Assembly: GCA_020850535.1 (NCBI GenBank)
Contig: JADZEM010000097.1
Location: 1-57,437 of the forward strand
Direction of reading: 5' to 3'
Source: Chloroflexota bacterium
GTDB taxonomy: Bacteria; Chloroflexota; UBA6077; JACCZL01
DNA: 57,437 bases
The translations under genes and the position numbers were made by a program. Under the pieces are notes generated by a model. The model made no database searches, was not told where the DNA came from, and saw only the letters and a list, made by a program, of their open reading frames with translations. Numbering within the stretch: the first letter of the stretch is position 1; every line of letters begins with the position of its first letter. This document shows, in pieces, positions 1 through 57,437 of this stretch.

Positions 1-98
1 ACCCCCCGGCCCCCTCTCCCTGTGCGCGGGAGAGGGGGGACACACGAGACTGTCGTTGCTCCCCCTCTCCCGCGCACAGGGAGAGGGGGCCGGGGGGT
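1..98. repeat. Perfect 38-bp inverted repeat (GC-rich hairpin element)
   Basis: Positions 1-38 are the exact reverse complement of 61-98, with a 22-nt spacer. The arms are built from CCCTCTCCC and GGGAGAGGG blocks, a style of dispersed palindrome common in high-GC genomes. It lies downstream of the aldolase gene (stop at 181) and could end that transcript, though there is no T-run. The left edge of the window cuts the region, so the element may extend further. Confidence 0.85.
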
Positions 99-158
99 GA
101 GGGCCTCCCGCGATGGGGGGTGAGGGCCTCTCGCGATGGGGGGTGAGGGCCTCCCGGG
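92..158. repeat. Tandem 23-bp repeat, about 2.6 copies
   Basis: A 23-bp unit, GGGGGGT followed by GAGGGCCTCYCGCGAT, occurs at 92-114 and 115-137 and partially at 138-158. It begins inside the right arm of the preceding hairpin, so the array looks like slippage growth from the edge of the palindromic element. No coding function is seen. Confidence 0.8.
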
Positions 159-180
159 CCTGGGATGAGGTTACTCTCGC

Positions 181-912
181 TTAGAAGTTCACCACCACGT
201 TTGGCTCTTCGGTCAGGCTCGCGTAGTACGCCCAGCGCACCTGATACCCGACCATCGGCCCCTTGAACGAGGCGATGTCCTCCGAGCCGATCACCGCCGG
301 CGTCCCGAGCTGCCGCGCCAGCAGGTTCGCGCGGGCCAGCCGCTCCAGGAAGATCGCGTTGATCGTCGCCTCTTCGACGGTCCGGCCGACCGCCACGATG
401 CCATGATTCCGCAGGTGGCAGACGTCGCGCTCGCCGAGCGTCTCGGCCACCGCGTCGCCCAGCTCCTTCGAGGTGATCAGGCGCGGCGACTCGTAGATCG
501 GCACGCCGTGCTCGACCAGCGGCGACTCGACGTGCAGCACCGGCAGGATCGGCGTCCCCGTGATGCCGAAGATGGTCGCGAGCGTCTGGTGGGTGTGGAC
601 CACGCCGCCGACATCCGGGCGGGCCTTGAGAATCGACGTGTGGATGTATCGCTCCGACGGCGGCGGGGCCGGGCCGTCGAGCATGTTGCCGTCGAGATCC
701 ACCGTCACCAGTTGATCGGGCGTGACGCCGTCCATGCCCTTCACGTCCTCGGAGTGGCGCGGCTTGATCAGCGCCGTGTCGGTGCCGGGGATGCGGGCGC
801 TGGCGTGGCCCATGTAGTCCACGAGGCCGAGCCGGTAGAGGATCTTGCCGGCCATGACGACGCTCTCGCGGAGCTTCTGCTCCTCAGGGGAGATCGAGCG
901 GGTTGCGCTCAT
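181..912 (-). CDS. Class II aldolase/adducin family protein
   Basis: A 243-residue protein with the class II aldolase zinc site: Glu87 in SERYIH, His106 and His108 in VVHTHQ, and His170 in LRNHG, matching the Glu and three His of L-fuculose-1-phosphate aldolase. The length is near the family norm. The family includes aldolases of sugar phosphates and decarboxylases of aromatic-ring-cleavage intermediates, so the substrate is open. It is the last gene of a minus-strand operon, 80 bp after the EutA-like gene. A soluble cytoplasmic metal-dependent lyase is the safe call; the bicupin and oxidoreductase neighbours suggest catabolism. Confidence 0.88.
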   Translation of the reverse strand: MSATRSISPEEQKLRESVVMAGKILYRLGLVDYMGHASARIPGTDTALIKPRHSEDVKGMDGVTPDQLVTVDLDGNMLDGPAPPPSERYIHTSILKARPDVGGVVHTHQTLATIFGITGTPILPVLHVESPLVEHGVPIYESPRLITSKELGDAVAETLGERDVCHLRNHGIVAVGRTVEEATINAIFLERLARANLLARQLGTPAVIGSEDIASFKGPMVGYQVRWAYYASLTEEPNVVVNF

Positions 913-992
913 CGGGAAGCCCTCCTTAGATCGGGAGACCTCTTCGGAACGCGGCCGAACTCTATGACGCGAACATCAACAGAATCAGGCCG

Positions 993-2612
993 TCAGCGGG
1001 CCAGCTCGGCGCGGGAGTCCGCCACCACGTGCGGAAACACCAGCGACTTGATCACGACGGGCACGACCTTCGCCTGCACCAGCAACTCGCCGATGTCGAC
1101 GAAGTCCATCTCCTGCAATTCGATGCCGTCGATGGAGATCACGTCGTTCGTGATGCCGACATCCTCGCGCAGGATCGCCCCGACGTTCTTGCCGACGTCG
1201 CCGCTGAAGACCAGCACGATGGGCCGCCCGGCCGCGACGCTCCTGGGCAACGCCGCCACGATGCCATCGGCAAGCTCGCGGAGGCGCGCGTAGCTGGGCG
1301 TGCCCGCCCAGGACAACGCCAGCGCCACCGGATCCTCGCCCTCGGTCAGATCGAAGCGGCGGAACGCGTCGGCGATGGCCGCGACAAGCTGCTCCTTGCC
1401 GACGTCCTCGCGGACCGGCAGCCGTGGGAACAGTACCTGGAGGTTGTGAATCGGCAGCGTCCTCGGATCCGAGATCGAGATCGTGTTGCCGCTCACCTGG
1501 ACGGTGAACTGGGACGCCCCGATCACCGTGGCCCGGATCCGCTGGCTGCCCTCGTGGATCGGCGCGGGCAGCTTGCCGCGGGCTGCGTGGCCCTGCATGG
1601 CCGCCGCCAGCGGCAGCGCCAGGTCGCCGAAGTCCCTGGTCTCCTGGTCGTACAGATACTCGGAGACGCCGCCAGACCACGTCACCGTGTCGATGGGCAG
1701 CGTCGACGCCAGCGGCGGGGTTACCCAGAGCTGCCGCCCCAGGTCAGAGAGCGTCTCACGGCGCATGGCCGCCAGCAGGCACGCCGCGAAGCCCTCGGCG
1801 ATCCGTGCGCGGTCGGCGTCCGCCAGCGGCTCGTTCAGGTGGAGCGGCACGCCCAGGGCATCGGCCATCATGCGGGCGGCCGGCTCGATTCGGGTGACCC
1901 GCCCGTCCTGCCCAATGGCGATCAGCCGGCCGCCGACCTCCAATGAGGCCGTCTCCAGCACCTCGCCGCCGTGCACGATGGCGAGCTTGCTGGTCCCGCC
2001 GCCGATGTCGACGTTCAGGATCGTCTGGCCGCTCTCGCGGGACAGCGCGACTGCCCCCGAGCCGTGCGCCGCCATGACCGCTTCGAGGTTGTGGCCGGCC
2101 GAGGCGCACACGAACTTGCCGGCCTCGCTGGCAAACAGATCGGCAATGGCGCGGGCGTTGCTGCGCTTGAGCGCCTCGCCGGTCAGGATGATGGCGCCGG
2201 TGTCCACGTCGCCCGGCGAGAGGCCGGCCTCGGCGTACGCCCGGCGCACGAACGCCCCGAGCTGCTCGGCGTCGATGGTGTACTCCGGCGTGTACGGCGT
2301 CAGCAGGATCGGCGAGCTGTGGATCACCTCACGGCTGACGACGACGTACCGGCTCGACAGGTGCTGCCCCAGGCGGCGCAGCATCAGCTTCGAGAAGATC
2401 AGGTGGCTGGTGGACGAGCCAACGTCGATGCCGACGGTCGTCAGCTCGATACTGTCGCCCGAGTAAGCGTACGCCTCGGTGAGGGTGGCCGGGTCAAACC
2501 ACTCGTCGTCATCCTCGCCGTGGTCGTGGATGTAGCCTGCCGAGCCGCCGCCCCCCAGCGGCATGCCCGGCAGACCATCGACGTGGTCGTGCTCTTCGTC
2601 GGTGTCGTGCAT
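993..2612 (-). CDS. EutA-like reactivating factor (ASKHA ATPase)
   Basis: About 539 residues resembling EutA, the ATP-dependent factor that swaps damaged cobalamin out of ethanolamine ammonia-lyase. Supporting segments are the first phosphate-binding strand (GIDVGSSTSHLIFSKL), the central GAIILTGEALKRSNARA and SAGHNLEAVMAAHGSGA blocks, NVDIGGGTSKLAI, and the C-terminal DIGELLVQAKVVPVVIKSL. I chose the ATG at 2612, 10 nt after the bicupin stop, over an upstream in-frame extension. The N-terminus adds about 57 acidic, His-rich residues before the EutA core. No eutB, eutC or other B12 mutase or lyase gene is in the window, so the client enzyme is unknown. The family assignment is firm; the role is inferred. 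Confidence 0.88.
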   Translation of the reverse strand: MHDTDEEHDHVDGLPGMPLGGGGSAGYIHDHGEDDDEWFDPATLTEAYAYSGDSIELTTVGIDVGSSTSHLIFSKLMLRRLGQHLSSRYVVVSREVIHSSPILLTPYTPEYTIDAEQLGAFVRRAYAEAGLSPGDVDTGAIILTGEALKRSNARAIADLFASEAGKFVCASAGHNLEAVMAAHGSGAVALSRESGQTILNVDIGGGTSKLAIVHGGEVLETASLEVGGRLIAIGQDGRVTRIEPAARMMADALGVPLHLNEPLADADRARIAEGFAACLLAAMRRETLSDLGRQLWVTPPLASTLPIDTVTWSGGVSEYLYDQETRDFGDLALPLAAAMQGHAARGKLPAPIHEGSQRIRATVIGASQFTVQVSGNTISISDPRTLPIHNLQVLFPRLPVREDVGKEQLVAAIADAFRRFDLTEGEDPVALALSWAGTPSYARLRELADGIVAALPRSVAAGRPIVLVFSGDVGKNVGAILREDVGITNDVISIDGIELQEMDFVDIGELLVQAKVVPVVIKSLVFPHVVADSRAELAR

Positions 2613-2622
2613 CTCGGCCGGC

Positions 2623-3681
2623 CTACATGTTGACCGTGACGCCGGCCTTCTCGCACGCTTCGAGGTACATCTTCCGCATGATCGGGTCTTCGTTCTCGAA
2701 GTCGATCTGGTCAATGCCGCCCTCCTCGCGCTGAATCGCCGTCGAGGCGTGGAAGGCGATGAAGCGGCACGGCTCGACGCCCGTGTTGTAGTGCTGGTGC
2801 CACTTGCCGGCGGCCGGCGACACCACCGTGCCCTCGTGCCACGGGAACGACTCCGGCTTGCCGCCCTCGTCCCACATCAGCGTGTAGCCCGTCGAGTCGA
2901 GCGTGTACACGTGCGCGCCGGGACCGTGGCGGTGGGCCTTCTTGTAGGTGCCGACCGGAAAGCGCGAGATGTGGGCGAACATCGAGCCCGCACCCATGTG
3001 GATGTACATGTTGCGGTTGCCCTTGCCACGCCGCTCGCGAGGCACGAGATTGATGGCGCGGATGTCCGGGATGAAGTTCGCGTGCAGGATGCCGCCGTAG
3101 TACTCGGTCAGGTACTGGCCGTCCCGCGAGAAGAACTCCTTGTCCTCCGGATCGAAGCGATCCTTGAAGGCGTGGTTCGTGTTGTAGATGAAGTCGTCGT
3201 CGCGGTACAGCTCGACGGCGACCGGCGCGCTGGTCAGCGAGAACATCCGGACCGGCTGGGTGCCGCTGGCGTTGAAGTGCTGGTACCAGGCGTTGAGCGG
3301 GATCGCGAAGAGGGCGGCCTTCTCCCACTCGAAGGTGTGCTTCGGGCCGTCGTTGTCGTACCAGATGGTGGTGGCGCCGCGCCCCTCCGAGATGAAGACC
3401 ATCTCCTCGTACAGGTGGCGCTGCGGCTTGAGCTGGCTGCCTGGCGCGATCTCGACGATGTGGGCGTCGGCAACCATCTGATCGGAGAAGCTGAGGATCG
3501 CGCCCCGGCCGCCCTTGCGCTCCCACCAGCCCAGCTCGGCGGTCTTGACGTCCGGCACGTACTCGCCGCCGTGGATCGGCACGTTCTGGCGCTCGAGCCA
3601 GCGGCGGTACGGATCGTAGCGGTCCATCATGAACTGGACGTAAGGATGGACCTCGAACTCCTTGGTAGTCCTGGAAGCCAT
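2623..3681 (-). CDS. Bicupin protein
   Basis: A 352-residue protein with two cupin barrels. The N-terminal barrel carries RHLYEEMVFISEGRG and ends with WYQHFN. The C-terminal barrel carries HRHGPGAHVYTLDSTG and closes with GKWHQHYNTG, giving a complete set of metal-binding His. The ATG at 3681 has GGAG eight nt upstream, which decides against an upstream in-frame start. It resembles gentisate-dioxygenase-like bicupins in layout, but the N-terminal site keeps one His of the usual HxH, so only the C-terminal site is likely to bind metal. First gene of the operon with the EutA-like and aldolase genes. A candidate operator lies about 60 nt upstream of the start. Confidence 0.85.
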   Translation of the reverse strand: MASRTTKEFEVHPYVQFMMDRYDPYRRWLERQNVPIHGGEYVPDVKTAELGWWERKGGRGAILSFSDQMVADAHIVEIAPGSQLKPQRHLYEEMVFISEGRGATTIWYDNDGPKHTFEWEKAALFAIPLNAWYQHFNASGTQPVRMFSLTSAPVAVELYRDDDFIYNTNHAFKDRFDPEDKEFFSRDGQYLTEYYGGILHANFIPDIRAINLVPRERRGKGNRNMYIHMGAGSMFAHISRFPVGTYKKAHRHGPGAHVYTLDSTGYTLMWDEGGKPESFPWHEGTVVSPAAGKWHQHYNTGVEPCRFIAFHASTAIQREEGGIDQIDFENEDPIMRKMYLEACEKAGVTVNM

Positions 3682-3740
3682 ACACTCGCTCCACGGAGAA
3701 GGACGTAGGGCACGAGCAGGCCGAGACACGCCGCCGTGCG

Positions 3741-3756
3741 ATCACATGCAAAATAC
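3741..3756 (-). promoter_or_regulatory. Candidate GntR operator/-10 element, bicupin operon
   Basis: Read on the minus strand it is GTATTTTGCATGTGAT, which matches the site at 11958 (GTATATTGCATGCAAT) at 13 of 16 positions. It points toward the bicupin start at 3681. The TATTTT part could be a -10 hexamer with the operator over the transcription start. This is the weakest member of the four-site set. Confidence 0.45.
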
Positions 3757-3933
3757 CTCATGCACTGTTCAGGCGTCAACGCGACCGAGTTGTCAGTGGC
3801 GAGGGGTCAGTTCACAGTTCTCAGCTCTCAGTCCCCCGTCATCACCGCGCTCCACCCCCCAAACCCGAAACCCGAAGCCCAGAGCCCGCGACCTCGCCCG
3901 ACCACGCCGACTGGAGCCGCGTGCCCGAACGCT

Positions 3934-3950
3934 GTATTCTTCATGCAATC
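3934..3950 (+). promoter_or_regulatory. Candidate GntR operator/-10 element, LLM oxidoreductase 1
   Basis: GTATTCTTCATGCAATC, 77 nt before the GTG start at 4028. It shares the TCATGCAATC or GCATGCAATC core and the GTATNNT prefix with the sites at 11958 and 19632. No good -35 hexamer was seen. Confidence 0.5.
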
Positions 3951-4027
3951 CCCTGGTTCGGGCAGAGTCCGCCGTGTTTCCGCCGTGGGCGGCCCGCAGA
4001 AACGATTCAGTCGCAGGAGGCTTCTCT

Positions 4028-5047
4028 GTGAAGGTGCAGTTCGGGGTCCGCGTCCCCAACTCAGGTCCGTTGTCCAGCGTTGAGAACATGGTCCGCGCCG
4101 CCAAAGAGGCCGAGGAGATGGGCTTCGACTCCATCTGGCTCCACGACCATGTGGTCTGGAGCGGCGAGATGCACCGGCACCACATCTCCTCCGGCTCCGC
4201 CCACGCCATCAAGGACGACCAGAAGCCGGACTTCTTCGAGTCCGTCGCCGCGACCTCCTTCCTGGCCGCCCACACCAGCCGCGTCAAGATCGGCATCGCC
4301 TGCTTCGTGATGCCGTGCCGCAACCCGATCTTCCTGGCCAAGCAGACGGCCACCCTCGACCACCTGACCAACGGTCGGCTGATCGTCGGCATCGGCCTCG
4401 GCTCCAAGGCGTCGCTCGAGTCGAACGAGTTCGAGGTCTTCCAGGTTCCCTTCAAGAAGCGCGCCCCGCTCACCGACGAGTACACCGAGGCGATGCGGGC
4501 GATCTGGACTCAGGACAAGGCCACCTTCCACGGCCCCACCATCCAGTTCACCGACGCCGAGATGTTCCCGAAGCCGCTCCAGAAGCCGCACCCGCCGATC
4601 TGGGTCGGCGGCTGGACCGACAAGGCCGCCGAGCGCACGGCGAAGCTGGGCGACGGCTGGATTCCCGGCTGGCTCTCCCCGAGCGAGATGGCGCGCGGCG
4701 CGGGCATCCTCCGCGAGACGGCGAAGAGCGTGGGCCGCAACCCCGACGACATCACCATCGCCGTCGAGAAGCTGGCCTCCATCGCCGTCGACCGCGACAC
4801 GGCGATGGCCCGCGCCCTGCCGACCGTCCGCACCAGCAGCAACACCTACGAGCGCGACGTGGACAACATCCAGTTCGCCCTGGACCGGCACATCTTCGGG
4901 TCTGTCGAGGATGTCCAACGGCGGGTCGAGGAGTTCGTGAACGCTGGCGTCTCCCACTTCGAGCTGAAGCTGATGTACAGCACGATGGACGAGCTGTCGG
5001 AGCAGATGACGCTCTGGGCCGAGCACATCATCCCGAACTTCAACTGA
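4028..5047 (+). CDS. LLM class flavin-dependent oxidoreductase 1
   Basis: A 339-residue bacterial-luciferase-fold protein. Family signatures are the N-terminal AAKEAEEMGFDSIWLHDH strand-helix unit, the VKIGIACFVMPCRNP segment, GRLIVGIGLGS, and PHPPIWVGGWTDKAAERTA. Such enzymes use reduced FMN or coenzyme F420 to oxidise small organic substrates; SsuD of alkanesulfonate use is a member. The GTG start is set by AGGAGG seven nt upstream. A hairpin at 5057-5091 separates it from the MFS gene. The substrate is not deducible. Confidence 0.9.
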   Translation: MKVQFGVRVPNSGPLSSVENMVRAAKEAEEMGFDSIWLHDHVVWSGEMHRHHISSGSAHAIKDDQKPDFFESVAATSFLAAHTSRVKIGIACFVMPCRNPIFLAKQTATLDHLTNGRLIVGIGLGSKASLESNEFEVFQVPFKKRAPLTDEYTEAMRAIWTQDKATFHGPTIQFTDAEMFPKPLQKPHPPIWVGGWTDKAAERTAKLGDGWIPGWLSPSEMARGAGILRETAKSVGRNPDDITIAVEKLASIAVDRDTAMARALPTVRTSSNTYERDVDNIQFALDRHIFGSVEDVQRRVEEFVNAGVSHFELKLMYSTMDELSEQMTLWAEHIIPNFN

Positions 5048-5056
5048 CGACGGACC

Positions 5057-5091
5057 GGGCCGCCACCTGAACCCGTTCGTGGTGGCGGCCC
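5057..5091 (+). terminator. Hairpin after LLM oxidoreductase 1
   Basis: Perfect 11-bp arms GGGCCGCCACC and GGTGGCGGCCC at 5057-5067 and 5081-5091 with a 13-nt loop, 10 nt after the stop codon. No T-run follows, so it is a terminator or 3'-end-stabilising candidate only. Confidence 0.5.
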
Positions 5092-5167
5092 ACATCCCAC
5101 GCACGCCTTGTTGTGCGTCGTTGCCTTGTCCAGGCCCAGACATCGCGGTAGGCTTCCCCACATCCTC

Positions 5168-6424
5168 ATGACCGTCCCGGCCCCCGCCTCTACCCGCCTC
5201 CTCTTCGGCATCCCCCTTCCCGCGCTCCTCGTGGCCCTGGGGATCGTCCTCACCGTCTGCGGCATGAACGTCATCACGCCGCTGATCCCCGCCATTCAGG
5301 AAGAGCAGGGGATCGACTACGTGACGGCCGGCATCCTGGTGTCGGCGTTCGGGCTGGCGCGGCTCGCCGCCACGTTGCCGGTCGGCTTTCTCGAAGCGCG
5401 GATCGGCCGCCGGCGACTCGCGATCCTCGGGACAGCCATCCTGGTGGTCGGCTCGGTGGCGGCGGCGGTCGCCCCGACGTTCCAGGGCATCATCGTCAGC
5501 CGCGTCGTGATGGGCTTCGGCTCGTGCGTGCTGATCGTGATCAGCCTGACGGCCCTGGCCGATCTCGCCCGTGACGGCGCGCGCGCCCGCGTGATGATGC
5601 TGTTCACCTTCTCCAACAACCTCGGCATCGCCGCCTACCCGATGATCGGCGGCTTCATGGGGCAGGCGTTCGGGTGGCGCTCGACGATGCTGCTCAGCGG
5701 CGCGCTGGCGATCCTGGCCGGCCTGATCTTCCTGAAGGTGCTGCCGGAGGCCTCCGAGCGGACGCCGCGCAAGAGCAGCGGCGCGGCCAGCACCGGCCCC
5801 GAAGAGGCCGTCTCGCCGATGCGGATGGCGGCCATCATCGCCATCTACTTCGGCGTCGTGATCTACGTGACCAACCGGCTCGGCTTCCGCAACGCCGTGA
5901 TGCCGCTGCTGGCGAACGACTCGATGGGCCTGACGCCGCTCCAGATCGCGACCGGGATCACCGTGTCGTCGGTGCTGGCGCTGACGGTGTCGGTCGGCGG
6001 CGCGATTGTTGCGGATCGCTGGAGCCGGCGCGGCGTCATCGTGGTCGGGTTCCTGGCGTTCGGGCTGGGCGAGCTGGCGTTCCTGGGCGCGTCGTCCTAC
6101 ACCACGTTCCTGCTCGCCTGCTTCCTGCTGGGCCTGTCTGACTTCTTCTCGGCCAGCCAGACGGCCGCGCTGACGGAGACGGTGCCGCCGTCGTGGCGGG
6201 GGCGGTCGCTGGGCATCTACCGCTTCTTCGTGGACCTCGGCGCGACGCTCGGCCCGACCGTCCTGGCGACGATCCTCCAGTTGAGCGGCCCGACCTGGAC
6301 GATCCTGACGATGGTCATGCTGATGGCCATCGCAGCGGCCGGCGCGCTGCTCGGCGCGCTGGCCGACCGGCAGGTGCGGCTCCAGCGGGCCGGCCTAAAG
6401 CAGGCCGACGCCGTCAGCCGCTAG
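5168..6424 (+). CDS. MFS transporter
   Basis: A 418-residue membrane protein with about 12 hydrophobic segments in two halves. The loop between the second and third segments holds the MFS motif-A-like region (GFLEARIGRRRLA), and the equivalent C-terminal loop reads GGAIVADRWSRRG. The central cytoplasmic linker (about residues 198-220) is charged and Ser-rich. The ATG at 5168 is chosen because the first membrane segment begins soon after; no strong ribosome site is seen. It lies 120 bp downstream of the LLM gene on the same strand, so uptake or export of a related compound is plausible. Substrate unknown. Confidence 0.88.
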   Translation: MTVPAPASTRLLFGIPLPALLVALGIVLTVCGMNVITPLIPAIQEEQGIDYVTAGILVSAFGLARLAATLPVGFLEARIGRRRLAILGTAILVVGSVAAAVAPTFQGIIVSRVVMGFGSCVLIVISLTALADLARDGARARVMMLFTFSNNLGIAAYPMIGGFMGQAFGWRSTMLLSGALAILAGLIFLKVLPEASERTPRKSSGAASTGPEEAVSPMRMAAIIAIYFGVVIYVTNRLGFRNAVMPLLANDSMGLTPLQIATGITVSSVLALTVSVGGAIVADRWSRRGVIVVGFLAFGLGELAFLGASSYTTFLLACFLLGLSDFFSASQTAALTETVPPSWRGRSLGIYRFFVDLGATLGPTVLATILQLSGPTWTILTMVMLMAIAAAGALLGALADRQVRLQRAGLKQADAVSR

Positions 6425-6631
6425 TCGGACCAGGCCATGCTGACCACGCACGAGAAAGCCTCCGCGCCATCGCTAGCCGCAGTGGCTCATGGAAGGCGAC
6501 GGACGGATACAACCAAGCCGTCAGCTAGATCCCTTCGGCACTTCAGAGGGTCGGAGATCCTGAGTCTGGTTCAGGGTGCCCATCACCCGACTCCCGTGCT
6601 GGCGCAGGGTGAGAAGGTTGCGCGGCGCGCA

Positions 6632-9484
6632 CTAACGCACTGCCGAGGTCAAGGCACCTGCGAAACCAGTTGACTGGCTGGACCACGTATAGCCGTTGTC
6701 GGATGAGTGACTGACACTGCCACCCGTGGGAATCCACCAACTCGACGGACTTGCCGACTCGAAACCCATACCGGCTGTCGGATTGACTGTCCCGGCCGCA
6801 GTGTATGTGACACCCCCGTTCTCTGACACATTGAGTCCCGCACCAGACCCGCCAGCGGATCCAGGACTATAGAAGACGAGGTGAGCCAATGAGTTACTGG
6901 CGAAATTTCCGTTGCCAGCATTACCGTAGCTGACCTGCGTTCCGGCCAAGGATGTCGGCGACGTTACGTCGATGCGATGGACTGGCCCGGAAGAATAGCC
7001 CATATACATGCGCGACTGGTCATAGCTCGGCCACAACCGGTAGCCTGGCCCGCCAGCGATGAAGGCGTAGCCGCCCCACCATGTCGCGCCGTCGTCGTCG
7101 GTATAGTGCATCAGCGTGTCACAGTTCGAGCCGTTTGAGTTCGATGTGGGGATCGTGCGACGGAACCAGACTCGAGTACTCCCGGGACCAGTCGGAAGCA
7201 CGAAGCTATGCACTGAGCCCCACTGGTTCTTGTACCAGAAGCAGTGGGCTGGCACTTGGTACGATCCCAGCGCTGTCTGCGCCCAATTCCCGCCGTTCAC
7301 CGACTTCCACAAGATGCCACCGGACAAGGCATATCGGGTATCAGAATCCGGACGAATTGCTATGGTGTTGGTTGATCCTGGTGTGTCAGTGATTTGCGTC
7401 CAGGTCAACCCGCTATCGGTCGATCGATATTCTTTCCGCGTTCCGGGAGATCCTGCTGTCCGTCCGATAATGTAGACCAAATGCGGTACTTGGGACGGAG
7501 CGAAGACCACGTCGACCTTCTGTAGATCGTGTCCGAGATTCGACTGGATCCATGTCGAAGAACCGTCCACGCCGCCGCGTGAAATGAGGCCGTCCCCATT
7601 TGTGCCGATGTATACAATACGATTCAAGCTACTCGGCGGTGGGCTAAGCCTGAATCGACCATTGCCGACGCGGAAGGTTTCACTTACACTCACTGGAACC
7701 GTGCTGTTCCGCGCTGCTGCGGCCAGTTGAGATCCGGTGAGTCCTGGCTGGCCTTGACGTAGTAAGGCAGCACCACCTGCCACCACAGGTGTCGAGGCCG
7801 AGGTACCCGTAAACGTTCGACCAGTGACGCTTATTCCCGTCAGCGTTACAAGATCCGGCTTGGGCCTGTTGTCAGTGGTCGGTCCACTTCCACTGTATGC
7901 TGCTACCTGATCAGTTGGCCCCTTTTCAATGGCACCGACCATCACGGCCCCGGATGCACTGGTGTCAGCAGGATGGAGTAGGCTGCCTGCAGGAAACTGA
8001 AGCTCCGGCACCATATAAGTGTCAGATGACGTGGAAAAGGCTAGATCGAAAACCATGTTGGCCGTTGGCCCTGCTTGCCATTTAATTTTGAAGAACTTTG
8101 CGAAGATGGGACTCGGCGGAGCGATATCTGGAATAATCTCAAGCGGATGCATCGCCGAAACTCCATCGACACAGTATTGTTGATCAATCGAACTACCAAT
8201 CTCATTGAGTAACACATCATAGACGTACAGATCAAAGTCCGTGCAAGCAGCAGTCCAATCTGACATACCGTCAGAACCTGAATGGCGCCATCGTATCGCC
8301 ATTGTGATCTTACCAGCCCCACCAGCCGTCAGACCAAGTTGGTTCCCATGATTTAATCCATCATTACCGGTAAAGTTCATCCATCCATCACTGTCGCTAT
8401 CAACCCAGGGACCACTCCAGTGCCTTTGACCGTTGTTCGAAGTTCCTCCTACAAATGTCATCCCCAGAGCACTCGCCAAATTCACGGCATGGAGCGATCC
8501 GCCCACTGCGCCGTATCCATTTCCGGGTCCCTCGCCCTCGTCGTACAAGAATGCCATGGACATATTTATGATCTTCACACCCTTGCTATTTAAGCAATTT
8601 ACGGCGGCCTCTAGCTGGCTTCTTCCTTCCACATACGCCAGGTAAAATTCAGCATCCGGGGCTATGGAATTGATTATCTCTGCTACGTCAGTTCCATGAC
8701 GCTCACTCCCCCAAGATGTGGTCTCGCTACAACTCGTCATCTCTGTAGATATCGCGCCAAGATTTCTTGATCCATTAGTATAGTCATGAAATCCGCCATC
8801 GATTATACCTATCTTAACGCCAGTACCGGTAAAGTTATTGCCACTCCATATAGGGGCACCAATATCATTGAGCATCGCCTGATCGACCGTAGAAAGAATG
8901 GGGCGACTGGCACGATTGATCGAGACAATCGCGCTCTCCATTCCCAGCACCTCGATCTGGCGAAGTGGAACCATCGCCTCCAGATAGTCTTGCGTCCTGC
9001 CCACGACTCGAGACGAATACGCCTTTATGAGGCGCTCGACTTCAATTCCCCGGGTGGCTTGAGCACGAACCGAAACAAACACTGGTGAATTAAATGGAAC
9101 GCCAAGAGACCGGGCCTCATGAGCCGGTATGAGGCCCTTCTCGGCCTTTATCATCTGCTCAAGCGTATGGCCGATTCGGTTTCGAACGGGCTTTCCAGAT
9201 AGGAGAAGTCCGTTGCTGGCCTGACCTGGTACGCTCGGAGAGAGCGGCGAGTTAGGGGCTGGCACAGGCGACGCAAGTGGTCCGGTTGGCGCTGGCGATG
9301 CAAGAGGACGATTGGGCGATGGTGACGGACTTGGTGGAGTGCCCTGCATGATTGACCGAGACGAATCCTCCACTGTCTGAGGCCCGGCGTACGTTGACGG
9401 GACTGAACTCAAACAGAGCATGGATATGGTCAACGAGCCTATGACAAGCTGCCGCAGTTCGTTCCACCTACTCAACACGGTCAA
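6632..9484 (-). CDS. Secreted subtilisin-like (S8) serine protease with Asp-box propeller
   Basis: A 950-residue secreted protein. An N-terminal signal segment (about 11-33) is followed by a Pro-Ser repeat linker (48-90), a prodomain-like region (about 125-198), and a subtilase core with Asp229 (GIIDGG), His263 (ERHGTD), oxyanion Asn350 and Ser562 (GTSASTP). An inserted jelly-roll-like domain (about 388-485, with DFDLYVYD) splits the core. The C-terminal third has at least five Asp-box (BNR) hairpins of the form S-x-D-x-G-x-T-W, typical of a beta-propeller. The start is TTG at 9484, with AAGGGA just upstream, five nt after the previous stop. Base composition is markedly lower in GC than the flanks. 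Confidence 0.88.
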   Translation of the reverse strand: MTVLSRWNELRQLVIGSLTISMLCLSSVPSTYAGPQTVEDSSRSIMQGTPPSPSPSPNRPLASPAPTGPLASPVPAPNSPLSPSVPGQASNGLLLSGKPVRNRIGHTLEQMIKAEKGLIPAHEARSLGVPFNSPVFVSVRAQATRGIEVERLIKAYSSRVVGRTQDYLEAMVPLRQIEVLGMESAIVSINRASRPILSTVDQAMLNDIGAPIWSGNNFTGTGVKIGIIDGGFHDYTNGSRNLGAISTEMTSCSETTSWGSERHGTDVAEIINSIAPDAEFYLAYVEGRSQLEAAVNCLNSKGVKIINMSMAFLYDEGEGPGNGYGAVGGSLHAVNLASALGMTFVGGTSNNGQRHWSGPWVDSDSDGWMNFTGNDGLNHGNQLGLTAGGAGKITMAIRWRHSGSDGMSDWTAACTDFDLYVYDVLLNEIGSSIDQQYCVDGVSAMHPLEIIPDIAPPSPIFAKFFKIKWQAGPTANMVFDLAFSTSSDTYMVPELQFPAGSLLHPADTSASGAVMVGAIEKGPTDQVAAYSGSGPTTDNRPKPDLVTLTGISVTGRTFTGTSASTPVVAGGAALLRQGQPGLTGSQLAAAARNSTVPVSVSETFRVGNGRFRLSPPPSSLNRIVYIGTNGDGLISRGGVDGSSTWIQSNLGHDLQKVDVVFAPSQVPHLVYIIGRTAGSPGTRKEYRSTDSGLTWTQITDTPGSTNTIAIRPDSDTRYALSGGILWKSVNGGNWAQTALGSYQVPAHCFWYKNQWGSVHSFVLPTGPGSTRVWFRRTIPTSNSNGSNCDTLMHYTDDDGATWWGGYAFIAGGPGYRLWPSYDQSRMYMGYSSGPVHRIDVTSPTSLAGTQVSYGNAGNGNFASNSLAHLVFYSPGSAGGSGAGLNVSENGGVTYTAAGTVNPTAGMGFESASPSSWWIPTGGSVSHSSDNGYTWSSQSTGFAGALTSAVR

Positions 9485-9489
9485 TCCCT

Positions 9490-9876
9490 TTATGGCAGAA
9501 TCGGTGGTGTTTCAACCCTGACGCTGAGCACGTCTTCGTCGTTCGCAAGGTCACATAGGTCGCCGATCTGAACTCGACCGACGATGAATTGGTTTCGCGA
9601 GAAATGCACCTCAATATCGAACCGTTCAGTCACCGATGTATCAGTGCTCCTCAGTTGTATCCCTACGCGCGTTCGCTCGGCCTGGCTTTTTGAAAGCCGA
9701 TACCGCGAGTAGAGGGCACTCTGTAGCCGTGGGCAGTCGCGAAAGTTGTCCTCACGTGTGGGTCCAGTTCCCGTACCCAAAAGCCGCATCAGAACATCGA
9801 ATGCGCCGCCAAAATAGAGGACGCAAACAACAATTGCAGCACAACAGATCGTGACCACCGTCGGTCTAGTTGACAT
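9490..9876 (-). CDS. Small membrane-anchored protein with prodomain-like C-terminus
   Basis: A 128-residue protein with one N-terminal membrane segment (about 8-30) and a soluble domain. Its last 25 residues (VLSVRVETPPILP at the end) resemble the end of the prodomain of the protease encoded next, where the matching segment reads AIVSINRASRPILS. That pattern is typical of I9-type inhibitor/propeptide strands. The gene ends five nt before the protease TTG start, so the two are probably translationally coupled. Role as a separate prodomain, chaperone or inhibitor is inference. It shares the low GC of the protease gene. Confidence 0.6.
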   Translation of the reverse strand: MSTRPTVVTICCAAIVVCVLYFGGAFDVLMRLLGTGTGPTREDNFRDCPRLQSALYSRYRLSKSQAERTRVGIQLRSTDTSVTERFDIEVHFSRNQFIVGRVQIGDLCDLANDEDVLSVRVETPPILP

Positions 9877-10728
9877 GATGCTTCCGCTCGAGTACGGGGT
9901 GCGGCAAGACCGTTCAACAGAGAGCGCACGAGTTCTTAGCCAACGCGAGGCGACTTACATTGCACGACACATAGAAGTACCGCATGACCGCAACGCAACG
10001 ACGAACGCCGTCGCCTCAGATCACGACCCGGGTGCGTTGTGGACGGTGCCGCGCTGAAGGGGCCACACGCTTGATCACCATCTTCAACTCACCGACGTAT
10101 TTTACAGAATCGATGGTAACGATACGACAGCGCCGAATCACTATCAATAGTGCAGGCAGGATTCAGGATATTCTTCCCAAGTTTGCACCACCAATTCTAC
10201 TGTCGTAAGGGTGTCGGCGGGATGGGGCCTTCTCCAACACCAAGCCGGCGCTGAAGCGCTCCAACGCCACCGTAGGCTCACGTCCCGGGTAGATGCTCGC
10301 GGGAGAGCAGCCATGCTGACCGCAAACTCCGACCATCCTGCTGCGCCGTTGGCCTATCGCATCGTCCGCTCGATTCGGGCTGCCGAAGCTGGTGCCGTTT
10401 GGGTGCCCGAGTGGCGATACTATCCCTAGTGGGTCGGCAGGCGTCGATCGCAGGGTCGCTCGGTGCCCGTCTTCATCCCGACCGTAGCGAGGAACGAGCG
10501 GAGTGGAGGGATCCTTTCCAGGTGAGGCGCGACTGACGAGGAGGATCCCTCAACTGCGTTCGCACGCTCACGTCGCTCGGGATGACGCGGGTCGCGTCGG
10601 AAGTAGCCCATCTCGGTCGTTCACGACTGACAGGCCGCCAGGGCGCATCCAGGATCGGCCTCGGGAATGGAGCGCTCCCACGGGCGTTCCCCAGCGCGTT
10701 GCCTGGAGCAGTTCGCAGTTCTAGGATC
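9877..10728. other. 852-bp stretch without a supported gene
   Basis: The first 330 bp continue the lower-GC composition of the protease island. Short open frames (for example about 10313-10429, ending in VWVPEWRYYP) have no ribosome site or recognisable family. The stretch ends with a palindromic dispersed element at 10473-10585, listed separately. It may be an island boundary with decayed sequence. Confidence 0.5.
10473..10585. repeat. Dispersed palindromic element, copy 1
   Basis: Bounded by TCATCCCGA and CGGGATGA, with internal arms carrying GGAGGGATCC and GGATCCCTC. The left arm matches the reverse complement of the right arm of the element at 20528-20633, and the right arm matches the reverse complement of its left arm. 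The two elements are therefore the same family in opposite orientation. Confidence 0.75.
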
Positions 10729-11910
10729 TCACGCCAGCGTCTCGAGCACCAACTTCGCCACGATCTGCGCCTCGGCAACGATCTTCGAGAGCGGCAGATA
10801 GTCGATCCCCAACGGCCAGTCCCCGCCGCTGGCCCCGAACATGACGGACGGGATGCCATGCGAGGTCGGGCCGCCGGCGTCGTAGGTGCCGCCGGCGTAG
10901 AAGGTGCGGGCCGGCTCGCCGGTCACCGCCTGGTAGGCCGCCGACAGGTCCGTGATGAGCGGGTCGTTCGGGTCGATCAGCGAGGGCAGCATGTACACCC
11001 CGCGCTCGACGGTCACCTCGTAGGGGGCCACCTCGCCGATGGCCGCGCGGATCTCGGCCACCGCCTCGTCTGGATCGTCGCCCGGCAGCAGGCGGCGGTC
11101 CACCAACAGCTTCGCCGTCTCGGGCAGGGTGTGCGGCGCCAGCGGGTCATAGCTCACTTGATAGACCACCGCGTGCTGCCCGCCCAGGATCTCGTGCTGC
11201 TTCGTGAAGCGCATCGCCTTGATACGGTTGATGACCTCGTTCGCGCCGTCGATGGCGCTGTGGCCGAGGTGCGGCCGGCTGGAGTGGGTCGCCTTGCCCC
11301 GCACCGTGACGATGGCGTCCACCCGGCCACGGTTGCCCAACTGAATGCCAAAGTCCGACTTGGTCAGCAGGATGCAGGCGTCCGGCTTCCGATCCAGCGC
11401 CCCGACGATCGTGTTGGTGCAGGCGTGGCTGCTGCGGCCCTCGTTGTTGATCCCCAGGTAGAGCCGTCCGCGCAGGTCGATCCCCTCATCGCGCAGCAGC
11501 TTGAGGACGGTCAGCGCCACCGCCAGATGCGCCTTGTTCTGGCTGACCCCCTGCCCGAAGGCGCACGGCTCGTCGAAGCCGTAGGCCGCGCCGTTGGCGA
11601 TCTTGCCGGGGAACGGGTCTGCCATCAGGTTGTGGTGCTGGGTCACGGTGTAGGTCAGCAACAGCAACGACCGCCCGCTCGTGCCCTGCCCGACCCGCGC
11701 CACGAGGTTGTTGCGGCCGGCGTCGATCAGGTCGTGCGCGCCGAGAGCGTACAGTTCCGGCCGCACGACCTCCTGCACGTAGTGCACGAGCTTCGGATCA
11801 TCGGGCTCCATCAGCGTGGCGAGCCCGAGCGGCACGTCGGTGGGCACGGCCATCAGCCGCGGCAGCAGCGAGGTCAGGTACGCACGATCGATCGGTGGCA
11901 GGCTGCTCAT
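10729..11910 (-). CDS. M20-family-like protein lacking most metal ligands
   Basis: A 393-residue protein with the M20/M28 peptidase layout: an N-terminal catalytic-domain half, a dimerisation domain (GRVDAIVTVRGKATHSSRP) and a C-terminal half (AGGTYDAGGPTSHGIPSVMFG). Against carboxypeptidase G2, the metal-binding HxD is YTV (Tyr87-Val89), the bridging Asp of DxK is Gln124, the D-E-E triad is Asn155-Asn156-Glu157, and the late metal His is missing. The fold assignment is solid; ordinary di-zinc hydrolase activity is doubtful. ATG at 11910 is preferred over 11913 because GGAG is then five nt upstream. Divergent from LLM oxidoreductase 2 across a candidate operator. Confidence 0.8.
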   Translation of the reverse strand: MSSLPPIDRAYLTSLLPRLMAVPTDVPLGLATLMEPDDPKLVHYVQEVVRPELYALGAHDLIDAGRNNLVARVGQGTSGRSLLLLTYTVTQHHNLMADPFPGKIANGAAYGFDEPCAFGQGVSQNKAHLAVALTVLKLLRDEGIDLRGRLYLGINNEGRSSHACTNTIVGALDRKPDACILLTKSDFGIQLGNRGRVDAIVTVRGKATHSSRPHLGHSAIDGANEVINRIKAMRFTKQHEILGGQHAVVYQVSYDPLAPHTLPETAKLLVDRRLLPGDDPDEAVAEIRAAIGEVAPYEVTVERGVYMLPSLIDPNDPLITDLSAAYQAVTGEPARTFYAGGTYDAGGPTSHGIPSVMFGASGGDWPLGIDYLPLSKIVAEAQIVAKLVLETLA

Positions 11911-11957
11911 CATCGCTCCGGGCCGGCGAGCCGGCTTGCAGTCGGCAACGGCGTTCA

Positions 11958-11974
11958 GTATATTGCATGCAATC
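11958..11974 (+). promoter_or_regulatory. Candidate GntR operator with perfect ATTGCATGCAAT palindrome
   Basis: GTATATTGCATGCAATC lies between the divergent M20-like gene and LLM oxidoreductase 2 (start 28 nt downstream). The 12-bp ATTGCATGCAAT at 11962-11973 is a perfect palindrome. A possible sigma-70 promoter reads TTGCAG (11936-11941), a 17-nt spacer and TATATT (11959-11964). Operators of related FCD-type GntR regulators have the similar form TTGTATACAA. Confidence 0.6.
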
Positions 11975-12002
11975 TTCGAAAGACTATTGACGGGAGCGTG
12001 GT

Positions 12003-13004
12003 ATGGGTGCAGTCGCGAAGCAGTACGGCCTGCTGCTTCCTCATTTTGGCGATCAGGCGTCGCGGGACAACCTGATCCGCGGCGCAAAGATGGCCGAGAG
12101 CTACGGCTTCGACTCCGTCTGGGTGCGCGATCATCTCGTCTTCCACCCACACGGCATGGAGGGCCAGGACCGGACGCACGTCGACCCCACCATCACCCTG
12201 GCGCTGATCGCGGGCGTCACCGAGAAGCTGATCCTCGGCACCGGCTCGCTGATCCCCTATCGCCACCCGATCAACATGGCGCTGGCGCTCTCGTCGCTGG
12301 AGTTCGTGGCGGGTCCGGGCCGCGTGATCGCCGGCTTCGGCATCGGCACCTTCGATCACGAGTTCACGGCGGCCGGCCTCGGCGGCATCGACCGCAAGGA
12401 GCTGCTCGAGGAGCAGGTCAAGGTCATGAACCTCGTCTGGAGCGGCGACGAGGTCAGCTTCGAGGGCAAGTACTACAACTTCACCGACGTGGACATTCAC
12501 CCGTCGCCATCGGCCCCGGGCAGCATCCCGATCTGGTACTGCGGCAACTCGCCGGCCTCGGTGCGCCGCGCCGTCGAGTACTGCCAGGGCTGGATGCCGG
12601 GCCGCATCACCCTTCGCACCTTCGTCAAGCGCGTCGAGCGGATGCAGATGCTGGCCGAGCAGCACGGCAAGCCGATGCCGACGGCCGCCGCCATTCCGAT
12701 CACTAGCCCGGCCAAGACCCGCGAGGCTGGCCTGGCAAAGGTCAACTGGCAGGGCATCCTGGCTGGCGCGGCCAAGGCCGGCTGGGTCACCCCGGCCTCG
12801 GGCGGCTGGACCGGCCCGGACGATCTCGAAGGCGCCATCATCGCTGGCGATCCGGACCACATCATCCAGGAGACGGTGAAGTACCACGAGGCTGGCCTCC
12901 AGCACATCGTGTACGACTTCCGCTTCCGCTTCGATGACTGGTTCGAGTGCATCCAGCTCATCGGCGAGGAAGTGCTGCCGAAGCTCCGGGCGATGGAGAG
13001 CTGA
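12003..13004 (+). CDS. LLM class flavin-dependent oxidoreductase 2
   Basis: A 333-residue luciferase-fold protein, distinct from the one at 4028. It has AKMAESYGFDSVWVRDHLVF, the LILGTGSLIPYRHP strand, GRVIAGFGIGTFDHEF, and SIPIWYCGNSPASVRRAVEY. The ATG has GGGAG six nt upstream. A late segment (about residues 240-285) is unusually Gly- and Trp-rich for the family. The alpha/beta hydrolase follows after 7 nt, so the two are co-translated; they may act on consecutive steps. Use of FMN or F420 cannot be told apart from the sequence alone. Confidence 0.9.
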   Translation: MGAVAKQYGLLLPHFGDQASRDNLIRGAKMAESYGFDSVWVRDHLVFHPHGMEGQDRTHVDPTITLALIAGVTEKLILGTGSLIPYRHPINMALALSSLEFVAGPGRVIAGFGIGTFDHEFTAAGLGGIDRKELLEEQVKVMNLVWSGDEVSFEGKYYNFTDVDIHPSPSAPGSIPIWYCGNSPASVRRAVEYCQGWMPGRITLRTFVKRVERMQMLAEQHGKPMPTAAAIPITSPAKTREAGLAKVNWQGILAGAAKAGWVTPASGGWTGPDDLEGAIIAGDPDHIIQETVKYHEAGLQHIVYDFRFRFDDWFECIQLIGEEVLPKLRAMES

Positions 13005-13011
13005 GCCGATC

Positions 13012-13983
13012 ATGCAGACGATCCCGGTCGAGTTCCTGAGCGATGGCGTCACGCTGCGCGGCTTCCTGCGGACGCCTGACGTGCTCCCGGCCGAGCCGAT
13101 GCCAGCCCTGGTCCAGGGGCCGGGCTGGCTCGGGATGGCCGAGGCCAAGAGCTACCTGTCCTGGCACGAAGGGCTGACGGCGGCGGGCTACGCCGTGCTG
13201 GCGTTCGACTATCGCGGCTTCGGCCGGAGCGATGGCGAGCGCGGCTGGGTCCGCCCCGACTGGCAGCTGAACGACTGGCTCAACGCCGTCACCTACCTGG
13301 AGACGCGCCCCGAGGTGAACCGGTACCGGCTGGGCGCGTTCGGCATCGGCGGAACGGGCGGCGGCAACGCCATCATGACGGCCGCCGTGGACAGCCGCAT
13401 CAAGGCCGTAGTGGCGCAGTCCGTCGTCGCCGACGGCGAGGACTGGCTCCACCGCATGCGCCGCGAGTACGAGTGGGTGGCGTTCAAGCAGCGCGTGGAG
13501 GAGGATCGCCGCCGCTGGGTGTTGGAAGGCACCGGCGAGATGGTGGACCCCCGCCAGGATCTGATGGTCGAGACGCCGGAGCGCCGGCAGGTCGGCCACA
13601 AGCGCGACGTGGACGGTCTGATCGCTCCCGAGTTCTACCTCAAGAGCGCCGACTTCATCATGCGCTACCGGCCCATCGACGTCGTCGCGAAGATCGCCCC
13701 GCGCGCCCTGATGATCACCAGCGTGGTGGACGACGTCGTCACCCCGGAGGATCACGCCGTCGCGCTCTACGAGGCGGCCGGCGCCCCCAAGAAGATCATC
13801 CGGCAGGCCGAAACCACCCACTATCGCTCATACACCGAGTTCTATCCGGCCGTGATGCCGCAGATCGTCGACTGGTACAACCGCTATCTCGCCTACACGC
13901 CGATCCAGGCCCGTGAGACGGCGATCTCCACCGAGGAGGTCGTCTACCTGGAGCGGCCCGCGAAGGCCGAAGCATCCAGCTAG
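13012..13983 (+). CDS. Alpha/beta hydrolase with atypical nucleophile elbow
   Basis: A 323-residue alpha/beta hydrolase of the dienelactone hydrolase/X-Pro-peptidase-like group. The conserved AFDYRGFGRSDG loop, the acid region (Asp240/Asp241 in SVVDDVVTPEDH) and the catalytic His270 (ETTHYRSY) are present. The nucleophile elbow at about 111-118 reads GIGGTGGG, where GxSxG is expected. Ser is replaced by Thr (as GGTGG) or by Gly with a one-residue insertion. Normal serine hydrolase activity is therefore uncertain. It follows LLM oxidoreductase 2 by 7 nt and is followed by a hairpin at 14032. Confidence 0.85.
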   Translation: MQTIPVEFLSDGVTLRGFLRTPDVLPAEPMPALVQGPGWLGMAEAKSYLSWHEGLTAAGYAVLAFDYRGFGRSDGERGWVRPDWQLNDWLNAVTYLETRPEVNRYRLGAFGIGGTGGGNAIMTAAVDSRIKAVVAQSVVADGEDWLHRMRREYEWVAFKQRVEEDRRRWVLEGTGEMVDPRQDLMVETPERRQVGHKRDVDGLIAPEFYLKSADFIMRYRPIDVVAKIAPRALMITSVVDDVVTPEDHAVALYEAAGAPKKIIRQAETTHYRSYTEFYPAVMPQIVDWYNRYLAYTPIQARETAISTEEVVYLERPAKAEASS

Positions 13984-14031
13984 CGGAGGCGCGTCAGGGA
14001 CGTTGCCGATGACACGTTCGCACGGATGACG

Positions 14032-14065
14032 GAGCCGGCGAGGGCAGACGCTGCCTCGCCGGCTC
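14032..14065 (+). terminator. Hairpin between hydrolase and ABC ATPase genes
   Basis: Perfect 12-bp arms GAGCCGGCGAGG and CCTCGCCGGCTC with a 10-nt loop, about 50 nt after the hydrolase stop and 105 nt before the ATPase start. No T-run. It may end or attenuate the LLM-hydrolase transcript. Confidence 0.5.
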
Positions 14066-14169
14066 TCAACGCGTTCTGGCGCGTGCCTTGCACCCCCACG
14101 AGCGCAGGCCCATCCTGGCATTCCACCGCCTCTGCCCACCACACTCACTACCACGCCTGGGGGTCATCC

Positions 14170-14976
14170 GTGGCCGTCTCCACCGAATCGGCTGTGAAGC
14201 TCGCTACCCGCAACCTGTCCAAGTCGTTCGTACGCGGCGACGACGAGCTGCTGGTGCTCGACAACATCAACATCTCGGTGCGGGCCGGCGAGTTCGTGAG
14301 TCTGGTGGGGGCCAGCGGCTGCGGCAAGACGACGCTGCTGCGGATCGCGGACGGCCTGATCCCGCCGTCCGAGGGCGAGGTGCTGCTGAACGGCAAGCCG
14401 GTCCACGGGCCGTCAACGGACCGGGGCTTCGTGTTCCAGAGCGACAGCCTGCTGCCCTGGCGGACGGTCCTCGACAACGTGCTGTTCGGCCTGGAGCTGC
14501 AGCGCGTGCCGAAGAAGGAGGCCCAGGCCCGCGCCCGCGAGCTGATTGCGCTGGTCGGGCTGGAGGGCTTCGAGCACCATCACCCGCTGGAGATCTCGGG
14601 CGGCATGCGCCAGCGGGTCAACCTCGCCCGGGCGCTCGCCATCGACCCTGAGATCCTGCTGATGGACGAGCCGTTCGCTGCCCTGGACGCCCAGACCCGC
14701 GAGGTCATGCAGGGCGAGCTGCTGAAGGTCTGGGAGCAGCGGCAGAAGACCGTCATCTTCGTGACGCACCAGATCGACGAGGCCGTGCTGCTCTCCGACC
14801 GCGTCATCGTCCTGCGGGCGCGCCCCGGGCGGGTCAAGGAGGAGGTCGCCATCGACCTGCCACGCCCACGCCACCTGAAGGACAAGCGCTCAACCGCGTT
14901 TGTCCAGTACGTCGACCACATCTGGAGTCTGATCGAGAACGAAGTGGTCCAGAGCGTCAAGGCCGGCGAAGAGTAG
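14170..14976 (+). CDS. ABC transporter ATPase (SsuB/TauB/NitT type), system 1
   Basis: A 268-residue nucleotide-binding subunit. It shows Walker A GASGCGKTTLL, Q-loop with FVFQSDSLLPW, signature ISGGMRQRVNLARAL, Walker B ILLMDEPF, D-loop ALDAQTRE and H-loop FVTHQ. The QxxxLLPW form is typical of the nitrate/sulfonate/taurine subfamily. I chose the GTG at 14170 (G-rich ribosome site just upstream) over an in-frame ATG at 14026, because the extra N-terminus has no homologous look and overlaps the hairpin. The binding protein gene follows after 164 bp. No permease gene lies beside it; the only permease in the cluster is at 17493 on the other strand. Confidence 0.9.
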   Translation: MAVSTESAVKLATRNLSKSFVRGDDELLVLDNINISVRAGEFVSLVGASGCGKTTLLRIADGLIPPSEGEVLLNGKPVHGPSTDRGFVFQSDSLLPWRTVLDNVLFGLELQRVPKKEAQARARELIALVGLEGFEHHHPLEISGGMRQRVNLARALAIDPEILLMDEPFAALDAQTREVMQGELLKVWEQRQKTVIFVTHQIDEAVLLSDRVIVLRARPGRVKEEVAIDLPRPRHLKDKRSTAFVQYVDHIWSLIENEVVQSVKAGEE

Positions 14977-15140
14977 CGCCGAGCAACCGCGCCGCCGCCG
15001 TGCGGACGCGCTGCCCGGCGGCTGTCCGGCCCGGCAGATGTCGCTCATCCTGCGTCAATCCTCCCCACACCCTCTGTGAAAACCTCTCTCGACGGCGCAT
15101 CGTTCCAGCTTCCCGTTCCAGCTTCCTCAAGGAGGTCACC

Positions 15141-16409
15141 GTGTCCACCGTAGCTGACCGCTCACCCCTGTTCGGCCTGCGCCTGACCCGCCGACGCTGG
15201 CTGCTCGGCGTCACGGCCACGGCCGGCGCGATGCTGGCCGCCTGCCAGTCTGCGCCGGCCGCCGCCCCCACCACCGCCCCGAAGCCGGCCGAGGCCACCA
15301 AGCCGGCGGCTGCACCTGCCGCCTCGCCGGCCGCTCCAGCGGCCAGCCCGGCTGCCGCCAGCAGCCCAGCCGCGGCAGCCCCGGCCGCAAGCCCGGCCGC
15401 CTCTCCCGCGGCTTCGCCGGCCGCCGCCGCGCCGGCCTCGGCCCCGGCCGCCGCTGCGCCTGCTGCCGCCTCGAAGCCGGCCGGCCCGCTGGCAGCGTTC
15501 AAGCTGGCGGTCAGCGGCGAGGGTGAGCTGACGAACGGCCAGCAGAAGGCGACCAACTTCAACAAGGTGCCGAACGGCATCGCCATCGAGTCGCTGATCA
15601 AGGACGGCGTCAAGGTCGAGGCCTCGTACCTGAACGAGTCAGAGGCCCCGATGCAGGCCCTGATCCAGGGCAGCGTCCAGTTCGCGCACACCGCGTTCTC
15701 GTCGGCCATCTCGGCCATCGCGAAGGGCGCGCCCGTCAAGATCATCGCCTCGACGCGCCGCCCCGAGTACGTGATGGTGGCCCTCAAGGAGATGAAGACG
15801 GCCAAGGACTACGACGGCAAGCGGGTTGCCATCCACTCGAACGTGTCCAGCGTGGCCCTGATGACCCGCCTCTACCTCAAGGACGCCCCCGAGGCCAAGC
15901 CGAACATCATCGTCGTGCCCGGCTCCCCGAACCGCATCCAGGCGATGCTCGGCGGCCAGATCGATGCCAGCGTGGTCCAGCTTGGCGACGACGACGCCAT
16001 CCTGAAGGCCCAACCGGACAAGTGGGCGGTCACCTTCAACTACGCCAAGGAGATGACCGACCTGCTGGACGCCGTGCTGGTGGTCCGCGACGACTTCCTC
16101 GCCGCGAACCGCCCGACGGTCGTCGAGTTCGTGAAGCGGCTGGTGGCGGCCCACAAGCAGGTCAACTCGAACTCGGCGTTCCTGATCGAGACGGCCAAGC
16201 GCATGGAAGTCGTGATCCCCAAGAGCGCGACCCTGGAGAACCACGCGCAGCGCTACGTCGATGCTGGCGTCTGGCCGAACGACGGCGGCCTGACCGAGAA
16301 GAACCTCCAGTTCAGCATCGGGGCCTCGAAGGATCTGGGCTTCTTCACGGAGGACGTGCCCATCGCCAAGGCCAGCGACCTGACGGTGCTGAAGGACGCG
16401 CTGGCGTAA
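15141..16409 (+). CDS. ABC solute-binding lipoprotein (SsuA/NMT1 type), system 1
   Basis: A 422-residue exported protein. The signal has a twin-arginine stretch (TRRRWLLGV) and a lipobox ending at Cys35 (MLAAC). An Ala-Pro-Ser low-complexity linker of roughly 80 residues follows, then a periplasmic-binding-protein type II domain with features of the NMT1/SsuA family: short repeats around SEAPMQALIQGSVQFAHTA and KRVAIHSNVSS. The GTG start has a near-perfect AAGGAGG six nt upstream. It presumably hands a small nutrient or catabolic substrate to the transporter. Its gene converges with the ATPase at 16657 across a repeat-rich gap. Confidence 0.88.
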   Translation: MSTVADRSPLFGLRLTRRRWLLGVTATAGAMLAACQSAPAAAPTTAPKPAEATKPAAAPAASPAAPAASPAAASSPAAAAPAASPAASPAASPAAAAPASAPAAAAPAAASKPAGPLAAFKLAVSGEGELTNGQQKATNFNKVPNGIAIESLIKDGVKVEASYLNESEAPMQALIQGSVQFAHTAFSSAISAIAKGAPVKIIASTRRPEYVMVALKEMKTAKDYDGKRVAIHSNVSSVALMTRLYLKDAPEAKPNIIVVPGSPNRIQAMLGGQIDASVVQLGDDDAILKAQPDKWAVTFNYAKEMTDLLDAVLVVRDDFLAANRPTVVEFVKRLVAAHKQVNSNSAFLIETAKRMEVVIPKSATLENHAQRYVDAGVWPNDGGLTEKNLQFSIGASKDLGFFTEDVPIAKASDLTVLKDALA

Positions 16410-16475
16410 CAGGGGAGCGGGGGCAGGGCGATGGCATATTCGTCTGTGTTCCCGAAACGCCGTCAAGCGAGCGGT

Positions 16476-16499
16476 CGGGGACTGAAGTCCTCGCCCACC
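16476..16499. repeat. Half of a GGGGACTGAAGTCCCC dispersed repeat
   Basis: The 24 bases match the reverse complement of 57414-57437 at 22 of 24 positions. It is a short inner palindrome, CGGGGACTGAAGTCC(C/T)CG, followed by CCYACC. The other half of the long palindrome seen at the window end is not clearly present here. Confidence 0.65.
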
Positions 16500-16545
16500 A
16501 TACGGCGTCGCGCTGCGGCGCATCGAAGTGTCAGACACCTCGCAG

Positions 16546-16582
16546 GCGCCGAATCCCGTCGCAGCGCGACGGGATTCGGCGC
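16546..16582. terminator. Perfect 16-bp hairpin in a convergent gap
   Basis: Arms at 16546-16561 and 16567-16582 are exact reverse complements with a 5-nt loop (CAGCG). It lies between the convergent binding-protein gene (ends 16409) and ATPase 2 (stop at 16657), where a bidirectional terminator would be useful. No T-run flanks it. It may equally be part of the repeat family around it. Confidence 0.55.
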
Positions 16583-16656
16583 GTCAGCGGGTGAGGTTCT
16601 TCATTGCGCTCGCAAGCTCGCTCCATTCAGGATGACATGCATGCTGTGACCCAGCC

Positions 16657-17496
16657 CTACTCCGCCGGCGGCGGACGGTCCATCCCCACCCGCGCCACTT
16701 CCGCGCCTGACGCGGCCAGGATGCCCGCCCGCAGCGCCTCCCAGGCCGCCTCGCGGATCTCGGCGAAGCGCGCATCGGCGCGCGCGCGGTACTCCCAGCG
16801 CGGCTTCGGCAGATCGACCTCGAACGTCGCGGCGACGGCGCCCGGCCGGGGCCGGAACACGATCACCCGATCCGACAGGTAGACCGCCTCGTCGATGCTG
16901 TGGGTGATGAAGACGACCGTCTTGCCCACCCGCGCCAGGATCTTGAGCAGTTCGTCCTGGAGCAATTCGCGGGTCTGCGCGTCGATGGACGCGAACGGCT
17001 CGTCCATCAGCAGGATGTCGGCGTGCGTCGCCAACGCCCGCGCGATGCCGACGCGCTGCTGCATCCCGCCCGAGAGCTGATGCGGGTAGTGCCGCTCGAA
17101 GCCGGCCAGCCCGACAAGCTCCAGGTATTCCAGCGCCTGCTGCCGGCGCTCGGTCTTGCCGACGCCCTGGATCTTCAGCCCGAACTCGGCGTTCTCGACG
17201 ACCGTCTTCCAGGGGAACAGGTTGAACTGCTGGAAGACCACGGCGCGCTCGCGGCCCGGGCCGGTCACGCGCTTGCCATGCACCAGCACCTGGCCGTCGT
17301 CGTAGGTGGTCAGGCCGGCCAGGATCCGCAGCGTGGTGGTCTTCCCGCAGCCGCTCGGCCCGAGGATGCTGACCAGTTCGCCGTCCGCGATGTCAAAGGT
17401 CACGCCGGCGAGCGCCTGGACCTCCTGTGCCCCCTCGCGGCTCTGGCTGACGAACGTCTTCCCGACGCCGTCGAAGCGGATCGCCGGCTCGCTCAT
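16657..17496 (-). CDS. ABC transporter ATPase (SsuB/TauB type), system 2
   Basis: A 279-residue ATPase with Walker A GPSGCGKTTTLR, Q-loop FQQFNLFPW, signature LSGGMQQRVGIARAL, Walker B ILLMDEPF, D-loop SIDAQTRE and H-loop FITHS. It overlaps the permease gene by 4 bp, so the pair is translationally coupled. Last gene of the minus-strand operon binding protein 2 - permease - ATPase 2. The C-terminal 40 residues after LPKPRWEYRA extend a little past the usual end. Confidence 0.92.
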   Translation of the reverse strand: MSEPAIRFDGVGKTFVSQSREGAQEVQALAGVTFDIADGELVSILGPSGCGKTTTLRILAGLTTYDDGQVLVHGKRVTGPGRERAVVFQQFNLFPWKTVVENAEFGLKIQGVGKTERRQQALEYLELVGLAGFERHYPHQLSGGMQQRVGIARALATHADILLMDEPFASIDAQTRELLQDELLKILARVGKTVVFITHSIDEAVYLSDRVIVFRPRPGAVAATFEVDLPKPRWEYRARADARFAEIREAAWEALRAGILAASGAEVARVGMDRPPPAE

Positions 17497-18305
17497 CCGA
17501 ACGCCCGCTCCGATTCCTTCCAGTGTGCGAACCGCCGCTCCAGCCGCTTGACGATCTCCGTCAGGGCGACGCCCAGCAGCCCGATCACCAGCACCACGGC
17601 GAAGACGTAGTCCGTCTTGAAGAAGTCGCCGTAGTTGACCAGCAGCTTGCCCAGCCCGGAGAGCGCCAGGAACATCTGCGCCACCACCATGCCGATGACC
17701 GCCTGCCCGATGCCGAGCCGCAGCCCCGTCATGATGAACGGCACCGCTGCCGGCAGGATCACCTCGGTGAACAACTGGCGCTCGCTGGCGCAGAACGAGC
17801 GGGCCGTATCCACCAGGTTCGCGCTGATGTCGCGGACGCCGGCGTAGCTGTTGATGATGATCGGGAAGACGCTCGACAGGAAGATGACGACCACCTGCGC
17901 CTCAAACCCGATGCCGAACCAGATCAGCAGCAGGGGAATCAAGGCTACACGCGGCGTCACGTAGAGCGCGTTGGCGTACGGCTCGAGGATCGCCTCGGCC
18001 AGCCGGCTGCGACCCATCAGGATGCCCAGCGGCACCCCGACGATGATGGCCGAGGTGAACCCGAGCGCGATGCCCAGCAGGCTGATCCGCAGCGCCACGA
18101 AGATCTGACCGTTGCGGATCATGTCCGCCAGTGCCACCAGGATGCGGCTCGGAGTCGAGAGGAAGATCGGGTTGATCTGCCGCCCGACGATCTCCCAGGC
18201 CGCCAGCACGATGACCAGCGTGACCAGCCGCGCGACCAGGAAGCCGCGCGGCCGGGAGCCAGACGCTCCGGCCGGCGAGCCAGACGGTGCTTCGGCGGCG
18301 CTCAT
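17493..18305 (-). CDS. ABC transporter permease (SsuC/TauC type)
   Basis: A 270-residue inner-membrane protein with about six membrane segments. It carries the EAA-loop region (ARSFCASERQLFTEVILPAA followed by PFIMTGLRLG), typical of the binding-protein-dependent permeases for nitrate, sulfonate and taurine. It ends 4 bp inside ATPase 2 and begins 22 bp after binding protein 2. It is the only permease for two ATPases and two binding proteins in this cluster, so it may serve both. Confidence 0.92.
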   Translation of the reverse strand: MSAAEAPSGSPAGASGSRPRGFLVARLVTLVIVLAAWEIVGRQINPIFLSTPSRILVALADMIRNGQIFVALRISLLGIALGFTSAIIVGVPLGILMGRSRLAEAILEPYANALYVTPRVALIPLLLIWFGIGFEAQVVVIFLSSVFPIIINSYAGVRDISANLVDTARSFCASERQLFTEVILPAAVPFIMTGLRLGIGQAVIGMVVAQMFLALSGLGKLLVNYGDFFKTDYVFAVVLVIGLLGVALTEIVKRLERRFAHWKESERAFG

Positions 18306-18327
18306 CGGGCCTCGGCCTGCTGGTGGC

Positions 18328-19599
18328 TCACGCCTTGTACTCGCCGAGCCGGCCCCGCGCCGCGTCCGAGAACTGGGTCGTCGCCCACTGGTCGAACGGC
18401 ACGTACTTCTCGACGGCCTCGAACTCGGCCAGCGTCCTGGCGGTGAACTCGCCGCCGGCCTCGTTCTTCCAGCGCGCGGCGTTCGGATCCCAGATGTTCA
18501 TCTCCTTGAGGATATCGTACGACTGCGAGAGCGTCGCCTCGTCGATCTTCCCCTCGAAGAACTTCTTGCCGTTGGTCATGTACTTGGTCTTGTCCTGGGC
18601 GTTGCGGTGCTCCTGCATCAGCGACTCCGCGAACGCCTGGATGACCGTCGGATGCTCCTGGATCATCTTGTTGGTGACCCAGTAGGCGCTGAAGAGGAGA
18701 TTTGGGAAGTCCTTGCCGATCTCCGCAAACCGCTTGAACTTCGGATCCTTGATCAGCTCCAGCGCCGCGCCGACGGTCACCTGGCTGACGTCGATCTTGC
18801 CGGCCTTCATGGCGTCCACGCGGGCCGGGACGCCGCGCACCGTGACCCACTCGATGCTGTTCGGGTCCACGCCGTTCTTCCGGAGCTGCAGCAGCGTGGT
18901 GTAGTACGACGAGTCGCTGGTGGCCGTGATGCCGATGCGCTTGCCGGCCAACTGCTTCCAGTCGGTGATGTCGTTGGTGACGACCATCGTGAAGTACGGC
19001 GCGTGCGCGGCTGGCACCGCTGCCTTGATCGCCTGGCTCTGACCGACCGCCAGGATGCCCGAGGCCAGCGTCGAGAGGGCGAACTCGGCCTGCCCGGCGA
19101 TCAGCGCCTTGATCGAGGCGTCCGCGCCGGTGATCTCCTGCACGTCGCACTCGACGCCGAACTCGTCCTTCATGCGCTGGTACGCACTCAGGTCCGGCAC
19201 GAACGTCGGATCCTGCGGCACGTTGAACAGCACGCGGACCTTCGACATCGTCGGCTTGACGGCCGGAGCCTGGGGCTTCGCCTCGGCAGCCGGCTTCGGG
19301 GCCGGCGAGCCAGACGTGGCCGGCGAGGCGGCTGCCGCCGGCGAGCCAGACGGGGCCGGCGAGGCTCCAGCGGCCGGCGATGCCGCGGCGGCAGGCGACG
19401 CGGCCGCGGGCGGCGCGGCCGGGGCAGGAGTCGGCTTGGGAGCCTCGGCAGGCTTCGTGGCGGCCGGCGCCGGCGCCGACGATCCACACGCCGTCAGGAG
19501 TACCATGGCCGAGGATCCCACCGCGAGCGAGAGAAAACGTCGTCGCGGCAGGCGGCGAGTCGGGGACGTGAATACGTCCGACGAGGTGGCGTCGTACAC
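18328..19599 (-). CDS. ABC solute-binding lipoprotein (SsuA/NMT1 type), system 2
   Basis: About 423 residues. The N-terminus has a Tat-like PRRRFLSLAVG and a lipobox with Cys38 (VLLTAC), then an Ala-Pro-Ser linker of about 75 residues and an SsuA/NMT1-type domain with GADASIKALIAGQAEFALS and LAGKRIGITATSDSSYYTT. The GTG at 19599 is chosen because GGAGG lies five nt upstream. An ATG-initiated reading from 19653 would translate through the operator palindrome. Promoter and GntR gene lie divergently upstream. Confidence 0.88.
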   Translation of the reverse strand: MYDATSSDVFTSPTRRLPRRRFLSLAVGSSAMVLLTACGSSAPAPAATKPAEAPKPTPAPAAPPAAASPAAAASPAAGASPAPSGSPAAAASPATSGSPAPKPAAEAKPQAPAVKPTMSKVRVLFNVPQDPTFVPDLSAYQRMKDEFGVECDVQEITGADASIKALIAGQAEFALSTLASGILAVGQSQAIKAAVPAAHAPYFTMVVTNDITDWKQLAGKRIGITATSDSSYYTTLLQLRKNGVDPNSIEWVTVRGVPARVDAMKAGKIDVSQVTVGAALELIKDPKFKRFAEIGKDFPNLLFSAYWVTNKMIQEHPTVIQAFAESLMQEHRNAQDKTKYMTNGKKFFEGKIDEATLSQSYDILKEMNIWDPNAARWKNEAGGEFTARTLAEFEAVEKYVPFDQWATTQFSDAARGRLGEYKA

Positions 19600-19631
19600 T
19601 GAGTCCTCCGGCGAATCGAAACCGCCGCGAA

Positions 19632-19648
19632 GTATACTGCATGCAATG
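19632..19648 (+). promoter_or_regulatory. Candidate GntR operator, binding protein 2/gntR gap
   Basis: GTATACTGCATGCAATG sits between the start of binding protein 2 (19599, minus) and the GntR-family gene (19694, plus). It shares 14 of 17 positions with the site at 11958. TATACT is a good -10 match toward the regulator gene. The position fits a regulator that controls both its own gene and the adjoining transport operon. Confidence 0.6.
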
Positions 19649-19693
19649 TTCAATGCAGCCCCGACACGGACGGGCTAGACGATCTCACCTGGA

Positions 19694-20458
19694 GTGGGGG
19701 TGACGGTGCAGGACGATCAGGACGTACAGATCGGGTCTCTGGCGGGCGCGTCGGCGGTACGGGAGCGCCGCACAACGCAGGAACTGGTCTTCGAGTTTCT
19801 GCGAGACGCCATCCTGACTGGACGGCTGACTGGCGGGGCCCGGCTGGTTCAGGACAAGATCGCCGCCGAGCTGAAGGTCAGCCGCGTGCCCGTGCGCGAG
19901 GCCTTGCTCCAGTTGGAAGCCGAGGGGTTCGTCCGGATGGAGGCCCACCGGGGCGCGTCCGTCGTCTGGCTCTCGCCGGAGGAGGTCGCGGAGATCTTTG
20001 ACATCCGTGTCATCCTGGTCTCGGCAGCCGTCAAGCGCTCGGTGCCCCGCCTGACCGACGAGGACATCGCACGGCTCGAACAGATCGCCCATCTTCAGGG
20101 CGCGGCGACCGATATGTCCATGCGTGTCCGCCTGAATCATGACTTCTACGCCGTGCTGTTCAGCGGCCTCGACCGCCCCCGCTGGAAATCGATGATGGAC
20201 AAGCTCGAGCGCGAGGTCGAGCGGTTCATGCAGCCCATCGACCGCCCGCATCTCGGGCACTTCAAGCTGGTCGAGGCCTGCCGCGCCCGCGACGCCGACC
20301 TGGCCGCGCAGTTGGTCGGCGACCATCTCGCGCACGTCGGACAGCGGGCCGTCGAGACGCTGGCGCAGGCCATCGAGCGTGGCGACCTCGTCCGCCCCGA
20401 TGACGACGGCGCAGGCCCGCGCACGACGGACACGCCGCTGGCCCGGGCGTCCGGTTAG
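19694..20458 (+). CDS. GntR-family regulator, FCD (FadR) type
   Basis: A 254-residue regulator. The N-terminal winged helix (about 28-95) has LRDAILTGRL, LKVSRVPVREALLQLEAEGFV and the wing HRGASVV. The C-terminal FCD ligand domain follows, with IFDIRVILVSAAV and the metal-type residues in LNHDFYAVLFSG and HFKLVEACRARD. The start could be any of three nearby GTG codons (19694, 19700, 19706), and a G-rich site suits the last. It is the only local regulator with a divergent target and a palindrome in its promoter, so it is the natural candidate for controlling the 3.7-20 kb cluster. Confidence 0.9.
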   Translation: MGVTVQDDQDVQIGSLAGASAVRERRTTQELVFEFLRDAILTGRLTGGARLVQDKIAAELKVSRVPVREALLQLEAEGFVRMEAHRGASVVWLSPEEVAEIFDIRVILVSAAVKRSVPRLTDEDIARLEQIAHLQGAATDMSMRVRLNHDFYAVLFSGLDRPRWKSMMDKLEREVERFMQPIDRPHLGHFKLVEACRARDADLAAQLVGDHLAHVGQRAVETLAQAIERGDLVRPDDDGAGPRTTDTPLARASG

Positions 20459-20527
20459 ACCTCCGCCACGCTCCAGACGGTGGACTCTCTGTCATCCCAC
20501 CCCCGCAAGGCACGAGCACTCCCCCGC

Positions 20528-20633
20528 CATCCCGAGCGGAGTGAGCGTGCGAACGAAGTCGAGGGATCTTCCTCTACGCCACAGACGGGGCAGATCCCTC
20601 CGCTTCGCTCGTTCCTCGCCGCGGTCGGGATGA
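20528..20633. repeat. Dispersed palindromic element, copy 2
   Basis: It starts CATCCCGAGCGGAGTGAGCG and ends CGGTCGGGATGA, with GAGGGATCTT and AGATCCCTC inside. It is the inverse-orientation relative of 10473-10585. It fills most of the gap between the GntR gene and the GNAT gene, which converge here. Confidence 0.75.
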
Positions 20634-20670
20634 CGGTGGGGGCAGGTTCCTCGCCGCGGTCGGGATGACG
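20611..20670. repeat. 25-bp direct repeat at the edge of the palindromic element
   Basis: The 25 bases at 20611-20635 recur exactly at 20646-20670, with a 35-bp period. The right tip of the palindromic element has been duplicated. Confidence 0.8.
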
Positions 20671-20711
20671 AAGCCAGGCTGCTGGCCCCTCACACCCGTG
20701 CGCGAGAGCCG

Positions 20712-21326
20712 TCAGGCGGGCGGGTCGCGCCGCATGCCGTAGACGGCGATGCCCGTCAGCGGATCGTGCGCCTCGGCCGCCAGCCGGAAGCCGTGACGCT
20801 CGTAGTAGGCGACATTCTCGGTGCGGCCGGTGTCCAGGTAGGCCGGCAGGCCGGCCATGTCGAGCCTTGCCAGCATCGACGCCAGCAGCGCGCTGCCCAG
20901 GCCGGTCCGCTGCCGCTCGGGCCGCACGCCCAGGATGTTCAGGTACCAGTGCGCCTCGGAGATCGCCTGCGCGTGGACGTCTCCGACCATCCAGCCGATC
21001 TCCAGCGACTGCTCCCACACGTCGATGCCGAGCACGGCCGGCCCCTCGTCAAAGCCCACGTAGGATGCCCGCGCGGCGCTCGGCATGACGAATGGCGGCG
21101 CCCACCAGATCGCCACCGCGTCCAGGCTGTCCACGGCCCAGACCTCCCCGAACGCCAGCCCATACCGCGCGATGGCTGAGAAGTACCAGCGTGCCTTCGA
21201 CGCCCGCTTCGACGGGTCCGGCGACAGCAAGCCCGTGAGTGGGTCGTCCGCGAACGCCTCGGCCAGCATCGCGGCGGCGGCCGGGATCTCGCCGTCGAGC
21301 AGCGGCCGAATCTCGGGCTGGATCAC
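20712..21326 (-). CDS. GNAT-family N-acetyltransferase
   Basis: A 204-residue protein. The acetyl-CoA-binding motif A is LNILGVRPERQRTGLGSALL, followed by TENVAYYERHGF. The GTG at 21326, 13 nt after the histidine kinase stop, is preferred to an in-frame ATG inside the kinase gene. Third gene of the ROK - histidine kinase - GNAT operon. The substrate (amine, amino acid, antibiotic or protein) cannot be told. Confidence 0.88.
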   Translation of the reverse strand: MIQPEIRPLLDGEIPAAAAMLAEAFADDPLTGLLSPDPSKRASKARWYFSAIARYGLAFGEVWAVDSLDAVAIWWAPPFVMPSAARASYVGFDEGPAVLGIDVWEQSLEIGWMVGDVHAQAISEAHWYLNILGVRPERQRTGLGSALLASMLARLDMAGLPAYLDTGRTENVAYYERHGFRLAAEAHDPLTGIAVYGMRRDPPA

Positions 21327-21339
21327 GGGACGCGGTCCG

Positions 21340-23190
21340 TCACGTCCGTTCGAGCCAGTGGCGGACCGTCTGCGCGAAGACCTCATACGAGATCGGCTTT
21401 GCCATGTAGTCGTCCATGCCGGCGTCCAGGCAGCGCTGCCGGTCCGCTGGGAAGGCGTTCGCCGTCAGGGCGACAATCGGCGTCTTTGCTCCGGGAACGG
21501 CGAGCTGGCGAATGCGCCGCGTGGCTTCGAAGCCGTCCAGCTCTGGCATGTGGCAGTCCATCAGGATCAAGTCGTAGGGCGAGCGTGTGGAGACGGCGTC
21601 GATGGCCGCCAGCCCGTTGTCCACGATGTCCAGCCCGTAGCCCAGCCGTTCGAGCATCATCGTCACCACGCGCTGGTTCATGAAGTTGTCCTCGACCAGC
21701 AGCACGCGCCCGCGCAGCAGCCCATCCGTCGATGTGTCGGGGGGGCCGCTGCTTCCCGCGACGGCGCCGGCCGGCGCCGTCGCGGGAAGCAGCGAATCTG
21801 GTACAGCCGACGGCAGCGCGAGGCGGACCGTAAAACGGAAGGTGCTGCCCTCGCCCGGCGCGCTGGTGACGCTGATCTCGCCGCCCATCAGCTCCACCAG
21901 CCGCTTCGAGATCGCGAGGCCAAGTCCGGTGCCGCCGAACCGTCGCGTCGTCGAGCTGTCAGCCTGCACGAACGCCTGAAAGAGCGACCTCTGGATCTCC
22001 GGTGAGATGCCGATGCCCGTGTCCGAGACGCTGACCGACAGCACTACGGCAGCGGGGCCATCCGCCTGCGCTCCCACCTGGACCCGCACCTCGCCCGTCT
22101 CTGTGAACTTCACGGCGTTGTTCACGAGGTTGCCAAGCACCTGGCTCAGCCGGCCAGCGTCGCCCACGACCAGCGGTGGCAGCGTCGGGGCCAGCGCCGT
22201 CACCAGCGTGAGCTGCCGGGCCTGCGCGGCAGCCCGATTCAGCTCGACAACCGTCTGGATCGTCTCGCCGAGGGCGAACGGCAGCGACTCGAAGTCCATG
22301 CGCCCAGACTCGATCTTGCCGAAGTCGAGCACGTCGTTCACGATGGCCAACAGCAGCTCGCCGCTGGTGATGATCGTCTGCACCAGATCATGCTGATCGG
22401 GGGCGATCTGATCGGTCGCGAGCAGCTCCGCGCTGCCGAGGATGCCGTTCAGCGGCGTCCGAATCTCGTGGCTCATCATCGCCAGAAACTCAGATTTCGC
22501 CCGGTCAGCGGCACGCGCCGCCCTGGAGGCCGCCGCCTCGGCCTCGAAGAGACGGGCGTTGCGGATGGCGGCGGCGGCCTGCGCGACCAGCCCATCCAGC
22601 AGACTGTAGTCGTAGGGGCTGAACCGGAACGCCTGCCGGCCGTTGAGAGAGAGGACCGCGACCACCCGGTCATCGCTCATCACGGGCGTGGTGTACGCGC
22701 TCACCAGGCCATGCTGCCGGTACCAGTCCAGCCCACCGACCCGCCCATCCACGAAGACGTTGTCAGCCTGCATCGGCTGGCGATGCTCGGCCACCCAGCC
22801 GGCGCTGCCCACGCCGTAGCGAGCCTTGCGGAACGTCTGGCCGGCCCCGACGATCTCGTTCGAGAACGCCCGCAGCTCCAGGGTACGGCTCTCCTCGTCC
22901 GTCACCCAGAACGAGGCGACGGCTGCGCCCATGAGAGTCGCCGCCGCCTGGGCAATCGCCTTGAGCACGTCGTCCATGTCCAGCGACGACGAGATCAGCC
23001 GATTGAGCGCCGTCAGCAAGCGCTGCCGACCGAGGCGCGGCTCGACTCGCTCAGGGGAGCTGGCAGGCGGATGCGGCCTCGCACGGCGGTACGCGCGGTT
23101 CAACGGCCGGCGGGCCGCCCCGACCACGACGTTGAGTCGCTTGCCCGTGGCAGGCGGCACTGGGGGCGGGGGATCGGCGCGATCTACCAC
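21340..23190 (-). CDS. GAF-containing hybrid histidine kinase with receiver domain
   Basis: A 616-residue sensor: an N-terminal linker, a GAF domain (about 70-215), HisKA with the phospho-acceptor His241 in MMSHEIRTPLNG, a HATPase domain with N box (LVNNAVKF), G1 (SDTGIGI) and G2 (GGTGLGLAISKRL), a 30-residue linker, and a receiver domain with phospho-acceptor Asp545 (LMDCHMPELDG). No membrane segment is seen, so it is probably cytoplasmic. The GTG start overlaps the ROK stop by 7 bp. The linker between HATPase and receiver is encoded by a perfect 48-bp palindrome. No separate output regulator is adjacent. Confidence 0.92.
   Translation of the reverse strand: MVDRADPPPPVPPATGKRLNVVVGAARRPLNRAYRRARPHPPASSPERVEPRLGRQRLLTALNRLISSSLDMDDVLKAIAQAAATLMGAAVASFWVTDEESRTLELRAFSNEIVGAGQTFRKARYGVGSAGWVAEHRQPMQADNVFVDGRVGGLDWYRQHGLVSAYTTPVMSDDRVVAVLSLNGRQAFRFSPYDYSLLDGLVAQAAAAIRNARLFEAEAAASRAARAADRAKSEFLAMMSHEIRTPLNGILGSAELLATDQIAPDQHDLVQTIITSGELLLAIVNDVLDFGKIESGRMDFESLPFALGETIQTVVELNRAAAQARQLTLVTALAPTLPPLVVGDAGRLSQVLGNLVNNAVKFTETGEVRVQVGAQADGPAAVVLSVSVSDTGIGISPEIQRSLFQAFVQADSSTTRRFGGTGLGLAISKRLVELMGGEISVTSAPGEGSTFRFTVRLALPSAVPDSLLPATAPAGAVAGSSGPPDTSTDGLLRGRVLLVEDNFMNQRVVTMMLERLGYGLDIVDNGLAAIDAVSTRSPYDLILMDCHMPELDGFEATRRIRQLAVPGAKTPIVALTANAFPADRQRCLDAGMDDYMAKPISYEVFAQTVRHWLERT
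21747..21794. repeat. Perfect 48-bp palindrome inside the histidine kinase gene
   Basis: The 24 bases at 21747-21770 are exactly complementary in reverse to 21771-21794, with no loop. It encodes residues about 466-481 of the kinase. Because it is a palindrome in register with codons, both strands read LLPATAPAGAVAGSS. It looks like a mobile palindromic repeat tolerated in a flexible linker. Confidence 0.85.
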
Positions 23191-24176
23191 AGCACGCCCT
23201 CTCGCACCTGAGGCATTCCGGCGCTGGTGCTGCTCCGCAGCAACGCAGCCGCGCCCACCAACGGGCCGTCCGACCCGAGCGACGAGAGCACCACCCGATC
23301 CTCACTTCCCACCATGAAGCTGATCCGCGTCTCGGTGGCCAGCGTGCGTCGCAGCGGCCCCAGGAACAGCTCGCCGGCCCCGAGCGCCACGCTTCCACCG
23401 ATCGCGACACGGTCCAGATCGAGCAGCACAGCGGCCGCGGCGATCCCACGCCCAACCGCGATGCCCGCCTCTTCCACCAGCCGGCTGGCTGTCGGCTCGC
23501 CGGCCCGTGCAGCCGCGACCACGTCGGCCCCGGTCGGCTCGGGCGGCAAGCCTGGCAGCAGGCCCTCACGCCGGGCAGCCCTGGCCCGTTTCGCCAGCCC
23601 CGTCCCTGACGCCACCGCTTCCACACACCCGAGCGCGCCGCACTCGCAGGGCGGGCCGTCGCGGAAGGCGATGACGTGCCCGATGTGACCGGCGTTGCCG
23701 CTCGCGCCGTGTAGCAGCCGTCCGTCCACGACGATACCGCCGCCGACGCCCGTCGAGACGGTCATCCCCATCAGGCAGCGCGCCTCCTGGCCCGCCCCGA
23801 TCCAGGCCTCGGCCAGCACCAGCGCCTTGGCGTCGTTGTCCACGACCACCCGGCAACTGAAGTGATCCGCGAGCCGCTCGCGAAGCGGGAAGTCGCGCCA
23901 GGCCGGGATGTTGAGCGTCGAGACGCGGCCTTCCGGGTAGCGCATCGGGCCGCCGCATCCGACGCCGATACCGTCGAGGTCGGCGGCCCGGACCCGCCCT
24001 GCCGCCAGCACCCGCTCGGCCAGATCGACCACGTCGGCGAACAGCGCATCGGCCGGGCCGCGCGCCTGCGAGGGCCGTCGGTCGGCGCACAGCACCACGC
24101 CGGACGGGCTCACCAGCCCGGCCGCGATCTTCGTCCCGCCGATATCGAGCGCCAGCATCATCGCGCGCAGACCCAT
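23184..24176 (-). CDS. ROK-family sugar kinase
   Basis: About 330 residues. It has the ATP-binding ALDIGGTKIAAGLV strand, the catalytic Asp in VVVDNDAKALVLAEAW, the GMTVSTGVGGGIV block, and the ROK zinc motif CECGALGCVEAVASGTGLA. No N-terminal winged helix is present, so it is a kinase (glucokinase or N-acyl-hexosamine kinase type), not a ROK repressor. The start is uncertain: ATG at 24176 or at 24161/24158, just before the ATP-binding strand. First gene of the ROK - histidine kinase - GNAT operon. Confidence 0.9.
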   Translation of the reverse strand: MGLRAMMLALDIGGTKIAAGLVSPSGVVLCADRRPSQARGPADALFADVVDLAERVLAAGRVRAADLDGIGVGCGGPMRYPEGRVSTLNIPAWRDFPLRERLADHFSCRVVVDNDAKALVLAEAWIGAGQEARCLMGMTVSTGVGGGIVVDGRLLHGASGNAGHIGHVIAFRDGPPCECGALGCVEAVASGTGLAKRARAARREGLLPGLPPEPTGADVVAAARAGEPTASRLVEEAGIAVGRGIAAAAVLLDLDRVAIGGSVALGAGELFLGPLRRTLATETRISFMVGSEDRVVLSSLGSDGPLVGAAALLRSSTSAGMPQVREGVLW

Positions 24177-24220
24177 CGTCAGCGGAGCTTCAACTGCCCC
24201 GCGCCCTCTCACGCCGCCGG

Positions 24221-24226
24221 TATACT
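24221..24226 (+). promoter_or_regulatory. Candidate -10 element (TATACT), short-leader gene
   Basis: TATACT ends 11 nt before the ATG at 24238, so transcription would start only about 5 nt before the start codon. No clear -35 hexamer. One of a recurring set in this window. Confidence 0.5.
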
Positions 24227-24237
24227 ACACCCTCACC

Positions 24238-25419
24238 ATGCGTCGGTTGACCGCGCGATTCCTGCTGGTGCTGATCGGATTGGTGCTCGGCGCGGTTTGC
24301 GTCGAGACCGCGTTCCGAGTCGCCGGACCAAACGTCCCGCTCGACCTGACGATGGCCCGGTTTCAGGCGTACCACCCGGTATACGGCTTCTTCCACACTC
24401 CCGGAGTGAGTGGCTGGGTCCGCACCGAAGAGTTCACGAGCTTCGTGAAGTTCAACACCCAGGGCCTGCGCGGACCCGAGGTGAGCGTGCCGAAGCCGCC
24501 CAACACCTTCCGGGCGCTGATCCTCGGTGATTCGGTGGTGGAGGGGGCGCAGGTCGCCGAGGACCGGACGATGGCGGCGCGGCTCCGCGACGAGTTGACA
24601 TCCGTGGCCGGGGGGCGGCGCGTCGAGACGGTCAACGCCGGTGTGGCCGGCTTCGGGACCGGCCAGCAATTGCTGTTCCTCCAGCGGGCGGGGCTGGCCT
24701 ACCAGCCAGATGCCATCGTCCTGGTGGTCACTATCGCCAACGACGCCGCCGACAACAGCATCGACGTGGCGAAGCGTTGGAAGCGCTCCACGGATCGCCG
24801 GCCGTTCTTCGTGCTCCGCAATGGACAGCTGGAACAGCTCCCGTTCCAGGCGCCGCCCGAGGAGGCGTGGTCTGGGCCGCGGACGTTCCTGCGGAACACC
24901 TCCGTTGTGTTCACGGCGCTGGAGCTGTGGTGGATCGGCAAGGATGTGGCACGCGCACAGGGCGCCGTGGTCCCCACGCTGGACGCCGAGCGCGAGGTCT
25001 ACCTCAACGAGACCGGCGAGGACTGGACGCGCGCCTGGGAGATCACCGAGGCGTTGCTGGCGAAGGTCCAGGAGACGGCTGACACGGCCGGCGTGCCGCT
25101 GCTGGTGGTGCTCTCACCGTCCGAGTGGCAGACCTACGACGACCTCTGGCCGAAGCTTGTCGGGACCGGCGATCAGGCCCGGCGGCGGTTCAGCCCGGAC
25201 GCGCCCAACCAACGCCTCGCCGAGATCGCAGCACGCCACCAGATCCAGATGCTCGACCTGCGCCCGGTCTTCCGCGCCGAGGTCGAGCGGGGCGCGCCGC
25301 CGGTGATCTTCCGCAAGGACGGGCACTGGACCGAGCACGGCCACGAGGTCGCGGCGCAGGCCGTCGTGCAATCGATCCAGGCACACGGGCGGACCGACGC
25401 ATCCGCCGGCGGCCGCTAG
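24238..25419 (+). CDS. SGNH/GDSL-type hydrolase, membrane-anchored or secreted
   Basis: A 393-residue protein with an N-terminal hydrophobic segment (about 7-24). SGNH blocks are visible: block I ILGDSVVEG (Ser about 98), block II-like NAGVAGFGTGQQ, block III VTIANDAADN, and block V KDGHWTEHGHEVAA with the Asp-x-x-His pair. This is the arrangement of AlgX/AlgJ-like and acyl-transfer esterases acting on polysaccharides outside the membrane. The ATG at 24238 lies just behind a TATACT hexamer. Substrate unknown. Confidence 0.85.
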   Translation: MRRLTARFLLVLIGLVLGAVCVETAFRVAGPNVPLDLTMARFQAYHPVYGFFHTPGVSGWVRTEEFTSFVKFNTQGLRGPEVSVPKPPNTFRALILGDSVVEGAQVAEDRTMAARLRDELTSVAGGRRVETVNAGVAGFGTGQQLLFLQRAGLAYQPDAIVLVVTIANDAADNSIDVAKRWKRSTDRRPFFVLRNGQLEQLPFQAPPEEAWSGPRTFLRNTSVVFTALELWWIGKDVARAQGAVVPTLDAEREVYLNETGEDWTRAWEITEALLAKVQETADTAGVPLLVVLSPSEWQTYDDLWPKLVGTGDQARRRFSPDAPNQRLAEIAARHQIQMLDLRPVFRAEVERGAPPVIFRKDGHWTEHGHEVAAQAVVQSIQAHGRTDASAGGR

Positions 25420-25624
25420 ACACCCATCCTGCGCTGCCGGTCAGGACCGTCGTCGCAGGCCCCGGCCCTCGGACCGCTACGCCGCCGTCACGATTGCGCT
25501 GCGCCGACTGCCAGGGCCCGTTGGAACGCCGAAGATGGCCACCAGCGACTCGCACACCGCACACTGAACGCGGCATTCTTCTCTTGACGCCGCTTCACAC
25601 GACGGGGAGTCTCCAAACACCAGT

Positions 25625-26626
25625 ATGGACACAGCGTTCGCGATCTTACTCGCGGTGATCGTTCTCGCGCTGGCATTCGACTACGTCAACGGGTTTCACG
25701 ATACCGCCAATGCCATCGCAACAGTAGTCGCAACTCGCGTGCTCTCGCCGGTGCAGGCGATCCTGATGGCTGCAACCCTCAACTTCGTCGGGGCGCTCTC
25801 GGGCACAGCGGTCGCCACGACGGTCGGCAAGGGCATCATCGAGCCGGGCGCGGTCACGCAGCAGCTGGTGATCTCGGCGCTGCTCTCGGCCATCGTCTGG
25901 GATCTGGTGACCTGGTACTACGGCATCCCCTCCAGCTCGAGCCATGCGCTGGTGTTCAGCATCGTCGGGGCCGGCATCGCCTCCGGCGGGATGGGCGTCC
26001 TGGGCTGGGTCGGCATCGAGAAAGTCCTGGCCGGCCTGATCACCTCGCCGATGCTCGGCCTGGCCTCGGGCTTCCTGTTCATGGTGCTGCTGTTCCAGAT
26101 CTTCGCGCGGATGCACCCGAGCTTCGTCAGCCGCTTTTTCGGCCGGGCCCAGCTGCTGTCGTCGCTCTACATGGCGTTCAGCCACGGCAGCAACGACGCG
26201 CAGAAGACGATGGGCGTCATCACGATGTCGCTGGCGGCCTACTACGGCTGGACCGGCGACAACTGGGAAGTCCCCCTCTGGGTCATCGTCGCGGCGGCGA
26301 CGGCGATGGGCCTGGGCACAGCCTCCGGCGGCTGGCGGATCATCAAGACGATGGGCCACAAGATCGTCGAGCTGAAACCGATTCACGGCTTCGCCGCCGA
26401 GACGACGGCCGCGACGATCATCGAGCTGGCGACGCGCCTCGGCATCCCGATCTCCACCACCCACGTCATCAGCAGCACCATCATGGGCGTCGGCGCGACG
26501 GGCAACCGCCGGGCCGTCCGCTGGGGCGTGGCCGGCAACATCGTGACGGCGTGGATCGTGACGATCCCGGCCTGCGTGGCGATGGGCTGGCTGTTCAGCT
26601 GGGTGCTGCACTTCGTACTGCCGTAG
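25625..26626 (+). CDS. PiT-family inorganic phosphate transporter
   Basis: A 333-residue protein with about ten membrane segments. It carries the duplicated PiT signatures: GFHDTANAIATVVATR near the N-terminus and AFSHGSNDAQKTMGVI in the second half, plus PISTTHVISSTIMGVG. It should carry phosphate with cations at low affinity. No PhoU-like DUF47 partner, often beside pit genes, is found here. 205 bp separate it from the SGNH gene, with no recognisable gene in the gap. Confidence 0.95.
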   Translation: MDTAFAILLAVIVLALAFDYVNGFHDTANAIATVVATRVLSPVQAILMAATLNFVGALSGTAVATTVGKGIIEPGAVTQQLVISALLSAIVWDLVTWYYGIPSSSSHALVFSIVGAGIASGGMGVLGWVGIEKVLAGLITSPMLGLASGFLFMVLLFQIFARMHPSFVSRFFGRAQLLSSLYMAFSHGSNDAQKTMGVITMSLAAYYGWTGDNWEVPLWVIVAAATAMGLGTASGGWRIIKTMGHKIVELKPIHGFAAETTAATIIELATRLGIPISTTHVISSTIMGVGATGNRRAVRWGVAGNIVTAWIVTIPACVAMGWLFSWVLHFVLP

Positions 26627-26729
26627 CCCTTCCCGCGACGCCCCACTCCGGGCAGTCGTTGTGACGCGCGGACGATGGTCTGCCCGAAACGCCGTGATGC
26701 GGTCGTTACGTCGAGCCTGGGCCGAACGT

Positions 26730-28574
26730 ATGATCGTCTCCCCGCCACCGGCTGGTGGTCGGAGTCCGCCCCAGGGATCGGCGGCGATCGTGCCACGGCA
26801 ACCCACGCGCCCACCTCGCTCCGCGCTGCACCCGCTTGACGGCTCCGCGCTGGATGGGCTGCCGCACACGCAGCTCTGGACCGACGGCCAGGACGCCACC
26901 GCACCGCTGACGTTCTCGGTGGTTGACCTGGAGACGACCGGCGCGAGCGCCATCTACGACCGCATCCTTGAGGTCGCCGTCGTCAAGGTCGTTGGCGCGG
27001 AGATCGTGGATCGGTACACGCAGCTGGTCGATCCGCGCGCCCCGATCTCGGCGTTCATCACCCGGCTGACGGGCATCGACGCGCGGATGGTGCGCGGCAA
27101 GCCGACGTTCCCGGAGATCGCGGCGGATGTCCAGGCAGCGCTCGGCGAGGGGCCGCTGGTCGCCCACAACGCCAGCTTCGACGAGGCGTTCCTGCGCCAC
27201 GCCTACACCCGCCTGGGCCAGAAGCTGACCCTCCCGAAGCTCTGCACCCTGCGGCTGGCCCGCCGGCTGCTGCCGCGCCTGCCGAGCTACCGGCTGGACG
27301 CCCTGACGTCCTACTTCGGCATCAAGATCAGCAACCGCCACCGCGCGCTCGGGGATGCCGAGGCGACGGCGCTGGTGCTCCTGCGCCTCCTGGACCTTGC
27401 GGCCGAGCGTGGCGTCGAACGCCTGGACGATCTACTGGCGCTCCAGGGCAGCCCCGTCGGGAAGCGCCCGCGCGGCGTGGACGAGAGCGTCATCCAGGCG
27501 TTGCCGTCTGGGAACGGCGTCTACATCCTCAAGGATGCTGACGGGCATGTCGTCTACATCGGCAAGTCCGTCCACGTCCGCCAGCGGGTCCGCGAGCATC
27601 TGCGCGGTGGCAGCCCCGATCAGCCGCGCCTGCGCCGCCACCTCTCGCGGATCGTGGACGTGGAGGGCATCCCGACCGGCTCCGAGCTTGAAGCGTTGTT
27701 CCTCGAATCGCGTCTCATCAAGCGCTACCTCCCCGAGGGCAACCAGCAGCAGCGCAACGACCGTGACTACCCGTTCATCCAGGTGAACACGGCTGACCCG
27801 CACCCGCGCCTGGAGTACACCCGCGAGTCGCCATCCGACCAGGGCATCCTGCTCGGGCCGTTCCGCCGGCGTGGGGCTGTGGCCAGCGCTGTCGATCTCC
27901 TGACCGAGCAGCTTGGCCTGCGCCAGTGCAGCGAGCCGCTCAAGGAGGGGATGTCGGCGTGCGCGCTGCTGGACCTGGGCAAGTGTCTGGGGCCATGCGT
28001 CGGGGCGGTGGACGGCGTCGCCTACCGCGCGGCCGTTGAACGGGCCCTCGGCGCGCTCCAGGGCGCCGACGAGACGGTCCTGGCCGAGCTGGTGGCACGG
28101 CGCGACGCCCTCGCCGAAGACCTTCGCTTTGAGGACGCAGCCCGCCTGCGGGACCAGATCCGCGCATTCGAGCACGTCGTCAACGTCCAGCGGCGGCTGC
28201 AGAGTGTGGCGGCTCGCAACCTCGCCATCGTCGCGCCGTCCGTCGAGAGCGCGGCCCGCGAGGTGTTCTGGATTCGGCGCGGCCAACTGGCGGGGCAGGC
28301 TCGCGTCACCCGCCAGACGCGCCAGGTGACCGTCGAGCGGGCGCTCGGCATGATCTACGGCGACAGTGCGGCCAGCGCACAGCTCCCGATCCCCCGGGAG
28401 AAGGTGGACGAGATGCACCTGCTCGACACCTGGCTTCAGCGCAACGACGAGCGCCTGACGGTGATCCAGGTAGACGCCGCCGATCCGGCCAGCGCCGCCC
28501 CCGCGATCCTGGCGGCCGTCCGACAGGCGACGACGTCGGCATCAGGCACAGCCCGGCGGGCGCGAGCCTCGTAG
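26730..28574 (+). CDS. DnaQ-type exonuclease fused to GIY-YIG nuclease (UvrC/Cho-like)
   Basis: About 614 residues. The N-terminal DEDDh exonuclease (residues about 60-230) shows VVDLETTGAS, AHNASFDEAFL and HRALGDAEAT. A UvrC N-terminal GIY-YIG domain follows (GVYILKDADGHVVYIGKS, with the Arg/Glu residues of VRQRVREHL and ELEALFLESRLIK). Next are a UvrC-like Cys region (CALLDLGKCLGPC) and a UvrB-contact-like helix pair (LAEDLRFEDAARLRDQI). The UvrC RNase-H-like nuclease half is absent. This fusion is known in actinobacteria as a Cho-like repair nuclease. The ATG at 26730 is a choice; earlier in-frame starts exist at 26661 and 26697. Confidence 0.88.
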   Translation: MIVSPPPAGGRSPPQGSAAIVPRQPTRPPRSALHPLDGSALDGLPHTQLWTDGQDATAPLTFSVVDLETTGASAIYDRILEVAVVKVVGAEIVDRYTQLVDPRAPISAFITRLTGIDARMVRGKPTFPEIAADVQAALGEGPLVAHNASFDEAFLRHAYTRLGQKLTLPKLCTLRLARRLLPRLPSYRLDALTSYFGIKISNRHRALGDAEATALVLLRLLDLAAERGVERLDDLLALQGSPVGKRPRGVDESVIQALPSGNGVYILKDADGHVVYIGKSVHVRQRVREHLRGGSPDQPRLRRHLSRIVDVEGIPTGSELEALFLESRLIKRYLPEGNQQQRNDRDYPFIQVNTADPHPRLEYTRESPSDQGILLGPFRRRGAVASAVDLLTEQLGLRQCSEPLKEGMSACALLDLGKCLGPCVGAVDGVAYRAAVERALGALQGADETVLAELVARRDALAEDLRFEDAARLRDQIRAFEHVVNVQRRLQSVAARNLAIVAPSVESAAREVFWIRRGQLAGQARVTRQTRQVTVERALGMIYGDSAASAQLPIPREKVDEMHLLDTWLQRNDERLTVIQVDAADPASAAPAILAAVRQATTSASGTARRARAS

Positions 28575-28604
28575 ACGCTCGGGGCCATCGCACCCCGATC
28601 CTGC

Positions 28605-28610
28605 TACACT
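28605..28610 (+). promoter_or_regulatory. Candidate -10 element (TACACT), short-leader gene
   Basis: TACACT is 9 nt before the ATG at 28620. An in-frame GTG directly after the hexamer at 28611 would start before the expected transcription start, so 28620 is preferred. Confidence 0.45.
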
Positions 28611-28619
28611 GTGCGCGCC

Positions 28620-30224
28620 ATGCGGACGTTGAGCGTTGTCGGGCCGCGCACCCTGCGTAGCGAGCTGGAAGCGAAGGTCCGGCGGCATCCCAACCGGACC
28701 TGGATCATCTTTGAGGCCGCCGATGGCTCGGTGGTGCAGGTCACCTTCGGCGACTTCGAGCGGCGCGCCCGTCAGGCCGCCCACGTCCTGACCGATCTCG
28801 GCGTGCGGCCCGGCGACAAGGTCACGTTGCACCTGACCAACAGCCTGGAATTCCTAGAGCTGTGGTTCGGTGCGGCCATGTGCGGCGCGGTGATCGTGCC
28901 GGTCAACACGCTGTCCTCGCTCGACGAGCTGGAGTACCTCGTCAACCACTCCGAGAGCGTGGCATTTGTTACGGAGGGCACCGAGCCGCCGCTGCTGGAG
29001 GTGGCTGAGCAGCTGCTGCCGCGCTGCCCGAATGTCCGCAACCTGCTGGTCTGCCGGACCATGACCGATCTCGGGCGGGCGCGCAGCTACAACCGGCTGC
29101 GCGAGGCCGCCCCGGACCAGCCAGTCCCACACCAGCCGCGCCCCGAGGACGAGGTCGCGATCCTGTACACGTCAGGCACGACCAGCAAGCCGAAGGGCTG
29201 CCTGATCACCAACGCCAACTATATCCACGTCGGCGAGTGCGTCGCGCGGGAGCTGCGGGCCGCCCCAGACGATCGTTGGCTGACCGTCTTGCCCTTCTTC
29301 CACGGCAACAGCCAGTACTATTGCACCATGCCAGCCCTGCTGGTGGGCGGCAGCATCGCGATCGTGGAGCGCTTCAGCGCCAGCCGCTACTTCATGCAGG
29401 CCACGCGCTACGACTGCACGCTCGGCAGCCTGTTCGCCGCGCCGATGCGGATGCTGCTCGGGCAGCCGCACTCGCCGACGCACCGACAGCATCGGCTGCG
29501 GCTCGTGATCTTCGCGCAGAACGTCACCGAGGCCCAGCTCGCCGAGTGGGATCAGCGCTTCGGCGCGCCGCTGCTCCAGATCTACGGCATGACGGAGCAA
29601 CTAGGCCACCCGCTGGCGAACCCGCTCGACTACCCGCGCGACAACATGTCGGTTGGCCTCCCGGGCCTGGGCTGGCAGGTGCGGCTGGTGGACGAGCACG
29701 GCCACGACGTGCCGGACGGCGAGGTCGGGCAGATCCTGGTGCGGGGCGAGCCGGGCGTCTCGTTGATGAAGGGGTACTTCAAGAACCCCGAGGCCACTGC
29801 CGAGGCGATCCGCGATGGCTGGCTCTGGACCGGCGACAACGCCCGCGTGGGCGAGAACGGCTACGTCTACTTCGTGGACCGGGCCAAGGACATGATCAAG
29901 CGCTCGGGCGAGAATGTCGCGGCGAGCGAGGTCGAGGCGGTGCTGAAGGCGCATCCCGCCGTATTCGACGCGGCGGTGGTCGGCGTGCCCGACCCGATCC
30001 GCGACGAGGCGATCAAGGCCTTTGTCATCCCGCGGCCCGGCCTTGCCATCACCGAGGAGCACCTGATCGGCTGGTGCGCCGAGCGGCTCGCGAAGTTCCG
30101 CGTGCCGCAGTTCGTCGAGTTCCGCACGGAGTTCCCGCGCACCTCGGTCGGAAAGATCCAGAAGCATCTGCTGCGCGCCGAAGCGCAGGCCAGCCCGCCG
30201 GACGCCGCCACGTCAGCACGGTAG
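28620..30224 (+). CDS. AMP-dependent acyl-CoA synthetase/ligase (CaiC-like)
   Basis: A 534-residue adenylate-forming enzyme. It has the A3 motif ILYTSGTTSKPKGC, A5 IYGMTEQ, A7/A8 LWTGDNARVGENGYVYF with DRAKDMIKRSGENVA, and the A10 catalytic Lys in SVGKIQKHLL. The order and spacing are those of class I acyl-CoA synthetases, closest in look to the carnitine/crotonobetaine CoA-ligase group. It would activate a carboxylic acid as the CoA thioester. The hypothetical gene at 30228 begins 3 nt after its stop, so the two are probably co-translated. Confidence 0.9.
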   Translation: MRTLSVVGPRTLRSELEAKVRRHPNRTWIIFEAADGSVVQVTFGDFERRARQAAHVLTDLGVRPGDKVTLHLTNSLEFLELWFGAAMCGAVIVPVNTLSSLDELEYLVNHSESVAFVTEGTEPPLLEVAEQLLPRCPNVRNLLVCRTMTDLGRARSYNRLREAAPDQPVPHQPRPEDEVAILYTSGTTSKPKGCLITNANYIHVGECVARELRAAPDDRWLTVLPFFHGNSQYYCTMPALLVGGSIAIVERFSASRYFMQATRYDCTLGSLFAAPMRMLLGQPHSPTHRQHRLRLVIFAQNVTEAQLAEWDQRFGAPLLQIYGMTEQLGHPLANPLDYPRDNMSVGLPGLGWQVRLVDEHGHDVPDGEVGQILVRGEPGVSLMKGYFKNPEATAEAIRDGWLWTGDNARVGENGYVYFVDRAKDMIKRSGENVAASEVEAVLKAHPAVFDAAVVGVPDPIRDEAIKAFVIPRPGLAITEEHLIGWCAERLAKFRVPQFVEFRTEFPRTSVGKIQKHLLRAEAQASPPDAATSAR

Positions 30225-30227
30225 CCC

Positions 30228-30956
30228 GTGCCCGCCATACGAGGGCTGCTCTGGCCGGGCATCCTGCTGGCAGGGGCCGTCGCGGTGGCGGCGGTGCTCG
30301 GGCAGTGGCTCGCGGGAGACGGCTTCACTGGCGGATTCGGTCGATTGGAGCCGCCGACCGATCTCGCCTACGAGGCCGTTGACGGACGGACCATTGCGAC
30401 GCAGGTGACGGCCACCGTGCAGACGCTGGCAACGTCCTCCGCGCTGGGCGCACCCGGCGCGAGTCAGGCGGCCCCCAGGCGTCCCCGCTTCGCCGTGTGC
30501 GTCCAGGATGCCAGCGGGCGGCGACCCAATCCCGAGCAGTTGACGACCCAGATGGCGCTGGCCATCAGCGAGGCGCGGCGTCGAGCGAAGCAGCCACAGG
30601 TACCGGGCACGGCCCACCTGATCGGAACACCCTGCCCGCTCGATCCACCGCTGCTGGCCCCCGACGTGACGGGCGTCGTCAGCGGGACCCTGATTGGCCG
30701 CCGGACCATGACTGAGACGCCAAACCCGAGTCCGTTTGAGGTGTTCGTCTACATCGTGGCGGACGAGGTCGTGCTGCGCTTCCTGCCCTCGACCGACCCG
30801 ATGCTGAGGCGCTTCCCGCACGAGGGCCAGTGCCGAGGGGACGTCTGCTTCGGCTACAGCCTTGCGTACTACGTCGCGCCGAACGAGTTCCGGGACACGG
30901 CCTACCTCGCGCAGCTCATCGGCGACGGTTTCGGCTACTTCCCGGTCGTCCCCTGA
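30228..30956 (+). CDS. Secreted or membrane-anchored protein of unknown function
   Basis: A 242-residue protein with an N-terminal hydrophobic segment (about 8-25) and a soluble domain with four Cys (CVQDAS, GTPCPLD, GQCRGDVC), fit for disulfides outside the membrane. I do not recognise the family. The start is GTG at 30228, three nt after the ligase stop. It converges on the glycosyltransferase gene that ends at 31015. Confidence 0.65.
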   Translation: MPAIRGLLWPGILLAGAVAVAAVLGQWLAGDGFTGGFGRLEPPTDLAYEAVDGRTIATQVTATVQTLATSSALGAPGASQAAPRRPRFAVCVQDASGRRPNPEQLTTQMALAISEARRRAKQPQVPGTAHLIGTPCPLDPPLLAPDVTGVVSGTLIGRRTMTETPNPSPFEVFVYIVADEVVLRFLPSTDPMLRRFPHEGQCRGDVCFGYSLAYYVAPNEFRDTAYLAQLIGDGFGYFPVVP

Positions 30957-31014
30957 CCGGCGAGCAGGGCGTGGGCGCGGTCCTGAACGTGTGGGGAAAG
31001 GCCCTCAAACCTCG

Positions 31015-33912
31015 TCACCCCCCGGCGGCTGCTGGCGGCGCGCAATCGTACAGTTGCTCACCGACCCGGCCGACCGGGCCGTCGCCGTTCGACGGCTCCG
31101 ACGCCGCCGCGCCGTAGACCGAGGGATCGACCACCGAGCAGTGCGCCTGCACCCAGGTGGTGCGCTCGTTGCCACCACCGGGGCCGCCAGGACCGCCGCC
31201 CGGGCCGCCGCGCCCGCCCAGCATCACGAAGCGCAACCGTCCGCTGCTGACCAGATCGGCCAGCCCGGCAGCCGTCGGGGCCGGGTCGCCACCACTGAAG
31301 CCACCCATCGCGATCACCGGCAACCGCGTCTCGAGGATGATCGGCGAGGCCGCCATCGCGCTGTTGACCGCCACAAGATACTCTGCCGAGCCACGATTCG
31401 CCAGCAGATACTGCAGGATCGGCTGGCTGACGCGCCCGCCCGGACCGCCAGGACCGCCCGGTCCGGGCGGGCCGCCAGCGCCAGGGAAGCCACCATCCGC
31501 CGGCACACCACCCCGCGGGGCGGCGTCCTGCGGGCCATCAACGGGGCCGTTCGCGCCGCCGTTACGGCCCTGACGGAACCCCGGCCCCATGCCGACCTGC
31601 CCCGGCCCGCCCGGCCCCGGCCCGCCCTGCGGCGGCGCAAGGCCCGGCGGTGGGCCGCCAGGACCGCCCCCCGGACCGCCCCGCCCGAACCCAAATGAGT
31701 CCTGTGGTCCCGCCTGCGGGTTGGCCGTCATCCCGGAGCCGTTCAGCGGCGTCACTGCCCAGGCGGCCGGCCCGGCCAGCACGCCCACCAGCGCCACGGT
31801 CAGACCGGCCAGCGCCACCGACCGACCGACCGCATGCCGCATCACCCGCGCCAGCAGCAACAGCGCCCCGCCGAGCGCCACCGCGCCGACAATGCCCGGG
31901 GCGAGCCACGGCAGCCACGTGCTGCGCGACACCAACAGCACGCAGACGGCCGCCGTGCCGGCCAGCGCGAGGGGCAGCCACGGCGCGAGCCACCAGCGTC
32001 GGCGATACCCCTGCCAGAGGGCCAGCACACCAGGGCCAGCCAGCGCCGCCACGCTCGGGCCGAGGGCCGAGGTGTAGTACGGATGCAGGATGCCTGAGGC
32101 GAAGCTGAACACGACCGCGTGGGTCACCAGCCAGCCGCCCCAGAGGAGATACCACGCCCGTGCCGGATCGGTGCGGGGGCGGCGGGCAGTGGCCACCAGC
32201 CCGGCCAGCAGGCCAGCAGCGGCCAGCGGCAGCAGCCAGCCGATCTGCCCACCAAGCTGCTCGTTGTAGAGGCGGAGGATGCCGGGCTGCCCACCGAAGC
32301 CCGGGCCACCACCACCAGGGCCGCCCGGGCCACCACCAGGGCCGCCGTTTGTGACGCCATTTGGCCCGGTCGCCACGCCAATCGTCCCACTCTGGTCTGC
32401 CTCGGTTGGCAGCAGCCGTCCGACGACGCGTGTCACGACCTCGGTCGTGCTGCTGCCGCGCGCCAGCCCCTGCCCGAAGACGCGACCCAGCCCGTTGTAG
32501 CCGAGCGTCAGCTCCAGCACCGAATTGTCGGAGCTGCCGCCGATGTACGGTCGGGACTGGGCCGGAATGCTGTCCACCACCAGCATCCACGACGCCGAGA
32601 CGCCGAGCAGCATCAGCCCGGCCAGCGTCAGGTGCCAGACCCGACGCAGCAGGCCGCCGGGGGCCGTCAGTAGGTACGTGCCGAAGACCGCCGGGGCCAC
32701 CACGAACGCCTGGAGCATCTTGGCGTTGAACCCGACGCCGATCATCGCCACGCCGAGCAGCAGGTAGCGCAGCTGCCCGCGCCGGATCGAGACCAGCGTG
32801 GCCCACGCACCGAGGGTCATCGCCAGAATCAGCGCGCTGTCGGGCAGGTTGACCCGCGCCACCGCCACCGTCACCGGCGTCAGCGCCAGCACCAGGCCGG
32901 CCAGGATCGCCGCTGGCCCACCAAACTGCCGCCGCGTCATCGTGAGGACGGCCAGCAGCGTCCCAAGGGCCAGCATCGCCTGCGGCAGCAGCACGCTCCA
33001 CGAGGAAAGGCCGAACAGCCGCACCGAGAGCGACTGGACCCAGACGCCCACCGGCGGCTTGTCCACCGTGATGAAGCTGCCAGGATCGAGCGCCCCGAAG
33101 AAGAACGCCTTCCGGCTGACCGCGCCGCTCAGGGCTGCAGCCGTGTAGTACTCGTTGCCCCAGCCGTTGCGGCTGAGGTTCCAGCAGTAGAGCACGGCCG
33201 CCAGCAGCAGCACACCGGCCATGCCGAGACCGGCCCAGAGCGCCGAGCGGTCAGGGCGAGCAGCCGCATCCGGATCGCGCCCGGAGCGGGCGGCGTCGGG
33301 CAGCGCGTCAGCCGGGGCGCTCACGGCGCTCGGCGGCGGAACCACCGGCGGCTGGTCGGGGGCCGCCACCGCGCGCGCCATGCTCCCCTCGCCGGCCCGC
33401 GCTCCAATCACCGCCCTCATCTCCCGAGCACCCGCATTCCAAGATTCCACCTGCTGCCGCGGCGTCCGACGACGCCCAGCCCGGAACACGAAGCGGTCGC
33501 CCAGGACGTAGTTGCCGGCCGCGCCCGCCAGGATGCCCAGGATGGCGGCCAGCCCCTGCGGCAGGACCGTGACCGTCATCGCAAAGACGGCCATGTTCAG
33601 GAACGCCGTGCCAAGAATACCCCCATGAAAGCGGGCCAGCCGCGTCGCCACGCTCGCCGCGGTGAGATCGTCGCCCCGGTCACGCCAGGTGAAGAGCTGA
33701 CTGAGCCAGAAGTTGACCTGCGCAGCCAGGAGAAACGCCAGGGCATTGGCCGCCAGGGACGGCATCCCACGTGCGGCGAACAGCTCCAGCAGCAGGAGCT
33801 GGGTCAGCGCAGCGACGCCGCCGGTCATGGCGAAGCGGAGCAGCCGGCCGCGCTCGCCGAGCAAGGCGGCCAGCGGCGAGCGCGCCAGGGTCAGCGCGGA
33901 TGTTCGGATCAT
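31015..33912 (-). CDS. GtrA-like domain fused to PMT/ArnT-like glycosyltransferase (GT39/GT83 type)
   Basis: A 965-residue membrane protein. Residues about 22-150 form a four-helix GtrA-like domain (FAMTGGVAALTQLLLLE and GNYVLGDRFVFRAG). A charged linker is followed by a C-type glycosyltransferase with the acidic first loop (ALDPGSFITVDKPPVGVW) and about ten or more membrane segments. Two extracytoplasmic Gly-Pro-rich segments of collagen-like GGPGGGPGGPGG type lie near 540 and 760-850. GtrA proteins move or present polyprenyl-phosphate sugars and PMT enzymes use them, so the fusion puts two consecutive steps in one chain. The GT2 gene lies 18 nt upstream. Confidence 0.88.
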   Translation of the reverse strand: MIRTSALTLARSPLAALLGERGRLLRFAMTGGVAALTQLLLLELFAARGMPSLAANALAFLLAAQVNFWLSQLFTWRDRGDDLTAASVATRLARFHGGILGTAFLNMAVFAMTVTVLPQGLAAILGILAGAAGNYVLGDRFVFRAGRRRTPRQQVESWNAGAREMRAVIGARAGEGSMARAVAAPDQPPVVPPPSAVSAPADALPDAARSGRDPDAAARPDRSALWAGLGMAGVLLLAAVLYCWNLSRNGWGNEYYTAAALSGAVSRKAFFFGALDPGSFITVDKPPVGVWVQSLSVRLFGLSSWSVLLPQAMLALGTLLAVLTMTRRQFGGPAAILAGLVLALTPVTVAVARVNLPDSALILAMTLGAWATLVSIRRGQLRYLLLGVAMIGVGFNAKMLQAFVVAPAVFGTYLLTAPGGLLRRVWHLTLAGLMLLGVSASWMLVVDSIPAQSRPYIGGSSDNSVLELTLGYNGLGRVFGQGLARGSSTTEVVTRVVGRLLPTEADQSGTIGVATGPNGVTNGGPGGGPGGPGGGGPGFGGQPGILRLYNEQLGGQIGWLLPLAAAGLLAGLVATARRPRTDPARAWYLLWGGWLVTHAVVFSFASGILHPYYTSALGPSVAALAGPGVLALWQGYRRRWWLAPWLPLALAGTAAVCVLLVSRSTWLPWLAPGIVGAVALGGALLLLARVMRHAVGRSVALAGLTVALVGVLAGPAAWAVTPLNGSGMTANPQAGPQDSFGFGRGGPGGGPGGPPPGLAPPQGGPGPGGPGQVGMGPGFRQGRNGGANGPVDGPQDAAPRGGVPADGGFPGAGGPPGPGGPGGPGGRVSQPILQYLLANRGSAEYLVAVNSAMAASPIILETRLPVIAMGGFSGGDPAPTAAGLADLVSSGRLRFVMLGGRGGPGGGPGGPGGGNERTTWVQAHCSVVDPSVYGAAASEPSNGDGPVGRVGEQLYDCAPPAAAGG

Positions 33913-33930
33913 CAGGGCGGCTCCCGTTGA

Positions 33931-34752
33931 CTAGGCCGCGGACCGCTGTCGGGCAGCGGGTGCGCGGCCAGCCAGCGCCGCGCGGTCGTCGGCCAGCTCG
34001 TCGTCGAGGTGCCGCCAGAGCTGAAACAGCTCGCGAAACGCGCGGAGGATAACATCCGGGCGGGCGCCCGTCGCGCTGCCGACCGTCCGGGGCAGGTGCC
34101 GAACCGGCAGCTCCCGCATCTGGAACCCCAGGCGGCGGGCCTTGATCAACAGCTCGGCGCTGAACGTCGCGCCACGGGCGTGGACCGTGACGCCCTGCCA
34201 GACGCGCCGCCTGAACAGCTTGAACGCGCAGTCCACATCCCGGGCGGTGTAGCCGAACAGGCCGTTGACCAGCAGCTTCCAGCCGAAGGCATTCAGCAGG
34301 CGCATCGGCGGATCGGCCCGCTGTTCCCGCCAGCCGATCACCATGTCGATGGACGGATCGAGCGCCGGCAGGAACCGCCCAAGCTCGACCACGTCGAACT
34401 GGCCGTCGGCGTCGGTCATGAAGATCAGCTCTTTGGTGGCGGCGTCGAAGCCGCTGGCGAGCGCCGCGCCATACCCCTGGTTGCGCTCGTGGACGACGGC
34501 ACGCAGGGGGATCTCCGGCGCGGCCTCGATAAGCTCCATCAGGACGACGCGGGTGTCGTCGCGCGAGCCATCGTCCACCACGATGATCTCGTAGTCGTCG
34601 GTGAGGGCGCGCAGCACGACATCCACATCTAGCACCGTCTGCTCGACGATGCCGGCTTCGTTGTAGGCTGGCAGCACCACCGAGATGCTCGGCGCGGCGC
34701 TGACACCCGCACGGGTCGGGGCCGCCGTTGGCGACCGGTCTGCCTGCTGCAT
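33931..34752 (-). CDS. Family 2 glycosyltransferase (DPM1/polyprenyl-phosphate type)
   Basis: A 273-residue GT-A enzyme without membrane segments. Motifs are VVLPAYNEAGIVE, IIVVDDGSRDDTR, HERNQGYGAALASG, the metal-binding FMTDADGQFD, and DVDCAFKLFRR. It should transfer a hexose from a nucleotide sugar to a polyprenyl phosphate at the inner face. Its operon partner, the GtrA-PMT fusion, starts 18 nt downstream, so the pair makes and uses a lipid-linked sugar, probably for glycosylation of exported protein or polymer. Confidence 0.9.
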   Translation of the reverse strand: MQQADRSPTAAPTRAGVSAAPSISVVLPAYNEAGIVEQTVLDVDVVLRALTDDYEIIVVDDGSRDDTRVVLMELIEAAPEIPLRAVVHERNQGYGAALASGFDAATKELIFMTDADGQFDVVELGRFLPALDPSIDMVIGWREQRADPPMRLLNAFGWKLLVNGLFGYTARDVDCAFKLFRRRVWQGVTVHARGATFSAELLIKARRLGFQMRELPVRHLPRTVGSATGARPDVILRAFRELFQLWRHLDDELADDRAALAGRAPAARQRSAA

Positions 34753-35057
34753 GGTGTGGGCCTCCGGAGATCGCGGCGCTCGCCCCGGTGGGCCGCCATC
34801 GGAGGCCGAGCGCCGCGGGAATGTCGGGGAGACAGGCCAGATGCTGGCCCGGAGCGATGGGCCGGTCCGGGATCAGCACGGCCCATCGCTTACAGTCAGT
34901 CTAGGCATCGCCCAGCGGCGCAATGGCCATTGTTGACTGACATCCGGCTGACAGTGCGCGGGTCGATCGCCTGACCACGGACGCGCCAGCTTGGCACGAG
35001 CGAGGCAGAGAGCACATACGATCGTCGGCCGGTCACGCACTCGGGCTACCGGATACC
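34753..35057. other. Divergent 305-bp intergenic region
   Basis: The gap between the GT2 gene (minus) and the Crp/Fnr gene (plus). A perfect 12-bp inverted repeat, AGCGATGGGCCG and CGGCCCATCGCT, lies at 34853-34864 and 34879-34890 with a 14-nt loop. CTGACA occurs twice, 11 nt apart, near 34936-34953, downstream of TTGACTG. A promoter is expected but cannot be fixed. No Fnr-type TTGAT-N4-ATCAA site was found. Confidence 0.5.
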
Positions 35058-35945
35058 ATGCAGGCACAACGCGCACGGCGATCTGTGCGCTGCCCCGCAG
35101 AGAGGCGCGTGGACACAGACAGCATGCCGCCAGCAGATCGTCGTGAGGATGGTCCGACCTGGGATCCCGAGGGCCGCGCCAGGTTCCTGGCTGGCGTGCG
35201 CCTGTTCCACGACATCCCGCCGGCGATCCTGGCGCAGATTGCCGCGCGCCTGCACGTGCGCGCCTACAGTCGTGGCGAGCTGGTGTTCCGGGCCGGCGAG
35301 CAGGCCCAGGCGATGAGCCTGCTCGGGGCCGGCCGTATCAAGCTGATCCGCGAGACCGAGGACGGCCGCGAAGCCATCGTCCGCCTGATCACGCCGGGCG
35401 AGATCTTCGGGGCGGCCGGCGGCTGGGGCGCAGCCTCCTATCCCGCCAGCGCGATGGCGCAGGGCGATGCCGTCGTCCTGCGGCTGCCGGCAGACGAGAT
35501 GATGGCGCTGCTCCGCTCGCAGCCGGACTTCGCCCTGGCCGTCATCCGCGAGCAAGGGCTGCGGCTGGCCGAGGCGGCGGCTCGCATCGAAGACCTGCGC
35601 GTCGAGCGAGTCGACCGGCGGCTCGCTCGGACGATCCTGCGGCTCTCGGAGAAGTTCGGGACCGTCGTCCCGCGCGGCATCGAGCTGGCGCTCACCCGCC
35701 AGGATCTGGCGGAGCTGGCGGGCACGACGCTCAGCACGGCCAGCCGGACCGTCAGCGACTGGTCGCGCCGGCACATCGTCGCGGGGGGACGCCAGCGGAT
35801 CACCCTGCTGGACGCCGAAGCGCTGGCCGTCATCGCCGGCTCGGACCCCCCGGCCGTTCCCAACGCCGAGCCAACGGTACGCTCGGGCCAACAGCGCGCC
35901 GCCATTGGCGCCGCCACTAACAATGGGCCGGCCGCCGGCCCATAG
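35058..35945 (+). CDS. Crp/Fnr-family transcriptional regulator
   Basis: Up to 295 residues. A cyclic-nucleotide-binding-type beta-barrel (about 48-160: LFHDIPPAILAQIAARLHV, GELVFRAGEQ, LITPGEIFGAAGGW) is joined by a dimer helix to a Crp-type helix-turn-helix (about 214-270: LTRQDLAELAGTTLSTASRTV). The N-terminal iron-sulfur Cys of Fnr are absent, so it is more like a Dnr/Crp-type sensor. The start is uncertain: ATG 35058, GTG 35110 or ATG 35124. It lies 101 bp before a haem-copper-oxidase-like gene, which may be its target. Confidence 0.88.
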   Translation: MQAQRARRSVRCPAERRVDTDSMPPADRREDGPTWDPEGRARFLAGVRLFHDIPPAILAQIAARLHVRAYSRGELVFRAGEQAQAMSLLGAGRIKLIRETEDGREAIVRLITPGEIFGAAGGWGAASYPASAMAQGDAVVLRLPADEMMALLRSQPDFALAVIREQGLRLAEAAARIEDLRVERVDRRLARTILRLSEKFGTVVPRGIELALTRQDLAELAGTTLSTASRTVSDWSRRHIVAGGRQRITLLDAEALAVIAGSDPPAVPNAEPTVRSGQQRAAIGAATNNGPAAGP

Positions 35946-36046
35946 GCGAAGGCAGCCCTTTCCACCGCCTTCTTTGTTCCACGGCAAGGACGCCGTGGGC
36001 CAGGACCGCCGACACTGACAGCATCCTGAAGCGGACGGCAGACGCC

Positions 36047-37273
36047 ATGACGCTCAACCCCTTTCTCCTGATGGCGGCCCTCTTCGTGGCGCTGGCCGCG
36101 CTCGCAGCAGTCGAGACCGCCCTGATCAGTCTTGGCCTCGCACCAGCCTTCAGCGGCATCCGCTGGCTGCGGGTCCACCTGCTGACCCTGGGTATCCTCG
36201 CCGAGACGGTCTTCGGGCTGACGCCCCTGCTCGTCAGCCGGCGGGCCGGCTGCCGCGCGCCTGCTATCCGCTGGGACATCTGGCTCACCCTCAATGCCGG
36301 CCTGCTGACCCTGCTCGTCGCCATCCCCCCGATCAACGGGCCGCTGATCGTCGGCGGCGGCGCGCTGATCTTCGCCGCCGCTGTGCTGCTCATCAACCAG
36401 TTGCGCGCCCTGGCGCCGCCATCGGACGGCACGGACCCGGCCGGACGGCCCTTCTACCTGCTCGGGCTGGGGTTCCTACTCGTCGGCATCGTCATCGGCA
36501 GCGGGCTCTGGAACGGCTGGGCCGAGCCGCTCCGCATCGCCGTCCCGCTCGAAGCCCACATCCACGCGAACGTCTTCGGCTTCCTCGGGCTGACCGTGGC
36601 CGGGCTGCTGCTCGACCTCGTGCCAACCTTCACCGGCCGCCAGCCGCTCCGTCCGCGCCCAACTGCAAAGCTGGCGGCGATCATGGGCAGTGGCGGGCTG
36701 CTGCTGGTTCTCGCACCGTGGACCGGCCTGATGCCGCTCAACGTGGTCGGCATCCTGCTGTACCTGACGAGCACCGTCTGGCTGCTGGTGACCGTCGCCC
36801 GGCCGCTCCTCGGCGACCGACACGCCTGGACGCCCGGTGTCCTCCACCTGACGACCGGCTACTTCTGGTTCCTGGCGCCGCTGTTCGTCGCCCCGATGGT
36901 GCTGTCAGGCATTGCCGGCGAGACGGCAGCCACCATCGAGCAGACCGCGCCCCAGGCCCTGATCTTCGGCTGGGCTGCCCAGGTGGGGTACGCGCTCGTT
37001 CCCGGCCTGCTGGGATGGCTCCTGCACCCAGGCGGGCAGCCCCGGCTGGGTGGCTCGTGGGTGAGCCTCGGGGCCGCGCATCTCGGCGGCGTCGCCATCT
37101 GGGCCAGCATCCTGATCGCTCCCCTCCAAGCCACCCTGTACGCCCTCGCCTACGGGTTCTGGTCCGTGGCCCTGCTGGTCACGCTGCGGCAGGCCTGGAG
37201 CACAGTCACCCTGGACGAGCGACAGGCGCAGGATGAGGATGAGACGGCGGTCCCCGTTCGGACAGCCGTCTGA
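36047..37273 (+). CDS. Haem-copper-oxidase subunit I-like / NnrS-like membrane protein
   Basis: A 408-residue protein with about 12 membrane segments. His residues lie in helix contexts similar to haem-copper oxidase subunit I: LRVHLLTLGILAETVFG, AHIHANVFGFLGLTVAGL and VLHLTTGYFWFLAPLF. I see no complete CuB site and no cross-linked His-Tyr pair, so this is a relative and not a proven oxidase; a NorB/cbb3-like or NnrS-like nitric-oxide-related role is possible. It lacks partner subunits nearby. Downstream of a Crp/Fnr regulator and upstream of a tiny membrane peptide. Confidence 0.6.
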   Translation: MTLNPFLLMAALFVALAALAAVETALISLGLAPAFSGIRWLRVHLLTLGILAETVFGLTPLLVSRRAGCRAPAIRWDIWLTLNAGLLTLLVAIPPINGPLIVGGGALIFAAAVLLINQLRALAPPSDGTDPAGRPFYLLGLGFLLVGIVIGSGLWNGWAEPLRIAVPLEAHIHANVFGFLGLTVAGLLLDLVPTFTGRQPLRPRPTAKLAAIMGSGGLLLVLAPWTGLMPLNVVGILLYLTSTVWLLVTVARPLLGDRHAWTPGVLHLTTGYFWFLAPLFVAPMVLSGIAGETAATIEQTAPQALIFGWAAQVGYALVPGLLGWLLHPGGQPRLGGSWVSLGAAHLGGVAIWASILIAPLQATLYALAYGFWSVALLVTLRQAWSTVTLDERQAQDEDETAVPVRTAV

Positions 37274-37374
37274 CGAGTGGCATCGTTCTTCCTGACAGAC
37301 ATGGCATGACTTGTGCGTAGAGAGGGAGTACGCAGATGAACGGCTCCAGGCTCTACGAACAGGAGGACCGGGCG

Positions 37375-37455
37375 ATGGTCTTCATCGTGCTCTGGCTGCT
37401 CGGAGTTCCGCTGGGACTGATCGTCCTACTCTGGCTGCTCGGCGTCTTTTCCTGA
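37375..37455 (+). CDS. 26-residue single-pass membrane peptide
   Basis: Too short for ordinary gene calling. ATG at 37375 has AGGAGG eight nt upstream, and the frame ends at TGA 37453-37455. The peptide is almost wholly hydrophobic (MVFIVLWLLGVPLGLIVLLW then LLGVFS). An in-frame ATG at 37336 would give 39 residues, but the strong ribosome site favours 37375. It lies about 100 nt after the oxidase-like gene. Small peptides of this type often accompany respiratory membrane complexes; that role is inference. Confidence 0.6.
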   Translation: MVFIVLWLLGVPLGLIVLLWLLGVFS

Positions 37456-37514
37456 TCGCGCGCGCAGTCGCAGTCCGCAAGCAGTTCTGTCACGCTCACT
37501 CTCACGCTCAAATA

Positions 37515-37582
37515 CGCGCCGAGCACTCGACGAGGGGCCGGTGGCCGGGCGGCCACCGGCCCCTCGTCGAGTGCTCGGCGCG
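37515..37582. terminator. Perfect 32-bp hairpin with 4-nt loop
   Basis: Arms at 37515-37546 and 37551-37582 are exact reverse complements around GGGC. It separates the plus-strand 26-residue peptide gene from the converging DUF309 gene. A very stable stem without T-run; either a bidirectional terminator or a palindromic repeat element. Confidence 0.7.
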
Positions 37583-37637
37583 TCGGGAGCCGCGGCGCAT
37601 TGCGGCTCGCGGCTTGCCCCAGGCGACGCCCTGCGGC

Positions 37638-38177
37638 TCAGCCCAGCAGTCTCACCTTCGGGATCAGCGACCGGTCGAACTCGCCCAGGCGGTCCCGCCC
37701 GAGCTGCCGCACCTGCTCCAGGCACGGCCTCGCCCGCACGACCAGGTCGGCCACGTCCACGCGCTGACAGGTCGGCCTGAACCAGTCGAGCATCTCGATG
37801 CCGGCAGAGAGCTTCGCCTGCGTCCCGTGAAAGTTGCCCTGCTCCAGGTGGTAGAACCCGACCCCGATCAGCAGGATGCCCTGATAGAGGTAGCGGATGT
37901 CGGACTCGGTCAGCCGCCAGAGCGTCTCCAGCGTCTCGTGCTGCTCGAAGAACTCGCCAGCATTGAACTCGTGGATGCCCTTGAGCAGCATGGCCGGCGG
38001 CTCGCCGCCGCAGTCGTCGGCGGCGTACGGTCCCTGGCGCCGCTTCTTCACCTTTGGGAAGGCGAGCGACTCATCGGCGGCGGCGGCAGAAGCGGCATCG
38101 ACTGAGGCGGCATCAGCCGGGCCGTCGTCGGCGACGTCCACCTCGGACTCGATCGGCGTGCGCCGGTCGTCAGGCAT
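37638..38177 (-). CDS. DUF309 domain protein
   Basis: A 179-residue protein. The DUF309 signature is visible in FNAGEFFEQHETLETLWR and LYQGILLIGVGFYHLEQGNFHG. The N-terminal 50 residues are acidic and Ala-rich and probably disordered. ATG at 38177 (or GTG 38180) overlaps the end of the IspH gene, so the two are translationally coupled. Function of the domain is not established. Confidence 0.85.
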   Translation of the reverse strand: MPDDRRTPIESEVDVADDGPADAASVDAASAAAADESLAFPKVKKRRQGPYAADDCGGEPPAMLLKGIHEFNAGEFFEQHETLETLWRLTESDIRYLYQGILLIGVGFYHLEQGNFHGTQAKLSAGIEMLDWFRPTCQRVDVADLVVRARPCLEQVRQLGRDRLGEFDRSLIPKVRLLG

Positions 38178-39129
38178 CACGGGCCGCGCCGTTCGCCTTG
38201 ACCACGTCGAGCAACACCTTCGGCAGCGGAAACGACACGTCCTCCGCTACGATCACCCGCTCCTCGACCTGCTGGACGCCCAGCGCGCGCAGGCGGGCGA
38301 CGGTCTCCTGCACCAGGTACTCGGGCGCGGACGCGCCGCTGCTCAGGGCCACCGTCTTGACGTCCGTCAGCCAGGACGGGTCGATCTCCTCGGCGCTCTG
38401 GACGAGGTAGGCCGCGCGGCCCTTCGCCCGGGCCGTCTCGACCAGCCGGTTCGAGTTGGACGAGGTCTTGGAGCCAACCACCAGGACCAGATCGGCGGTG
38501 TCGGACAGCTCGGACACGGCGGCCTGCCGGTTGGTGGTGGCGTAGCAGATGTCCTCAGTGGGCGGCAGCTCCAGCTTCGGGAAGCGCTCACGGAGACGGG
38601 CGAGGATCGCCTGGGTGTCCTGGACCGAGAGCGTCGTCTGGGTCAGCACGACGATCTTCTCCGCGTCGGGCGCCGTCACCGTGTTCGCCTCGTCAAGCGT
38701 CTCGATCAGCGTCCCCTGATCTTGACCGATCTCGCCGAGGGTGCCGATTGGCTCGGGATGGCCGCGATGCCCGATGTACAGGACGTGGTAGCCGCGCTTC
38801 GCGTAGCGGATCGCTTCCAGGTGAACCTTGGTCACCAGCGGGCAGGTCGCGTCGATGACCTTGAGGCCGCGCTGCTTCGCCAGATCCCAGTCCGACGGCG
38901 GCACGCCGTGGGCCGAGAAGATCAGCGGGCTGCCGACCGGCACCTCGTCCAGCGTCTCGACGAAGACCGCGCCGCGATTGCGAAGATCGGCCACCACCTG
39001 ATGGTTGTGGATGATCTCGTGCTTCACATAGACGGGCGGTCCGTAGATCTCAAGAACGCGCTCGACGATCTCGACCGCACGGGAGACGCCAGCGCAGAAT
39101 CCGCGCGGCCCGGCCAGGAGTAGCTGCAT
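38170..39129 (-). CDS. ispH: 4-hydroxy-3-methylbut-2-enyl diphosphate reductase (IspH)
   Basis: A 319-residue iron-sulfur enzyme making IPP and DMAPP in the last step of the MEP isoprenoid pathway. The three cluster Cys are in GPRGFCAGV (Cys12), DATCPLVTKVH and DICYATTNRQ. Also present are the substrate His/Glu context HEIIHNHQVV and the ending SSGASAPEYLV. The ATG at 39129 lies 6 nt behind a TATACT hexamer, which argues against the long upstream in-frame extension and suggests a leaderless message. Divergent from the NodB-like gene, with a gap of only 34 bp. Confidence 0.96.
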   Translation of the reverse strand: MQLLLAGPRGFCAGVSRAVEIVERVLEIYGPPVYVKHEIIHNHQVVADLRNRGAVFVETLDEVPVGSPLIFSAHGVPPSDWDLAKQRGLKVIDATCPLVTKVHLEAIRYAKRGYHVLYIGHRGHPEPIGTLGEIGQDQGTLIETLDEANTVTAPDAEKIVVLTQTTLSVQDTQAILARLRERFPKLELPPTEDICYATTNRQAAVSELSDTADLVLVVGSKTSSNSNRLVETARAKGRAAYLVQSAEEIDPSWLTDVKTVALSSGASAPEYLVQETVARLRALGVQQVEERVIVAEDVSFPLPKVLLDVVKANGAARDA

Positions 39130-39135
39130 ATTCGG

Positions 39136-39157
39136 AGTATATCCAGCGTGGTATCCT
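39136..39157. promoter_or_regulatory. Back-to-back -10 elements for ispH and the NodB-like gene
   Basis: On the minus strand TATACT (39141 down to 39136) ends 6 nt before the ispH ATG. On the plus strand TATCCT (39152-39157) ends 6 nt before the ATG at 39164. The whole divergent gap is 34 bp, so any -35 contacts would fall within the opposite gene. Confidence 0.55.
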
Positions 39158-39163
39158 GCCCGC

Positions 39164-39976
39164 ATGTCCGGACAGACCGTTCCGAACGCCTCGATCTGGC
39201 GACTGCTCATCCTTGTCGGGCTGGTGCTGCTGACCTCCGCGCTCGGAACCGGCGCGGGCCAGGCGCAGGAGGCCGCCCCGCCGCCGATCTTCCCACCGGC
39301 GCCGCCGGCCACTGCGCCAACCGGCCCGGCTGCCTCAGCTCCGGCCCGAAGCGTCGAGCCGGGTGAGGACGAGGTGGTCCGTGGCGACCCGAGCCGGCCG
39401 CGCGTCTCACTGGTCATCAACGTCGGGGCCGGCAGCGAGCCGGCCGTCTCGATGCTCGACACGCTGCGTGAGAAGAACTACCGAACCACCTTCTTCGTGC
39501 TGGGCTGGTGGGCTGACAAGCGGCCGGACATCCTGAAGCGCATCGCCGACGACGGCCACGAGGTCGCCAGCCACGGGCACAGCGTCTTCGACCTGACCTC
39601 GGTCTCGGATGCGGCCGTCCGCGAGGATCTGCTGCGGGCCGACGCCTCGATCAGCGCGGTGACGGGCAAGACGACCCGGCCGCTCTGGAGCGCATCGGCC
39701 GGCTACCGCAACGCCCGCGTCCACCGCATCGCCGCCGAGCTTGGCTACCGCCCGATCTACCTGACGGTGGACAGTCTGGATTGGACCCGCGAGGCGACCG
39801 CTGACAGCGTCTACACCCGCGTGATGGAGCGCATCGTCAACGGGGCCATCGTCGTGCTGCACTTCGACAGCCCGACGACGGTCACCTCAACGGCCGGCGC
39901 GCTGCCGCGCCTGATCGACGACCTGCGCGCCGCCGGCTACTCGCTGGTCACCATCACCGAGCTGCTCACCGAGTAG
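39164..39976 (+). CDS. NodB-fold polysaccharide deacetylase-like protein, metal site incomplete
   Basis: A 270-residue exported protein: signal segment (about 12-34), Pro-Ala-rich linker (36-66), then a NodB homology domain. The ending motifs are intact (YLTVDSLDW and VVLHFDS). Motif 1, normally TFDDG, reads VINVGAG, and motif 2, normally HxxxH, reads HGHSVF, so the catalytic base and metal ligands are largely missing. It may bind glycan without deacetylating it, or use another chemistry. ATG at 39164 follows TATCCT by 6 nt. Confidence 0.8.
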   Translation: MSGQTVPNASIWRLLILVGLVLLTSALGTGAGQAQEAAPPPIFPPAPPATAPTGPAASAPARSVEPGEDEVVRGDPSRPRVSLVINVGAGSEPAVSMLDTLREKNYRTTFFVLGWWADKRPDILKRIADDGHEVASHGHSVFDLTSVSDAAVREDLLRADASISAVTGKTTRPLWSASAGYRNARVHRIAAELGYRPIYLTVDSLDWTREATADSVYTRVMERIVNGAIVVLHFDSPTTVTSTAGALPRLIDDLRAAGYSLVTITELLTE

Positions 39977-39999
39977 CACCGAGCTGCTCGCCGAGTAGC
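39956..39999. repeat. 22-bp tandem duplication over the stop codon
   Basis: 39956-39977 is repeated at 39978-39999 with one mismatch. The unit holds the last six codons and the stop of the NodB-like gene, so a second stop lies in the same relative place. Length of the protein is not affected. Confidence 0.8.
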
Positions 40000-40012
40000 A
40001 CAGTCGCGCCGG

Positions 40013-40981
40013 CTACCAGCCAGCCTGTTCGAGACGGGCGTTGCCGCCGCAGACCAGCACCCCGATGCGCGCGCCCTCCGGGATGCGCGCCTTGCCGCTC
40101 AGCAGGCCGGCCAGCGCCGCCGCGCCGCCCGGCTCGGCCACGAGCTGCACCTCTTCCCAGAGGAAGCGCTGCGCCGCCCGGATATCGTCGTCCGTCACCA
40201 GCTCGACGCGCGCCACATGCCGCCGCGCGAGGGCGTAGTTCAGCTCCCCGACCCGGCGCGCCCCCAGGGCGTCCGAGGCGTAGGAGTCAAGGCGGCGGAT
40301 GTCCGCCGGTTCGCCGGCCGCCCAGGCGGCGTGCAGGGTGGCCGCGCCCTCCGGCTCGATGCCGACCACCGTCAGCCAGGGCATCTCGCTGACGGCCGTC
40401 GCGATGCCGGCGATCAGCCCGCCGCCGCCGATGGCCACCAGCAGGTAGTCGAGCCAGGGCGAGCCAGCATCCTCGACAAACTCCAGCGCCACGGTGCCCT
40501 GCCCCGCGACGATCGGCGGGTCGGCGTAGGCGTGGAGATACGGCTTGCCGTTCCGCTCGGCATCGTCGTGGGCTGCCTCAGCGGCCTCGGCGTACTCCGT
40601 GCCCACCAGCCGCACCGCGGCGCCCCACGACGCGATCCGCTCACGCTTGACGGCGGGAGCCGTCTTCGGGACGTACACGGTGGCCGGCACGCCGAGCGTC
40701 CGCGCGGCGTAGGCGACCCCCAGCCCGTGGTTCCCGCCCGAGGCTGTCACCACCCCGCCTGCGATCTCGGCGCGGGGCAGCGTCAGCAGCGCGTTGAGCG
40801 CGCCACGCGGCTTGAAGGAGCCGGTCACCTGGAGGCTCTCCAACTTGAGAACCACCTCCCACGGCAGCCGCGCCCGGGTCGTCTGGGCCAGCGAGAGCAG
40901 CGGCGTGCGTCGAATGTACGGCCGGATGCGCCCGGCAGCCGCCTCGACATCCGAGACGGAGAGCGAGAGCGACGAAGACAT
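40013..40981 (-). CDS. PLP-dependent threonine/serine dehydratase family enzyme
   Basis: A 322-residue fold type II PLP enzyme. The PLP Lys is in VTGSFKPRGAL, the substrate loop is SGGNHGLG, the phosphate-binding Gly run is AIGGGGLIAG, and the cofactor-ring contact lies near LVCGGNAR. No C-terminal ACT regulatory domain, so it is the short catabolic form (threonine/serine ammonia-lyase or a racemase-like relative). Its ATG overlaps the stop of the YkvA-like gene, so the pair forms an operon. Confidence 0.88.
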   Translation of the reverse strand: MSSSLSLSVSDVEAAAGRIRPYIRRTPLLSLAQTTRARLPWEVVLKLESLQVTGSFKPRGALNALLTLPRAEIAGGVVTASGGNHGLGVAYAARTLGVPATVYVPKTAPAVKRERIASWGAAVRLVGTEYAEAAEAAHDDAERNGKPYLHAYADPPIVAGQGTVALEFVEDAGSPWLDYLLVAIGGGGLIAGIATAVSEMPWLTVVGIEPEGAATLHAAWAAGEPADIRRLDSYASDALGARRVGELNYALARRHVARVELVTDDDIRAAQRFLWEEVQLVAEPGGAAALAGLLSGKARIPEGARIGVLVCGGNARLEQAGW

Positions 40982-41550
40982 CAGCCGGCGGCCTGCCTGG
41001 GCGTGCCACCGCCAACCCGGCCGGGCAGCGCCTCGCGGAGCCGCTCCGAGGCCAGCCCGAGCAGCGTTCGACCGGCCTTCGCAGCGAGCGCACCGCCACG
41101 GCGCACCAGCCAGATCGTCGTCGCGCGGAGGGTCACCAGATCCCGTTCGAGCGTCCCCCAGGACAGGCCCGCGTCCGCAAGGTGACGGTCGGCCACCTCG
41201 GTCGGCGCGCTCTTGAGCGCGGCCCGGATCGCCAGCAGCAGCACGGCCAGGTCGTCGAGCTGCCCGAGGACCGGGATGAACCCCGGCACCGGGTCGATGG
41301 GCGAGATGGCATAGGCAAGGCCGCCCGCGAGCGCCGCCTTCCCCGTGCTGGACACGGTCTGATCCCGCATCAGTGCCCAGCCGAGACGGAGGTAGCGGGG
41401 CACCCGCGTCACCACACCCAGGAAACGCGTGAGCACTTTGCGCCCGTCGATCTCCGGCCCGGCCGCCCGGCGCGCCCGTTCGACCACGCCGCTGACCGCG
41501 CCACTCGCAGGCGCAGAGCCACCAGTTGGCCAGCCAGGAATCTTGACCAT
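40981..41550 (-). CDS. YkvA-type DUF1232 membrane protein
   Basis: A 189-residue protein with the DUF1232 core AYAISPIDPVPGFIPVLGQL followed by DDLAVLLLAIRAAL. This core forms a membrane-associated helical hairpin. ATG at 41550 lies 7 nt behind TATACT, so the message is probably leaderless. Co-transcribed with the PLP dehydratase by a 1-nt stop/start overlap. Function of the family is unknown. Confidence 0.85.
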   Translation of the reverse strand: MVKIPGWPTGGSAPASGAVSGVVERARRAAGPEIDGRKVLTRFLGVVTRVPRYLRLGWALMRDQTVSSTGKAALAGGLAYAISPIDPVPGFIPVLGQLDDLAVLLLAIRAALKSAPTEVADRHLADAGLSWGTLERDLVTLRATTIWLVRRGGALAAKAGRTLLGLASERLREALPGRVGGGTPRQAAG

Positions 41551-41557
41551 GGCCTCA

Positions 41558-41563
41558 AGTATA
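41558..41563 (-). promoter_or_regulatory. Candidate -10 element (TATACT), YkvA-like gene
   Basis: Read on the minus strand, TATACT ends 7 nt before the ATG at 41550. Same arrangement as ispH. Confidence 0.5.
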
Positions 41564-41627
41564 CGGGCCGTCCAGCGCGATGACGTGCGTTTTGCAGCCA
41601 CCGCTCGGCTCCGTATCCCGGCCCTGT

Positions 41628-43640
41628 CTACTCGCCGGGGCGGTGGAAGATCGCCTCAAGCTGCGAGAGGCCCCGCTCGAAGTAGCGCGCCCGCCGTCCG
41701 ATCAGTTTGTCAGTCTCCCGGCGCGCGGCGTCGGTCCCGATAAGCTGGGCGTACCAGTCACCGCCCTGGCGGAAACGCTGTGGGACCGTCCAGGAGAGCG
41801 GATCGTCCAGGCGGTCCGCGAAGGCCACGTAGGCCCCCGCCTGCGACCACTCGGCGTCGCCGGCCCGGTTCAGCACGACGGCGTACCGCTGGAGATAGGT
41901 GTTCCAGTGAACCGTCGGTCCCCAGAAGCCGTTGGCGTCCGCCCGGTGCCAGTCCACCGTGACCGGGTAGACCATCGCGCCGCGCCCGCCGAGGCCCGGC
42001 GCGCGCCAGTCGTCGCCGGTCCAGAGCCAGACCCGCTCGACCGGCTGGCCGAGGTCCGCACGGCTGATCCGCGCCACCCCGATCCCCTGCTGCTCGATCT
42101 CAGGATCGAACGACGTGTACAGGACGTACAGGTAGCGCTCCTCACGGTCGGCCAGCACCGAGAAGTCGCCGACACCGCCGGCAAAGTAGCGATTGGCCGT
42201 ACTGCACGCGCCGTCCCAGGAAGGCGCCTCCAGCACGATGCCGAGGTCGCGCCAGTGCTCGCCGTCGTCCTCCGAGAGCAGGGCGCCGATGCGTGGGGCA
42301 GTCAACGCCGGCCCCCGCTCCTGACTCTGCCGCACGGGCATCTGCTGGCCGAGCGGCAGCCGCTGCTGTCCGTCGAACAGCGGATCGGGCAGCGACGGAT
42401 CGTCGCCACACACGCCCGACGGCTCCTCGTGGTACCAGCCGTAGAGCGTCCCATCGGCCGCGCGATAGGTCGCTTCGATCCAGCGCATGCCGCTGATCTG
42501 GTCGCCGTCATGCTCGCCGTGAATCACCACCCGCGAGCCAGCGCTCAGCTGCTCCAACGACGGCCCACCGCCCAGCCGGGGCCAGCCCACCGAGGTGAAG
42601 ACGTACAGCTCATCGCCGCGCCAGTGAACCGGGCTGTTCGAGTCGGCGGGAAACCGGTCGGCCGGCTCGTCCAGCAGGTCGTTGCGGGCCAGCCCCGGCA
42701 GCGCCAGCTCGGGCGCAGCACGCAGCTCGAGACGCGGCAGCAGGGCCGCCTGAAGCGCCCGCGTCAGACCTGGGATGACCCGCTTGAGGCCGCCAGTCGG
42801 CTCAACGCTCGGGAGGGTGAGCGCCACCGAAGCCGCCGTGCCGCCGGCGAGCAGCAGCGGCCTGACGGCCCGGTCGGCGGCGTCAGTGGTGGCGTCGAGC
42901 TGCACGGCGGGGGTCAGGCCGCGCCCGTGGAGCCAGTCCTGCGCCAGGGCCACCAGGCCGGGCGGGAGTCGGTCCGGTCGGAGCGCCACGGATGCGACGT
43001 CCGCCGGCGGCTCGCCGTCCGGATGCCAGCCGTCGAACCAGCGACCGAGCGCCCGCAGATAGCCCGAGCGCCCAGCCGGACGCTCGGCGTCCACGCCGTC
43101 GAACGGGCCGACCACCACCTGAAGCTGCCGGGTGGTCGTCAGCTCCCGCGCGAGCCGCCCCACCGTCCGCGTGGCGGCAGCCGCCGCCTCTGGGCTGACG
43201 GGGCGCTCGGAGAGGTCGAGGCGCAGCGCGGCGACCGGCAGATCGGGGCCGAGCGCCGTCCGGGCCCGGGAGACCTTGCCCGCGAGCGCGGACGGATCGT
43301 CCGGCAGCGCCTCCGAGCCGGTCGGCCGCACGAGCAGGCAGACCGGCAGACCGCTGGCGGTCAGGGCCGGGCGCAGCCGGGCCTCGATCTGCCGTCGCTG
43401 CTGATCGTCGGCTGCGGCGAGCGCGTCCAGGGAGAGGCACACGCCGGCCGCCGGCCGGCCGGCAGCGGCGGCATCCTCCAGCGCAGCGGGGACGGCGGCC
43501 ACGCTCGCAGCGTCCCCGGCGACGAGCACGATGGTGGTGGCAGGCTGGCCCACAGGCGCGCCCAGCGCCGCCGGCGCGTGACGGAATCCAGACGTACATG
43601 CGAGCAGCGCGAGCAGTGTCGCCAACAGCAGTCGGTGCAT
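41628..43640 (-). CDS. Large lipoprotein with C-terminal five-bladed-propeller-like domain
   Basis: A 670-residue exported protein. The N-terminus has a lipobox-like LLALLACTSG. Residues about 35-300 alternate hydrophobic strands and helices as in a TIM barrel of glycosidase type, but no catalytic acid pair is obvious. The C-terminal half (about 330-660) has Asp/Trp-rich blades (WRGDELYVFTSVGW, LLSEDDGEHWRDLG, YFAGGVGDFSVLAD, FWGPTVHWNTYLQRYAVVLN) like DUF4185/GH43-type propellers. It probably binds or cuts a glycan outside the cell; not proven. Divergent from the secreted bicupin gene, 57 bp apart. Confidence 0.6.
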   Translation of the reverse strand: MHRLLLATLLALLACTSGFRHAPAALGAPVGQPATTIVLVAGDAASVAAVPAALEDAAAAGRPAAGVCLSLDALAAADDQQRRQIEARLRPALTASGLPVCLLVRPTGSEALPDDPSALAGKVSRARTALGPDLPVAALRLDLSERPVSPEAAAAATRTVGRLARELTTTRQLQVVVGPFDGVDAERPAGRSGYLRALGRWFDGWHPDGEPPADVASVALRPDRLPPGLVALAQDWLHGRGLTPAVQLDATTDAADRAVRPLLLAGGTAASVALTLPSVEPTGGLKRVIPGLTRALQAALLPRLELRAAPELALPGLARNDLLDEPADRFPADSNSPVHWRGDELYVFTSVGWPRLGGGPSLEQLSAGSRVVIHGEHDGDQISGMRWIEATYRAADGTLYGWYHEEPSGVCGDDPSLPDPLFDGQQRLPLGQQMPVRQSQERGPALTAPRIGALLSEDDGEHWRDLGIVLEAPSWDGACSTANRYFAGGVGDFSVLADREERYLYVLYTSFDPEIEQQGIGVARISRADLGQPVERVWLWTGDDWRAPGLGGRGAMVYPVTVDWHRADANGFWGPTVHWNTYLQRYAVVLNRAGDAEWSQAGAYVAFADRLDDPLSWTVPQRFRQGGDWYAQLIGTDAARRETDKLIGRRARYFERGLSQLEAIFHRPGE

Positions 43641-43686
43641 GCTTGCCAGAACGAACCGAATCCTGGTGGGTCTCGCAGGACGGTGC

Positions 43687-43692
43687 TAGACT
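43687..43692 (+). promoter_or_regulatory. Candidate -10 element (TAGACT), secreted bicupin gene
   Basis: TAGACT ends 5 nt before the ATG at 43698. With a normal start 6-7 nt after the -10 the message would have no leader. Confidence 0.45.
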
Positions 43693-43697
43693 GGCCC

Positions 43698-44450
43698 ATG
43701 TCCCGGATGCGGCGCAGCCTCCTGGCGCTGGCGCTCTGGCTGCCGATTGGCGCGGCGGTCTGGCTGCTCGACGCCGGCCGGCCGGCGAGCGCGCAGTCGC
43801 TGGCGCTCCCGACCACGATCACCTCGGTCACGCTGGCCGCCCGGTTCCTGGACGAAGCGCCGTCAGATCGACGCTGGGTCTTGCGCCGCCGCCACCCGCT
43901 CAACGACGACGCCCACGCCCACGCGCCAGGATTTATCTACGCGGCGTCTGGCAGCTCGTACCTGGTGATCGACGATGGCCAGGGCCTGCTGATGCCCGAG
44001 GGCACGGCGGCCTGGGTCCCTGGCGGGATCGGCCACTTGCACACCTCGTCAGCCCGTGCCACCAGTGCGGGCGGCGACCCCGCGGCGGGCCTCGAAGTGT
44101 GGGCGATCTTGCTGGAGCGGGACACGGAGGCCAGGGCGCCGGGGGCGGCGGTGGTCAGCCCGCCGGCCATCGGGCTGGTGGCCGGCCCGTACGAGGCCCG
44201 CCTCACGACGATGACCTTCGCGGCCGGGGCGATGATGCCGCTCGCGCGGCGGACCGGGCCGGAGTTGGCCTACGCGCTGTCCGGCGACTGGGAGCTGGAG
44301 TACATCGGGGTGCCGTTCACGCTCGGCCGCCAGCAAGGGTACGTGGCGGATCCTGGCGTCCCCTACCGGCTCCGGAACGCCGGGGCGTCGCCAGCCCGGC
44401 TGCTGTCGGCGCAACTGGTGCCGGCCGGCCAGCCCGCCGCCATCCCGTGA
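43698..44450 (+). CDS. Secreted cupin-fold protein (likely bicupin)
   Basis: A 250-residue protein with a signal segment (about 5-32, cleavage near ASAQS) and two cupin-like halves. The first half has HPLNDDAHAHAPGFIY and GGIGHLHTSS; the second has MMPLARRTGPELAYALSG with few metal ligands. Only the first barrel has several His for metal. An extracytoplasmic binding or detoxifying role is possible; no family function is recognised. Its stop lies in the loop of an 18-bp hairpin. Confidence 0.7.
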   Translation: MSRMRRSLLALALWLPIGAAVWLLDAGRPASAQSLALPTTITSVTLAARFLDEAPSDRRWVLRRRHPLNDDAHAHAPGFIYAASGSSYLVIDDGQGLLMPEGTAAWVPGGIGHLHTSSARATSAGGDPAAGLEVWAILLERDTEARAPGAAVVSPPAIGLVAGPYEARLTTMTFAAGAMMPLARRTGPELAYALSGDWELEYIGVPFTLGRQQGYVADPGVPYRLRNAGASPARLLSAQLVPAGQPAAIP

Positions 44451-44474
44451 ATGAGAGCGGCGGGCTGGCCGGCC
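44423..44474 (+). terminator. 18-bp hairpin spanning the bicupin stop codon
   Basis: Perfect arms at 44423-44440 and 44457-44474 with a 16-nt loop that contains the TGA stop (44448-44450). The left arm encodes the last residues of the bicupin. It also faces the converging toxin pseudogene, so it could act as a terminator on both strands. Confidence 0.6.
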
Positions 44475-44500
44475 ACGGCAAGCACTGGGTGCAACTGAGG

Positions 44501-44805
44501 TCACGCACGAGACATCCATTCACAAGGATCCCGCCGCGCGTGCAGGCACGCGACAACGACAATCACATCGTCCTCTATTCGGTATTCGGAAGAACAGGCC
44601 GAACGGGAAGCGTCGCGGCAGCAGCGCTCGACGTAGACCGCGCTCCAGGATCGGGAAGCTCTGCGGAAACTCAAGCACGCGGCGTTGCGTCGCAGTGAGT
44701 GCGGCGAGAAACTCCTCGCCAAGCCCTTCGCGTGCCTGTTCGTACCACTGGTACGCATCGCGAATTGTCCGCAACGGCAGCAGCGCGAACGATGAGACGA
44801 CTCAC
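44501..44805 (-). pseudogene. ParE/RelE-type toxin gene with two frameshifts
   Basis: Joining three frames gives a normal ParE-like toxin of about 98 residues: MSRLIVR at the GTG 44805, then RDAYQWYEQAREGLGEEFLA, RRALLPRRFPFGLFFRI, and EDDVIVVVACLHARRDP at the end. The first shift is an extra A near 44765 (GAC-AATTCGC where GAC-ATTCGC is expected). The second is a 7-bp tandem duplication at 44576-44582/44583-44589. The toxin start overlaps the antitoxin stop, the usual order for the family. As it stands no full-length toxin can be made. Sequencing error could explain the single base but less easily the 7-bp copy. Confidence 0.8.
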
Positions 44806-45023
44806 GCTCCGGGGCGCCGCGCCTCACGCAGGGCATCAGCCCACGACACGCCAACCGCCCCTTCGCGGTCGAGCGCATCGAGCCGCCGATGCAGCTCGAT
44901 GCGCTGGGAGTCGGTCAGTGAGACTGCATCGTCGTCAGGGGACAGACGTTCCCAGAGCCATTCGAGTAGGTCCAGGCGCTCATCGGTCGACATGGCTGCG
45001 ATGTCGTGGTCAGAGACGTGCAT
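44802..45023 (-). CDS. Antitoxin of addiction module component family
   Basis: A 73-residue protein of the small helical antitoxin family that pairs with ParE/RelE toxins, with STDERLDLLEWLWERL, LTDSQRIELHRRLDALD and WADALREARR. The ATG at 45023 follows TACAGT by 6 nt. The reading frame is intact while its toxin is broken. Direct repeats upstream may be its operator. Confidence 0.8.
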   Translation of the reverse strand: MHVSDHDIAAMSTDERLDLLEWLWERLSPDDDAVSLTDSQRIELHRRLDALDREGAVGVSWADALREARRPGA

Positions 45024-45029
45024 GCACCC

Positions 45030-45068
45030 ACTGTAGGGCACACGAGTGTAGGGTGTAGGGCACACGAG
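45030..45068 (-). promoter_or_regulatory. Antitoxin promoter with repeated TGTAGGGCACACGAG
   Basis: A 15-bp direct repeat occurs at 45032-45046 and 45054-45068, 22 bp apart (two helical turns), with an extra TGTAGGG at 45047. The first copy overlaps the TACAGT -10-like hexamer on the minus strand (45035-45030). Such repeats in a toxin-antitoxin promoter fit autoregulation. Confidence 0.5.
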
Positions 45069-45212
45069 GCGCGTGTCGATAGATGAAGGCAAGCAGAGCA
45101 CTCACGTGCCGCCGCGCAGCCTCGGGTTCCGGCTACGATGTCCCCTGCCGGCGAGCCCAACCTGCCACGCGTCCGCCCGCCGGCGACCCGACCTCGCTGG
45201 AGGCCTCCTCTG

Positions 45213-46337
45213 ATGACCAGCTACGAGTCGCTCGGCGTACGGCCCATCGTCAACGCGTCGGCAACACTGACCCGCCTGGGCGGCTCGCGCATGCCGCGGC
45301 CGGTGCTGGACGCGATGGCCGCCGCCGCTGGCTCGTTCGTCGATCTGGTGGACCTCCACAAGCGCGCCGCCGCCCGCATCGCCGAGCAGACCGGCAACGA
45401 GGCCTGCTACATCTCGTCCGGCGCGGCCGGCGGCATCAGCGTGGCGGTGGCGGCCTGCATCACCGGGACCGACCCCGCGAAGATCTCGAAGCTGCCCCAC
45501 TTCGACGGCCCGCCCGCCGAGGTCATCATCCACCGCGGCCACCGCAACGGCTACGACCATGCCGCCCGCCAGACCGGCGCGCGGCTGGTCGAGATCGGCA
45601 TGGCGCACGCGACGCAGCGCTGGGAGCTCGAGGCGGCCTTCACACCGCAAACCGCCTGCGTCCTCTACTTCGCCGGCGCGAACTGGGCCGCTGGCGCGCT
45701 GCCGCTGCCCGACGTCATCGCCATCGCCCACGAGCGCGGCGTGCCGGTTCTGGTGGACGCCGCCGCGCAGATCCCGCCGATCTCGAACCTCTGGCACTAT
45801 ACGAAGGAGCTTGGCGCGGACATCGCCATTTTCAGCGGCGGCAAGGGCCTGCGCGGGCCGCAGTCGAGCGGGCTGGTGCTTGGCCGCCAGACCATCGTCG
45901 ACGGCTGTCACGCCAACGGTGCGCCGAACCAGAGCATCGGCCGCCCGATGAAGGTCGGCAAGGAAGAGATGCTCGGCGCGCTGGCAGCCGTCGAGTGGTC
46001 GCTGCAGCAGGACGAGCCGGCCCTGCTCGCCTCGTACGAGCGCGTGGTGCAGGGCTGGATTCGGGCGCTGGAGGTGGTCCCTGGCGTGACCGTCGAGCGC
46101 GGCTACCCCAGCGAGGCCGGGCAGCCGCACAGTCGGGCCATCGTTCATTTCGCGGAGCCGTGCCCGTGGACGCGCGACCAGATGGTGGCGGCGCTCTGGG
46201 ACGGCTCGCCGCGCATCGCAGTCAGCCCGGTCGGCGCGGACGCCATCGCGCTCAACCCGCAGACGCTGGAGCCGGGCGAAGATCAACTGGTGCTCGACGC
46301 GCTCCAACGGCTGCTGACCCGCGACCCTGCCAGATAG
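45213..46337 (+). CDS. SelA/DgaE-like PLP-dependent enzyme
   Basis: A 374-residue fold type I PLP enzyme of the group related to selenocysteine synthase and D-glucosaminate-6-phosphate ammonia-lyase. It has LGVRPIVNASATLTRLGGSR, the phosphate-binding SSGAAGGISVAVAACI, VDAAAQIPP and the PLP Lys (about residue 211) in FSGGKGLRGPQSSGL. The ATG at 45213 has GGAGG upstream. No selenium genes are near. The enolase-superfamily gene 174 bp downstream fits a sugar-acid or amino-acid-derived catabolic pathway and not tRNA modification. Confidence 0.85.
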   Translation: MTSYESLGVRPIVNASATLTRLGGSRMPRPVLDAMAAAAGSFVDLVDLHKRAAARIAEQTGNEACYISSGAAGGISVAVAACITGTDPAKISKLPHFDGPPAEVIIHRGHRNGYDHAARQTGARLVEIGMAHATQRWELEAAFTPQTACVLYFAGANWAAGALPLPDVIAIAHERGVPVLVDAAAQIPPISNLWHYTKELGADIAIFSGGKGLRGPQSSGLVLGRQTIVDGCHANGAPNQSIGRPMKVGKEEMLGALAAVEWSLQQDEPALLASYERVVQGWIRALEVVPGVTVERGYPSEAGQPHSRAIVHFAEPCPWTRDQMVAALWDGSPRIAVSPVGADAIALNPQTLEPGEDQLVLDALQRLLTRDPAR

Positions 46338-46511
46338 TGGCGCGCTGCCCCGAAGGCCAGGTCGCACCGAGAGCGATTGCACGCTCGTTGGTGTCCCCAC
46401 AACGCGGTAAGACGCGCAGTCTCGCACCTTGTCGAGCATCCCGCGCGCCGTTAACCTACCGGTCGGACTGGGTGATGCAGCAATGACGCAGCCACCAGGA
46501 AGGCGGGACCC

Positions 46512-47600
46512 GTGAAGATCACGCACGTCACCACCCGCGCCGTCGTCACGCCGGCCGACACGACACTCCTGTTCAATCGCGCGCCGTCGCCGGCCACCAT
46601 GGACTTCGTCACGCTGGAGCTGGGCACCGACGACGGCCTCGTCGGCATCGGCGTCACGTTCTTCGGGGCCGCCCTCAACAATGCGCTCCGGCAGGCCGTG
46701 GACGACCTCGCCCGGCTGCTGATCGGCGACGATCCTACCCAGGTCGAGCGGATCGCCGCCAAGCTGCGGCTGGCCGCCGGCTCGGCCGGCCCCGGCGGCA
46801 TCTTCACCCTGGCGCTGTCCGCCATCGACATGGCCTGCTGGGACTTGAAGGGCAAAGCCGTCAATCAGTCCCTCAGCGAGCTGCTCGGCGGCCTCCGAGA
46901 CCGCGCGCCCACTTACGCCAGCGGCGCGCTGATCCGGCCGTTCCCCGCCTCGTACCTCGCGGAGGCTGGCCCGAAGCTGGTCGAGATGGGCTTCCGGCAG
47001 ATGAAGATGCAGTGCGGCTCCGAGGCGACCATCGCCGAGTCAGTCGAGCGCGTCCGCGTCATGCGCGAGGCCATCGGCCCCGACATCGATCTCATGTGCG
47101 ACATCAACCAGTTGTGGAGCGTCAATCAAGCCATCGAGATCGGACGGCAGATCGAGCCGTACCACCTCTACTGGCTCGAGGACGCCACCGTGCACGACGA
47201 CTACGCTGGCCTGGCACGGATCGCCGACGCCCTGACGACGCCCATCGCGGCCGGCGAGTACCACTACGGCATCGTGCCGTTCCGCCACCTGCTCGAAGCG
47301 CGCTCCATCGACATCGTGATGATCGATCTGGTGCGCGTCGGCGGCATCACCCAGTGGCTCAAGGTGGCCGGCATGGCCGAGGCGTACAACCTGCCCGTCG
47401 TCAGCCACCTGATCCCCGAGGTCCACGTCCACCTGATCTCGGCCATCCCCAACGGGCTGACGGTCGAGTACATGCCGCGCCTGCACCTGCTGATGGAGGA
47501 GACGCCGGCCATCGAAGATGGGCAGATCGTCGTCCCGAAGAAGCCGGGCCTCGGACTCACGTTCGATCGGGCGGCGCTCAAGCGCTACACCGTCGGGTAG
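46512..47600 (+). CDS. Mandelate racemase/muconate lactonizing enzyme family protein
   Basis: A 362-residue enolase-superfamily enzyme with capping domain and (beta/alpha)7-beta barrel. Metal ligands are expected at about Asp197 (MCDINQ), Glu222 (YWLEDATV) and Glu249 (IAAGEYHYG). The general base His is in VVSHLIPEVHVH with Asp in VMIDLVRVGG. The KxK pair of the mandelate racemase group reads KMQ, so the second Lys is Gln. It probably dehydrates or epimerises a carboxylate such as a sugar acid. GTG start at 46512. Follows the SelA-like gene on the same strand. Confidence 0.88.
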   Translation: MKITHVTTRAVVTPADTTLLFNRAPSPATMDFVTLELGTDDGLVGIGVTFFGAALNNALRQAVDDLARLLIGDDPTQVERIAAKLRLAAGSAGPGGIFTLALSAIDMACWDLKGKAVNQSLSELLGGLRDRAPTYASGALIRPFPASYLAEAGPKLVEMGFRQMKMQCGSEATIAESVERVRVMREAIGPDIDLMCDINQLWSVNQAIEIGRQIEPYHLYWLEDATVHDDYAGLARIADALTTPIAAGEYHYGIVPFRHLLEARSIDIVMIDLVRVGGITQWLKVAGMAEAYNLPVVSHLIPEVHVHLISAIPNGLTVEYMPRLHLLMEETPAIEDGQIVVPKKPGLGLTFDRAALKRYTVG

Positions 47601-47729
47601 AGCGCCGGTCGACATGGGAGCAGGGGGACGAGAACGGTCACGGCGCCGCGCCGGCCATGCGCTACCATCTCGGCGTGGCCGCTCCCGCGCAGCGCGCCCC
47701 ACGAGCAACCACGCGCAGCAAGGACGCGC

Positions 47730-48146
47730 ATGAGCATCGACCGTGGCTCGACGAACCCCGACCACATCAACGAGCGGCTCGCCGGCACGATGGCTGGCTT
47801 CCTCGGCATCAAGGTGGTGGAGGCCAGCCTCGACCGCGTCGTGACCGAGCTGGAGATCCGCCAGGAGATCCAGAACGGCAGCGGCATCGTGCACGGCGGC
47901 ACGCTGATGGCCCTGGCCGACACGACCGGAGCCGTCGCCACCGTCGTGAATCTCAAGCCCGGCGAACACACCACCACCATCGAGTCGAAGACCAACTTTC
48001 TGGCGGCCGGCCGGGCCGGCATCATGCGTGCCACCGCGACGCCGCTCCACAAGGGCCGCCGCACGATGGTCTGGCAGACCGCGATCACCGACGAGAGCGG
48101 TCGGCTGCTCTCCCTCACCACCCAGACCCAGCTCGTCATCTCCTGA
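47730..48146 (+). CDS. PaaI-type hotdog-fold thioesterase
   Basis: A 138-residue protein with the hotdog active-site segment SGIVHGGTLMALADTTGAVA and the second strand set TIESKTNFLAAGRAG. The size and motif fit PaaI/YdiI acyl-CoA thioesterases, which hydrolyse stalled CoA esters. The ATG at 47730 has AAGGAC upstream. 129 bp after the enolase-family gene; it may or may not share its transcript. Confidence 0.88.
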   Translation: MSIDRGSTNPDHINERLAGTMAGFLGIKVVEASLDRVVTELEIRQEIQNGSGIVHGGTLMALADTTGAVATVVNLKPGEHTTTIESKTNFLAAGRAGIMRATATPLHKGRRTMVWQTAITDESGRLLSLTTQTQLVIS

Positions 48147-48273
48147 GCGCACTGGCACATCACCCAACCTGACGGCCGTACCACCCCTGCGAGAATGCAT
48201 TCCGGACACTGCACTGGTGATCGAGCGATCGGCGCATGCTCGACAGATCGCCACCCGTAGCGTGCAGGAGGAC

Positions 48274-50367
48274 ATGCCGATGCTGCTCACCTCTGGGTCG
48301 GCGATAGGACCGTATCGGCTGATGGAGCCCGCTGGGGCCGGCGGGATGGCGCAGGTCTGGCGTGCGTACGACACGCGCCTTGACCGGTACGTCGCCATCA
48401 AGTTCCTGTCGCCTCAGTACGCGACGGACCCGACGTACCTCGAACGATTTCGCCGCGAAGCCCGCGCCATCTCCCGGCTGGACCATCCGAACATCCTGAC
48501 CATCCACGACTTCGGCGAGCAGGACGGCTGGACGTACATGGTCAGCCCGTACCTGGGCGGCGGCACACTGGCGGGACGCCTGCGACGCGGGCCGTGGAGC
48601 ATCGCCGAGGCGCTCCACAGCCTGGAGCCACTCGCGTCGGCGCTCGACTACGCACACGCGCAGGGCATCGTCCACCGCGACGTGAAGCCGTCCAACGTCC
48701 TGCTCACCACGGATGGGCGCGTCGTACTCAGCGACTTCGGCATCGCGCGGATCGTCGAAGGCAGCACGATGCTCAGTCAGGCCGGACTGATCGTCGGCAC
48801 GCCGATGTACATGTCGCCGGAGCAGGCCGACGGACAGCCAGCCGGGCCGCCGAGCGACCTGTACAGCCTGGGCGTGGTGGCGTACGAGATGCTGACCGGG
48901 CGTCCGCCGTTTCTGGGCGAGACGCCGCTGGCGCTGCTCCGCGCCCACCTCGACAAGCCGCTTCCGCCGGCGCGCTCGCTCAATCCAGCGCTGCCCGAAG
49001 CGATCGAGGCGGCCCTGTTCAAGGTCATGGCGAAAGATCCGGCAGACCGCTACGCCTCCGGGGCACACTTCATCACGGCCCTGCGGGCCGCCGCGCACAG
49101 CCCCACCCCAGCCAGTCAAGTAACGACACAGGTCGCACCCCCGCCGCCCCTGCCGCAGCCGGCCCCCACCGCGCCCTTGCGAGCAGCGGTCGAGACTCCA
49201 CCACCGACTCGCGGACAGCCGACCGTCGCGACAGATGAGCCACGTCGGGTCACGCGGAGGCGGGCGCTGGCCGTGGGAATGGGCGTGGCCGCTGCCGGGA
49301 TCGGCGTCCTGGCGTTCCAGGCGGCCGGCATCCCCATGATCCCAACGACCTCGAGCGCGACGCCCACGCCGAGGCCCCCGGCCACCGCCCCTGCCGCCCG
49401 TGCCGCCCCTGCCGCCAGTGCAAAGGACGCCGCCTCGCCCACCCGCGCGCCGGCCACGCCCTCCCCGACGCCCCCAGCCGCCGACCCGGTCAAGGGACGA
49501 GAGCTCCAGCTTGACGGATACGCCCTCGCCCTCTCGCCTGACGGAAAGACGCTTGCCGTTGGCGATTCTTATGGCAAGCTCAGCCTCTGGAACACCGCCG
49601 ACGGCAGCCAGCTCTTCAGCTTCCCCACGGCGGAGCCGCTGGTCTCCAGGCTGAAGTTCTCGCCGTCCGGCGATGTCCTGGGGATCGTCCGTGGATCCAC
49701 GGTGCAGCTCTGGAACGTGGCCCAGCAGCAGCAGATCGAGATCCTGGAGCTTGGACTTGGCGTCGGGGGCATGGCCTTCTCCCCGGACGGGCAGACGGTC
49801 GCGGCCGGCCGGTTTGACGGCGTCATCCACCTGCTGCGGGCATCCAACCTTGCCAAGATCGGCGCGCTGCGCGGGCACGCAACCGTCGTATCGGGGATAG
49901 CTTTCTCGCCCGACGGCCAGACGCTCGCCTCGGCCGCCGGAGACGCCACCGTCCGACTCTGGCGCGTTTCTGACGAAAGCGAGCTTCATCGCCTGTCCGG
50001 GCACACGGACCAGGTCTGGCATGTCGTGTTCTCGCCAGACGGCCAGACGCTGGCCTCGGCCAGTCGCGACGCCACGGTGCGCCTCTGGAAGGCGGCTGAT
50101 GGCAGCGCCATCCGCGTCCTCAAGCCAGAGCAGCCAGACGCGGGAACGATCTACGGCCTGGGATTCTCTGCCGATGGGCGCACCCTGGCTGCAGCGTCGA
50201 ACACTGTCGGCACGGTGCTGTGGCGCGTGGCCGACGGTGCAGTGTCGGGCATCCTCGGTCCGGAAACAAGCATCCGCGCCATGGCCGTGTCGGCTGACGG
50301 CCATACTCTGGCCGTGTCAGGCAGATCCGTGAACCTCTGGCGACTCCCCTGGCGCCGACGCGACTGA
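48274..50367 (+). CDS. PknB-type Ser/Thr kinase with extracytoplasmic WD40 propeller
   Basis: A 697-residue protein. The kinase (about 10-270) has the Gly loop AGAGGMAQVW, Lys43 in VAIKFL, the catalytic loop HRDVKPSNV (about 135), DFG (about 154) and SPE in place of APE. A Pro-rich linker leads to one membrane segment (about 328-352), then a Thr-Pro-Ala linker and about seven WD40 units (from about 409), each with FSPDGQTLAS-type and RLW-type ends. Such proteins link an outside beta-propeller to a kinase inside. AGGAGGAC five nt upstream fixes the ATG at 48274. The helicase gene follows after 204 bp. Confidence 0.92.
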   Translation: MPMLLTSGSAIGPYRLMEPAGAGGMAQVWRAYDTRLDRYVAIKFLSPQYATDPTYLERFRREARAISRLDHPNILTIHDFGEQDGWTYMVSPYLGGGTLAGRLRRGPWSIAEALHSLEPLASALDYAHAQGIVHRDVKPSNVLLTTDGRVVLSDFGIARIVEGSTMLSQAGLIVGTPMYMSPEQADGQPAGPPSDLYSLGVVAYEMLTGRPPFLGETPLALLRAHLDKPLPPARSLNPALPEAIEAALFKVMAKDPADRYASGAHFITALRAAAHSPTPASQVTTQVAPPPPLPQPAPTAPLRAAVETPPPTRGQPTVATDEPRRVTRRRALAVGMGVAAAGIGVLAFQAAGIPMIPTTSSATPTPRPPATAPAARAAPAASAKDAASPTRAPATPSPTPPAADPVKGRELQLDGYALALSPDGKTLAVGDSYGKLSLWNTADGSQLFSFPTAEPLVSRLKFSPSGDVLGIVRGSTVQLWNVAQQQQIEILELGLGVGGMAFSPDGQTVAAGRFDGVIHLLRASNLAKIGALRGHATVVSGIAFSPDGQTLASAAGDATVRLWRVSDESELHRLSGHTDQVWHVVFSPDGQTLASASRDATVRLWKAADGSAIRVLKPEQPDAGTIYGLGFSADGRTLAAASNTVGTVLWRVADGAVSGILGPETSIRAMAVSADGHTLAVSGRSVNLWRLPWRRRD

Positions 50368-50571
50368 CGCCGAGGCCGTACCCGCACATCCACCTGACGG
50401 ATATCCGCGGCCCACGACGCCACGATCTCAGATCCCACAACGGGGTAGTCATCACCTGAGAACGCCCCCGCTCGTTCCCATTGGGCGAATGGACAACAGG
50501 GCGGCTGACGCGCCGCTACTTCACGAGACGCCCCGTTCGCGGTACCATTCGGGGCAGGATCGGGAAGGCGA

Positions 50572-53500
50572 ATGCAGGAAGCGCACCCAGCAGGGGCCGG
50601 AGCACCGCCGGCATCCACGTCGCCGACAGCGCACGTCAGCACGGCAATCGACCGCTGGCAGCGCGAACTGCTCGACCTCTCGCGGAACAACCGGCTGCTC
50701 CACTTCCAGCCAGCCGGCGGGGGCGGCGGTCGGAGCGGTCAGCGCGGCGTCCCCGTCGCCCAGCCCGCCGCCGCCGAGCTGTTCGACCGGCTCGCCAACC
50801 GCGAGCGCAAGCAGACCATTGCCCGGCCTCCCGTCGCCGCGCAGCAGCCGCTCGACCTGACCGACACTGTGGAGGACGCCCCCCACCCCCAGCCCGGGGG
50901 AGACACCCCGCTCCCGCGTACGGGGAAGGGGCTGGGGGGCGTAACGCTCAAGCGCGACGAGATCCTGCTCGACCACGATCCCGCCCGCCTCGAAACGCTC
51001 CTCTACCGGCTGCGCCTGCGCGCCCGCTCCGCCCTTCAGGAGCAGGGCATCGACATCCTCTACGTCGCCTTCGGGCTGCTGGAGTGGACCCTCCCGAACG
51101 AGGCCGACCGGCCGATCAGTCCATTGTTGCTGCTGCCTGTCAGGCTCGACCGCAAGCGGACCGGCGATCCGTACACCCTGACGCCGCTCGACGAGCCGCC
51201 GATCCTCAACCCCGCGCTGACGTTCCAGTTGGAGCAGACTTACCGGCTGACACTGGCCCTGCCCGACACCGAGGCCGACCTGGACTACACCGTCACCCTC
51301 GACGCACTCAGGCAGAGCATCGGCGAGGCGACGGTTGCGCGGGATCACGGCTGGGAGATCCGCGATGGCGCCTTCCTGGGCCTGTTTTCCTTTGCGAAGC
51401 AGGCGATGTACGCCGATCTGGAGGCCAACCGCGCGCGCTTCGGCAAGCACCCGGTCGTGCGGGCGCTCGCCGGCGATCCCGGCGGCCTGACCAGCCTGAC
51501 ACTCCCCGATCCGGTCCACCTGGACGAGCAGGAGCACCCGCACGAGACCTTCCAGGTGCTCGACGCCGACGCCAGCCAGCGCACCGTCCTGGCGGCGATC
51601 CGCAAGGGCGGCAACCTCGTGGTACAGGGACCGCCAGGGACAGGCAAGTCCCAGACCATCGCCAACGCCATCGCCGAGACGCTCGCGCGCGGCAAGACGG
51701 TGCTCTTCGTCAGCGAGAAGCTGGCCGCGCTCCAGGTCGTCGCGAAGCGGCTGCGGGCAGCCGGCCTCGGCGAGTTCTGCCTGGAGGCGCACGGGCACGG
51801 CGGCGACAAGAAGGCCGTCGTCACGGCGCTGGCCGGCGCGCTTCCACAGACGATGCACCACCCGGCACCCGTCCCGACCGACGACCTCACCCTGCTGGCC
51901 GAGCGCCGCGCCGCCCTCAACGCCTACGCCCGCGCCCTGCACGACCATCACAACCCGCTCGGCGCGTCGGCCTTCGCGCTGCACGGCGAGCTGGCGAAGC
52001 GGGCGTCCGCCCCGCGCGTCCTGTTCGACGTGCCCACCATCAGCGCGTTGAGCGGCGAGAAGACGATGCGGCTGCTCGACCTCGGCCGGCGGCTGGTCCC
52101 GCTGGCCGGCGTCGTCACCGCGCCCGAACAGCATCCCTGGTTCGGCTGCACGGTCCAGCGCTGGAACCCGCTGGTGCAGGCGCAGCTCCAGACCACGCTC
52201 GACCGTCTCGCCACGGCATCCGACGAGCTGGCCGAGGTCCACGCCCGCGCGAGCCATCGCTGGGGCCTCGCGCCGGAGCCGACGCTGAGCGGCGCGCGCT
52301 GGCTGCTCCAGGCGCTCGCGCTGCTGGAGGAGCGGCCGGCCACCCTCGGGCGCTGGCTGGAGCGGCCAGACCTCTCAGCCCTGGTCGAGCGCGTCGGTCT
52401 GTGGGGCGGGCGCTGCCAGGGGCATGTCCAGCGACGCCTGACGCTCCTGTCGCACTACCACGAGACGCTCTTCGCGCTCGATCTGTCGAGCATCGTTGCC
52501 GCCATCGAGCGCGTCGAGCTTGGCGCGATCGCCCGGCTGCGCGGCGAGGGGCCGGCCGTGGACCGTGCCCTCGGCGCCCGCGCCGCCGTCGAGCAGAGCA
52601 CGGCACGCGTGCTGCGCGCCATCCCGGCCGCACTCGACGCCGCCGCCGAGCTGGCGAGACCACTCGGGATGGCCGCCCCCGAGGCCCGCGGCGAGCTGGA
52701 GCGTGCGCTGCGAGTTGCCGACGTCATCGGCACGGCTCCCCATCCGACGGCCGAATGGCTCCAGCCGGGAGCCGCCGGCCGTCTGATCGGCCAGGCTGAG
52801 GAGGCCGCGCGCCAGCACGAGCGCGCTCGCACCAACCGTCTCGCGCTGCTGGAGCGCTTCGACGAGGGCGTGCTGACGGCGATCACCCCCGAGATGGCCG
52901 AGCGCTTCGCGTCCGGCTACGGCTCCTGGCTGCGCGCGCTGCGGCCGTCCTGGTACGCCGACCTCGGGACGCTCAAGCATCACCTGCGCCCGGAGCACGC
53001 CGCCGCCGGCCTTGACTACGAAGCCGCCCAGGCAGCGATCTGGCACTGGCGCGAGCTCTGCGCCGCCGAGGCGTGGCTCGGGCAGGCGGCAGGCGCGCTC
53101 GCGAACGTCTTCGGACGGCACTACCAGGGCGAGCGGACCGACTGGGAGGCCCTGCACCGGTCGCTTGGGGCCGTACAGGCGCTCGAAGCCCTGCTCGGGA
53201 ACGTCTCCCGCTGGCCGCGCGTGCGTGCACTGCTGCTCGACGAGGACGACCCCGGCCCGCTGCGCCGGCCCACCGAGTCGCTGCGGGCCGCCCTGGCCGA
53301 GCTGGACGCCGCCATGACGATCCTCGAACGGGTGGCAGGCCGCGATCTGGCGACGCAGAACCCGGTCTCGGGGGCGGAGCGTGGGGGCGGCGGCCCGGAC
53401 TACCACGTTCACCCGCTGCCGGCCGTCGCCGCCGACCTCCAGCACTGGCTGGAGGCACTCGCGCCACTCTGGGCGGCGTCGGATCAGCTCCACGCCAGCC

Positions 53501-56229
53501 GCAAGCTGACCACCACCTCGGCCGCCACCTTGCTGGCCGAGGCCCGCGACGCCCTCGCCTGCCTCACCTTCGAGGCCGAGTTCGGGGCGGCCATGCCCGC
53601 GCTGGCGGACGATCTCGGCCCGTCCTTCCAGGGTCTCCGCACCGAGTGGCCGCGCGTCCTGACCGCCCTCTCCTGGACGGAGCGGATGGTCGCCTGCTTC
53701 GACGGCCGACCGCCAGCGGCGTTCGTGGCCGCCGTCGAGCGCGAGCCGATCGGCCCTGTTGCCGAGCGCGCCGAGCTGCACCGCGCCCTCGGGCGGATGC
53801 AGGAGCTGCGCGCCGAGATCGGGGCCAGCTACGGCGACGGCGGCCCGGCCATCGGATCGCGGCCCATCGACCGGGCGACGTTGCCGGCCATCGCGGCCTG
53901 GGCGCGGGATCGCCACGCCGCGCTGCCCCGGCTGGCCGAGTGGATCGACGCCCGCACCGTGACGCGGGAGCTGGAATCGGCCGGCCTCGGCGGCTTCGTG
54001 CAGGCCCTGATGCAGGAGACGCCGCCGCCCAACCTCTGGGTTGACGCCTTCCTCAAGCAGCTGTTCACGCTCTGGCTGACCTGGCGCTACGATCACGCGC
54101 CGGCCCTCGCCCGCTTCCGCCGCGAAGGGCACGAGACGCTGATCCAGGAGATGCGCACGCTCGACCGCAAGCAGTGGGAGATCGCGGCGCGACGCATCGG
54201 CGAGCGGCTGCTGGCGCAACGACCGCCGGCCTCGGGCGTAGCGAGCAGCCAGTCGGAGGTCGGGCTGCTGCTCCGCGAGGGGCGCAAGCAGCGGCGCTTC
54301 AAGCCGCTCCGACGCCTCTTCGCCGAGATGCCAACCCTCCTGCCCCGCGTAAAACCGTGCCTGCTGATGAGCCCGCTGTCCGTCGCGCAGCACCTGGGCG
54401 AGTCTGATGTGACGTTCGACCTCGTCATCTTCGACGAGGCCAGCCAGATCCTGCCGGCTGACGCCATCGGCGCGGTCGGGCGGGGCAAGCAGGTCGTGGT
54501 GGTCGGGGATCGCCGCCAGTTGCCGCCGACGCGCTTCTTCCAGGTGACCAGCCTTCAGACGGCTGACGACGACCTGGACGAGGAGCCGCCCGAAAGCGTG
54601 CTCGACGCCTGTCTCAACGCCGGCGTCCCCGAATGCTCGCTGCTCTGGCACTACCGCAGCCGCCACGAGCACCTGATCGCCTTCTCGAACGCCGCCATCT
54701 ACGGTGGCCGCCTGCAAACGTTCCCCAGCCCCGACGCCGACGAGCGCGTGGTCAGGCTGCATCACGTCCCGAACGGCGTCTACGACCGTGGCCGCACCCG
54801 TGCCAACGCCGTCGAAGCCGCCACGGTGGCCGACCTGGTGGTGGCGCACGTCGAGGCCCAGGCAGCGGTGCCGCCCGAGCAGCGGCAGAGCCTCGGCGTG
54901 ATCGCCTTCTCCGAGGCCCAGATGCTCCAGATCCTGACCGAGCTTGAGGCGCGCCGACGGGCCAACCCCGACCTGGAGCCGCTGCTGGCCGACGACGGCG
55001 CGGACGAGGGGCTGTTCGTCAAGAACCTGGAGGCCGTCCAGGGCGACGAGCGCGACGTGATCCTCTTCTCGGTCGGGTACGGCCCGGACGCCGACGGTCG
55101 CCTGACGATGAGCTTCGGGCCGCTCAACCTGCCCGGCGGCGAGCGGCGGCTGAACGTCGCCGTCACGCGCGCCCGCCAGCAGTTGACCGTGGTGTCCTCG
55201 GTGCGGGCGCACCAGATCGACGCCAGCCCGCAGCGCCCGGCCGGCCTGCGTCTGCTGCGCCAGTACCTCGACTACGCCGAGCGCGGCCCGGCCGCCATCC
55301 TCGACTCGCCCATCGGCGCGGCAACGGGCGGAGGGGCAGCGTCGCCGTTCGAGGGCGCGGTGCAGGCCGCTCTCGCGGCCGAGATGCGCCGCACGCCGGG
55401 CCTGGAGCGGATGGAGGTCGTGGCGGGCGTCGGCGTCGGGTTGCAGCCGGTCGACCTGGCCGTCCGCGAGGAGTCGGGCCGCTACGTCCTGGCCATCGAG
55501 TGCGATGGCCAGACGTTCGGCGCCCTGCCCACGGCCCGCGACCGCGACCGTCTCCGCCAGGAAGTGCTGGAACGGCTGGGGTGGCCGCTGCACCGGGTCT
55601 GGTCAACCGACTGGCTCACCGCTCAGCGCGACGAGGTGAAACGCCTGGTGGCCGCCGTGGAGCGCGGACGCCAGCAGCGCGACGGCCTGCTGCTGGACGA
55701 CGAGCAGCCGCTGGCGGTGCTCAAGCCGGCGGATCAGCCGGCAGCCGGACGGACGCGACCGGACGTGCGCGGCGCGCAGACCGCGCTCACGGGCGCCGGC
55801 CCGGCCACGCCGCCGACCGGCCTCACGATGCCGCCGACCGGCCTCACGATGCCGCCGACCGGCCTCACGATGCCGCCGACCGGCCTCACGATGCCGCCGA
55901 CCGGCCTCACGATGCCGCCGACCGGCCTCGCCGGGCAGACTCCCACCGTGCCGCCGGCGTCTCAGCCCGCCACACGGCTCATGCCCCCGGTGGTCGCTCG
56001 TCCTATCGAGCAGGTGGACGACGGCGAGATCGCCGAAGCCATCAAGGCCGTCCTGCGACGCGAGCTGGCGATGCCGCGCGATTCGCTGGTGGTCGGCGTG
56101 GCGCGCGCGCTCGGCTACCAGCGGACCGGCAGCAAGATCAGGGCCGCGGTTGGCAGCGTGGTGGATCGGGAGCAGCAGCGCGGCGCACTCGCCGAGGTCG
56201 GCGGCAACCTGAGCCTCGCCGGCGCCTGA
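50572..56229 (+). CDS. Giant DUF4011 / superfamily 1 helicase-nuclease (DUF3320 C-terminus)
   Basis: An 1885-residue protein. The N-terminal DUF4011 part opens with IDRWQRELLDLSRNNRLLHF. The SF1 helicase has Walker A QGPPGTGKSQTIANAIAE (about 353), DEAS box LVIFDEASQILPADAIG (about 1285), motif III GDRRQLPPTRFF, HYRSRHEHLIAFSN, VQGDERDVILFS and motif VI NVAVTRARQQL. A Vsr/MTES_1575-like nuclease follows (about 1590-1683) with VDLAV and AIECDG, the Asp and Glu-x-Asp of a PD-type site, and WSTDW. Next come a 21-bp-repeat linker (1747-1787) and DUF3320 (about 1813-1883). About 20 residues near 102-123 derive from a palindromic repeat. The family is thought to process nucleic acid and is often near defence genes; the exact role is unknown. 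Confidence 0.9.
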   Translation: MQEAHPAGAGAPPASTSPTAHVSTAIDRWQRELLDLSRNNRLLHFQPAGGGGGRSGQRGVPVAQPAAAELFDRLANRERKQTIARPPVAAQQPLDLTDTVEDAPHPQPGGDTPLPRTGKGLGGVTLKRDEILLDHDPARLETLLYRLRLRARSALQEQGIDILYVAFGLLEWTLPNEADRPISPLLLLPVRLDRKRTGDPYTLTPLDEPPILNPALTFQLEQTYRLTLALPDTEADLDYTVTLDALRQSIGEATVARDHGWEIRDGAFLGLFSFAKQAMYADLEANRARFGKHPVVRALAGDPGGLTSLTLPDPVHLDEQEHPHETFQVLDADASQRTVLAAIRKGGNLVVQGPPGTGKSQTIANAIAETLARGKTVLFVSEKLAALQVVAKRLRAAGLGEFCLEAHGHGGDKKAVVTALAGALPQTMHHPAPVPTDDLTLLAERRAALNAYARALHDHHNPLGASAFALHGELAKRASAPRVLFDVPTISALSGEKTMRLLDLGRRLVPLAGVVTAPEQHPWFGCTVQRWNPLVQAQLQTTLDRLATASDELAEVHARASHRWGLAPEPTLSGARWLLQALALLEERPATLGRWLERPDLSALVERVGLWGGRCQGHVQRRLTLLSHYHETLFALDLSSIVAAIERVELGAIARLRGEGPAVDRALGARAAVEQSTARVLRAIPAALDAAAELARPLGMAAPEARGELERALRVADVIGTAPHPTAEWLQPGAAGRLIGQAEEAARQHERARTNRLALLERFDEGVLTAITPEMAERFASGYGSWLRALRPSWYADLGTLKHHLRPEHAAAGLDYEAAQAAIWHWRELCAAEAWLGQAAGALANVFGRHYQGERTDWEALHRSLGAVQALEALLGNVSRWPRVRALLLDEDDPGPLRRPTESLRAALAELDAAMTILERVAGRDLATQNPVSGAERGGGGPDYHVHPLPAVAADLQHWLEALAPLWAASDQLHASRKLTTTSAATLLAEARDALACLTFEAEFGAAMPALADDLGPSFQGLRTEWPRVLTALSWTERMVACFDGRPPAAFVAAVEREPIGPVAERAELHRALGRMQELRAEIGASYGDGGPAIGSRPIDRATLPAIAAWARDRHAALPRLAEWIDARTVTRELESAGLGGFVQALMQETPPPNLWVDAFLKQLFTLWLTWRYDHAPALARFRREGHETLIQEMRTLDRKQWEIAARRIGERLLAQRPPASGVASSQSEVGLLLREGRKQRRFKPLRRLFAEMPTLLPRVKPCLLMSPLSVAQHLGESDVTFDLVIFDEASQILPADAIGAVGRGKQVVVVGDRRQLPPTRFFQVTSLQTADDDLDEEPPESVLDACLNAGVPECSLLWHYRSRHEHLIAFSNAAIYGGRLQTFPSPDADERVVRLHHVPNGVYDRGRTRANAVEAATVADLVVAHVEAQAAVPPEQRQSLGVIAFSEAQMLQILTELEARRRANPDLEPLLADDGADEGLFVKNLEAVQGDERDVILFSVGYGPDADGRLTMSFGPLNLPGGERRLNVAVTRARQQLTVVSSVRAHQIDASPQRPAGLRLLRQYLDYAERGPAAILDSPIGAATGGGAASPFEGAVQAALAAEMRRTPGLERMEVVAGVGVGLQPVDLAVREESGRYVLAIECDGQTFGALPTARDRDRLRQEVLERLGWPLHRVWSTDWLTAQRDEVKRLVAAVERGRQQRDGLLLDDEQPLAVLKPADQPAAGRTRPDVRGAQTALTGAGPATPPTGLTMPPTGLTMPPTGLTMPPTGLTMPPTGLTMPPTGLAGQTPTVPPASQPATRLMPPVVARPIEQVDDGEIAEAIKAVLRRELAMPRDSLVVGVARALGYQRTGSKIRAAVGSVVDREQQRGALAEVGGNLSLAGA
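50874..50940. repeat. GC-rich palindromic repeat in frame within the helicase gene
   Basis: A stretch with CCCCCCACCCCCAGCCC on the left and GGGGCTGGGGGGC on the right, with CTCCCGCGTACGGGGA between, in the style of the hairpin at 1-98. It adds about 20 residues (PHPQPGGDTPLPRTGKGLGG) between conserved N-terminal blocks and keeps the frame open. Confidence 0.6.
55810..55930. repeat. 21-bp tandem repeat, five full copies plus 16 bp
   Basis: The unit CCGCCGACCGGCCTCACGAT plus G is repeated at 55810, 55831, 55852, 55873 and 55894, with a partial copy at 55915-55930. It encodes PPTGLTM per copy, a linker between the nuclease and DUF3320 domains of the helicase. The copies look identical, so the array is recent and probably variable in length. 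Confidence 0.9.
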
Positions 56230-56342
56230 GACGCCTGAGGTACGTCCACGGCAAATTGCAGTCGGGCCATCGCCGGCTCTACAGTTCGCGCATGCCCTGT
56301 CGATTCTCCCCTGCATGGGTCTGACACTGTGCGCCTGACAGC

Positions 56343-57110
56343 ATGCGCCTGACGATCCTCGGAGCAGGGTCGTCTCACGGCACGCCGGTCATCGGCTGCA
56401 CCTGCGTGACCTGTACGTCGCCGGACCCGCGCAACCATCGCATGCGAGCCTCGGCGCTGATCGAGGCGCATGGCCGGGCCTTCCTGGTGGACACCGGTCC
56501 AGAGGTGCGGCTGCAGGCGGTGCGGGCGGGCATCCGGCAGATCGACGCGGTGCTCTACACCCACTTCCACGCCGACCATGTCCACGGCATCGACGATCTC
56601 AAAGCGTTCAACGTCCCGCTCAACGGCGAGCTGCCCTGCTACGGCAATGCCCAGACGGCCCACGTCCTCCAGACGCGCTTCGACTATGCTTTCGCGGGCA
56701 CATCGTTGCTCGGATGGATTCCCCATCTGACCTTCAAGGTGGTCGAGGAGCCGTTCGACCTCCTCGGCGTGCCGGTGACGCCCGTCGATCTCCAGCACGG
56801 GCGCATCCGCTCGTGCGGCTGGCGGATCGGCGGCATGGCCTACCTCACCGACGCCAACGGCATCCCCGAGTCGTCGCTGGCGCTGCTGGGCGGGCTGGAT
56901 CTGCTGGTCATCGACGGCCTGCGTCCGCGCCCGCACCCCACGCACTTCTCGATGGACGAAGCCATCGCCATCGGCCGGGCGGTCGGCGCAAAGCAGACGC
57001 TGCTGACGCACATGAACCACGACGTGGAGTACGTCCGCGAGAGCGCGAGCCTGCCGCCGGACGTGGCCCTTGCCTACGACGGCCTCGTCGTCGACCTCCC
57101 AGACCCGTAA
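56343..57110 (+). CDS. PhnP-like metallo-beta-lactamase-fold hydrolase
   Basis: A 255-residue protein of the MBL superfamily. It has the metal motif LYTHFHADHVHGID, a later YLTDANG and LLTHMNHD for the remaining ligands, and an N-terminal Cys pair (IGCTCVTCTS) that in PhnP-type proteins binds a structural zinc. PhnP acts on cyclic phosphodiesters, but this subgroup (COG1235) has several activities and no phn genes lie here. The ATG at 56343 has no strong ribosome site. Confidence 0.88.
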   Translation: MRLTILGAGSSHGTPVIGCTCVTCTSPDPRNHRMRASALIEAHGRAFLVDTGPEVRLQAVRAGIRQIDAVLYTHFHADHVHGIDDLKAFNVPLNGELPCYGNAQTAHVLQTRFDYAFAGTSLLGWIPHLTFKVVEEPFDLLGVPVTPVDLQHGRIRSCGWRIGGMAYLTDANGIPESSLALLGGLDLLVIDGLRPRPHPTHFSMDEAIAIGRAVGAKQTLLTHMNHDVEYVRESASLPPDVALAYDGLVVDLPDP

Positions 57111-57437
57111 AGGTCGCCCACGGATCTACGCTGAGCTTGGCTGGGCCGCCTGAGACGGTCGCGAGCAGAGCTTCCGGCGCACCCCACAGTGTGTGGTGTC
57201 CGCGACGATGGCCGGTACGTTCCGCATGTGCACCACGCCCCCACACAACGGCCATCTCCGCGATGTACGTCCCAGGGCGATTGCATGTTGATGTCGTCGT
57301 GCCGCCTCGACGGGGCTTGAAAGCCCCGCCTACCATCCTGCAGTCGCTGCGCGACGCTCCAGTCGCACCAGTGCCGGCCGTTCCCGACGGCCGTCGCGCA
57401 GCGACGGCGTGACGGTAGGCGGGGACTTCAGTCCCCG
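57111..57437. other. Terminal 327 bp without a gene
   Basis: No open frame with a ribosome site or recognisable protein is seen from the MBL stop to the window end. The last 127 bp are the imperfect palindrome listed next. The gene beyond the window edge is unknown. Confidence 0.55.
57311..57437. repeat. Long imperfect palindrome with GGGGACTTCAGTCCCC tips
   Basis: The tips at 57311-57334 and 57414-57437 are complementary at 20 of 24 positions, and an inner pair (57343-57356 and 57392-57405) is complementary at 14 of 14. Each tip is itself a small palindrome. The right tip is related to 16476-16499. The element may continue past the window. Confidence 0.75.

Follow-up and report, generated by a model that had tools for sequence, protein, structure and literature searches.

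The window analysed here is a stretch of 57,437 nucleotides corresponding to contig C97 of a 7.65 Mb Chloroflexota genome, and it carries two adjacent genes on the reverse strand, on which all the window features described below are located. The first gene encodes a small protein of 128 residues, P0001 (9490..9876), identified from its open reading frame and translation, its homologues in the same genome and a predicted propeptide fold. The second encodes a secreted subtilase of family S8, which probably starts at a GTG codon at position 9478 (6632..9478, 948 residues) and is related to subtilisin BPN' by phmmer. An alternative TTG start at 9484 would yield a protein of 950 residues (6632..9484), and the residue numbers of the protease used here refer to this longer version. 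The preliminary description of this DNA placed the protease start 5 nt after the stop of the small gene. This spacing is correct for the TTG, but the GTG, located 11 nt from the stop, is the likelier start by analogy, since in a paralogous pair on contig C32 the protease GTG lies at exactly the same distance, behind an AGGAGG sequence. A split-gene artefact was ruled out, because both genes are separately equipped with a start codon and an N-terminal signal or anchor, and the layout is repeated across genomes.

The G+C content falls to 0.49-0.58 between positions 6500 and 10000 of the window, compared with 0.65-0.72 (about 0.68) around it. The C32 pair is likewise low (0.56 for the protease and 0.57 for the small gene), and this base composition suggests that both pairs may have an origin differing from the rest of the chromosome. 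Elsewhere in the same genome, the Asp-box protease gene of contig C45 has a G+C content of 0.58 and two other S8 genes have 0.70.

The window protease is composed of a Sec-type signal, a proline-rich linker, its own prodomain, an S8 domain with a beta-rich insertion, and an Asp-box C-terminal part. The Pfam Peptidase_S8 model (PF00082) matches it with 46.8 bits against a cut-off of 21.8, and the columns of the catalytic triad (Asp229, His263 and Ser562) and of the oxyanion Asn are invariant in 17 homologues, which places the enzyme in family S8. An AF2 model was computed for the stretch comprising the prodomain and the catalytic domain, with a mean pLDDT of 71.6. The presence of an own propeptide (8891..9127) is supported by both a prodomain-profile match and this model, in which the prodomain is complete and has a full alpha1 (strand 46-53, helix 58-67, strands 71-75 and 79-85, helix 86-92, strand 98-103); based on the BPN' register, the scissile bond is predicted between Leu197 and Ser198, within RPIL|STVD. 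The catalytic domain (7664..8806) contains an inserted beta-rich region that may correspond to the jelly-roll of the Csp subtilases, modelled as strands at 293-397 of this stretch, and Foldseek designated the Csp subtilases as the closest solved structures, both results being derived from a model whose mean pLDDT is only that stated above. The C-terminal region (6632..7530) had been described as an Asp-box propeller. Four Asp-box-like motifs were indeed found there by motif scan, at residues 688, near 795, 887 and 927, but all propeller models score below their thresholds, including a weak Sortilin-Vps10 match, so that the propeller is putative.

P0001 begins with a hydrophobic helix (residues 7-32, 9781..9858; Kyte-Doolittle maximum of 2.90 over 15 residues), which forms a membrane anchor without a lipobox, and continues with a prodomain-like domain (residues 48-128, 9493..9735), delimited by family alignments and by hhalign to protease prodomains, which contains two conserved cysteines, Cys48 and Cys108, and ends with the tail PPILP. 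The AF2 model, obtained with small-family rows only as input, shows, after the anchor helix, a helix at 53-61, strands at 68-75, 89-94, 97-103 and 116-121, and helices at 81-85 and 104-111, with a pLDDT of about 97 in the prodomain part. As sequence profiles of the small family and of the prodomains gave only chance matches in the PDB, a comparison of folds was needed. In the PDB, the first Foldseek match of the model was the CspB prodomain (E 9e-3, probability 1.00), an E-value that is weak in itself, as expected for a domain of 60 residues, followed by the propeptides of Tk-subtilisin, subtilisin E, Tk-SP, cucumisin and BPN'. The top matches are mostly subtilase prodomains, and ORF2 from Aeromonas (3wqb_B) appears at rank 48. 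P0001 is thus predicted to adopt a propeptide fold with a short alpha1 of five residues, and the ferredoxin-like I9 fold, the absence of which would have spoken against the preliminary proposal, was recovered in the model. With such a predicted fold encoded by a gene separate from that of the enzyme, P0001 has the distinguishing feature of the stand-alone propeptide-like inhibitors.

The anchor, which the preliminary description had rightly recognized as membrane-binding, is present in essentially all members of the small family. Most of them look like lipoproteins, with a lipobox detected by pattern or by eye, a hydrophobic stretch before it and mostly a Pro/Thr-rich linker after it, while P0001 and its homologue on contig C185 have a transmembrane helix in its place. 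The P0001 domain presumably lies outside the cell membrane. At the other end, 11 of the 14 small-family members stop 11-14 residues past the Val/Ile of beta4, and 11 residues separate this position from the predicted P1 in the window protease's own prodomain. The P0001 tail, PPIL-P, shares its residues P3-P1 (PIL) with the RPIL|STVD site of the protease and harbors a proline where P1' would be, a residue at which subtilisins cleave poorly. This match is a detail rather than a proof, because the C32 pair does not share the PIL motif at the predicted P3-P1 positions.

The resemblance between the two tails, from which the preliminary description started, corresponds to a correct and gap-free alignment that is not significant alone and becomes so only through family profiles. 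BLASTP of the small protein against the window protease found nothing at the prodomain, the best match (E 1.2) being elsewhere. By contrast with single sequences, an hhalign comparison of 10 small domains with 14 protease prodomains gave a probability of 97.6% (E 3e-12, score 65, 74 columns), against a score of about 11 for reversed profiles and 13.1 for the best of 60 column-shuffled controls. The score was 71.6 when the rows of the window genome were removed, and 31.6 when the four small proteins of this genome alone were compared with the prodomains of other genomes. In HMM searches, the small-family model found the prodomains of some 40 S8 proteases at the right place (best E 4e-8), and the prodomain model found several small proteins at E-values of 2e-12 to 1e-10. 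Finally, a lipoprotein from genome G731 shares 41% of 95 aligned residues with the adjoining protease's prodomain, and is similarly close (44% identity) to that of the G269 protease. Taken computationally, these comparisons show the small domain to be homologous to S8 prodomains and, with the predicted fold, bear out the earlier view of P0001 as a prodomain-like protein.

No Pfam or NCBIfam model recognizes the small-protein family. P0001 itself gave nothing above threshold in either collection, and the inhibitor family I9 (PF05922) had no match genome-wide, in the small family or in the protease prodomains of this type. The ORF_2_N model of Pfam yielded a match to a single family member (E 0.039) and none to P0001. 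The sub-threshold match of P0001 to RskA_N (E 0.19) was taken as chance. It is the one point in favor of P0001 being an unrelated membrane protein, such as an anti-sigma factor, that neighbors the protease by chance, a reading that the propeptide fold, the profile homology and the pairing described below refute almost entirely.

The pairing proved to be conserved, contrary to the outcome that could have contradicted the preliminary proposal. In all 12 loci found, distributed over 11 Chloroflexota genomes (C97 and C32 of the window genome, and one each in G010, G020, G112, G203, G231, G269, G425, G507, G522 and G731), an S8 gene of the same orientation comes immediately after the small gene, and every paired protease has its own prodomain. 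The intergenic distance is at most 14 nt, or the genes overlap, in eight of the 12 loci. The two genes stand 41 nt apart in G425, and in G203, G231 and G112, which are close to one another, the spacing ranges from 186 to about 500 nt. A profile search with five close rows retrieved four loci from Chloroflexi/Chloroflexales MAGs, all already in the set. The distances between small proteins and between proteases covary (r 0.81 over 11 pairs, permutation p 0.0001; r 0.58 over 9 pairs, permutation p 0.007), a behavior that is also expected from shared descent alone. The converse pairing fails: most S8 proteases with this type of prodomain have no such partner, so the partner is not needed in general. 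Profile matches in G083 and G175 were discarded as chance, their frames being without S8 domain or prodomain, and a 198-residue match in G613 is a protease cut by the contig end, not a small protein. The small gene of G010 (L030:2952-3653) has its lipoprotein leader upstream of the first in-frame ATG, GTG or TTG, which points to either an unusual start codon, such as CTG, or an error in the sequence. Our literature search found no report joining subtilase, propeptide and lipoprotein with Chloroflexi.

A tree was built from 59 sequences of prodomains and small domains on few columns (101) and is used here only for its main division. It separated the cysteine-bearing small proteins, together with the third domain of a protein encoded on contig C134 of the window genome, from all protease prodomains with a support of 100/99. 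The G731 lipoprotein, which has no cysteines, falls on the protease side. Eleven of the 12 paired small proteins thus form one clade with two conserved cysteines. From this separation and the position of G731, we conclude that the cysteine type is old and of single origin, and that G731 was recruited independently to this place before a protease gene. The preliminary description regarded P0001 as a second copy of a propeptide; it is indeed of the prodomain kind, but it belongs to this old separate clade and is not a recent copy of its neighbor's prodomain. In the family alignments, Cys48 and Cys108 (P0001 numbering) are invariant or nearly so. The former opens the N-terminal helical segment, the latter lies in alpha2, and the two could form a disulfide bond.

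Three further P0001 homologues are encoded in the window genome, on contigs C32, C185 and C114. The one on C32 stands immediately before the gene of a second Asp-box subtilase. The C185 copy (L006:9923-10291) is followed by the contig end with a transposase-like sequence, and the C114 copy (L007:about 7381-7860) by two ORFs, a short one of secreted appearance and one resembling a transposase, as read from translations; neither copy has a subtilase behind it, and from this gene content their partner protease may have disappeared or become separated from them. With the proteins of contigs C71 and C134, this genome has four stand-alone prodomain-like proteins that are not beside an intact protease. 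The C134 gene (L051:5055-6347, reverse strand) is a 431-residue ORF combining one canonical subtilase-type prodomain with two following domains of the small-protein kind, without a protease domain or an evident signal peptide; its domain content makes a multi-headed trans-prodomain possible. On C71 (L112, about 3910-4506, forward strand), an orphan full prodomain with a transmembrane anchor (...EKLDGALAAIAE...FVRAPAGR...) is part of a longer open frame that has no protease as immediate neighbor, and probably represents a further stand-alone prodomain of the type without cysteines. A third Asp-box-type subtilase, on C45 (L024:227-2545), has an apparently shortened C-terminal repeat part, and no small partner was found upstream of it.

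Textbooks present the prodomains of subtilases as intramolecular chaperones and as inhibitors that serve once. The Csp subtilases offer the nearest solved architecture to the window protease and the nearest solved prodomain to P0001. The CspB prodomain works in trans, blocks the active site with its P3-P1 residues and stays bound (PMC3567191); there, the lasting inhibitor is the enzyme's own cleaved prodomain, whereas here it would be provided by a second gene. Separately encoded propeptide folds, as here, are found in POIA1, the yeast proteinase B inhibitor, Arabidopsis SPI-1, TgMIC5 and Plasmodium SUB1-ProM, whose locus also adjoins subtilase genes. These stand-alone propeptide inhibitors are eukaryotic, and the three I9 examples among them were reported without significant sequence similarity to propeptides (PMC6993865), while the present proteins form a bacterial cluster with a membrane anchor and detectable homology to S8 prodomains. 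SpeB-Spi and the Bacteroides Bfp/Bfi systems combine a secreted protease with an adjacent co-transcribed inhibitor, Spi being a propeptide analogue and some Bfi predicted lipoproteins, and self-protection has been proposed (PMC2873492). The arrangement is similar to ours, where inhibition is deduced, but these are family C10 cysteine proteases with unrelated folds. A further bacterial case concerns the serine protease ASP of Aeromonas sobria, which lacks a propeptide of its own. Its partner ORF2 is propeptide-like, is encoded by a separate gene adjoining the subtilase, places its C-terminal tail at the active site, and acts as external chaperone and inhibitor with an IC50 of about 84 nM (PMC5638518). 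The ORF2 gene is downstream of asp and needed for ASP maturation, whereas the small gene is upstream and the paired proteases, unlike ASP, carry a prodomain; the small protein further differs from ORF2 by its membrane anchor, its cysteine pair and its lack of a Pfam ORF_2_N assignment.

The open reading frames, fold, homology, pairing and anchor of the small protein were all established computationally. From them, we consider it probable that P0001 is a membrane-tethered trans-prodomain acting as a product-like inhibitor, in the role of a surface guard or immunity factor, perhaps also as a foldase. The secreted subtilase would be accompanied by a second prodomain, encoded upstream and fixed to the outside of the cell membrane. 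Encoded first, this tethered prodomain would wait for the protease emerging from Sec or returning to the surface, and bind the catalytic domain in the same way as the prodomain within the protease. The C-terminal tail of the tethered domain would then sit product-like in the active-site cleft and block the enzyme, so that the cell's own envelope would be spared, as surface immunity or a local gate, while the released protease could act at a distance. Help in folding, as the preliminary description also envisaged, may be a second role.

If the tethered domain mainly templated folding of the nascent protease, as ORF2 does for ASP, inhibition would be a by-product. The propeptide fold, the operon-like arrangement, the ORF2 structure among the Foldseek matches, the single ORF_2_N match in the family and the requirement of ORF2 for ASP maturation (PMC5638518) are consistent with this. 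We nevertheless regard it as rather unlikely: the external domain comes in addition to the prodomain that the protease keeps, which speaks against folding help alone in the manner of ORF2; most related proteases do without a partner; and the conserved cysteines suggest a long-lived, stable domain. It is less likely again that the small protein serves as a retention or delivery adaptor keeping the mature protease at the membrane to act at the cell surface. The nearly universal anchors and the high affinity expected of a prodomain, illustrated by CspB, which stays bound to its own (PMC3567191), fit such an adaptor, but the usual mode of prodomain binding blocks the active site and would leave the protease inactive without a release step, and no release factor was seen. 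Very improbable is a set of duplicated prodomains lingering beside proteases as neutral leftovers, as the unpaired copies beside transposase-like sequence in the window genome and the patchy distribution might suggest; frames, cysteines, anchor, tail length and adjacency are maintained at 25-30% identity across classes, and a second, independent recruitment reached the same gene position in G731.

Beyond the proposed tethered inhibitor at this locus, we tentatively suggest that such proteins may constitute a bacterial family for surface immunity that originated from the prodomains of proteases. Its members would be trans-prodomains with a lipid or transmembrane anchor and a stabilizing disulfide, matched to secreted subtilases, and would have arisen at least twice; the orphan and triple-domain paralogues of the window genome would guard against several subtilases.

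The small protein is a variant on the known idea of the stand-alone propeptide, represented by POIA1, SUB1-ProM and Aeromonas ORF2, in a family not described so far, and this analysis supplies a family definition for proteins left aside by the current Pfam and NCBIfam models. The uncysteined intermediate and the cysteine clade form a natural set of prodomain-derived proteins, in which the passage from a transient folding aid to a lasting inhibitor can be studied. The conserved combination of a membrane-held prodomain with a protease already equipped with its own suggests a way in which a cell may free a broad protease while its own surface remains undigested.
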